A stretch of DNA of 33,943 bases from Acidobacteriota bacterium (GTDB lineage Bacteria; Acidobacteriota; Blastocatellia; Pyrinomonadales; Pyrinomonadaceae). The stretch spans positions 1 to 33,943 of the forward strand of contig JAJPKD010000121.1 in assembly GCA_021323895.1 (NCBI GenBank). The letters run 5' to 3'. A model generated the notes under the pieces. The model saw only the letters and a program-made list of their open reading frames with translations, was not told where the DNA came from and ran no database searches. Below are positions 1 to 33,943 of this stretch, one piece after another. Position numbers and translations under genes: made by a program. Positions within the stretch are counted from its first letter, which is position 1. Every line of letters begins with the position of its first letter.

Positions 1-1
1 C

Positions 2-148
2 AATCAAAACATTCCGCAATCCTTTTTGTTCGATCGCAACGGTGATTTGGTAAAGCGCTTCATTGGTTACGATGACGGCGCGGGCGCAGAACTCGAGCGT
101 TTGGTACAAGGCGCGCTGGCGGCAAAGTCTTCACCGGCAGGTAACTAA
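2..148 (+). CDS. C-terminal end of a thioredoxin-like (TlpA/ResA-type) protein, partial
   Basis: The open frame enters from the left edge and ends at TAA 146-148, giving 48 residues. It contains NIPQSFLFDRNGDLVKRF, which matches the cis-proline segment and following beta hairpin of the thioredoxin fold (pattern I-P-x-x-F-L-x-D-x-x-G) seen in TlpA/ResA-type redoxins. The CxxC active site would lie upstream, outside the window, so redox activity cannot be judged. The C-terminal tail is Ala/Ser-rich and probably disordered. It is followed 9 bases later by the TMEM175-like gene on the same strand. Family assignment rests on this short segment only. Confidence 0.6.
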   Translation, partial: NQNIPQSFLFDRNGDLVKRFIGYDDGAGAELERLVQGALAAKSSPAGN

Positions 149-157
149 GCCCCGGAC

Positions 158-940
158 ATGATTCGTGAAAAATTAATCGACAAAGGCATCGGCAACGACA
201 AGAAATTTCGCTGGCGTAGCCATGAAGTTTCGCGCATCGAGGGTTTGAGTGATGCGGTCTTCGGATTCGCGGTTACGCTCCTCGTCGTTTCGCTCGAAGT
301 CCCCAAGACCTTTGCCGAGTTGATGGAAACGATGCGCGGCTTTGGCGCGTTCGCGATTTCCTTCGTGCTGCTCATTATTGTCTGGTACAACCAATACAAA
401 TTTTTTCGACGCTACGGCCTGCAGGACAACTACACGGTGCTGTTGAATTCGGCCTTGCTGTTCGTGGTGCTGTTCTACGTTTACCCGCTGAAGTTTGTGT
501 TCTCGTTTCTCGTCAGCATCTTCACAGGGCAGGGAGCAAGAGTCCGTCTGCCGAACGGCACGATCGCGACGATGGTCGAGAACGCGGATCAAGTCGCGAC
601 GCTGATGCTGATTTTTAGTATTGGTTATTTGGCCGTTTTCGGTTTGTTCGTGCTGCTTTATGGTCACGCTTATCGCCGTCGCGAAAAACTCGAATTGAAC
701 GAATTGGAAGTCTTCGACACGCGCACAGACATTCGGGAAGCCGCTTTGAATGCGGGTATTGCGTTGATTTCGATCGCGTTTGCCGCGATTCTGCGAAATG
801 CAGCGCTGGCAGGAATGACCTACATGCTTTGTCCGATCGTGCTGACTGCGCACGGCATGATGTCCGGAAAACGCCGGCGTAAAATCGAAGAGCACATTGG
901 TTTTCACGAAAACACCATGTTCGAACCAACTGACGAATAG
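158..940 (+). CDS. TMEM175/DUF1211-family membrane protein
   Basis: A 260-residue multi-span membrane protein. Residues 26-40 (RIEGLSDAVFGFAVT) match the first-helix signature of the TMEM175/DUF1211 family, whose members include potassium channels; the usual signature is R-x-x-x-F-S-D, and here Phe is replaced by Leu30 (L-S-D). About five or six hydrophobic spans follow, near residues 65-83, 95-118, 145-170, 190-208 and 212-230, in keeping with a six-helix unit. The C-terminus is short, polar and cytoplasmic in likely topology. ATG 158 lies just after the preceding stop. The next gene starts 2 bases after this stop, so they are probably co-transcribed. A potassium-conducting role is family knowledge only; bacterial members are poorly characterised and the Phe-to-Leu change sits in the presumed pore gate. 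Confidence 0.8.
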   Translation: MIREKLIDKGIGNDKKFRWRSHEVSRIEGLSDAVFGFAVTLLVVSLEVPKTFAELMETMRGFGAFAISFVLLIIVWYNQYKFFRRYGLQDNYTVLLNSALLFVVLFYVYPLKFVFSFLVSIFTGQGARVRLPNGTIATMVENADQVATLMLIFSIGYLAVFGLFVLLYGHAYRRREKLELNELEVFDTRTDIREAALNAGIALISIAFAAILRNAALAGMTYMLCPIVLTAHGMMSGKRRRKIEEHIGFHENTMFEPTDE

Positions 941-942
941 GC

Positions 943-1539
943 ATGACGATCCGTTTAGAGTTTTGGCCGACGCTGGCGTTTGTCGTGATGATCTTGTCAT
1001 GGATTGCGTTCGTTCTGGCTTTCGTGTTGCACAAGAAGCCGCCGTCGCCGCCCGACGCGAAACGTGATCCAACTTCGATTATCGGAATAGTCTTGCAGGG
1101 ACTTAGTTACGCAATTGTCTGGATGGTCCGCCGCGTTTGGTTCACGCCGATGCTTGCGTTACCACGATATTTCGATGTCGTGTTTGCAATTTTGACGGCG
1201 ACGTTGGCGATTGTCTCTGTCTGGTTCTGTTCAAAAGCTATTCGCACGCTCGGAAAGGAATGGAGCCTGGCGGCGCGCGTGGTCGAAGGACATAAATTAG
1301 TCACACAAGGGCCGTATAGTCTGGTGCGTAATCCGATCTACACGGGAATGTTGGGCATGCTCCTGGCTACGGGATTGGCAGTGAGCCATTGGATCGGATT
1401 GGTGATCGCAGTCGCGGTGTTCGCCATCGGCACTGTCATCCGTGTGCGCAGCGAAGAAAGGTTGTTGCGCGAGACGTTCGGCGCTGAGTTTGATGAATAC
1501 GCGCGAAGAGTCCCCGCGGTAATTCCATTTGTGATTTAG
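943..1539 (+). CDS. Isoprenylcysteine carboxyl methyltransferase (ICMT/PEMT)-family membrane protein
   Basis: A 198-residue integral membrane protein with hydrophobic spans near residues 8-30, 46-62, 74-96 and 135-165. Residues 122-134 (QGPYSLVRNPIYT) carry the G-P-Y-x-x-V-R-N-P-x-Y motif that binds S-adenosylmethionine in the ICMT/phospholipid methyltransferase fold, and the tail has the usual E-E-x-x-L...F-x-x-Y pattern (SEERLLRETFGAEFDEYARRVP region). Bacterial members methylate various small or lipid substrates; which one is used here cannot be told. The gene begins 2 bases after the TMEM175-like stop and ends 2 bases before pyruvate kinase, so the three are likely one transcript. Confidence 0.82.
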   Translation: MTIRLEFWPTLAFVVMILSWIAFVLAFVLHKKPPSPPDAKRDPTSIIGIVLQGLSYAIVWMVRRVWFTPMLALPRYFDVVFAILTATLAIVSVWFCSKAIRTLGKEWSLAARVVEGHKLVTQGPYSLVRNPIYTGMLGMLLATGLAVSHWIGLVIAVAVFAIGTVIRVRSEERLLRETFGAEFDEYARRVPAVIPFVI

Positions 1540-1541
1540 GA

Positions 1542-2999
1542 ATGTCGAACCGAAGAAAAATTTTGAGAAGAACAAAGATACTGGGCACGATTGGTCCCGC
1601 CTCTCGGGATCCGCAAATATTCGAAGCGATGTTGGCTGCCGGCATTAACGGTGTGCGCATCAACATGTCGCACGGCACGATCGAAGAAAAAACCGCTGAC
1701 ATCAACTTAGCGCGCGCCGCAGCGGAAAAGATGAATCGGCCCTTGGCCGTGCTGGTCGATCTCTCCGGACCTAAAATTCGCACCCGATCCCTAAAGAACC
1801 ACCAGAACGTTGCGCTCAAGACAGGGCAGGTCTTCACGATTACGACTCGCGATATCGAAGGCGACGCCACCATGGTCGCGACGAATTATCCCGGCATGCC
1901 AAATGACGTGCATGCGAGTGATCGCATCCTGCTTGATGATGGCGCCATTGAATTGCGAGTTGAAAGCACGACCGCAACCGATGTCGTCACGCGCGTTATC
2001 AATGGCGGCACGCTCGGCGAACGCAAGGGAATTAATCTGCCGGGAATCAAGCTGCCGATTCCTTCGCTGACAGAAAAGGATCGAGAGGATTTGAAGTGGG
2101 CGGCGCAGCAAGGCGTCGATTACTTTGCCCTGTCATTTGTGCGCAGCGCCGAGGATTGCAAACACGCAAAGGAATTGATCAAGCAGGCGGGCTCGTCTGC
2201 GCCTCTAATCGCCAAGATCGAGAAAGCTGAAGCCATCGATCATCTCGATGAAATCATCGCCGTCGCCGACGGCGTGATGGTCGCGCGTGGAGACCTTGGA
2301 GTCGAGACCAGCGTCGAACTCGTTCCCGTCTATCAGAAGGAGATCATTGAACGCGCTAACGAAGCCGGAAAGGTCGTGATGACGGCTACGCAGATGCTGC
2401 AATCGATGGTCGATAGTCCACGGCCAACCCGCGCCGAAGCGACCGACGTCGCCAACGCCGTGTGGGACGGATCGGATTGCGTGATGCTTTCGGGAGAGAC
2501 GGCGACGGGGAAGTATCCCGTCGCCGCCGTGGCGACGATGGCGCGGATCATCGAAACCGCCGAGACGCGTCACCAGCGGCAGTCGATCGTCAGCAAGTTG
2601 GTCGGTCGTCAGAGTGGCCGCGTCAGCCGCGCGCTGTGCGAAGCGGCGGCCTTCGCTGCCGATGAAATGAACACGCGCATCATCGCCGTCTTCACCGAAT
2701 CAGGATTGATGGCGCGGCGGCTTTCGTCACTGCGTCCGGATCAACGCATCATCGCGCTCACCTCGTCGCGCGAGGCCATCAACGAGTTGGCGCTGATCTG
2801 GGGCGTTGATTCGGTGCTGACCATTCCTTCAAAGAGCACCGAAGAATTGTTGAAAGCAGGCGAGCAGGCTCTGCTGCAAAATGATTTGGTTGATCTAGGC
2901 GAAACGATCGTGATTATGGCGGGCCGATTGTCCGGATTAGGTCTATCGAGTTCCGTGACGCTCTATACGGTCGAAGGCGATATTCACGAGACGGTTTAG
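1542..2999 (+). CDS. pyk: Pyruvate kinase
   Basis: A 485-residue enzyme that converts phosphoenolpyruvate and ADP to pyruvate and ATP, the last step of glycolysis, in the cytoplasm. Family landmarks are in order: RTKILGTIGPAS near residue 10, GVRINMSHG near residue 36, the B-domain lid (about 75-170), the catalytic LIAKIEKAEA lysine segment, MVARGDLGVE with the metal-binding acidic residues, the MTATQMLQSM helix and MLSGETATGKYP. The C-terminal regulatory domain (about 350-485) is complete, and the length is normal for the family. The ATG follows the ICMT stop by 2 bases with only a weak GGA before it, suggesting translational coupling. Its 3' end faces the VWFA gene with a 12-base gap. Confidence 0.97.
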   Translation: MSNRRKILRRTKILGTIGPASRDPQIFEAMLAAGINGVRINMSHGTIEEKTADINLARAAAEKMNRPLAVLVDLSGPKIRTRSLKNHQNVALKTGQVFTITTRDIEGDATMVATNYPGMPNDVHASDRILLDDGAIELRVESTTATDVVTRVINGGTLGERKGINLPGIKLPIPSLTEKDREDLKWAAQQGVDYFALSFVRSAEDCKHAKELIKQAGSSAPLIAKIEKAEAIDHLDEIIAVADGVMVARGDLGVETSVELVPVYQKEIIERANEAGKVVMTATQMLQSMVDSPRPTRAEATDVANAVWDGSDCVMLSGETATGKYPVAAVATMARIIETAETRHQRQSIVSKLVGRQSGRVSRALCEAAAFAADEMNTRIIAVFTESGLMARRLSSLRPDQRIIALTSSREAINELALIWGVDSVLTIPSKSTEELLKAGEQALLQNDLVDLGETIVIMAGRLSGLGLSSSVTLYTVEGDIHETV

Positions 3000-3011
3000 G
3001 TGAATCTTCAA

Positions 3012-3941
3012 TTACTGCGAATAGTAGCCCTGTCGCGTCCTCGCCGATAGAGACTTGAATTCAGTTGGAGCGTTAACTCGCGGAGTCACTTTGATCCTGA
3101 CTCGATGCCAGTCAGTCTTTGTTCTCGGCGCAAGAAAACTTATGCGGTATTGATGTCGCAACTCACTGGCAACTGCGTCGATAGCGCCCGCCATCTCTTT
3201 CTTATCGTGAGGATAGAGCGATTCTCCGCCACTAACGGCAGTCAACTCGTCCAAAATGCCCTCGCCCTCCATGCCAAGAGCTGAACCGACATCACTTGGT
3301 GTCATGATTCCAATCGCATAAAGAGAAATATCAGATTTCTTTAGTCGCTCACGGACCTGCATGAATGTGCTCTTAGAGTTGTTGTCTTGTCCATCCGTAA
3401 ACAGGATCAGTACATGCCTTGAATAGTGCGCGGACGCAAATTTGTCGAGCCCCATGATGATGGCATCGTAGAGAGCTGTGTCTTTCTTTTGAGGGCTTAT
3501 GCTGATCTTCTGTGATGACAATTCGTCGCCAATCTTCCAGTCAGTCAGGTTCCGCGGGGTACTATCGAATGCCAACACAAAGAATTCGCTCTTTGGATTG
3601 CTCATTTCGACGAAATGCGAAAGCGCATCACCGATCGCAGCAGCTCGAGCTATGTCCTTGTTTTCGTAAAACTGCATCGAACCTGATGTATCCACAAGAA
3701 GCCCAATGCTTACAGGAGAATCTTCGTTCGCGAACGATTCGATAGGACGCGCTTCCTTGTCGTCCAGAATTTCAAAGGACTCGCGCGGGACGCCTGCTAC
3801 CAGATTGCCACGCTTATTCTTGACAGTAACTGTCAACGTGATCAGGTCACTATTGGTGGCGGCGCTTTGTGAGTTGGCTATGGATGGAGTGAACGCAACA
3901 AGCGATAACAATAGAACCAAGGAGGTAATTCTGAGTATCAT
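3012..3941 (-). CDS. Exported VWFA-domain protein
   Basis: A 309-residue protein with an N-terminal signal peptide (about residues 1-24, cleavage near ANS/QS), a short beta region with a carboxypeptidase-like look (LTVTVKNKRGNLVAG, about 35-60), and a von Willebrand factor A domain from about residue 77. The MIDAS metal-binding motif is present as DTSGS (84-88), with a later FTDGQDNNS segment. Proteins of this build are common in Acidobacteriota ('VWFA-related' proteins) and are thought to mediate protein-protein contacts at the cell surface or in the periplasm; the partner is unknown. ATG with GGAGG upstream (near 3920, reading minus strand AATTACCTCC is absent, so the ribosome site is not clear). 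Stand-alone: it converges with pyk and lies 39 bases downstream of the radical SAM gene's stop. Confidence 0.85.
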   Translation of the reverse strand: MILRITSLVLLLSLVAFTPSIANSQSAATNSDLITLTVTVKNKRGNLVAGVPRESFEILDDKEARPIESFANEDSPVSIGLLVDTSGSMQFYENKDIARAAAIGDALSHFVEMSNPKSEFFVLAFDSTPRNLTDWKIGDELSSQKISISPQKKDTALYDAIIMGLDKFASAHYSRHVLILFTDGQDNNSKSTFMQVRERLKKSDISLYAIGIMTPSDVGSALGMEGEGILDELTAVSGGESLYPHDKKEMAGAIDAVASELRHQYRISFLAPRTKTDWHRVRIKVTPRVNAPTEFKSLSARTRQGYYSQ

Positions 3942-3980
3942 TGCGAGAATCAGAATTAACGAGCGAGACTTGACGTGATT

Positions 3981-4988
3981 TCAATCCGCGCGCAGCATTT
4001 CGCCCACGCGCTCTTTTTCTTTTTTCTTCTGCGCCTGTTCTTTGCGCACCTGGGCTTCGGACATTTGCGGGTCGCGCCAGTTGTCGAGGATGCCGACCTG
4101 GTGCACGCATTGAATCGTGCAGGTGGGTGCGCACCACTTCTCAGTTTTGTATTCGCGCTTGAAGTCTTCCATCGTGTACTCCTCAAGCGGAATGCCGGGA
4201 TAGCCGCGTTGCTGCGAACACCAGTGCACCTTGCCTTCTTCGCAGATGTAGAGGTAGCGCGAACCTGAGCGGCAGCGCCATTCGTAAGGCTTGCCTTCGG
4301 CGATCGTATCCTGAAACCAATTCAAGCGAGCATGATCTTTGTTGCCGAGTTTCTTCACGGCGTGGAAGATGTCTCTTTCTTTTTGAGTCAGCGGCTTCAA
4401 CGTTCCATCTTCGTCGTGAATCACGCCCACTGTGGTTGAGAAGCCCAGCTCGACCGCTCGCTTAGCGACCTCAAGCGCATCTTCCGGATTCTTGATACCG
4501 CCGCCGATTACCGAATTGATGTTGATGTGAAAATCTGCGTGCTCAGCCAGGAAACGCAGCTTCTTGTCGAGCACGCGCAGGCTTTTGCGCGAAACTTCGT
4601 CCGGATTGACGTTGTCGATACTGATTTGCAGATACTCGAGGCCCACTTCATTGAGACGCTTGATACGGTCCGGCGTGAAGTAATAGCCATTTGAAATCAG
4701 TCCGGCGATCATGCCGTGCGAGCGAATGTGCTTGATGATCTGATCGAGTTCCGGATGCATCATCGGCTCGCCACCAGAAATCGTAACCACCGACGTTCCG
4801 AGTTCGGCCAGCTTATCCAGCCGCTTCTTCATCACGTCTAGCGGCACCGGCTTAGAGACTTGATCGTATTCGTTGCAGTAACCGCAGGCGAGATTGCAGC
4901 GCCGCATCGGAATGATGTGCGCCAGCACGACGTGGTTCGTCGAGAGCAGCGCCTTGGAAATGAAAGCTGCCTCGCGAAGTTTTAGCAT
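3981..4988 (-). CDS. Radical SAM protein with C-terminal cysteine clusters (SPASM-like)
   Basis: A 335-residue protein from ATG 4988; a GTG at 5009 would add seven residues, and neither has a clear ribosome site. Residues 31-38 (CNLACGYC) are the CxxxCxxC motif that binds the radical-generating 4Fe-4S cluster; [11 protein letters not shown] is the SAM-binding GGE motif. The C-terminal third holds further cysteines ([29 protein letters not shown]) that resemble the auxiliary-cluster region of SPASM/twitch proteins. The last 30 residues are Lys/Glu-rich. Such enzymes modify peptides, cofactors or lipids; no precursor peptide or partner gene is visible next to it, so the substrate is unknown. 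Confidence 0.85.
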
Positions 4989-5065
4989 GAGAAATGTAGT
5001 TGGTCGCACTGCGTTTTGGTTTCCGAAGGATAAGCCGAGCCTTGTTCGTAGCGCAAGTTGATGTA

Positions 5066-5100
5066 CAAAAATGAAGGGCTTCAGTTTCCCGAAGCCCTTC
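5066..5100 (-). terminator. Rho-independent terminator after the LolA-like gene
   Basis: A perfect 10-bp stem, GAAGGGCTTC (5073-5082) with GAAGCCCTTC (5091-5100), closes an 8-base loop. Read on the minus strand it is followed by ATTTTTG (5072-5066). It sits 26 bases past the stop of the LolA-like gene, and would end the minus-strand unit coming from the lipoprotein-export genes. Confidence 0.8.
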
Positions 5101-5125
5101 TCAGCAAAAGGTGGACAAGTAGAGA

Positions 5126-5824
5126 CTAGCCCTTAATCTTCTTGACGCTCGAATCGAGTTTTTGCTCGAAGACACTCTTGTCAATTGTTTGGTTTTTGGC
5201 GACATTTGTCAGGCGCACGGTGGTTGAATCATCGTTCTTTTCAACCATTTTGGTCTGCACCGGCATACCTTCTTTATCGACCCAAACTTCGATGTATTTG
5301 TAGCTAGCTGCGGTCTTCGGAGTCGCCTTGAAGTGCGTGGCCGAAATGCCGCCCCAGAGGTTTTCATCGCGAACGTCCTGCAACTCGCCGAATCTCGATT
5401 TCAATTGTGCGGCAGACATATTCAAAAGCGCGAGTACATCGTTATCTTTCGCGCTGCGAACGGAACTAGTCGTGCCATAAAGAGCTTGGCTCAGTCGTGG
5501 TCGATAGAGCAACCAAGCGCCGTTAGCTACGGTCAGAATCTCATGCTGCGGTTTGGTCCATTCCAGCCGAACAAAAGCGCTTCTCCCGCCAACCGGAATG
5601 TATTTCACGGATCCGTAATAATTCTCAGAATCACGAATCTGCGAATTGTATTTCTGCATGTTGATGTCGGCGCTCAACGACTTGAGATTCTGTCGATTCT
5701 TTTCGAGCCTGGTGTATATCGAACTGACCAATCCCGCTTGCGCGTCGGCCTTTCGAACCGGCACAGCCGCGAGCGAGATCGCTACTAGCGCCACCATCAG
5801 AATCGAGGGAATAAGTCTTTTCAT
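5126..5824 (-). CDS. LolA-like outer-membrane lipoprotein-sorting protein
   Basis: A 232-residue exported protein. The signal peptide is residues 1-28 (hydrophobic core [15 protein letters not shown], AxA-type end near ADAQA). The mature part opens with a helix followed by [15 protein letters not shown] and continues with alternating beta strands ([34 protein letters not shown]), which is the half-barrel pattern of LolA/LolB-type carriers; the C-terminal part ([21 protein letters not shown]) matches the 'lipoprotein-sorting' subtype. LolA shuttles lipoproteins across the periplasm. A good ribosome site (AAGGAG, 6-7 bases from ATG) supports the start. It is the last gene of a minus-strand run that also holds a LolD-like ATPase, an FtsX-type permease and a LolB-like lipoprotein. 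Confidence 0.75.
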
Positions 5825-5835
5825 AATAGCTCCTT

Positions 5836-5861
5836 ACTAAAACTTAAGGCCCCTGCGGGCC
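5836..5861 (-). terminator. Possible terminator or attenuator hairpin just upstream of the LolA-like gene
   Basis: GGCCC (5848-5852) pairs with GGGCC (5857-5861) around a 4-base loop; on the minus strand it is followed by TTAAGTTTT. It lies between the 109-residue membrane protein and the LolA-like gene and ends only a few bases before the LolA-like ribosome site (AAGGAG), so it could reduce read-through into that gene. The stem is short (5 bp), so this is a tentative call. Confidence 0.35.
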
Positions 5862-5932
5862 CCATGAATGCCCCGATGCGCGTCATTGGATGCGCCCGCG
5901 GCCAAATTAATAGGCGAAATTATAAAGCATGG

Positions 5933-6262
5933 TCACTTGATGTCAACCTCGTATGCAATGACCTTGCCAGATGAGTCTGTCAGTTCGCGAATCCCGGTCA
6001 CCTGCCCATTTGGGCGGTGCCCACGCTCTTTCGCGCGGTTCTCGATTTCCTTCCTATCTAGTTGATTTCCAATGACATCGACGGCCACAGCAACCGTCGT
6101 GGGCGACGCGTCATTTTGCCGATAAGGCGGGTTCACAAACCAGCTTTTGGGCGTCAAAAATATGAAAACCAGGATTAAGACGCACAGAACATCCCATTGC
6201 CACGAGGTGCGCGAATAATTCCAGAAGGCGATTTTCTTGGAGGTGTCAGAAATGAATCCCAT
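5933..6262 (-). CDS. Small single-span membrane protein, function unknown
   Basis: A 109-residue protein from ATG 6262 (a TTG at 6280 would add six residues). One clear transmembrane helix, WDVLCVLILVFIFLTPKSWF (about residues 23-42), follows a short cytoplasmic N-terminus. The remaining 65 residues are polar and presumably periplasmic, ending in a small domain with NQLDRKEIENRAKERGHR and a beta-like GQVTGIRELTDSSGKVIAYEVDIK. I do not recognise the family. It sits between the ATPase and LolA-like genes on the same strand, so a link to lipoprotein export or to the ABC transporter is possible but unproven. Confidence 0.65.
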   Translation of the reverse strand: MGFISDTSKKIAFWNYSRTSWQWDVLCVLILVFIFLTPKSWFVNPPYRQNDASPTTVAVAVDVIGNQLDRKEIENRAKERGHRPNGQVTGIRELTDSSGKVIAYEVDIK

Positions 6263-6334
6263 AACGAGCCAGCGCCGCAATTATCTGCCGAGTGTGATTA
6301 TTTTGTCGAGCAAATCTGCTGCGGCCGGGGGCCG

Positions 6335-7003
6335 TCAGACGATGTGACCGTCACGCATTTGGATGACGCGTTGGCAGGCAGCGGCTGCTTCAGGATTGTG
6401 GGTAATCATGATGATGGTTTGATTGAATCGGTCGTTCAGCTCGCGAAACATTTTCAAGACGAGTTCCGAGTTCTCAGTATCAAGATTTCCTGTCGGCTCG
6501 TCAGCCAAAACGATCGCCGGTCGATTGACGACGGCGCGCGCGAGCGCTACGCGCTGCTGCTCGCCGCCGGAAAGCTCGAGCGGCTTGTGATGCATCTTGT
6601 CTTCGAGGCGAAGCATGCGCAGAATTTCTCGCCGTCGATCCGGATCATCAGCTCCATTGCCATGAATGCGTTCAGCCAACCGCAAGTTCCCTTCAGCCGT
6701 TAGTGTCGGAAAAAGATTAAAGCGTTGAAAGACAAAGCCGATCTTGCGGCGGCGAATGTCTGTGCGCTTGGCGTCTGAAGCAGCCGTCAGGTCTTCTCCA
6801 TCGATCACGATGCGTCCGCTGGTCGGCGTCAGCAGTCCCCCGAGTAAATGCAGCATCGTGGATTTGCCGCAGCCGGACGGACCCATGACGGCGACAAACT
6901 CGCCTTCCTGAACGGAAAGCGACACGCCGCGCAACGCCGGCACATCGACTTTGCCGACGCGGTAAACCTTTTCGAGCTTCTCAGCTTTAAGAATAGTTGC
7001 CAT
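6335..7003 (-). CDS. ABC transporter ATP-binding protein, LolD/MacB type
   Basis: A 222-residue ATPase with all functional motifs: Walker [10 protein letters not shown] (41-49), Q-loop in [19 protein letters not shown], signature LSGGEQQR, Walker [14 protein letters not shown] and the switch histidine in [10 protein letters not shown]. The motif set and length fit the LolD/MacB/FtsE branch, which drives lipoprotein release or mechanotransmission rather than ordinary import. ATG 7003 was chosen because homologs start a few residues before the EKVYRVG segment; a GTG at 7033 would add ten unlikely residues. The partner permease lies 52 bases upstream on the same strand. Confidence 0.92.
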
Positions 7004-7029
7004 CTTAGTTGGTACGCATGCCTCTGCGA

Positions 7030-7046
7030 GCACGCCGGAGGCGTGC
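7030..7046. repeat. GC-rich perfect hairpin between permease and ATPase genes
   Basis: GCACGCC (7030-7036) and GGCGTGC (7040-7046) form a perfect 7-bp stem with a 3-base loop GGA. It lies in the 52-base gap between the permease stop and the ATPase start. No T-run follows, so it is not a standard terminator; it may set the ratio of the two proteins or be another small dispersed palindrome. Confidence 0.5.
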
Positions 7047-7055
7047 GCGCCGATA

Positions 7056-8147
7056 TTACTCGTAAGCCAACGCTGCTACCGGATCGAGATTCGCCGCACG
7101 CGCTGCCGGATAAAAAGCGCCGATCGCGCCACCCAGCAATCCAATTGCGGCGGCCGTTAGAGCCCACTTCCAACCGAACTCAAATATCAAGCCGGTCGCT
7201 TTGTGAATTCCGAAACCCGCAATTCCCGCGAGTGCGAATCCGACGAGCAATCCGAGAAAACTAATCAACAAGGCTTCGCGTTCAATCTCGCCAATAATGT
7301 AAGTACGTGAAGCGCCCATCGCCTTCAGAATCCCAATTTCGCGCGTTCGCTCGGTAATCGTTGTGTGCATCGCCAGCATCACGACGAGAGCGCTAACGAT
7401 CGCTGCAAGCAACACCAGGACGCGCATGAAGATGCTCAAGCCAGGAATCGAATTTTCGATCGTCGCAAATACTTCGCGCGTTAACTGAATCTTATTTCCC
7501 GGAAACTGCTGATCGATTCGTTTCGCGACCGCAATCTGATCGGCGGGATTCTTGACTTTCACATAGATGAACGTGCATTTGCCGGGCGCTTCGAGCGAAT
7601 CCTGCAACGAAGCCAGTGTCAGCTTCGCGCGCGCGCCCGATTCAGGCGCGTAAATACCGGCCACCGTGTACAACTTCTCGCCAAAAATTTTCAGCGTGCT
7701 GCCGACCGGATGATTTCGCTTGGCTTTCGTCTCGTCGATGACAACTTCGTTCGGTCCATTCGGCGGATGACCTTGGATGATGCGAATGTTGTTCATCTTC
7801 GAGAAGCTGTCCCACTCGACTCCTTCGACCTGATCGACGCCCCAGGTCCCGCTCGGATAAAAGTAACGAATAACGGGCGTGGCAGATTCGACACCTTCAA
7901 CCTGGCGCAGCAACTCGACGTATTTCGTGTTGAGATTCGCCGATGATGACGTTAATTGCATCGACCCGGGACGTGTGAAGATGATCTCAGCGCTGACGTT
8001 CGACGAACGCTTCTGCAAATCGTCCGACATGCCGTGCGCCAGCCCGGTGAAGAGCATCACCAGCGCCACACCTAATGCGACGCCAATCACGCTGATGGCC
8101 GATCGCAACGGTCGTTGTCTGAGATTTGAAATGACGATGCTGTCCAA
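7056..8147 (-). CDS. FtsX/MacB-type ABC transporter permease (LolC/E-like)
   Basis: A 363-residue permease: one N-terminal transmembrane helix (about 14-36, [17 protein letters not shown]), a large periplasmic domain (about 40-230, MacB-PCD type), then three C-terminal helices (about 237-258, 290-312, 325-345) ending in [17 protein letters not shown], the usual FtsX-domain tail. The coupling segment [16 protein letters not shown] is clear. This topology is shared by MacB, LolC and LolE. The start is TTG 8147, preceded by GGAAGAGG at suitable spacing; no nearer ATG would keep the first helix. It forms the membrane part for the adjacent ATPase. With LolA- and LolB-like neighbours, lipoprotein release is a reasonable role, though an antimicrobial or other exporter is not excluded. 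Confidence 0.88.
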
Positions 8148-8232
8148 GCAGGCCTCTTCCGAACGCGCAATATTAATACAAGCACGAATTAATGCCTAAC
8201 TTCGGGATTGTGCTGCCGTGATCAGGTCAGAA

Positions 8233-9279
8233 CTACTGCTTGGGAGGGTTAGATTTCCTGGTGTCCAGATCGACTTCGGTCAGGCCCCACTTGTTTTGCA
8301 GCACGAAAGCGTCGTCTGCGTACTCTTTGTCGATGGTGATCGATTCGGGCGATTGATAGGTGATCGAAATCTTGTAGTGCTCCTGCGGCCGCGTGAGCGA
8401 GACCTTGCCGGACATCATCGTGCTGCCTTCACCGAATTTGATTAACGCTCCATAGCTGACGTCGTCAATGAGGACGCCCTTATCGTCGAATGTCTGCAAG
8501 CGCGCCAGGCGAATTCCACCCACGCGATCGAACCAGAAGCGGCGCAGGACCCGCATCGTGTTATCGGATGACGCGCGCAACTCATCCAGCAGGTAATATC
8601 CGCGGACAATTCGTTTGTTGGTGTCAGCCTTTGTCGTGTCCTTCTCAGATTCAAAGGCTTCACTTTGCGAATAGAAGATGCCGGCAGCGTGAGCATCAAT
8701 CGGATGCAGTAACAATGCATCGGTCAAATGCTGCGGGCGCAGATTCGACATCGCGTTAACGGCTTGCGCTTCGGAACTCTTGCTCTTTCCATCTGGCGAC
8801 GATGAATTACCGTCCATGTCGAGCTTCGGATAAACCGCATTATTAGTCCCTTTGACGAAGCGACGATATTTTTCATCGCCTTTCAAAATCGCAATTCGAA
8901 AGTGCTCGCCATCGGACGTCATCTGCGCGATGTCAATGGCGAGCGGACCCTGGATCGCGAGAAAGACTTTTCCCGGCCGTTGCAGGTAGATTGATCCTTC
9001 TGCTGTTCGATATTTTTCCGCGATGCCGGCAGTCGCAAACGAAGTGTCTTCGAATTGAATATCTACGCGGCCATGAATCGAACGCACGCCTGTAGTGCTG
9101 TTTACCGCGGCGATGAGATCCTCCGTGTTGGCTTCCGCCAGCGGCGTCAACAGCCGTTCAACTTCGACCTTTTTGTGCACCAGGCTGCACGCTGAAGCGA
9201 GAACAAGGAGCACGCTCAGCGCGAAAGGGGCGACGAAGCTGAATTTTGTAACGGAATAAAGGCGAAAGCGTTTCTGCAT
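8233..9279 (-). CDS. LolB/DUF4292-like outer-membrane lipoprotein
   Basis: A 348-residue lipoprotein. The signal sequence ends in a lipobox LASAC with the acylated Cys31; ATG 9279 is preferred over TTG 9282. After the anchor, residues 40-150 give the pattern of a LolA/LolB-type half-barrel (GVRSIHGRVDIQFEDTS, AEGSIYLQRPGKVFLAIQGP, FRIAILKGDEKYRRFVKG), followed by a Ser/Asp-rich loop (about 155-175) and a second beta-rich half ending in PQEHYKISITYQSPESI. This resembles DUF4292/LolB-like proteins that receive or insert lipoproteins at the outer membrane. It is the first gene of the permease-ATPase-LolA run. The Lol link is inference from fold pattern and gene order; sequence similarity to true LolB would be low. 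Confidence 0.7.
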   Translation of the reverse strand: MQKRFRLYSVTKFSFVAPFALSVLLVLASACSLVHKKVEVERLLTPLAEANTEDLIAAVNSTTGVRSIHGRVDIQFEDTSFATAGIAEKYRTAEGSIYLQRPGKVFLAIQGPLAIDIAQMTSDGEHFRIAILKGDEKYRRFVKGTNNAVYPKLDMDGNSSSPDGKSKSSEAQAVNAMSNLRPQHLTDALLLHPIDAHAAGIFYSQSEAFESEKDTTKADTNKRIVRGYYLLDELRASSDNTMRVLRRFWFDRVGGIRLARLQTFDDKGVLIDDVSYGALIKFGEGSTMMSGKVSLTRPQEHYKISITYQSPESITIDKEYADDAFVLQNKWGLTEVDLDTRKSNPPKQ

Positions 9280-9389
9280 CAATGATCAATAATGCCGGCC
9301 TGAGGCAATTGTGCCGGCTTTGACATGCGATTCGGTTAGCGCAGCCACGCTAACAAAGCGGGTTCGTCATTGTCAACGCAGCCCGTGGC

Positions 9390-9424
9390 GCAAAGTAAAG
9401 GCAGCGCGGTCGGCCACGCTGCCT
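9390..9424 (-). terminator. Rho-independent terminator after the Gly/Thr-rich exported protein gene
   Basis: GGCAGCGCGG (9400-9409) pairs with CCACGCTGCC (9414-9423) around TCGG with one G-T pair. On the minus strand it is followed by TTTACTTTG. It lies 26 bases past the stop of the 270-residue exported protein gene and separates it from the LolB-like gene. Confidence 0.7.
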
Positions 9425-9448
9425 CTGCAATCCCAGAATCGGAAAATC

Positions 9449-10261
9449 CTACTGTGGAGTTCCGGCGCTGGTTGAACCTGAAACGGAGAGATTAAAGGTC
9501 GTGCCGCTCTCCAGGCGCAGATTGCGTCCCGTCAGGCTCAGCGTCGAGCCGCCTTCCGCGGACGCGCTGCTCGACTGCGTAATCTGCAAGCCGCTCAGCG
9601 ATCCAGTGAGATTTCCAGCCGTGTTCGTGGTCGCGCCCACCGTGCTGCCCACTGCGCCTGTGGTTGAGCCGGCGACATTCCCAACCGTTGACGTCGTCGT
9701 ATTAACCACGCCACCAACTGTGTTGCCTACGCCGCCGAGCAAGCCGCCACCGCTTCGCGATCCGCCGGCGCTGGAGCGCGCGCTCGTGGACGACTGCGTC
9801 ATCATGTCGCTGTCCATTCCCAGGTTTTCACTCTGCGCGCGCGCATGCGCCTGACTGATCGAGAGAATGCTCGCGGTGATCGGCGTTTCCGTCGAGCCCG
9901 ATCGCAATCGGTCAAAGAGCAGGCTGATGTGCGATTCGCCGTTTGATTTCGTTTGCTGCTGAACCTCAGTGACACGGCCAATCAGTTGCGAGCCCTTCGG
10001 AATGATCACTTGCCCACTTTGTTTGACAGCTTGAGTTGTCTTGAGGACGACGCGGTCGCCCGCTTTCGCATGCCGCGCGTCGAGTGTGCTGGCCAACTGC
10101 GCAGCGATTTGTGTGTTTGACTGCAAATCAATTTGCCGGCCTTGTTTTTGGGCCGACGTTTGATTGCTCGCCGCAGCGCTGCCGCTCGTGCTTGTCTTTT
10201 GCGCGGTGGCGATGCCGAATACAAGAATGATGATTGAAATCCCGAGAAGCACCCTTTTCAT
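9449..10261 (-). CDS. Exported protein with Gly/Thr-rich low-complexity region, function unknown
   Basis: A 270-residue protein with a signal peptide (residues 1-20, ending IATAQ). Residues about 45-130 form a compact beta-rich domain with the pattern LDARHAKAGDRVVLKTTQ...GQVIIPKGSQLIGRVTEVQ, which recalls the beta-barrel part of TrbI/VirB10-like proteins and is frequent in acidobacterial exported proteins. Residues about 165-225 are an imperfect repeat of G-N-T-V-G-G-V-V-N-T-T type, then a C-terminal beta-like segment (STLSLTGRNLRLESGTTFNLSVSG). The ATG follows a strong ribosome site (GGAGGAAC). It has its own terminator and a 305-base upstream gap, so it is probably monocistronic. I do not know its function. 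Confidence 0.75.
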   Translation of the reverse strand: MKRVLLGISIIILVFGIATAQKTSTSGSAAASNQTSAQKQGRQIDLQSNTQIAAQLASTLDARHAKAGDRVVLKTTQAVKQSGQVIIPKGSQLIGRVTEVQQQTKSNGESHISLLFDRLRSGSTETPITASILSISQAHARAQSENLGMDSDMMTQSSTSARSSAGGSRSGGGLLGGVGNTVGGVVNTTTSTVGNVAGSTTGAVGSTVGATTNTAGNLTGSLSGLQITQSSSASAEGGSTLSLTGRNLRLESGTTFNLSVSGSTSAGTPQ

Positions 10262-10566
10262 GTGATTGTTCCTCCAGAAGTGACGTAGATTCGATGAATT
10301 CGGAGAGCAACGAATTTCCGTTTCGTTGATGCGCTCGATTCTAGGCAGCGTTGCCGCAGCGTGTGCGACGGTTCAATTGCAATTTAGTTGTGAGGTGATT
10401 GGGAAGGCACAGCTTTGCCCGAGGAACGCAGAGAGTCGGGTGAGCACACCTCCTCAAAAAAACTTTCTCGATTAGTATTCTTTACGGGGGGGTGTGGCCA
10501 TGCTAGGCGCGTTCGAAAGCGCGGTCAAGCGGCCTCGTCTTGGTCTCGCATAGATCTTAAACGCTC
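10262..10566. other. Intergenic region between two divergent genes
   Basis: This 305-base gap holds the GGAGGAAC ribosome site of the exported protein (minus strand, 10262-10275), and presumably promoters for both divergent genes. There is a C/T-rich CACACCTCCTC, an A-run near 10456-10462 and a G7 run near 10485-10492. I found no tRNA, no strong hairpin and no convincing consensus promoter. Confidence 0.5.
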
Positions 10567-11160
10567 GTGATATTCTCATGCGCTGTGCGCCAGCTCTCCA
10601 CTACGAGGTTTCGCTTGCTGGGCTTGTTGCCGTTGCTCTTTTTCTCTGCGCAAACGTTTCACTACTGGCGTTATGGCGGAATGGGCAACCTGCTGTGGAT
10701 GTGCAATGTTGGTGATCTGCTTCTCGCGCTCGGTCTATTTCTCTATCACAAAGAACTGATTCGCGCGGCCGCCATCTGGACCATTCCCGGTCTGGGCGTT
10801 TGGGTTTATTACGTCGGACCTGCGGGCGGATTGTCGTCTGCAGTCGCGCATATCGGCGGCATCATCGTGGGCATGTTTGTGCTCCGTAAAGTGCGCATGG
10901 ATCGCACCGCTTGGATTTACGCGTTCGCGTGGTATCTCTTCATGCAATTAGTTTCGCGTCTGCTGGGGCCGCAGCTAACCGATACAACATCAGCGCCAAA
11001 TGTGAATGTTGCGCATCACGTTCAGACGGGATGGCAAAACACTTTCGGGAGCTTTTGGAAATTTTGGCTGGTAATGACTTTGGTCGTTGCGGTCGGGTTG
11101 TGGGTGATTGGCAAAGCTCTTTCGCTGCTCTGGCCGATGCGCTCGTTCGAGGACAATTGA
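10567..11160 (+). CDS. Polytopic membrane protein, function unknown
   Basis: A 197-residue protein with about five hydrophobic spans (near residues 18-35, 43-60, 70-88, 92-107, 112-130 and 160-185). It is rich in aromatic residues: HYWRYGGMGNLLWMCN, VYYVGPAGG, WIYAFAWYLFM. Histidines fall within or next to helices (FHYW, AHIGG), but I cannot assign a cofactor. The start is a GTG; 10567 gives the longest form and GTG 10585 (residue 7, before RQLSTTRF) is an alternative. It converges with the PD40 lipoprotein gene (12-base gap). I do not recognise the family beyond 'conserved membrane protein'. Confidence 0.65.
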   Translation: MIFSCAVRQLSTTRFRLLGLLPLLFFSAQTFHYWRYGGMGNLLWMCNVGDLLLALGLFLYHKELIRAAAIWTIPGLGVWVYYVGPAGGLSSAVAHIGGIIVGMFVLRKVRMDRTAWIYAFAWYLFMQLVSRLLGPQLTDTTSAPNVNVAHHVQTGWQNTFGSFWKFWLVMTLVVAVGLWVIGKALSLLWPMRSFEDN

Positions 11161-11172
11161 GGTTGAAACGCC

Positions 11173-12387
11173 TTAGCGCTTTAGCACCGCTGCCTGCGGG
11201 CTCAACGCGATCAAATGCCAGCGACGAAATGTAGGCAGTTCGTTCCGCAAGTCCAGATAGCCCGTCTCGATGTAAAGCTTGTCGGGGATTGGCCATTCGA
11301 GTCGCACGACTGGATTGAACGAAACCGGCATAGTACTGAGCGTACTTGTGTTCGACTGCTCCCCAGACTTCTTCTTTCCGGAGGATCGTTCGTCGAACGT
11401 TACAGAAGCCGTCAGCAGCTGTTCGCGCAAAGAGATGCGCGCCTGTGTCGGAGCTTTGCCGGCCGCGTCATAGATTCCAATGCTGACATCGAATGCGGTT
11501 GCGACTTTTGAAGAATCGGGCGACCAGACCGGAGGCGCCTGGGCCCGTTGATCGTCGAGCAGGCGCTCCTGTCCATCGATGGTAAGCAGGCGCGGACGGC
11601 CCGCCGGCGTTTTGAATTCTTTTTCCCGGGCTTCCCACTCGCTCTCTTTGCATGCCAGCGCCACCAGTGCGTGACTGTCGGGCGCCCAGGACAATCCGAA
11701 ATAGATCAATCCGTCGCGCGTGGTCAGAGGATGCAGGTTGTAACCATCGCGATCGCAAACGTAAACCTGTTCCGTGCCGAAGACCGCTACCGGCGCGAAC
11801 GCGGGCAAGACCTGCGGCGTGGGCGTCGGCGATTCCGATGGCAAGACCGGCTGTGGTTCTAATTCGAGCGGCGTAGGACTCGCTGCCGCTTCCGCGCTGC
11901 GCCTTCCAATAAACGCGATCGAAGTGCTATCGCCTGACCAAACTACTGAATCCTGAAAGACGACCGCGAGCGTGGGTGGAGTGACATTGCGGATGAACGT
12001 TCCATCAGATGAATAAAGATCGATGCGAAAAGTCGTGCTCGGCTCATCGGCGATGCCATAAAGCGCGAGCGCGCGCTGACCATCCGGCGAAGCAACCGTG
12101 CGCAGCAATGCGTCGTCTTTTCTGCGCGTGTCGAAATCGTTCTGAATTGCCGGCAGAGACTTGGAGTCGTCCGCACCAATACCGGCCGGCGCCGGCACGT
12201 CGGCCTGAAAGTTGAACGCCAGCTTGTTCGCCGGCACGTCACGCAACTGGCGCGGGCGCACAGATTGCGAATCGCTATCAGTGCGACACGAAATCGCCAG
12301 CAGCAGCAACGCGAGGTTGAGTAGCGCAAGCATGATCGCCTTTGAAACTGGGCGAAAGGTTGGTTTGCGATGAAGAGCAGGTCGCAT
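11173..12387 (-). CDS. PD40/TolB-like beta-propeller lipoprotein
   Basis: A 404-residue lipoprotein from ATG 12387: positively charged N-terminus, hydrophobic core IMLALLNLALLLLAISC and probable lipid attachment at Cys34. The mature protein has repeated propeller-blade patterns typical of PD40 (WD40-like) repeats: SPDGQRALALYG, VVWSGDSTSIAFIG, LSWAPDSHALVALACK and PPVWSPDSSKVATAFD. A Pro/Ser/Thr linker (SPTPLELEPQPVLPSESPTP) interrupts the blades near residues 170-195. TolB-like propellers bind partner proteins at the envelope; the partner here is unknown. Its stop faces a convergent membrane-protein gene; the M48-like peptidase gene ends 59 bases upstream on the same strand. Confidence 0.75.
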   Translation of the reverse strand: MRPALHRKPTFRPVSKAIMLALLNLALLLLAISCRTDSDSQSVRPRQLRDVPANKLAFNFQADVPAPAGIGADDSKSLPAIQNDFDTRRKDDALLRTVASPDGQRALALYGIADEPSTTFRIDLYSSDGTFIRNVTPPTLAVVFQDSVVWSGDSTSIAFIGRRSAEAAASPTPLELEPQPVLPSESPTPTPQVLPAFAPVAVFGTEQVYVCDRDGYNLHPLTTRDGLIYFGLSWAPDSHALVALACKESEWEAREKEFKTPAGRPRLLTIDGQERLLDDQRAQAPPVWSPDSSKVATAFDVSIGIYDAAGKAPTQARISLREQLLTASVTFDERSSGKKKSGEQSNTSTLSTMPVSFNPVVRLEWPIPDKLYIETGYLDLRNELPTFRRWHLIALSPQAAVLKR

Positions 12388-12446
12388 GCGATATTTGCGG
12401 CCAGGCTCCTTTGAGTTGCGAACGTCTGACGGCATTCGCGTCGATC

Positions 12447-13385
12447 TTAGAAATCGCTTGCAGACGATGTCAATGTGATGGGGAAAGCGGTAGGCGCAAA
12501 TCGATTGCGGCCGATGGTTGTGTTCAGTAGTTCGCCGGCGAGCGGGACATCGAGCGCAAACAACGCGCGAATCGTGCTGCGCGGCGAAAGGTGGTCCTCA
12601 TCGGATGAATCGTCATCGACGCAGTTGTGCTCAAAGGCGCGCGCCAGGCGCCGCGGCAAAGGTTCCCAGCTGGCGGTCTGCGCGATGAATTCGCGCGCGG
12701 CCATTACGCCCACCCGGTCACACGATAATTCTTCGGCGCGTTGTCCCTGAATGCGCAGGTTGGTCCGAGCGGCAGCGCGTTGCGCGATGGCTCGGAAGAG
12801 CGGGCGAAGCGTGTCCGATGGACCACTGGCGATGTGCGTCAGTTCGTGCGCGAGCACGCTGACCATCGCTTCGTCTGAACGCAGACCGGCGAGAAAGATC
12901 GTGCCGAACTCGATCGTCCTTGGTTCGCGTAACACGACCGAAGCGTTATCGCGCGCGTCCACGTCCGGCTTGACCCGCTTGACGGATTGAACCCGCGCGA
13001 CCGTGGCATTGATCTTCGCCCGCGAGAGCGCAGTACCGTACAAGCCGTACTCCTTTGCCAGTTTCACGATTGCCTCGCCGACGAGTCTGCGCGTCGTCGG
13101 CAACAGGCGCTCGGCGCGCTGAGCCCCGCTGATCGCATCGGGATTGTTCACGGCCAGTGAAGGCCGCGATTGCATCTCATCAATCGGCATGCTGCCTTGC
13201 GGATCGCATATGCGTTCGGTGCAAGTTGCGCCAATCGCGCGCTCAACCAATTTGCGATCCGAAGCCGTGAAAGTATCGCGAGAAGATTTCGAGTGGGCGT
13301 CATTGCGGCGCTGGGTTTGGGCAAGGGAAGCCGCGTGAATGATACAAATGAGTATTGCACTGAAGACGCGGAGACGCGGAGACAT
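12447..13385 (-). CDS. M48-like zinc metallopeptidase, exported
   Basis: A 312-residue protein from ATG 13385 with a signal peptide (MSPRLRVFSAILICIIHAAS, cleavage near SLAQ). The zinc motif HELTH (His180, Glu181, His184) follows a hydrophobic helix (AMVSVLA), and EELSCDRVGVMAA about 37 residues later fits the third zinc ligand region (E-x-x-x-D-x-x-G) of M48 peptidases. M48 family members such as BepA work in envelope quality control; target unknown here. The first eight or so codons lie in an inverted repeat (13362-13443), so the signal-peptide N-terminus is built from repeat sequence. A start 24 residues upstream would overlap the crotonase gene and is less likely. Confidence 0.78.
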   Translation of the reverse strand: MSPRLRVFSAILICIIHAASLAQTQRRNDAHSKSSRDTFTASDRKLVERAIGATCTERICDPQGSMPIDEMQSRPSLAVNNPDAISGAQRAERLLPTTRRLVGEAIVKLAKEYGLYGTALSRAKINATVARVQSVKRVKPDVDARDNASVVLREPRTIEFGTIFLAGLRSDEAMVSVLAHELTHIASGPSDTLRPLFRAIAQRAAARTNLRIQGQRAEELSCDRVGVMAAREFIAQTASWEPLPRRLARAFEHNCVDDDSSDEDHLSPRSTIRALFALDVPLAGELLNTTIGRNRFAPTAFPITLTSSASDF

Positions 13386-13443
13386 GGCGACACGGTGAAG
13401 AGCAGTTCTCCCACTCTCCGCTTCTCCCTGTATCCGTGTCTTC
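13362..13443. repeat. Inverted repeat D between the peptidase and crotonase genes
   Basis: The left arm begins GAAGACGCGGAGACGCGGAG (13362 onward) and the right arm ends in CCGTGTCTTC (13443); the reverse complement of the right arm begins GAAGACACGGATAC, so the outer 25-28 bases pair with several mismatches. The left arm itself is a short tandem of CGGAGACG. The element covers the first codons of the M48-like peptidase and touches the stop codon of the crotonase gene (13442-13444). Confidence 0.6.
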
Positions 13444-14221
13444 ATCGATTTCGCCACTCAGGTTTTCGCTTTTCCATGAACGAACGCAAACCTTCGTTCG
13501 CGTCCTCAGTCTTCATCAACTCGTCCAAGTATAGATTCTCAACCGGTTGCAGGGAATCAGAGAATTTCGTTCCGCCCGCGACTTCGATTGCGCGTCGCGT
13601 CATGGCCAACGACGACGCGGACAGGCCACGTAGCTTGGCCAGTACTTCATTCGTCTTTTCTTGAACGTTCGCGGCCGGCACGACATAGTTTGCGAGGCCA
13701 AGCCGCAGGGCTTCCGCAGCATCGATCGTATCGCCGGTCAGGATCATTTCGCGTGCCTTTTTCTCACCTATGATGCGCGGCAGCAGGATCGCAGCCACCG
13801 GCGGGAATACGCCGAGTTTGATTTCCGGCTGGCCGAACTTGGCGCGCTCGCTGGCGATAACGATGTCGCAGGCCGCGACCAGTTCGCAGCCACCACCCAG
13901 CGCGGCGCCCTCAACGACGGCGATCGCCGGGCGCGAAATCTGATTGAGCTTGCGAAAGATGTTGTGAAATGAATCGAGCATCTCGACGACAGTCTCCGGC
14001 ACATGCTCTTCGACCGCGACGCCGGCGCAGAATGCGCGCGACCCCTCCGCCGCATCGAACACGATTGCGACGAGATCGGTTTGCTGAGCGCGTTCATTCA
14101 GTGCATCACCCACCTCACGCATCATTGCGATGTTCAGGACGTTGAGCGGCGGCCGGGCGAAAGTGATGCGCGCCACACGATCGTCAATCGTGAACTTGAT
14201 GTTTGGAAATTCCGGCGTCAT
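13442..14221 (-). CDS. Enoyl-CoA hydratase/isomerase (crotonase) family protein
   Basis: A 259-residue crotonase of normal length. Oxyanion-hole segments are AFCAGVAVEEH (63-73) and GAALGGGCEL (105-114). Both catalytic glutamates expected for a hydratase are present, Glu113 in GGGCEL and Glu133 in FGQPEIKLG. The stretch after it reads VFPPVAAILLPRIIG where classical fatty-acid hydratases have IPGAGGTQRL; this variant is seen in some hydratases acting on cyclic or other acyl-CoA thioesters, so beta-oxidation is not certain. No other acyl-CoA genes are adjacent. The start ATG 14221 fits the family N-terminus (first beta strand IKFTIDDRVARITF). Confidence 0.88.
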   Translation of the reverse strand: MTPEFPNIKFTIDDRVARITFARPPLNVLNIAMMREVGDALNERAQQTDLVAIVFDAAEGSRAFCAGVAVEEHVPETVVEMLDSFHNIFRKLNQISRPAIAVVEGAALGGGCELVAACDIVIASERAKFGQPEIKLGVFPPVAAILLPRIIGEKKAREMILTGDTIDAAEALRLGLANYVVPAANVQEKTNEVLAKLRGLSASSLAMTRRAIEVAGGTKFSDSLQPVENLYLDELMKTEDANEGLRSFMEKRKPEWRNR

Positions 14222-14230
14222 TTTGCTTGA

Positions 14231-14305
14231 TCTAAAATTCCGGGTCGTTGCGTTGATCTGGAATTTTGAATCTGGACTTGGAATCTGGAACTTGGAATCC
14301 GGAAT
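14231..14305. repeat. Imperfect tandem and inverted GGAATCTGGA repeat
   Basis: The stretch holds repeated words GGAATTTTGAATCTGGA, CTTGGAATCTGGA and CTTGGAATCCGGA (14260-14304), and AAAATTCC (14234-14241) inverted against GGAATTTT (14260-14267). It lies immediately upstream of the crotonase start and downstream of the S9 peptidase stop region. It is non-coding in appearance. Confidence 0.5.
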
Positions 14306-14330
14306 GCAAAAACTCGTTATTTGAATCCTG

Positions 14331-16376
14331 CTACTGACCTGTTGGCTCAGTGACCACTGGCTGATTCAAATACTTCGCAAAGAACTTCACGTAACGCCGC
14401 ACACGATCCATGTTATGACGTGGCTCAGTGAAGCCGTGATTCTCGCGCGGATAGACGACGAACTCGACTGGCACCTTCAATTCCACCAGCGCCTGATAGA
14501 ACTCCTGCGCCTGCGCGATCGGCACTCGCGTATCGACCTGGCCGTGCATGATCATCGTCGGTGTCTTGACGTTGCCAACGTATTTCATCGGCGAGCGATC
14601 CCAATAAAGGTCCGCGTTCTGCCACGGCGCTTTGTCCGTGTAGAACCAATTCAAATAACGATGAATGTCAGTCTGCGAGTACATCGAGTAGATGTTCGTC
14701 AGGCCAGCGCCCGGTGAAATCGCTTTGAAGCGATCCGTCTGCGTGTCGATCCAGAAAGTCATGTAGCCGCCATACGACCAACCAAACGCACCAAGCCGAT
14801 CCGGATCGGCAATGCCCGCGGCGATCATCGCATCGACGCCGCTCATGCAGTCTTCGTAATCGCCTTTGCCCCAGGTGTTCTTGTTAGCTTGCGCGAAAGC
14901 GAGGCCTTTGCCTGTCGAGCCGCGGAAGTTGGGTTGCAGCACCGCAAAGCCATTCGCCGCGAGCACCTGGATCGTAGAATTGAAATTATTAATTGAAGCT
15001 CCAGTCGGTCCGCCGTGGGGATTCAAAAGGAAGGGAACTTTGCCCGACGCGTAGCCGACAGGCTTGGTGAGCACGCCTTCCACTTCCGTGCCGTCTTTGC
15101 TCTTCCATTTCACAACTTCCGATTGTGCCAACGAATAATCATTCAGCCACGCGTTGTGACTCGTCAGCGGTTTAATCGATCCAAAGTCCATGCTGGAAAC
15201 ATAGATTTCAGTTGGCTGATTCGGAGAAGACATTGTGCCGACGATTGTCTTTCCGTCTTTGCTAATCTCCGTGATTCCAGTTGAACCGCCACGACTTGTC
15301 AGTTGTTTGACCGCGCCGGTTGCAACATCCGCCGCATAGAGTTCGATCGCTTCGAGCACGTTGGTGCTGAAGTAGATCGTCTTGCCATCGCGCGACCACA
15401 CGGGCGTGCCGACGCTCAGATCAAATTTGGCCGTCAATTCTTTCGCGGTTCCGCCATTGGCCGGAATCAAGTAGAGATATGACGTCGAAACCCCGCCGTA
15501 CGCGCGGTCGCGATTTCCTGTGTATGCGATCCACTGGCCATCCGGCGACCATCGTGCGGTGTCGCCGTTTCCCGGATCGCCAACCAGTTTCTTCTTTTCA
15601 CCACTGGCCACTGTCACCATCCAGACATCGCTCAAAGCGCCATCATCCGCGCGCGGAGTCGGCCGCGTCGTGTAGGTGATGCGCGTTCCATCCGGCGACC
15701 ACTGCGGGTCGCTGACTGTCCAATCGCCCTGCGTGAGCCGCTTCTCCTCTTTCTTATCCAGATCGAACAGCCAGAGATGCGTCATCTTGATGTCGTGATC
15801 GATGACCATTGTGTCGTCTTTGACTTTCTTGCGATCCTCTTCGTCTTTGTTCGGCTGATCGACTGCGGTGAACACGAGCCGTTTGCCGTCCGGCGAGAAA
15901 TGAAATCCACTTACGCCACCTTTGTGCGAAGTAACTGACCATGCTTCGCCGCCATCGGCATTCATCATCCACACCTGGCGTTCGCCGTCTTTTTCGCGGT
16001 CGGTTAGAAAGGCGAGCATCGTTCCATCAGGAGACCATTCGGGCGCAGTCGCGCTCTTGTCGCCGCGCGTGTACTGCCGAGCTTTGCCTCCGTTCGTAGG
16101 AACCACCCAGACGTGAGTAGTGGATTTCCACTCCTTGTCCTCCTCCATTTTCACTTCGCTGACGGTGTAAGCCACGCGCGCGCCGTCCGGGGAAATCCGC
16201 GGGCTGCCGACGCCGTTGATGCGCAGCACGTCTGTGGCGGTCAGAAGTTTCTTGCCGTCTTTGGCGCGCGGCTCGGGTGGGTCAACTTTAGGTTTTGAAT
16301 TTTCCTGCGCGCGAACTGAAATTGTTGCCGCGATCAAGATGGACAATGCGATGGTGATTAGGCGTTTGGGGTTCAT
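14331..16376 (-). CDS. S9-family serine peptidase (prolyl oligopeptidase/acylaminoacyl-peptidase type), exported
   Basis: A 681-residue protein with a signal peptide (residues 1-23, ending VRAQ). Residues about 45-410 form a PD40 beta-propeller with repeated blade motifs such as SPDGARVAYT, SPDGTMLAFL, SPDGKRLVFT, SPDGTRITYT and SPDGQWIAYT. The C-terminal alpha/beta-hydrolase domain holds the catalytic triad: Ser534 in GWSYGG, Asp615 in HGQVDTRVP and His647 in ENHGF. Such enzymes cleave peptides, often releasing dipeptides or acylated residues, in the periplasm. ATG 16376 is preceded by AGGAG with 7-base spacing. The gene follows the second LolA-like gene after 131 bases that contain repeat elements A and C. 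Confidence 0.93.
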   Translation of the reverse strand: MNPKRLITIALSILIAATISVRAQENSKPKVDPPEPRAKDGKKLLTATDVLRINGVGSPRISPDGARVAYTVSEVKMEEDKEWKSTTHVWVVPTNGGKARQYTRGDKSATAPEWSPDGTMLAFLTDREKDGERQVWMMNADGGEAWSVTSHKGGVSGFHFSPDGKRLVFTAVDQPNKDEEDRKKVKDDTMVIDHDIKMTHLWLFDLDKKEEKRLTQGDWTVSDPQWSPDGTRITYTTRPTPRADDGALSDVWMVTVASGEKKKLVGDPGNGDTARWSPDGQWIAYTGNRDRAYGGVSTSYLYLIPANGGTAKELTAKFDLSVGTPVWSRDGKTIYFSTNVLEAIELYAADVATGAVKQLTSRGGSTGITEISKDGKTIVGTMSSPNQPTEIYVSSMDFGSIKPLTSHNAWLNDYSLAQSEVVKWKSKDGTEVEGVLTKPVGYASGKVPFLLNPHGGPTGASINNFNSTIQVLAANGFAVLQPNFRGSTGKGLAFAQANKNTWGKGDYEDCMSGVDAMIAAGIADPDRLGAFGWSYGGYMTFWIDTQTDRFKAISPGAGLTNIYSMYSQTDIHRYLNWFYTDKAPWQNADLYWDRSPMKYVGNVKTPTMIMHGQVDTRVPIAQAQEFYQALVELKVPVEFVVYPRENHGFTEPRHNMDRVRRYVKFFAKYLNQPVVTEPTGQ

Positions 16377-16397
16377 GTTGTGGCTCCTGTGGCGGTC

Positions 16398-16489
16398 GTG
16401 TCAGAAGCCCAACCGTTAGGGAGGGCCGCTCTGAACACTCACGCGAGTGATAGAGATGGTGCCCTCCCTGACGGTCGGGCTTCTGGCAC
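16398..16489. repeat. Palindromic repeat family A, copy 1 (92 bp)
   Basis: The left arm (16398-16426) begins GTGTCAGAAGCCC and the right arm (16461-16489) ends GGGCTTCTGGCAC; the 29-base arms pair at 26 positions. The 34-base loop contains its own small hairpin CACTC-ACGC-GAGTG (16436-16449). Both arms are of the same type (ACCGTTAGGGAGGGC-like). It lies between the S9 peptidase and the second LolA-like gene. Two related copies lie at 20891 and 26790. Confidence 0.85.
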
Positions 16490-16507
16490 GCAAGCCGACA
16501 GCTTGCG
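16489..16507. repeat. Palindrome family C, copy 1
   Basis: CGCAAGCCGACAGCTTGCG is a 19-base near-perfect palindrome (arms CGCAAGC and GCTTGCG). It starts at the last base of family A copy 1 and ends directly against the TGA stop of the LolA-like gene (16508-16510, minus strand), so it could act as its 3' hairpin. It has the same outer frame and near-identical loop as the two palindromes at 28031 and 28070. Confidence 0.6.
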
Positions 16508-17257
16508 TCACTCCTTCCAATGAACAGTCGCGAACGAGTTTGGATCGAAAAGCTTTTCCGGCAGCTTCACATTCGCGCGCAGGTCTGAATATTCTTCCGT
16601 CGTGACGACTTTGCCGTCAACCATAAAGATCACTTCGGGCGACATCCAACCGCCGCCGAGCCTCACGTATTTATTGAATTGCGTCTCCTGCGTCTGCGCG
16701 CCATCTTTCCCGACAGGGCGAATCATCCGGACAAAATAGAGATTCTTCTTGTCGATCCAAAACTGCGGCGAGTGTAAATCGCCCTGCTTCGCGCCCACCA
16801 CGTAAGCCGGACGGCCTTGCCACATGTCCTCGCGAAAGATCGAAAGGTCGAATTTCAATCCTTTCAACTTCTCGATCACATCCACTTGCGGCAAGCCATA
16901 AATATCAAACCCGAGCACCATCAGCGGATGAACGTATGGCCGATTCGTATCCACCTTGCCATTCTTGAAGATATAAATCTGATTGTTGGTGAAGAGAATT
17001 CCATTACCGTCTTTGGTGGGCGTGAAATCGATTCGCAGTGAGCCGGGAACATTCAGCGCTTCGAACCACGTCTCGACTTTCTTGTTGCCATCCTTATCGA
17101 TGTTGGTTGTCCGCTGCACAAACGTCGCCGTCTGATACCACGACTTCGCGTACTTCTTCTGCATCGCGGCGACTAGTTGGTCGGTCGAATTGATCTTTGC
17201 CGCGTCAGCCACGGATCCAAGAGCGAGTGCCAGAGCCATCGTTAACAGAAAGCGCAT
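16508..17257 (-). CDS. Second LolA-like lipoprotein-sorting protein
   Basis: A 249-residue exported protein: signal peptide residues 1-19 (ALGSVADA end), then a helix (TDQLVAAMQKKYAKSWYQTATF) and beta strands VQRTTNIDKDGNKKVETWFEAL, GSLRIDFTPTKDGNGILFTNNQIYIFKNGK typical of the LolA-like half-barrel. The C-terminal part (QFWIDKKNLYFVRMIRP) matches the same subtype as the LolA-like protein at 5126, though the two are clearly diverged. The start is supported by AGGAGA upstream. It begins 14 bases after the hutU stop, so it is probably read from the hutU transcript, an odd pairing of catabolic and envelope functions. Confidence 0.72.
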   Translation of the reverse strand: MRFLLTMALALALGSVADAAKINSTDQLVAAMQKKYAKSWYQTATFVQRTTNIDKDGNKKVETWFEALNVPGSLRIDFTPTKDGNGILFTNNQIYIFKNGKVDTNRPYVHPLMVLGFDIYGLPQVDVIEKLKGLKFDLSIFREDMWQGRPAYVVGAKQGDLHSPQFWIDKKNLYFVRMIRPVGKDGAQTQETQFNKYVRLGGGWMSPEVIFMVDGKVVTTEEYSDLRANVKLPEKLFDPNSFATVHWKE

Positions 17258-17271
17258 GTAATCATTTTCTC

Positions 17272-18924
17272 CTATCGCATCATTGGAACCTTAACGCCCT
17301 TATCTCTCGCCTTCTCGATCGCTTCTTCATATCCCGCATCCACATGGCGAGCCACGCCAAGGCCGGGATCGTTTGTCAGCACGCGATTTAAGCGCTTGCT
17401 GGCTTCGTCCGTGCCGTCGGCGACCGAGACCTGACCCGCATGGAGTGAATAGCCGATGCCGACGCCACCGCCGTGATGAAATGAAACCCAACTCGCGCCG
17501 CTAGCCGTGTTGAGAAGCGCGTTAAGAATTGGCCAGTCGGCCACCGCGTCCGATCCATCTTTCATGCCTTCGGTTTCGCGGAACGGCGACGCGCCCGAGC
17601 CGGTGTCGAGGTGATCGCGGCCAATCGCGATCGGCGCTTTGAGATCGCCGCGCCGCACAAGTTCATTGATCGCTTCGCCCATCTCAGCACGCTCCCCGTA
17701 GCCGAGCCAGCAGATACGCGACGGCAGGCCCTGGAATTTCACCCGATCGCGCGACAGTCGCAGCCAGCGATTCAAAGTTTGATCTTCAGGAAATAATTCG
17801 AGGGCGAGGTCATCTGTTTTGCGAATATCTTCCGCTTCGCCTGACAAAGCGACCCAGCGAAACGGACCCTTCCCTTCGCAGAAAAGCGGGCGAATGTATT
17901 CCGGTACGAAACCCGGAATCTCGAACGCGTCCTTCACACCAGAATCGAATGCCATCTTCCGAATGTTGTTGCCATAGTCAAACGCTACGGCGCCGTTTCG
18001 TTTCAGTGCAAGCATTGCTTCGACGTGGCGAGCCATCGATTCCATAGAACGTTCGACGTAGCCCTGTGAATCCATGCGGCGCAGTTCGATCGCGCCCTCC
18101 ACTGACAGGCCAGTAGGCACGTAGCCATTCAGAGGATCGTGCGCGCTCGTCTGATCAGTCACGGCGTCGATCTTCACGCCGCGCTTTGCTATCTCCGGCA
18201 AAAGCTCAGCGCAATTCCCAACCAGGCCAACTGACACCGCGCGCTTTTGTTCGCGCGCGTCTTCGCAAATGTCGAGCGCTTCATCGAGCGTAAACGCGAT
18301 GCGATCGCAGTAACCCGTGCGCACACGCCGCTCGATGCGTTCCGGATCGACCTCGATTCCCAGAAAGACCGCGCCGTTCAGTGTCGCGGCCAGAGGCTGC
18401 GCGCCGCCCACCCCGCCCAGTCCGCCGGATAACAACAACTTGCCGTGCAGGTCACCGCCGAAATGTCTGTCAGCCATTGACGCGAAAGTTTCAAACGTGC
18501 CCTGCACGATGCCCTGCGTGCCGATGTAGATCCAACTGCCCGCGGTCATCTGGCCGTACATCATCAGGCCTTTGCGCTCGAGTTCGTGAAAGTGATCCCA
18601 ATTGGCCCACGCTCCGACCAGATTAGAATTCGCAATCAGCACTCGCGGCGCGTACTCATGTGTGCGGAAGATGCCGACCGGTTTGCCGGATTGCACCAGC
18701 AGCGTTTCATCGTTCTCCAAATCCTGAAGCGAGCGCACGATCGCATCGAACGATTCCCAATTGCGCGCAGCTTTACCAGCGCCGCCGTAAACGATCAATT
18801 CGTCTGGCTTCTCGGCGACCTCGCGGTCCAAATTGTTCATCAGACAGCGCAGCGCGGCTTCCTGATGCCAGCCTTTGCAGTTGAGTTGCGCGCCCCGCGG
18901 CGCGCGAATATTTCGTGATGTCAT
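17272..18924 (-). CDS. hutU: Urocanate hydratase (urocanase)
   Basis: A 550-residue enzyme, normal length, that converts urocanate to 4-imidazolone-5-propionate using tightly bound NAD+, the second step of histidine degradation. Family motifs are clear: [18 protein letters not shown] near the N-terminus, [11 protein letters not shown], the NAD-binding [16 protein letters not shown], the conserved Cys405 in [30 protein letters not shown] and [16 protein letters not shown]. hutH is on the same strand but 4.2 kb upstream, separated by two opposite-strand genes. hutI and the later steps (hutG or hutF/ftcD) are not in the window. It is divergent from the DUF1800 gene with a 99-base shared upstream region. 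Confidence 0.97.
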
Positions 18925-19023
18925 CTTTGGCTAGATTAATATCAGAAAAGCGAAGCGTGTAGAAGTATTTGCCGAGAACGAGCGAAGCGTTAGAATGACC
19001 TATCATTCGGAGGTTTCGAAATC

Positions 19024-20880
19024 ATGCCGAGGGGAAATCTTTTCAAACGGAATGCCATGGGACGATCGATGACGTCAGTCGCGACGATGTTGGTGTTGGC
19101 TCTTGGCGTTCAAGTGACAGCGAACTTCAACTCGACGGCGGCACAGCGTTCGACAAAGAAGCAGGCTGCGATGACCGCCGATCAGCGCATCGCGCATGTG
19201 CTCTCGCGTCTCACTTACGGCGCGCGTCCGGGAGATTTTGAAAGAGTAAAGGCGATGGGTGTCGAGGCGTTCATCAATGAACAGCTCGATCCGGATTCGA
19301 TCGATAACTCAGCCATAATCGCCAAGCTGCGCAGATTGCCGACGCTCAACATGGCCACGCCGGTAATCATCGAGCAATACACGCCGCCGAAGCCGGCTGC
19401 GTCTCCGTCGCCAGTTCCGGCCAAGCCTGCCGATGTGATGACCGCGCCCGATCTGAAATCGATGGCGAACAACAGCGAAAAGCAGGAGGCGGGCAAGATG
19501 CCCACGGTCCAGTCCGCGATGCCGAATGAGATGCAGAAGGAAGATGCAGGCAAGATGTCCGCGCTCCAACAAGGAGCTCAGGCTGCGCCGAAGCCCACGC
19601 CGCCGCCAAAGAATCCGCAGATGGTCGTGACGGATCTGCAGCGCGCCAAACTCTTGCGCGCGATCTACAGCGAGCAGCAGCTTTACGAGTTGATGGTCGA
19701 TTTCTGGGAGAACTACTTCAGCATCTTCGCGAACAAAGACGACGATCGTTATCTGTTGACGGCATTCGATCGCGAAACGATTCGACCGTTTGCGATGGGA
19801 CGGTTTCGGGATTTGCTCGGCGCTACCGCGCATTCGCCGGCGATGCTTTTCTATCTCGACAACTGGCGCTCGAGCGTGCCCCGGCCTTATCCGGCAAAGG
19901 GCGAAAAACCTGCTGGGGTTGATGGCGGGTTCAATGAAAACTATGCGCGCGAGTTGATGGAGCTGCACACGCTCGGAGTCGATGGCGGTTACACGCAGAA
20001 AGACGTGCAGGAAGTCGCGCGGTGTTTCAGCGGCTGGACGATTCAGAAACCGAACGAGCAGGGACTGTTTGTCTATCGTCCCGGGTATCACGATGACGGA
20101 GAGAAGATCGTTCTTGGTCACAAGATTCTGGCGGGAGGCGGCTATGCTGACGGCGAGCGCGTGCTCGACATTCTCGCGTCGCATTCTTCGACCGCGAAGT
20201 TTATTGCTACGAAACTCGCGCGCCGCTTCATCAGCGACGATCCGCCTCAATCAGTCATCGATCGCGCTGCGGCGGTGTTCTTGAAGACTGATGGATCGAT
20301 TCGCGAGACGTTGCGCGCGATCGTAACGTCTCCTGAATTTTTCTCGCCGGCTGCTTATCGCGCGAAGACGCGTTCACCGCTTGAGTTCGTGGCCGCTGCA
20401 ATGCGCGCGTTGAATGCTGACACCGATGGCGATCGTCCGGTATTGGATTTCATCAGCCGCATGGGACAGCCGCTGTTTGGTCGCATCACGCCGGATGGCT
20501 ATTCCGATCGAGCCGAGCAATGGCTTTCGAGCGGCGCTATGATCGCGCGACTAAACTTCGCCAGCGCGCTCGCCACAAATCGCATCAAGGGCACGAGCAT
20601 CAAGTGCTCAAACTTACTCAATGGCACCGATGAAGCTAATAAAGAAGCAGTCGCGGCGAAACTCACACAGTTGACTGTGCCCATCGATCTTTCCAACTCC
20701 AGCCGCTCTGTGTTGGACAAGGTGGTGAGCTCAGGTCCGCCCGCAGCTTCATCGCCACCGCCAACAACCGTATCAGCCGCATTCGATCCTAAGTCCGCGC
20801 AGACGCCGGGCGCTCCGGTCGCGTACGTCTCGGAATTGGTGACACTCCTGATCGGCTCACCGGAATTTCAGCACCGATAG
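19024..20880 (+). CDS. DUF1800-family exported protein
   Basis: A 618-residue protein. The N-terminus is charged and then hydrophobic (MTSVATMLVLALGVQVTANF, about residues 16-35), a signal peptide or anchor. DUF1800 begins at about residue 55 (RIAHVLSRLTYGARPGD) and resumes after residue 200 with LMVDFWENYFSIF, DNWRSSVPRPYP, NENYARELMELHTLGVDGGY, EVARCFSGWTI and FIATKLARRFISDDPP. A Pro/Ala/Lys/Met-rich insertion (about residues 120-205) interrupts the domain and contains a near-duplicate EAGKM/DAGKM. Ribosome site GGAGG lies 10 bases before ATG 19024. DUF1800 genes usually neighbour a DUF1501 gene, which is absent; instead a glycoside-hydrolase-like gene starts immediately at the stop. Molecular function of the family is unknown. 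Confidence 0.9.
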   Translation: MPRGNLFKRNAMGRSMTSVATMLVLALGVQVTANFNSTAAQRSTKKQAAMTADQRIAHVLSRLTYGARPGDFERVKAMGVEAFINEQLDPDSIDNSAIIAKLRRLPTLNMATPVIIEQYTPPKPAASPSPVPAKPADVMTAPDLKSMANNSEKQEAGKMPTVQSAMPNEMQKEDAGKMSALQQGAQAAPKPTPPPKNPQMVVTDLQRAKLLRAIYSEQQLYELMVDFWENYFSIFANKDDDRYLLTAFDRETIRPFAMGRFRDLLGATAHSPAMLFYLDNWRSSVPRPYPAKGEKPAGVDGGFNENYARELMELHTLGVDGGYTQKDVQEVARCFSGWTIQKPNEQGLFVYRPGYHDDGEKIVLGHKILAGGGYADGERVLDILASHSSTAKFIATKLARRFISDDPPQSVIDRAAAVFLKTDGSIRETLRAIVTSPEFFSPAAYRAKTRSPLEFVAAAMRALNADTDGDRPVLDFISRMGQPLFGRITPDGYSDRAEQWLSSGAMIARLNFASALATNRIKGTSIKCSNLLNGTDEANKEAVAAKLTQLTVPIDLSNSSRSVLDKVVSSGPPAASSPPPTTVSAAFDPKSAQTPGAPVAYVSELVTLLIGSPEFQHR

Positions 20881-23109
20881 ATGCGCAAGCGTGTCAGAGG
20901 CCTGCGCGTAAGCAAGGGCTCCATCCCCAAGCGAGCCCTCCCTTACGGTCGGGCTTCTGACACCTCGCGTGCGCGCGCACTTCTCGTCCTCATTTGTCTT
21001 AACCTGGTTGCTTACCCTATTGCGACGTGTGGTCAGCGCCGCGCCATCGCGACTATCACGATCGACACTTCGCATCCGACGAATCGTTTCAGGCCCTCAC
21101 AGGCGTTGGGTGCAGCGATCGATGGCCATGAAAAAGGCTTCAACGATCTGCAACTCATGCCCGCCAACATTCAGGCCATGCAGTCCGCTGGATTCAAGTC
21201 GCTGACGTATCGTCTGCGCACGGAATTGGCCGGCGACGTTTGGCATTGGAATCCCGCAGGGACGTGGAGTGAATCGCAATCAAAACAAGGATATTGGACT
21301 TCGGATGCGAAACTGGGCGCGCCGATCGCGTTTTCGTATGGGTACAGTTTGCCGCGGCGCGGCAACACCATCGATCAAGCGACGAACGCAGGTTACTCGC
21401 GCATCGATGACGGCGACACTCAGACGTTTTGGAAAAGTAATCCTTATCTCGATCGGCATTTCACGGGCGAAGACAACGCGCTACATCCGCAATGGATCGT
21501 CATTGATTTTGAAAAGCCGGTCTCGATCAACGCATTGCGTTTGGTGTGGGGCGAGCCATTCGCGACCGCTTATCGCGTTCAGTACGGCAACTTTGATGAT
21601 GTCAGTGACATTGCTTTGAGTCCGCCGGGAACCTGGCAAGACTTTCCGCTCGGGAAGATTCCCGCGGGCGTTGGTCGTCTGCTGTCTAAAGATGGAAAGG
21701 TGCCGTTGAGAATTTCAAATGTCCCTGTCAAGCTTCGGTGGCTTCGCATTCTATTGACGGAGTCCGCAGTTACCAGCGAGGGTTCGTCATCCGATATTCG
21801 CGATCGAGTCGGCTTTGCGCTGCGCGAACTTCATGCCGGTTATCAGGATAAGAAGGGCAACTTTCACGATCGCCTGCGCCACGGAAAATCTCAGAAACAG
21901 CAAACAATCATTTACGTTTCTTCGACTGATCCATGGCATCGCGAATGTGACTTGCACGAAGGCGTGGAGCAAGTTGGTCTGGATCGAATCTACCAAACCG
22001 GGCTGACGAACAATCTGCCGATGCTGCTGCCGACGGGTTTGCTTTACGACACGCCTGAGAACGCAGCGAACGAAATTGGTTACTTGCGCGCGCGTGGCTA
22101 CAAGTTCGATCAGGTTGAGCTCGGTGAGGAGCCAGACGGGCAGTACGTCACTCCGGAAGATTTCGGCGCGCTTTACCTGCAATTCGCCGATGCGATTCAT
22201 CAAGTGGACAAGTCGGTGAAAGTCGGTGGCCCAAGTTTTCAGGAAATCATTTGGGACCGAGAGGTGCCATCAAATCGCGGGAACGGTGCCTGGATGCAGC
22301 GGTTTCTGGATTACTTGAAAAAGCGTGGGAGCTCACAAGACTTCTCGTTCTTCTCGTTTGAGTGGTATCCGTTCGATGACGTTTGCGAAGCGACGGCACC
22401 GCAACTCGCGGAAGCGACAAAGCTGCTGGATGATGCAGTCCAACAGATGCGACGCCGCGGTGTGCCGCAAGACATTCCCTGGATCATTTCCGAATACGGG
22501 TATTCGGCATTCGCGGCGCGCGCCGAGATCGATATCGAAGGCGCGTTGCTGAACGCGGACATTGTTGGAAAGTTTCTGACGCTTGGCGGTGACCAGACAT
22601 TCTTGTTCGGCTACACACCGGCCGAGATGTTGCGCGAAGTGCCGTGCACGACCGGCAACAACATGATGTTTTCGATGGATGACGATGGCAACATCACGCA
22701 CCGGTTCGCGACTTACTTTGGCGCGCGGCTGTTGACGCAGGAATGGGTGAAACCCGGCGATGAGGTTCACGAAATATTTGCGGCGAGTTCGAATGTTCGT
22801 GATGCGGACGGAAACGAGGTTGTCACGGCCTACGCTGTTCGTCGTCCAGATGGATTATGGTCGGTGCTGCTGATCAATAAAGATCCGAAGCGTGAAGTTG
22901 CGGCGGCATTGGTTACGAAGGGTGGGCTTCGCACTTTCCACGCCGGTTACGACGTTTACCAATATTCATCGGACCAGTACGCACTTGGAGGAAGCGCCAC
23001 GAATCCCTACCCGATTAGAGCGAATGAGCCGGCGCACTCGAAGGAAAGCTCTACTTTGATCGTGCTACCACCATATTCGTTGACGGTAGTGCGCGGAAGG
23101 CTAAATTGA
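20881..23109 (+). CDS. Exported clan-A glycoside-hydrolase-like protein with a nested discoidin-like domain
   Basis: A 742-residue protein whose ATG directly follows the DUF1800 stop. Residues 4-28 are encoded by palindromic repeat A copy 2; a hydrophobic signal segment follows (ARALLVLICLNLVAYPIATC, about 32-51). Residues 60-120 look like the first part of a TIM barrel (GAAIDGHEKGFNDLQLMP, SAGFKSLTYRLRTEL). Residues about 145-300 resemble an F5/8C (discoidin, CBM32-like) domain (QWIVIDFEKPVSINALRLVW, WLRILLTES). The barrel resumes at about 305; Glu416/417 in ELGEEPDGQY and Glu538 in IISEYGYSA, 120 residues apart, match the acid/base and nucleophile on strands 4 and 7 of clan GH-A. A C-terminal beta domain follows (SVLLINKDPKREV, LPPYSLTVVRG). 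Substrate unknown; GH39-like is my closest guess. The 3' end overlaps hutH by 9 bases (convergent). Confidence 0.75.
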   Translation: MRKRVRGLRVSKGSIPKRALPYGRASDTSRARALLVLICLNLVAYPIATCGQRRAIATITIDTSHPTNRFRPSQALGAAIDGHEKGFNDLQLMPANIQAMQSAGFKSLTYRLRTELAGDVWHWNPAGTWSESQSKQGYWTSDAKLGAPIAFSYGYSLPRRGNTIDQATNAGYSRIDDGDTQTFWKSNPYLDRHFTGEDNALHPQWIVIDFEKPVSINALRLVWGEPFATAYRVQYGNFDDVSDIALSPPGTWQDFPLGKIPAGVGRLLSKDGKVPLRISNVPVKLRWLRILLTESAVTSEGSSSDIRDRVGFALRELHAGYQDKKGNFHDRLRHGKSQKQQTIIYVSSTDPWHRECDLHEGVEQVGLDRIYQTGLTNNLPMLLPTGLLYDTPENAANEIGYLRARGYKFDQVELGEEPDGQYVTPEDFGALYLQFADAIHQVDKSVKVGGPSFQEIIWDREVPSNRGNGAWMQRFLDYLKKRGSSQDFSFFSFEWYPFDDVCEATAPQLAEATKLLDDAVQQMRRRGVPQDIPWIISEYGYSAFAARAEIDIEGALLNADIVGKFLTLGGDQTFLFGYTPAEMLREVPCTTGNNMMFSMDDDGNITHRFATYFGARLLTQEWVKPGDEVHEIFAASSNVRDADGNEVVTAYAVRRPDGLWSVLLINKDPKREVAAALVTKGGLRTFHAGYDVYQYSSDQYALGGSATNPYPIRANEPAHSKESSTLIVLPPYSLTVVRGRLN
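20891..20963. repeat. Palindromic repeat family A, copy 2 (73 bp), inside a coding start
   Basis: The left arm (20891-20919) begins GTGTCAGAGGCC and the right arm (20935-20963) ends GGGCTTCTGACAC; the loop is 15 bases, the same length as in copy 3 but with a different sequence. The left arm is of the GCGCGTAAGCAAGGGC type and the right of the GCCCTCCCTTACGGTC type, as in copy 3. It starts 11 bases after the DUF1800 stop and encodes residues 4-28 of the next protein. No in-frame ATG, GTG or TTG occurs between it and the signal segment. Confidence 0.85.
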
Positions 23110-24603
23110 ATCAAATTCTCCCCTGCGAATCGCTATCGCGAGTTCACCGATCTCACCGGACATCGCCCGATCGTTCGTTAGTCGCGCGACGTGCCGGCGA
23201 ATCACATCGTGAGCTTGCTTCACTCCGCGTCCCGGTTGCAGCGGCGCGCGATACTCCAAACCTTCCGCTGCGGCGATCAATTCAATCGCCACGATTGTTT
23301 CGGTCAGCTCAACAATCTTGCGCAACTTAATCGCGCCGGTCATGCCCATGGAAACGTGATCTTCCTTGCCGCCGTCGGTGGGCACGTTGTCGATGCTGGA
23401 AGGATGCGCGAACACCCGCGCTTCATTCAACAAAGATGCCGCAACGATTTGCAGCATCATGAATCCGGAGGCCGCGCCCGGATGGGAGGTAAGAAACGGC
23501 GGCAGATCTTCGTTCGCGTCAGGATTCACCAGACGATCGATGCGCCGTTCGGTGATGCTCATCAAATCCGTCAGCGCCATCGCCGCATAGTCGAACGCGA
23601 GCGCGAGCGGCGCGCCGTGAAAGTTCCCGCCGGAAAGAACCTCACCGGTCTCGGCGAACACCAGCGGATTGTCAGTCGCGCTGCCGGATTCAATTTCGAC
23701 TATCTCGCGCGCATGACGCAGCGCGCCGCGCACGGTGCCATGTACTTGCGGAATGCAGCGCAGCGAATACGCATCCTGAACCCGCGGATCATTTTCAAGA
23801 TGCGATTCGCGAATCTGGCTGTCCTGTAAAAGCGTGCGCAGGTGAGCCGCGACTTCGATCTGTCCGTGGTGCGGGCGCGCCTTGTGAATTCGTTCGTCGA
23901 ACGCGACGGGAGTTCCTTTCAACGCTTCCAGGGTCATCGCGCCGGCGACATCGGCAAGCCGCGCCACGCGTTCCGCGCGATATAACGCGAGTCCCCCGAC
24001 GGCACCCATTGCTTGAGTTCCATTCAGAAGGGCGAGCCCTTCCTTGGCTTCGAGTTGCAGCGGCTCGATGCCCGCGCGTTGCAGCGCGTTGGCACTCGGC
24101 ATTCGCTCATTTTCATAAAAGGCTTCGCCTTCGCCGATGATGGTTAGAGCGAGATGCGCGAGCGGCGCGAGATCGCCGCTGGCTCCTACAGATCCTTTTT
24201 CGGGAATGACCGGCGTTACGCCGCGCTCCAGCATCGCGATCAGTTTTTCGATCACGATTGTTCGACAGCCGCTGTAACCCAGCGCCAGGACGTTTGCCCG
24301 CAAGAGCACCATCGCGCGAGCTTCTTCGATCGACAGCGGCAAACCGACACCGCAGGAATGACTGCGCACCAGGTTCAGTTGCAGCGCGCGAAGTTCGGTC
24401 GGCTCAATGCGCACGTCGGACAAGCGGCCAAACCCGGTGTTGACGCCATAAACGGTGCGGCCTTCATCAATTATTTGTTCGACGATGCGCCGCGACTGTT
24501 CGACGCGTTTCTGAGAAGCATTCGATAGAGCGACGTGCTCAACTCCGCGAGCGACGTTGCTGATTTCGGCTAATGACAGTCTTTGGCCGTTGAGTTCAAG
24601 CAT
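23101..24603 (-). CDS. hutH: Histidine ammonia-lyase
   Basis: A 500-residue enzyme that converts L-histidine to trans-urocanate and ammonia, the first step of histidine use. The Ala-Ser-Gly triad (141-143 in GSVGASGDLAPLAH) forms the MIO electrophilic cofactor. Other landmarks are VYGVNTGFGRLSD (51-63), LLNGTQAMGAVG, EIESGSATDNPLVF and the C-terminal LPPFLTSHPGAASGFM region with the QIVAASL helix. Length is typical. Histidine rather than Phe/Tyr specificity is inferred from overall likeness and from hutU in the same region. It converges with, and slightly overlaps, the glycoside-hydrolase-like gene. Confidence 0.96.
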   Translation of the reverse strand: MLELNGQRLSLAEISNVARGVEHVALSNASQKRVEQSRRIVEQIIDEGRTVYGVNTGFGRLSDVRIEPTELRALQLNLVRSHSCGVGLPLSIEEARAMVLLRANVLALGYSGCRTIVIEKLIAMLERGVTPVIPEKGSVGASGDLAPLAHLALTIIGEGEAFYENERMPSANALQRAGIEPLQLEAKEGLALLNGTQAMGAVGGLALYRAERVARLADVAGAMTLEALKGTPVAFDERIHKARPHHGQIEVAAHLRTLLQDSQIRESHLENDPRVQDAYSLRCIPQVHGTVRGALRHAREIVEIESGSATDNPLVFAETGEVLSGGNFHGAPLALAFDYAAMALTDLMSITERRIDRLVNPDANEDLPPFLTSHPGAASGFMMLQIVAASLLNEARVFAHPSSIDNVPTDGGKEDHVSMGMTGAIKLRKIVELTETIVAIELIAAAEGLEYRAPLQPGRGVKQAHDVIRRHVARLTNDRAMSGEIGELAIAIRRGEFDSI

Positions 24604-24664
24604 GGTTGCGAGCTGTAAGCGGTAATCAGTAAGCAGTTGGGCGGGACTGCGTATTGCTCGCGGC

Positions 24665-25753
24665 TCACTTCAACACGCGATCGGGTAGCTCGCTTGTATG
24701 AATGCGACGATCCGGCGTTTCGGAAACATGAATGCGCCGATCTGGTGTTTGCGTCGAATCGATCTTCCTAAGATCTCCCGAGCCGCCGCGGAGTCGTTGG
24801 CGCGCTCGCTTCGCGCGTCGCACCGTGGCTTTGGTGCCGGAAGAAGCCGCGCGCGTCCAACTCGTCATTCGTTGGAGCGGATGCAGAGAAAATTGATGAC
24901 GCGGCAGAACTTCGCCCGTCGCTTCGCGCAGGCGAATGGTGCCGACCGCAAAAATGAAAAGCGCTGCATTGAAAATGAAGCCAACGAGAAAAACGACCCA
25001 GCCGGGCACCAAACCGACTTGCGCACGCTGAATGAACTCGTCGAAATTCTGAGCGAGGGTTGGATAAAGATAAACTTTCAAGTTCCAACTCAGTGCCAGC
25101 AGCGCAAACAGCCAAATGTAATTGCGGCGCAAGCGACGGCCAATCGCTTCCCAAACACTGATCGTGAAATTGGGAGTCAGCAGATCGCTGGCGAGATGCG
25201 AAGCCCAATCCTGATCGCGGGGGACACTCTCCGGCGCGAGCATCGGCGCGAGATAACCTGTTTCGATCACGCGGACTCGGCTCGACCAGATTTCATAGTA
25301 ACGATAACGCCGCGCTTCCATCACCAGAAACACGGCCACCAGGATCGAATCAACCGGAATGACAAAGTGCGGCGTGTTCGGCGAACTGAACGCGAAAGAC
25401 AACATCGCGCCGGCGCTCAGCACCGCCCAATTCGTCGTCGTGTCGAGTCGATTGCGCCAGGTATTCGAGCGTTGCACTTCGCCGCGATAGAAATGCGCCA
25501 TCGCGGTGTTGAATTCGGCAGGCGAAAATTTGCGCGCCGGCTCAACCGGCTTATCCGCGGTGACGGTCTCGTGAATCGACGACACCGGTCGTAACCGAGC
25601 GGTGGCTCGATCAGACGAGAAACTCGTCACGCCGCTATCTCGCGACGGTGTGGCCGATGGGCGGCGCATGCGCGCCGTGATCTGTGATTCGTGAATGCTG
25701 TCGCGGCGAAGTTGGGCCGTGTCGGTTTCGCTTGGTTCCGTTTTAATCGCCAT
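24665..25753 (-). CDS. DUF2270-family membrane protein
   Basis: A 362-residue protein from ATG 25753 (a GTG at 25810 would add 19 residues). The first 75 residues are polar and likely disordered. The DUF2270 core starts at PAEFNTAMAHFYRGEVQRSNTWRNRLD and includes four hydrophobic spans (NWAVLSAGAMLSFAF, VIPVDSILVAVFLVME, YIWLFALLALSWNLKVYLY, GWVVFLVGFIFNAALFIFAVG) with the conserved EARRYRYYEIWSSRVRVIE between spans 2 and 3. The C-terminus is basic and ends with a short tandem repeat, QTPDRRIHVSE/TPDRRIHTSE/LPDRVLK. Function of DUF2270 is unknown. No ribosome site is evident. Confidence 0.8.
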   Translation of the reverse strand: MAIKTEPSETDTAQLRRDSIHESQITARMRRPSATPSRDSGVTSFSSDRATARLRPVSSIHETVTADKPVEPARKFSPAEFNTAMAHFYRGEVQRSNTWRNRLDTTTNWAVLSAGAMLSFAFSSPNTPHFVIPVDSILVAVFLVMEARRYRYYEIWSSRVRVIETGYLAPMLAPESVPRDQDWASHLASDLLTPNFTISVWEAIGRRLRRNYIWLFALLALSWNLKVYLYPTLAQNFDEFIQRAQVGLVPGWVVFLVGFIFNAALFIFAVGTIRLREATGEVLPRHQFSLHPLQRMTSWTRAASSGTKATVRRAKRARQRLRGGSGDLRKIDSTQTPDRRIHVSETPDRRIHTSELPDRVLK

Positions 25754-25856
25754 GTTGGACCGCAAAATGCGAGCGTGGGTTAACTCGCGGACCGCGCGAG
25801 ATAATATCACGGATTACCTCCGCATGGCCCAGCAAAAGTCGCGTGAAAGGGCCTGC

Positions 25857-25885
25857 TTGACACTGATTTTTGCGAAACCTATAGT
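25857..25885 (+). promoter_or_regulatory. Sigma-70-type promoter for tadA
   Basis: TTGACA (25857-25862) and TATAGT (25880-25885) are separated by exactly 17 bases. Transcription would start near 25892, giving a leader of under 20 bases before the tadA ATG. It is one of the best consensus promoters in the window. Confidence 0.75.
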
Positions 25886-25908
25886 CTGAGTTTCGCTATT
25901 TGAACGAG

Positions 25909-26397
25909 ATGTTGGCTGTGCAAAGCGCATCACCGAAAGAGCACGAGCGTTGGATGCACGAAGCGTTGCGCGCCGCCCGCGAGGCCTGGGAACGCGATGA
26001 AGTTCCCATCGGAACATGTATCGTCGTCGGCGACGAGGTGGTTGCGCTGGCGGGAAATCGCACGCGCACCGATTGTGATCCGACAGCGCACGCAGAGATC
26101 ATCGCTTTGCGCGAAGCGGCTGCGCGAGTCGGCAACTACCGGCTGACACACGCGGTTGTCTATTCGACGATCGAGCCTTGTGCGATGTGCGCCGGCGCGC
26201 TGATTCAGGCGCGCGTGCCCTTGCTGGTTTATGGCGCGGCGGACGAAAAGGCGGGCGCCGTGGAATCGCATTTCGGGATTTGTGACGCGCCGCATTTGAA
26301 CCATCGCGTCGAAGTTGTCAAAGGCGTTCTGGAAGCTGAATGCCGAGAGTTGATGCAGGAGTTTTTTCAGAGGAAGAGGTCAGAGATTAGAGGTTAG
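25909..26397 (+). CDS. tadA: tRNA-specific adenosine deaminase TadA
   Basis: A 162-residue zinc deaminase that converts A34 to inosine in tRNA-Arg(ACG), needed to decode CGN codons. The zinc site is complete: His61 and catalytic Glu63 in HAEI, and Cys91/Cys94 in PCAMC. AGNRTRTDCDPTAHAE and the C-terminal helix (EAECRELMQEFFQRKR) are typical. ATG 25909 is preferred; an upstream TTG at 25900 would add three residues. The last seven codons (KRSEIRG and stop) lie in the left arm of repeat family B, so the natural C-terminus appears to have been rewritten by the repeat. Two tRNA-Ser genes, the SRP RNA gene and dnaX follow downstream. Confidence 0.94.
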   Translation: MLAVQSASPKEHERWMHEALRAAREAWERDEVPIGTCIVVGDEVVALAGNRTRTDCDPTAHAEIIALREAAARVGNYRLTHAVVYSTIEPCAMCAGALIQARVPLLVYGAADEKAGAVESHFGICDAPHLNHRVEVVKGVLEAECRELMQEFFQRKRSEIRG

Positions 26398-26503
26398 AGA
26401 TTAGTCGTATTGCATGAGTTTCGTCTGAACAATTTGACGTGCCCAGTTCCTTATGCATGATTTTGGAGATAGGCAAACTGACCTCTAACCTCTAATCTCT
26501 AAC
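26376..26503. repeat. Inverted repeat family B, copy 1, overlapping the tadA stop
   Basis: The left arm (about 26376-26404) reads GAGGTCAGAGATTAGAGGTT then AGAGATTAG; the right arm (about 26478-26503) reads CTGACCTCTAACCTCTAATC then TCTAAC. The reverse complement of the right arm shares AGAGATTAGAGGTTAGAG with the left. The arms are about 73 bases apart. The left arm covers the end of tadA, and a likely tRNA promoter lies between the arms. Confidence 0.6.
26434..26461 (+). promoter_or_regulatory. Possible promoter for the tRNA-Ser genes
   Basis: TTGACG (26434-26439) and CATGAT (26456-26461) are 16 bases apart. Transcription would begin about 50 bases before tRNA-Ser(CGA). The -10 box matches TATAAT at only four positions, so the call is tentative. 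Confidence 0.4.
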
Positions 26504-26517
26504 ATCGGTGTTAACGC

Positions 26518-26607
<90 letters not shown>

Positions 26608-26615
26608 TTTGATGC

Positions 26616-26686
26616 AGAGGTTAGAGGTCAGAGGCTAGAGGCTAGTCAAAATCAGGTTCTAGCCTCTAGTCTCTAACCTCTAGTCT
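26616..26686. repeat. Inverted repeat family B, copy 2, between the two tRNA-Ser genes
   Basis: The left arm (26616-26645) begins AGAGGTTAGAGGTCAGAGGC and ends TAG; the right arm (26659-26686) begins CTAGCCTCTAGTCTCTAACC and ends TCTAGTCT. The reverse complement of the right arm has the AGAGGTTAGAGACTAGAGGC pattern, so the arms pair well around a 13-base loop. The arm sequence is related to, but not the same as, copy 1 (AGAGGTTAGAG core shared). Confidence 0.6.
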
Positions 26687-26697
26687 ACCGGCTTCGT

Positions 26698-26787
26698 GGA
26701 AAGGTGCAGGAGTGGTTGAACTGGCAGCACTGGAAATGCTGTGAACGGGAAACCGTTCCGTGGGTTCGAATCCCACCCTTTCCGCCA
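26698..26787 (+). tRNA. tRNA-Ser (anticodon GGA)
   Basis: The 90-base class II tRNA has acceptor stem GGAAAGG (26698-26704) with CCTTTCC (26777-26783), discriminator G and encoded CCA (26785-26787). The anticodon arm CAGCA-CTGGAAA-TGCTG gives anticodon GGA, reading UCC and UCU. The variable arm has a GAACGG/CCGTTC stem. The T arm GTGGGTTCGAATCCCAC is identical to that of the upstream serine tRNA. Palindromic repeat A copy 3 begins three bases after the CCA. Confidence 0.95.
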
Positions 26788-26789
26788 TT

Positions 26790-26862
26790 GTGTCAGAAGC
26801 CCGCGCGTGAGCAAGGGCTCATTTGATAAACTAGCCCTCCCTAACGGTCGGGCTTCTGACAC
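26790..26862. repeat. Palindromic repeat family A, copy 3 (73 bp), beside a tRNA 3' end
   Basis: The left arm (26790-26818) begins GTGTCAGAAGCCCGCGCGTG and the right arm (26834-26862) ends TCGGGCTTCTGACAC; the loop is 15 bases. Arm types match copy 2 (left GCGCGTGAGCAAGGGC, right GCCCTCCCTAACGGTC). It starts three bases after the CCA of tRNA-Ser(GGA) and may serve as the 3' hairpin of that transcript. Confidence 0.85.
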
Positions 26863-26919
26863 GATCGTTTGATCTTAACAACTCCCCAACATTTCGATCG
26901 CAAAAGGATCTGTAGGCAA

Positions 26920-27456
26920 ATGAAATCAATCTGGATACGAAAAATATTTCCCCTGACCGTCTTGTTGGTGATTTGCGCTTCGTTCTTAACCTCGGCTGCC
27001 TCAGCCCAGCGCCGCCGGCGCGCAGCGCCGAAGCCCGAGAAGCATCTCAAGATTTGCGGTAATCCCAATGTTACCTGCGCTTCATCGATCCAGTTTCCCC
27101 CGTACGCGCTGCCATTTCAGTTTCCGCAAAGTTCAGTCATCTACGACACTGATCAGTTCTACGCGGTCATTCTGAAAAGCGTCTCCACCGCCAATAACAA
27201 TTGCGACAATTACATCCCCGAGCAGGAACGGCTGAAGGCGCAGACGCTTTTTCCCAACACTAAAGTTTTCACTACGCGCTGCGCCGAACCGGGTGAGGTA
27301 AGCTACTCGAATACAAACCCCAACACGAACTTCATGGCCGTGTATGCAGGATCGTCGATTGCCGATGCGAATCGAATGCTGGCGACAGTGCTCGCAACGC
27401 GAAAATTCCCCGGCGCCAACATCCGTCGCATGCGCGCCGTGATCAATGGCACTTAA
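26920..27456 (+). CDS. Small exported protein, function unknown
   Basis: A 178-residue protein from ATG 26920 (an upstream in-frame start at 26869 lies in unlikely coding sequence). The signal peptide (residues 1-31, ending SAASAQ) is followed by a basic, proline-containing stretch RRRRAAPKPEKH. The mature part holds four cysteines (CGNPNVTC, NNNCDNY, TTRC) that could form two disulfides. Segments DQFYAVILKSVSTANNNC and FMAVYAGSSIADANRMLATV suggest a small alpha/beta fold resembling SPOR-type domains in spacing, but I cannot confirm this. It lies between tRNA genes and a YggT-family gene, 48 bases upstream of the latter. Confidence 0.65.
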   Translation: MKSIWIRKIFPLTVLLVICASFLTSAASAQRRRRAAPKPEKHLKICGNPNVTCASSIQFPPYALPFQFPQSSVIYDTDQFYAVILKSVSTANNNCDNYIPEQERLKAQTLFPNTKVFTTRCAEPGEVSYSNTNPNTNFMAVYAGSSIADANRMLATVLATRKFPGANIRRMRAVINGT

Positions 27457-27504
27457 GCTTTTCTGAATCACCCCCGCGCTTCTAAACAATCGGAGAATTC
27501 CAAA

Positions 27505-28020
27505 ATGGAAGACAATAAACTTGCCGCTGAAGAAGCGCGGCGGGCGGGGCAACACGGCTCCGTCAAATCGCAGGTCGAAGGCGAAGTTCAGGCCGAGATC
27601 GCTGAGCGCGCGGCCACCAAGCCGACCGAAGGCGCGGCAATCGATCAGGTTGCGAGTGAGTTTCGCGCCAAAGCAGTCAACGAAGTCGTCCAAACTGAAC
27701 GCGAAGTCGAACGGGCTCGCGGCGTCGCGCGCGTCTCGCAAATCATCGACTATATTTTCTTTGTGCTTTACGCGCTGCTGGGAATGCGTTTTGTATTAGC
27801 GTTGCTGGCAGCGCGTAGCGGCGCGGGATTTGTGCGATTCATTGTCGCGGTCACCGATCCTTTCTATCGTCCTTTCCGCGGGATCGTTTCCAGTCCCAGC
27901 ACCGATGGCGGCCACACTTTGATGATGCCATTAGTCATCGCGATCGTGGTTTACATTCTGCTGCACCTCGGCATCAACGGACTGCTGCGCCTGTTCGCGC
28001 ACCGCAAGACGGCGATTTGA
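27505..28020 (+). CDS. YggT-family membrane protein
   Basis: A 171-residue protein. Residues 1-75 are polar, Glu/Ala/Arg-rich and probably helical (coiled-coil-like), an extension not found in the short classical YggT. From residue 76 there is one half of the YggT fold: helix IIDYIFFVLYALLGMRFVLALL, then the family signature TDPFYRPFRGI (about 115-125) and a second helix MMPLVIAIVVYILLHLGINGLL. YggT proteins are linked to cell-envelope and cell-division clusters in many bacteria, with no firm biochemical role. A single YggT repeat is present rather than two. The ATG follows an AATCGGAG ribosome-site-like sequence. Confidence 0.8.
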   Translation: MEDNKLAAEEARRAGQHGSVKSQVEGEVQAEIAERAATKPTEGAAIDQVASEFRAKAVNEVVQTEREVERARGVARVSQIIDYIFFVLYALLGMRFVLALLAARSGAGFVRFIVAVTDPFYRPFRGIVSSPSTDGGHTLMMPLVIAIVVYILLHLGINGLLRLFAHRKTAI

Positions 28021-28026
28021 TTTGTT

Positions 28027-28092
28027 GTGGCGCAAATTGTCAATTTGCGGACTGTGTGGGGTGAGCATTCGCAAATTAACAATTTGCGCTAC
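28027..28092. repeat. Paired palindromes, family C copies 2 and 3
   Basis: CGCAAATTGTCAATTTGCG (28031-28049) and CGCAAATTAACAATTTGCG (28070-28088) are each 19-base palindromes with 8-bp arms and a 3-base loop. The flanks (GTGG before the first, CTAC after the second) make the pair itself inverted. They lie between the YggT gene and the SRP RNA promoter and may end transcription of yggT. Confidence 0.65.
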
Positions 28093-28104
28093 TCTTCGCA
28101 TCAA

Positions 28105-28133
28105 TCGACAATCGGCAAGCGGCAAACTAGAAT
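28105..28133 (+). promoter_or_regulatory. Sigma-70-type promoter for the SRP RNA
   Basis: TCGACA (28105-28110) and TAGAAT (28128-28133) are separated by 17 bases. The predicted start, seven or eight bases after the -10 box, coincides with the first paired base of the SRP RNA at 28141. Confidence 0.7.
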
Positions 28134-28140
28134 AGCTCTA

Positions 28141-28246
28141 TCAGACTTCGGGCTCCGCACAACGCAGGTTCGGTGAACCCCGCCAGGCCGGGAACGGAGC
28201 AACGGTAGCCAGAGCCGCGTGTGTTGCGGGAAAGTCCGGAGTCTGA
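28141..28246 (+). ncRNA. ffs: Bacterial small signal recognition particle RNA (4.5S type)
   Basis: The RNA (about 106 bases) forms a long hairpin: TCAGACTTCGGGCT at the 5' end pairs with AGTCCGGAGTCTGA at the 3' end. The apical part is the diagnostic SRP domain IV: GGTTCGGTGAACCCCGCCAG followed by GCCGGGAACGGAGCAACGGTAGCC, which holds the asymmetric loop that binds Ffh and the GGAA-like tetraloop region (GGGAACGGAGCA). Together with Ffh it targets nascent membrane proteins. It lies upstream of dnaX and downstream of tadA, as in Bacillus. Ends are set by the outer stem and by the promoter; no T-run terminator follows. Confidence 0.93.
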
Positions 28247-28287
28247 CTCTACCAATTATCGGCGCGACGATTCAGCAGGAGGTCGTC

Positions 28288-29130
28288 ATGAAATGTCTCG
28301 TTGCCGCATCTTTCATCTTGTTACTGTCGCTATTCACAGCAAATGCGCTAGCGCAAAACGCGCCTCCCACTGGCGGCGCGCCGCCTTACGGCGATTACAA
28401 GGAGCATCTGCCGGGCCTTGAAGATCCTTGGTATCCGAGACCCAAGTGGGGGTTCAATCCCAGGAGATTTGGTCCGGCGCCGGAGCCGAGCATTTTGATG
28501 AAAGGCTTGCTTGCGCCTTCTGCTAACGACAGAACTGAAACGGCGCAGTTCGTGAGAAGGTTCGACACCGGTTTGATCAAGTTGCTGCCGCGAGAGGTCT
28601 TTGACTGGCGCACGTATAACACCAAGAAGCAGATTAATGTTCGTGGCGGCGGCGCCTATTTCTCGTTTTTCTATCGATCGCATGAGTATGGTTACGGTTC
28701 TGATCTCGAACTCGATCACAACCTGCTTTCGGTTGGATTTGCGGGCGCTGATTACGGGTTCTTAACTAACTTGGGAGATGTGTCCCTGAACAATTTGCCG
28801 GATGACGATCCGCGCGTCGCTTTTATGAAAAGCTATCAAACGGCGCGAAACGATCCTGATGCGCGATGTGAGTTTAAGCGCTTTAGTGCCGGCGTCGAGA
28901 TCGATGGAGCGATGTACAAGCGTTCGCTCCCCGTTGAGGTGAATTCAACTTACCTGCTGCGGTCGATTACTTACGGCCGATCGGATCTGCTGGTCGCCTT
29001 TCGTGTTACTCGGCAAGCTCCCGATGGCAGTGTGATTCTCGCCTGGAGAATACTTCAGGAGTTTAGGCGGCCCGGTTTCGAAAAAGTTCTCTACGTCAAT
29101 CAACCAGACAACAAATGTCCTATCAAGTAA
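28288..29130 (+). CDS. Exported protein, function unknown
   Basis: A 280-residue protein. ATG 28288 is fixed by a strong AGGAGG ribosome site (28277-28282) and a signal peptide (MKCLVAASFILLLSLFTANA-LAQ); an earlier in-frame start at 28219 would lie inside the SRP RNA. The mature protein is rich in aromatic and charged residues: PRPKWGFNPRRFGPAPEPS, an acidic-aromatic middle (GGAYFSFFYRSHEYGYGSDL) and a beta-rich C-terminus (SITYGRSDLLVAFRVTRQAPDGSVILAWRILQEF). Two cysteines only (in ARCEFK and NKCPIK). I do not recognise a family. Its 3' end overlaps the dnaX start by 16 bases, so the two are translationally linked. Confidence 0.72.
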   Translation: MKCLVAASFILLLSLFTANALAQNAPPTGGAPPYGDYKEHLPGLEDPWYPRPKWGFNPRRFGPAPEPSILMKGLLAPSANDRTETAQFVRRFDTGLIKLLPREVFDWRTYNTKKQINVRGGGAYFSFFYRSHEYGYGSDLELDHNLLSVGFAGADYGFLTNLGDVSLNNLPDDDPRVAFMKSYQTARNDPDARCEFKRFSAGVEIDGAMYKRSLPVEVNSTYLLRSITYGRSDLLVAFRVTRQAPDGSVILAWRILQEFRRPGFEKVLYVNQPDNKCPIK

Positions 29131-30860
29131 TCGCCCGCAAGTGGCGTCCGCAAAAATTTGAAGACGTAACCGGTCAGGAAGTCCTGACGCGGACGCTGCA
29201 AAACTCGATCGCGCACGATCGTCTGCATCACGCTTATCTTTTCTCTGGCGCTCGCGGAGTTGGCAAGACAACAACGGCCCGGCTGGTCGCTCGCGCACTC
29301 AACTGCCACAAATCAGATAAGCCGACGCCGACACCTTGCGCGCCCATCGATGACAAAGCCTGCGCTTCGTGCCGCGAGATCGCCGAAGGCCGTTCGATGG
29401 ACGTTCTGGAAATCGACGCGGCGTCGAACACGCAGGTTGAAAACGTCCGCGAGGTAATCATCGCCGGCATCAACATTGCTCCTGCCCGCGATCGCTTCAA
29501 AGTTTTCATCATTGACGAAGTGCACATGCTGTCCACGCACTCGTTCAATGCGCTGCTCAAAACGATTGAAGAACCCCCGCCACGAGTGGTCTTCATCATG
29601 GCCACGACCGACGAGCACAAAGTTCCTGAGACGATTACTTCGCGCGCCCAATTATTTGAGTTTCGCACGATCGCCACGGCGAAGATCGCTGAGCGCCTTC
29701 AGGAAATCGCGAACGCCGAAAAGATTTCGATCTCGCCAGAAGCGATTCGCGAAATCGCGCGAGCGGGCGATGGCTCAATGCGCGACGCGCAATCCGCCTT
29801 CGACCAGGTCATCAGTTACGCCGGCGAGAAGATCGAAACCGAAGATGTCGAGAAAGCACTGGGCATTGCCGGTGCCGAAGTCCTGGCGCGTGTTATTCAC
29901 GGCATCGCGGAAAATAATCCAGCCGACGCGCTGGCCATCGTCGATGATTCGGTGATGCGCGGCCACAACCTGCGCAACTTCTGTCGCGACGTGCTTGGCC
30001 ATCTGCGCGATCTGCTGGTGGTGAAAGTTTCTGGCGACGCGAAGCTGCTCGACTCGTCTTCTGTGCCAACTGATGACCTGAAGAAGCAAGCCGCCTTGTT
30101 TTCCGAATCGGATCTGGTGCGTTTCTTTCATTCGCTGGCTGAGACAGAAGCCAGCCTCAAAGACGCCGCCAATCCGCGGTATCAGGTCGAAATTGGTTTG
30201 GTGAGGCTGATGGAAATGCGGCGGCTGGCGTCTTTGAGCGATCTCGTCGCGCGCATCGCCGAACTGGAAAGCGCTTTGCGCACGGGCCGCCCGCCCGCAG
30301 AAAGAAGCAGCCCGCAATCCGCTCCTGCATCAGGCGCGAACACCAGCAGCTCGCACTCAACCACGCGCGCCTCGTCACGCGGTGCCAGCGCAAGTGAAGT
30401 CGGCGCGACTGCGGAAGCTGCGCCGCCTCGGGATGAAGAGAGTCTGCCTGTTGCGTTGGCAGCTGAAGCGGCAACCGGCTCACTCGCCGATCAAATCAAA
30501 GCCGAATTGGAAAAGCAGAAAAAGAAGTTGCTGATAGTTTCGGTTGACGCGGCCGCGCGCGTGGAGTTGGACGGCGACGAATTGACGTTCGAGTTTTTCC
30601 CAGCGGCAAAGCATTCACGCGACACGCTGGCCAAACCTGACAACGCCAAGCTTCTGCGCGAGGCATGTGCTGCGGTTTGTGGCCGCGAAGTGGGAATTCG
30701 TTTCGCGATCCGCGACGGCGAAGATGATGCGCCGCCTTCCGCCCAAGAAGATCAGCGGCGTTCGAAACAGCGCGCGCGCCAGACCGCGGCGAAAAATCCA
30801 ACGGTGCAACAAGTCCTGCGCGCATTTGGCGGTGAAATCGTCGATGTGAAGATGACCTGA
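29115..30860 (+). CDS. dnaX: DNA polymerase III subunit gamma/tau
   Basis: A 581-residue clamp-loader ATPase. The AAA+ core has Walker A GARGVGKTT (45-53), a zinc-binding set Cys64, Cys75, Cys83, Cys86, the Walker B DEVHML, sensor 1 IMATTDEHKVPETI with TSRAQLFEF, and sensor 2 GDGSMRDAQSAFDQ. A Ser/Ala-rich linker (about 385-450) leads to a tau-type C-terminal domain (IKAELEKQKKKLLIVSVDAA to about residue 545). It loads the sliding clamp and couples polymerases at the fork. ATG 29115 overlaps the upstream gene. No ybaB or recR follows; a LysR gene converges after a 3-base gap. Confidence 0.96.
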   Translation: MSYQVIARKWRPQKFEDVTGQEVLTRTLQNSIAHDRLHHAYLFSGARGVGKTTTARLVARALNCHKSDKPTPTPCAPIDDKACASCREIAEGRSMDVLEIDAASNTQVENVREVIIAGINIAPARDRFKVFIIDEVHMLSTHSFNALLKTIEEPPPRVVFIMATTDEHKVPETITSRAQLFEFRTIATAKIAERLQEIANAEKISISPEAIREIARAGDGSMRDAQSAFDQVISYAGEKIETEDVEKALGIAGAEVLARVIHGIAENNPADALAIVDDSVMRGHNLRNFCRDVLGHLRDLLVVKVSGDAKLLDSSSVPTDDLKKQAALFSESDLVRFFHSLAETEASLKDAANPRYQVEIGLVRLMEMRRLASLSDLVARIAELESALRTGRPPAERSSPQSAPASGANTSSSHSTTRASSRGASASEVGATAEAAPPRDEESLPVALAAEAATGSLADQIKAELEKQKKKLLIVSVDAAARVELDGDELTFEFFPAAKHSRDTLAKPDNAKLLREACAAVCGREVGIRFAIRDGEDDAPPSAQEDQRRSKQRARQTAAKNPTVQQVLRAFGGEIVDVKMT

Positions 30861-30863
30861 CGA

Positions 30864-31754
30864 TTATTCCTCGTCCCCACCGGCGCCACGCGCAACTCGC
30901 AAGAATGCTTTCGCCGCGTGCGAGAGAGTCGCCCCTCTCCGATAAATTAGATGAAGCCTTCTTTCCAGCTTCATCTCCTTTACAACCAACCCAACTAACT
31001 GCTTTCGATCGATCTCGATCTGCGCAGCCAAGCGTGGAACAAGAGCCACCCCCATGCCTTGCTCAACCAGCCGCTTAATTGCTTCGATCGTCGGCATCTC
31101 CATAGAAATGTTGAGCGGCGTGCGGTGCTTCTCAAAAGTGCGAATCACTTTTTCACGATACGGCGAAGGGACGTTGTGCGCGATGAAAGCTTCTGCGCCA
31201 AGCTCGCGGACCGACACGATCTGTTTGGCGGCGAGCGGATGATCGCGCGCGACGATCAAAGCGATTTCGTCCGGCGCCAATGGCAGCGATTTGATCGAGG
31301 GATCGTTTGGCTTGAAAGTGACCACGCCGATCTCAACTCCGCGTCCGATGATTTCGCTTGGGATGCGACTGGCGAGACTGCGCTTCACCTCGATCTTGAT
31401 GTGCGGATGGCGCGCGCGAAAGATCGGAATCAGCGGCAGCAGCGACATGACCGTGTATTCATTCGCGCCGAGCGAAAGCTTACCGCGATTCAAATCGCGC
31501 AGTTCGCGAATTGCCGAATGCGCGTGATGCCGCAGGTTCAGCATCTGCTGAGAGAAGTCGAGTAGCACTCGTCCCGCCGCGGTCAAAGTTCCGTCTTTCG
31601 ATGAGCGATCGAAGAGCGGCTCCCCAAGTTCTGACTCGAGCCGGCGTATGGCCTGGCTGATCGCCGGCTGGGTGCGATGCAGCGTCTCGGCGGCGCGGGA
31701 GAAGCTCTTCTCCTGGGCGACCGCCAAAAACACTTCCATTTGGTTGATATCCAC
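30864..31754 (-). CDS. LysR-family transcriptional regulator, divergent from leuA
   Basis: A 296-residue regulator. The N-terminal winged helix-turn-helix is residues 1-62 (DINQMEVFLAVAQEKSFSRA, then AETLHRTQPAISQAIRRLES) and the effector-binding domain follows from about 88 (KLSLGANEYTVMSLLP, VEIGVVTFKPNDP, LIVARDHPLA, GMGVALVPRLAA). The start is taken as GTG 31754, preceded by GGAG; TTG 31772 has no ribosome site. The C-terminus ends within a few bases of dnaX on the other strand. Its divergent position to leuA and the palindrome at 31815 suggest it controls leucine synthesis and its own expression, perhaps sensing an isopropylmalate or related acid; the ligand is inference. Confidence 0.88.
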   Translation of the reverse strand: MDINQMEVFLAVAQEKSFSRAAETLHRTQPAISQAIRRLESELGEPLFDRSSKDGTLTAAGRVLLDFSQQMLNLRHHAHSAIRELRDLNRGKLSLGANEYTVMSLLPLIPIFRARHPHIKIEVKRSLASRIPSEIIGRGVEIGVVTFKPNDPSIKSLPLAPDEIALIVARDHPLAAKQIVSVRELGAEAFIAHNVPSPYREKVIRTFEKHRTPLNISMEMPTIEAIKRLVEQGMGVALVPRLAAQIEIDRKQLVGLVVKEMKLERRLHLIYRRGATLSHAAKAFLRVARGAGGDEE

Positions 31755-31814
31755 TGAGGTTTTCTCCGTCAAAGTTATGACCGGTGACGAGCGCGCTTAT
31801 GGTATCACGCATGC

Positions 31815-31837
31815 TTATTATTTCATAGAAATTATAA
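31815..31837. promoter_or_regulatory. LysR operator candidate and lysR -10 box
   Basis: TTATTATTTCATAGAAATTA followed by TAA forms a 23-base imperfect palindrome centred on ATTTC-ATA-GAAAT, with a T-N11-A pattern typical of LysR sites; one mismatched pair occurs. Its right part includes TATAAT on the minus strand (31831-31836), a -10 box for the LysR gene, so binding would block the regulator's own promoter. TTGACT (31840-31845, plus) lies next to it and could be the -35 box of leuA. Confidence 0.55.
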
Positions 31838-31903
31838 CTTTGACTTTCCTAGGCCCAGTTCTTAAGCTTTCTGCTTTTCGGATGAATCACGGGAGGCCTA
31901 TGC

Positions 31904-33115
31904 ATGGGCGCTGAGAGAGTACGAATCTTCGACACGACATTGCGCGATGGCGAGCAATCGCCTGGTTGCTCGATGAATCTTGACGAAAAGGTGCGCCTCG
32001 CGTGCCAGCTTGAGACGCTCGGCGTCGATATTATTGAAGCCGGATTTCCGATCGCGTCGGATGGAGACTTTGCGGCAGTCAAGGCGGTCGCCGCCGAGTG
32101 TCGCGACGTCACCGTCGCGGCGCTTTGTCGAACTTCAGAGCAAGACGTGCGGCGCGCAGCCGAGGCTTTGCGCGGCGCGGCCCGTCCGCGGATTCACACC
32201 TTCGTGGCCACATCGGATATTCATCTGGAGTTCAAACTGAAGAAAACACGCGACGAAGTTATCGACATGACGCGCAAAGCAATCCGCCTCGCGCGCGAAT
32301 TCGTCGATGAGATCGAATTCTCTGCCGAAGATGCGACGCGCAGCGATCCGAATTATCTGTGCGAGGTCTTTACGGCGGCAGTTCATGAAGGAGCGACGAT
32401 TCTGAACGTGCCCGACACGGTTGGATATACTCTCCCCAACGAATTCTCGGACCTGATTCGGACCGTCCGCGAACGCGTCGTCGGCGATCGCACCGACATT
32501 ACCATCAGCGTGCACTGCCACAATGATCTCGGTTTGGCGGTTGCCAACAGTTTGGCGGCGGTCGCCGCCGGAGCGCGACAGATCGAATGCACCATCAATG
32601 GTATCGGCGAACGCGCGGGGAATGCGTCGCTGGAAGAAGTTATCATGGCGATGAACGTGCGCGCGGATCGACTGCCGTTTACGACCGGAATTGACACACG
32701 CGAGATTTATGCGACCAGCCAGTTGCTCTCGTGCACCATCGGTTTCGGCGTGCAACCGAACAAGGCGATTGTTGGTCGCAACGCATTCGCGCACGAGGCC
32801 GGCATTCATCAGCACGGTGTCATCAGCAATCCGTTGTGCTACGAAATCATGACGCCGGAATCCGTGGGAGTGCCGACGAACGCATTGGTACTTGGTAAGC
32901 ATTCAGGCAGGCACGCTCTGGCGCTGCGCTATGCAGAGTTGGGATACACTCTGAATCACGATGAACTCGAAAGGGCGTATCGCCGGTTCACCGAATTGGC
33001 TGATCGGAAGAAGCGAATCTACGATCAGGATTTGCTCTCTTTGATTTCGATAACGAGCGCGCCAGCGACGATGCTCAACGACAGCGAGGAGTGGGCGCGG
33101 GCTGCGGTTGCGTAA
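31904..33115 (+). CDS. leuA: 2-isopropylmalate synthase, short form without the C-terminal regulatory domain
   Basis: A 403-residue enzyme that condenses acetyl-CoA and 2-oxoisovalerate, first step of leucine synthesis. The HMGL-type barrel is complete: metal and substrate motif [13 protein letters not shown] (9-21), [21 protein letters not shown], the metal-binding [31 protein letters not shown] and the subdomain [12 protein letters not shown] with [10 protein letters not shown]. The sequence stops soon after [19 protein letters not shown], where standard LeuA proteins (about 510-560 residues) continue with a roughly 120-residue leucine-binding domain. Homocitrate or citramalate synthase are alternatives, but the adjacent leuB favours isopropylmalate. 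GGGAGG lies 7 bases before ATG 31904. leuB follows 23 bases later. Confidence 0.88.
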
Positions 33116-33138
33116 CGCGCTCAGCAGGAACAAGGTTT

Positions 33139-33943
33139 ATGCGATTGCATGTGGTGGTCCTGCCCGGCGACGGCGTGGGACCGGAAGTAACCGAACAGGC
33201 CGTGCGTGTTTTGCGTGAAGTGGCAGACACCCACGGCCACAATTTTCATTTTGAAGAGCACGTCGTGGGCGGTGAAGCGATTCGGCAGACTGGATCGCCT
33301 CTGCCGACCGCGACGCTGGATGCCTGTCTCGCGGCCGATGCGGTCATGCTGGGCGCGATTGGTTCTCCGGATTTCGATCATCTTCCGGCGGATCGGCGTC
33401 CCGAAGCCGGACTGTTGATGCTGCGAAAGAAACTCGGCGGTTTCGCGAATCTGCGCCCGATCGTTTCTTACGAGGCGCTGGCGAGCGCGTCGCCTTTGCG
33501 CAGCGAAGTTATCAGCGGCGCGAACATTCTGTTCGTGCGCGAGTTGTTGGGCGGACTCTATTTCGGCGAACCGCGCGGGATGGCTTCGAGCAACGGCAGT
33601 TCGTCAGCCTTCAACACGATGCGTTACTCGGTCAGCGAGATCGAGCGCGGCGCCCGCGTGGCGTTCGAAGCTTCGATGACTCGGCGCCGCAAGGTGACAT
33701 CAGTTGATAAAGCGAACGTGCTAGAGACTTCGCAGCTTTGGCGACAGACAGTGACGCGGATCGCGGCCGATTATCCTGAAGTTCAACTGGATCATCTCTA
33801 CGTTGATGCGGCGGCGATGCACATCATCACGAATCCGCGGCGGTTCGACGTGATTCTCACTGAGAATTTATTTGGCGATATTTTGTCTGATGAAGCCGCG
33901 GTGATCGCGGGATCGCTCGGGATGCTGGCCTCGGCAACCATCG
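33139..33943 (+). CDS. leuB: 3-isopropylmalate dehydrogenase, partial (runs off the window)
   Basis: The open frame starts at ATG 33139 and continues to the window edge, giving 268 of about 360 residues. It oxidises 3-isopropylmalate with NAD+ in leucine synthesis. Landmarks: VVVLPGDGVGPEVTEQA at the N-terminus, LMLRKKLGGFANLRPI (the loop carrying the substrate arginines), FVRELLGGLYFGEPRG with the conserved Arg and Tyr, the KVTSVDKANVLETSQLW lysine region, and ITENLFGDILSDEAAVIAGS-type Asp motif for Mg2+ (here LTENLFGDILSDEAA). It follows leuA after 23 bases and belongs to the same operon. Confidence 0.95.
   Translation, partial: MRLHVVVLPGDGVGPEVTEQAVRVLREVADTHGHNFHFEEHVVGGEAIRQTGSPLPTATLDACLAADAVMLGAIGSPDFDHLPADRRPEAGLLMLRKKLGGFANLRPIVSYEALASASPLRSEVISGANILFVRELLGGLYFGEPRGMASSNGSSSAFNTMRYSVSEIERGARVAFEASMTRRRKVTSVDKANVLETSQLWRQTVTRIAADYPEVQLDHLYVDAAAMHIITNPRRFDVILTENLFGDILSDEAAVIAGSLGMLASATI

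Follow-up and report, generated by a model that had tools for sequence, protein, structure and literature searches.

An octamer hairpin at a crotonase-peptidase junction in Pyrinomonadaceae: one copy of a dispersed repeat family, probably read as an N-terminal leader

Hairpin and tandem-repeat systems closest to the element

Palindromic repeats in frame with protein genes are known above all from Rickettsia, whose palindromic elements (RPE) are described, in passages of two publications, as palindromes of ~150 bp that lie in frame in genes for unrelated proteins, with ten families in a single genome (PMC10969869, PMC3733652); a passage of a 2024 review calls RPE-like protein evolution in other prokaryotes "conceivable" (PMC10969869). 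For Xanthomonas and Nostoc, part of another article describes short tandem units, the G-rich heptamers GGGAATC and GGGGA(T/C)T, which form 70 inverted pairs in Xcc and 75 in Xac and favor co-directional intergenic regions, on the sense strand and <50 bp from stop codons (PMC4692102); a word search of that article for "N-terminal" returned nothing. REPs, according to passages of two sources, supply stop codons to flanking genes and occur inside genes, and the different REPs near the same recB site in two Xanthomonas species provide a precedent for the use of one site by different repeats (PMC3733652, PMC3116915). Further passages describe dispersed inverted repeats, the TIRs of tyrosine transposases, in members of the same phylum, Acidobacteria such as Koribacter (PMC3733652), and, for Beggiatoaceae, TAACTGA repeats located close to start codons (PMC4679880).

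We analyzed a stretch of 33,943 nucleotides from an Acidobacteriota bacterium of the Pyrinomonadaceae (contig JAJPKD010000121.1), hereafter the window, in which a hairpin of tandem octamers lies at the junction of a crotonase gene and a peptidase gene. The nearest known systems are the RPE for coding use and the Xanthomonas/Nostoc heptamers for architecture. As with the RPE, open frames run through hairpins in UvrA, in a membrane-protein loop, in a HAD hydrolase, and in a MauE-like protein, and these hairpins appear to be in-frame insertions; the likeness, judged from the descriptions of the RPE, is one of working and not of identity. The acidobacterial hairpins differ from the RPE in that their arms are tandem octamers or heptamers, their sites are N-termini, linkers, and one loop, their host is acidobacterial, and different families fill the same site in congeners. 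The G-rich heptamers have a quadruplex-forming 7-nt unit of the GGGNATC type. The unit of the element in the window is instead 8 nt long, GGAGACRC, and lacks GGG; here, moreover, many unit families occur per genome and reading as protein is central. It also differs from REP/REPIN, because its halves are tandem octamers and not palindromic singlets, GTAG is absent, and CGTC lies within the units and not as a terminal tag (judged by eye); the REP-like families of the same genome (G000) fit REP/REPIN better. The Koribacter-type TIRs are terminal repeats of transposase genes, unlike this element, and were set apart by description. Cyanobacterial short tandemly repeated repetitive (STRR) heptamers are intergenic arrays of period 7, whereas the present element has a period of 8 and belongs to another taxon. 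A literature search for the literal repeat strings returned no match, and among the titles and abstract openings returned by searches of open-licence papers, none reported that hairpins of octamers or heptamers are read as protein in Acidobacteriota.

Anatomy of the octamer hairpin and the start of the peptidase

Table 1. Positions in the window of the octamer hairpin, its flanking genes, and other features mentioned in the text.
Feature	Position	Strand	Basis or remark
Whole octamer hairpin	13362..13443	.	fold, octamer register, genomic copies
Left half, 5 degenerate octamers of GGAGACGC type	13362..13402	+	
Right half, octamer type as in left half	13403..13443	-	first arm in coding direction; encodes KTRIQGEAESGRT
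Crotonase (enoyl-CoA hydratase/isomerase family)	13442..14221	-	Pfam ECH_1, E 1.4e-53
Putative exported HExxH metallopeptidase	12447..13445	-	signal-peptide-like N-terminus; no Pfam family above cut-off
Likely peptidase start ATG, overlapping the crotonase stop as ATGA	13443..13445	-	suggested by congener G006
Alternative start ATG (MSPRLRVFSAILICIIHAASLAQ), start of the first-pass annotation	13383..13385	-	
REP-like hairpin read as N-terminus (MRKRVRGLRVSKGSIPKRALPYGRASDTSRARALLVLICL) of ORF 20881-23109	20891..20963	+	no start codon within next 90 nt
Two tRNA-Ser genes beside hairpins	26518-26607, 26698-26787		
Two heptamer (AGAGGTT) hairpins and one REP-like hairpin, alternating with the two tRNA-Ser genes	26376-26506, 26622-26682, 26787-26865		
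Strong non-periodic hairpins between co-directional genes	16397-16490, 28027-28092		

The element consists of two 41-nt half-arrays that are mutually reverse complementary, each with five degenerate copies of the unit GGAGAC(R)C; it starts at the stop codon of the crotonase and extends into the gene for the peptidase. On the coding (-) strand, the left half forms the pyrimidine-rich second arm, the end of which encodes SPRLRVF. Folded in isolation, segment 13355-13450 reached -39 kcal/mol, where shuffles averaged -26.8 (z -3.75; 0 of 200 shuffles as good), and its opposite strand gave a z of -2.68 (1 of 200 as good). The fit of the two halves to the octamer register was 0.87 and 0.84, whereas the best of 2000 shuffles of each half scored 0.68 and 0.71. 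The first-pass annotation had described an imperfect inverted repeat spanning the two genes and ending at the crotonase stop; the observation is confirmed, its coordinates and peptide were right, and the right end of the element covers 2 nt of the stop codon (13444-13442). Scored as a plain ungapped stem, with several mismatches, the element reached a modest 11-12, below both cut-offs used in our genome scans (14 and 16), and it was absent from the list of a repeat finder at the settings used. An Rfam search yielded no family above the gathering score (the hits, two microRNA models with E 0.34 and 0.45, fell short of it), a plasmid collection yielded a single record with a partial match of 31 nt (E 0.09), which we regard as chance, and no target-site duplication, which together with the terminal inverted repeats of a parent transposon characterizes MITEs, was visible by eye at the borders.

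The HExxH motif of the peptidase and a downstream Glu pair were invariant in 18 aligned sequences. The earlier description "M48-like" agrees with the motif, but the label is weak, the Peptidase_M48 match (14 bits, E 0.046) lying under the Pfam cut-off of 20.3. Peptidase matches occurred in 23 of 97 genomes, and of 24 loci examined, 22 had the crotonase as well as the peptidase.

ATG 13445 and ATG 13385, the latter beginning MSPRLRVF, both lie in the peptidase frame, which is open from position -15 counted from the crotonase stop; no Shine-Dalgarno sequence was obvious by eye upstream of either codon. At the same junction in the congener G006, an octamer hairpin follows the ATGA, and ATG, GTG, and TTG are absent from the peptidase frame between the hairpin and the conserved domain. 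Production of the exported protein in G006 would therefore require translation of the hairpin. Parsimony favors ATG 13445 as the start in the window as well, so that the whole element is probably coding, beyond residues 1-8, and would form codons 2-28 ahead of the hydrophobic core SAILICIIHAASLAQ. The first-pass annotation had the repeat begin within residues 1-8 of the peptidase; translation of the left arm from ATG 13385 does give MSPRLRVF, but the real start probably lies upstream. Our own gene model set the start far downstream, at 13190, and gene models were consequently not taken as evidence on starts.

Octamer copies and same-site hairpins in the genome and its relatives

A search of G000 allowing 3 mismatches returned 25 hits, and a reversed control pattern returned 10. 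Since the control matched this often at the same stringency, three isolated 3-mismatch hits (C89, C230, and C252) were discarded as chance-level. Seven octamer clusters were accepted, in agreement with the earlier expectation that such arms recur in the genome, and all seven lie in uninterrupted open frames, four N-terminal and three internal. The N-terminal copies are those of the peptidase, of PurE, in which the arm supplies the start codon and MGRDGEQKL, of a MauE-like protein (MEADAEIGRAGDAGNFAVSPRPRASAS), and of a HAD hydrolase (MTGKQGDRETGRKSVSEEGLTISVSPNLRV). The internal copies lie in UvrA (NADVKTRRNGDGEKARNGNSPRRRVSASARH), in a loop of a 680-residue membrane protein with no Pfam match, where hydrophobic stretches flank the insert, and, as one arm, in a transpeptidase/SpoIID protein. 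Pfam domains start just past the inserts (HAD models from residue 29-32, MauE from 30, AIRC/PurE from 10), and the UvrA_inter match begins at residue 207 and at profile position 34 of 109, which places the UvrA insert at or in the N-terminal part of that domain. The repeat family of the element in the window is dispersed and occurs in Pyrinomonadaceae (Acidobacteriota). Among relatives, the reversed control beat the pattern in G058, G059, G065, G072, and G079, among others, and short exact matches alone were therefore not taken as proof of elements there. The SpoIID/transpeptidase ORF (G000 contig C109; L004, L130) also contains two non-periodic in-frame hairpins, one of them REP-like, in addition to its octamer arm.

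The crotonase-peptidase junction was compared in 30 distinct junctions drawn from 62 loci, the remainder being duplicates or missing one gene. A significant stem near the crotonase stop (0 of 100 shuffles reaching the best stem) was present in 13 and absent in 17 of these junctions. Eight hairpin sequence types were named by eye: octamers at L057 (the window), L062, L081, and L117; REP-like GCGGC..GCCGC hairpins at L059, L082, and L083; and, once each, GGATGAA, AAATGAC, ATTCATTG, AATGATGA, CAGAGGCCA, and CAGTTTT units. Octamer arms were visible at L061 and L084 with a best stem that was not significant, and at L082, the single nested case, the REP-like element lies inside octamer arms. In the tree of the 30 junctions, the window's genome is sister to G004 (octamer versus GGATGAA) and G001 is sister to G003 (REP-like versus none), each with a support of 100/99. 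Among the loci compared, the first arm of the window was closest to the G006 arm at the same junction (31/34, score 28; next best 25), and this likeness suggests one ancestral junction octamer in the genus, which may afterwards have been replaced or lost. At L060 (G003), the sole element-free junction among congeners, the ATGA is one base out of the peptidase frame in the assembly. At a second gene junction, related species likewise differ in the heptamer family present (L096 and L117 versus L097). The co-occurrence of elements at conserved junctions was not significant over 69 pairwise junctions in ten genome pairs, and no clean pair of empty and filled sites with a target-site duplication was found.

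The strongest result came from the membrane-protein loop, where place, hairpin design, and frame are shared while the sequence families differ. All seven congeners, G000 included, have an in-frame hairpin there (0 of 300 shuffles each), and these hairpins represent four unrelated families: an octamer in G000, a REP-like GTCAGTACC in G004 and G003, GCAAAGG-type heptamers in G001, G005, and G006, and an AAAAGGT-type heptamer in G002. Outside the genus, the loop had a significant hairpin in none of the five genomes measured (nearest G011, 27 of 300 shuffles), two further genomes having offered no anchor for the alignment. The UvrA insert lies in a stretch that is hypervariable among 19 aligned genomes; of the 12 genomes measured, only G000 and G005 had significant hairpins (0 of 300 shuffles), both octamer, G012 reaching 1 of 300 with a 9-nt arm and the others being not significant. 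The HAD protein had matches in 11 other genomes; homology begins at residues 24-27, the end of the insert, in eight of them and extends into the leader in three (from residue 4 in G002, 10 in G063, and 19 in G005). Absence of a leader can be concluded from a short open frame (238 aa) in G004 and G001 only.

Translated hairpins, gene ends, and the origin of the element

Read-through N-termini, defined by no start within 90 nt past the element, numbered 19 in five genomes, several of these rows being doubtful gene models. By a simple rule, 11 of the 19 were signal- or anchor-like, compared with 466 of 1511 genes (31%; Fisher P 0.02) and with 93 of 266 genes starting after an element (P 0.05). 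The proposal of the first-pass annotation that the hairpin encodes the start of a signal peptide thus finds an enrichment in its favor, but the link is only modest. In two loci, the hydrophobic core itself is encoded by pyrimidine-rich arms (FCLLPFAFCLLF in L134, KFSLFIFQFLIFSAL in L124), and in L166 octamer arms encode prepilin-like leaders. The two L166 genes (12934-13026 and 13672-13788; G020) are neighbors, each with an octamer hairpin as leader ahead of GFTLIEL or GFTLLEL, the motif from which we take them to be prepilin-like. At L178 (18076-18220; G020), an octamer hairpin extends into the N-terminus of a protein that is presumably ArgC-like, given its GGSGYGG motif. At L189 (15448-16488; G002), three in-frame hairpins lie within one 532-aa ORF model, two of them encoding SPTVREG/SPTARED..ALPDGRASDT/ALPHGRASDT-type peptides, a motif also present in L130 (G000).

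Of 14 units in the tandem-array test, five are stop-free in six frames (two octamers, GCAAAGG, AGAAGGC, and the Xanthomonas GGGAATC), and the remaining nine, all heptamers, contain stops. A stop-free octamer would permit residence inside genes, and its open frame is therefore weak evidence of selection by itself. Being stop-free does not alone place hairpins in genes, because none of the ten hairpins open in six frames lay inside a gene model in the five genome samples. The argument is carried by the frame kept in conserved proteins and by the forced start in G006.

The genome statistics were obtained from sampled stretches with our own crude hexamer gene models (coding fraction 0.71-0.80). 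The 306-kb sample of G000 yielded 33 stems scoring at least 16, and the 400-kb samples of G006 and G020 yielded 41 and 160, respectively, while one dinucleotide shuffle per genome gave 0; at a score of at least 14, one shuffle for each of the five genomes gave 3 in G006, 1 in G020, and 0 in the other three. Arms were periodic (match of at least 0.6 at the best lag, mostly 7, 8, 9, or 14) in 15/33, 18/41, and 103/160 hairpins of G000, G006, and G020, respectively, against a shuffled-arm expectation of about 1, 1.4, and 14. In the same order, periodic hairpins lay over stop codons in 3/15, 5/18, and 26/103 cases (random 1.0, 1.7, and 5.9) and over modelled starts in 3, 0, and 6 (random 1.0, 1.5, and 7.0), and non-periodic hairpins lay over stop codons in 3/18, 3/23, and 1/57 (random 1.1, 1.6, and 3.7). 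Among co-directional hairpins of G020, 37 of 71 periodic and 0 of 32 non-periodic ones began -5 to +10 nt from the stop; the two classes showed no such contrast in G000 (5/11 versus 4/9) or G006 (4/11 versus 4/12). Relative to uniform gap placement, short-period hairpins near stops were in excess in G020 (12 of 30 informative versus 4.1; simulated P 0.0002) and G006 (4/7 versus 0.9), and G000 showed no excess (0/3). Gaps holding short-period elements were not unusually short compared with empty gaps in three genomes (P 0.32-0.36), and non-periodic elements of G020 occupied longer gaps (P 0.02).

By the same gene models, 177 of 234 sampled hairpins of all kinds were intergenic and 26 of 614 stems in the five samples lay wholly within gene models; the location of hairpins within genes represents no excess, because random placement gives 11.6/15 in G000. 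The asymmetry toward stops and not starts fits selection against disturbed start regions as well as targeting, and purifying selection on insertions would account for the positions without any preference. The earlier suggestion that hairpins settle at gene ends and become coding agrees with the open frames of the octamer copies, with the four N-terminal ones, and with the stop-codon excess in G020 and G006, but three of the seven copies are internal, G000 showed no such excess, and most sampled hairpins are intergenic; a preference for gene ends beyond tolerance is weakly shown. Matches to RAYT (Y1_Tnp), the gene with which REP/REPIN are associated, occurred in 50 of 60 genomes, with four in G000. 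The RAYT count was rejected as a driver of hairpin number, no relation being seen by eye across three genomes (4 genes and 160 stems in G020; 9 genes and 41 stems in G006).

The best overall explanation, which we consider reasonably probable, is that the element represents a single copy of a non-autonomous, dispersed hairpin repeat that was inserted in frame and is now an N-terminal leader. Its anatomy, its genomic copies, the open frames, the occupancy of the same sites by different families, and one nested case are direct observations; the mobility, order of events, translation, and function of octamer hairpins in this account are those that the sequences suggest. In the ancestor, the crotonase and peptidase genes would have been linked by an ATGA overlap, and the hairpin would have been inserted immediately past the start codon of the peptidase. 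Since every frame of the octamer is free of stops, the insert would have stayed open provided that its length was right, and it may have become an N-terminal leader ahead of the hydrophobic core of the signal peptide. Inserts would persist only at sites tolerant of length and sequence (N-termini, signal peptides, linkers, and cytoplasmic loops), and other hairpin families would refill these sites over time, probably by a new hairpin entering the loop of the old one, whose outer arms would then decay. A broader version, which we put forward tentatively as plausible but doubtful, is that in this bacterial family tolerant segments (signal-peptide n-regions, N-termini, inter-domain linkers, and cytoplasmic loops) constitute a docking set for many unrelated in-frame hairpin families that replace one another by nested insertion and decay, and that hypervariable protein parts are largely recycled hairpin DNA.

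It is unlikely that the octamers instead expanded in place by slippage, with the second arm copied by template switching and nothing mobile involved. Such an origin would suit the tandem arms, the varying unit number, and loops that by eye are unique to each copy, and also the arrangement at L117 and L084 (one five-genome clade), where octamer arms surround what appears to be the gene's own start with its n-region (MNIKATERTALRQ.., MKFKATERTALSQ..), the second arm being read after this n-region and ahead of the hydrophobic core. However, unit types recur at many loci and across species, CAGTTTT even keeping the order of its unit variants, arm polarity is uniform across the 22 two-arm octamer elements found (the other 24 of 46 clusters having one arm only), and these sites also harbor REP-like families, whose arms are non-periodic.

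We also assign a low probability to an RNA function, according to which a hairpin at the stop and start codons couples translation of the peptidase to that of the crotonase, or usefully slows ribosomes, so that structure is kept while families change. The stable fold with the start codon at the foot of its stem, the abutment of G020 short-period hairpins on stops, and the sharing of one site by unrelated hairpin sequences would all be expected from it; the 17 junctions with no significant stem, the several mismatches of the element, and the internal copies in UvrA and the membrane protein, which have no obvious translational logic, argue against it. Chance folding of a purine-rich, low-complexity junction, to which the low score as an ungapped stem might point, is very improbable, given an octamer register far beyond shuffles and a similar element at the orthologous G006 junction, and was rejected because of the genomic and family-wide copies.

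With the in-frame insertion of a dispersed hairpin repeat as the preferred explanation, the findings describe a lineage of soil bacteria whose ordinary enzymes appear to owe leaders and linkers to octamer and heptamer hairpins. The unrelated hairpins of the same design at the same spots in relatives suggest that repeats keep providing new leaders and linkers. Two questions thereby become testable, namely the origin of new signal peptides and linkers and the replacement of hairpin families at one site.
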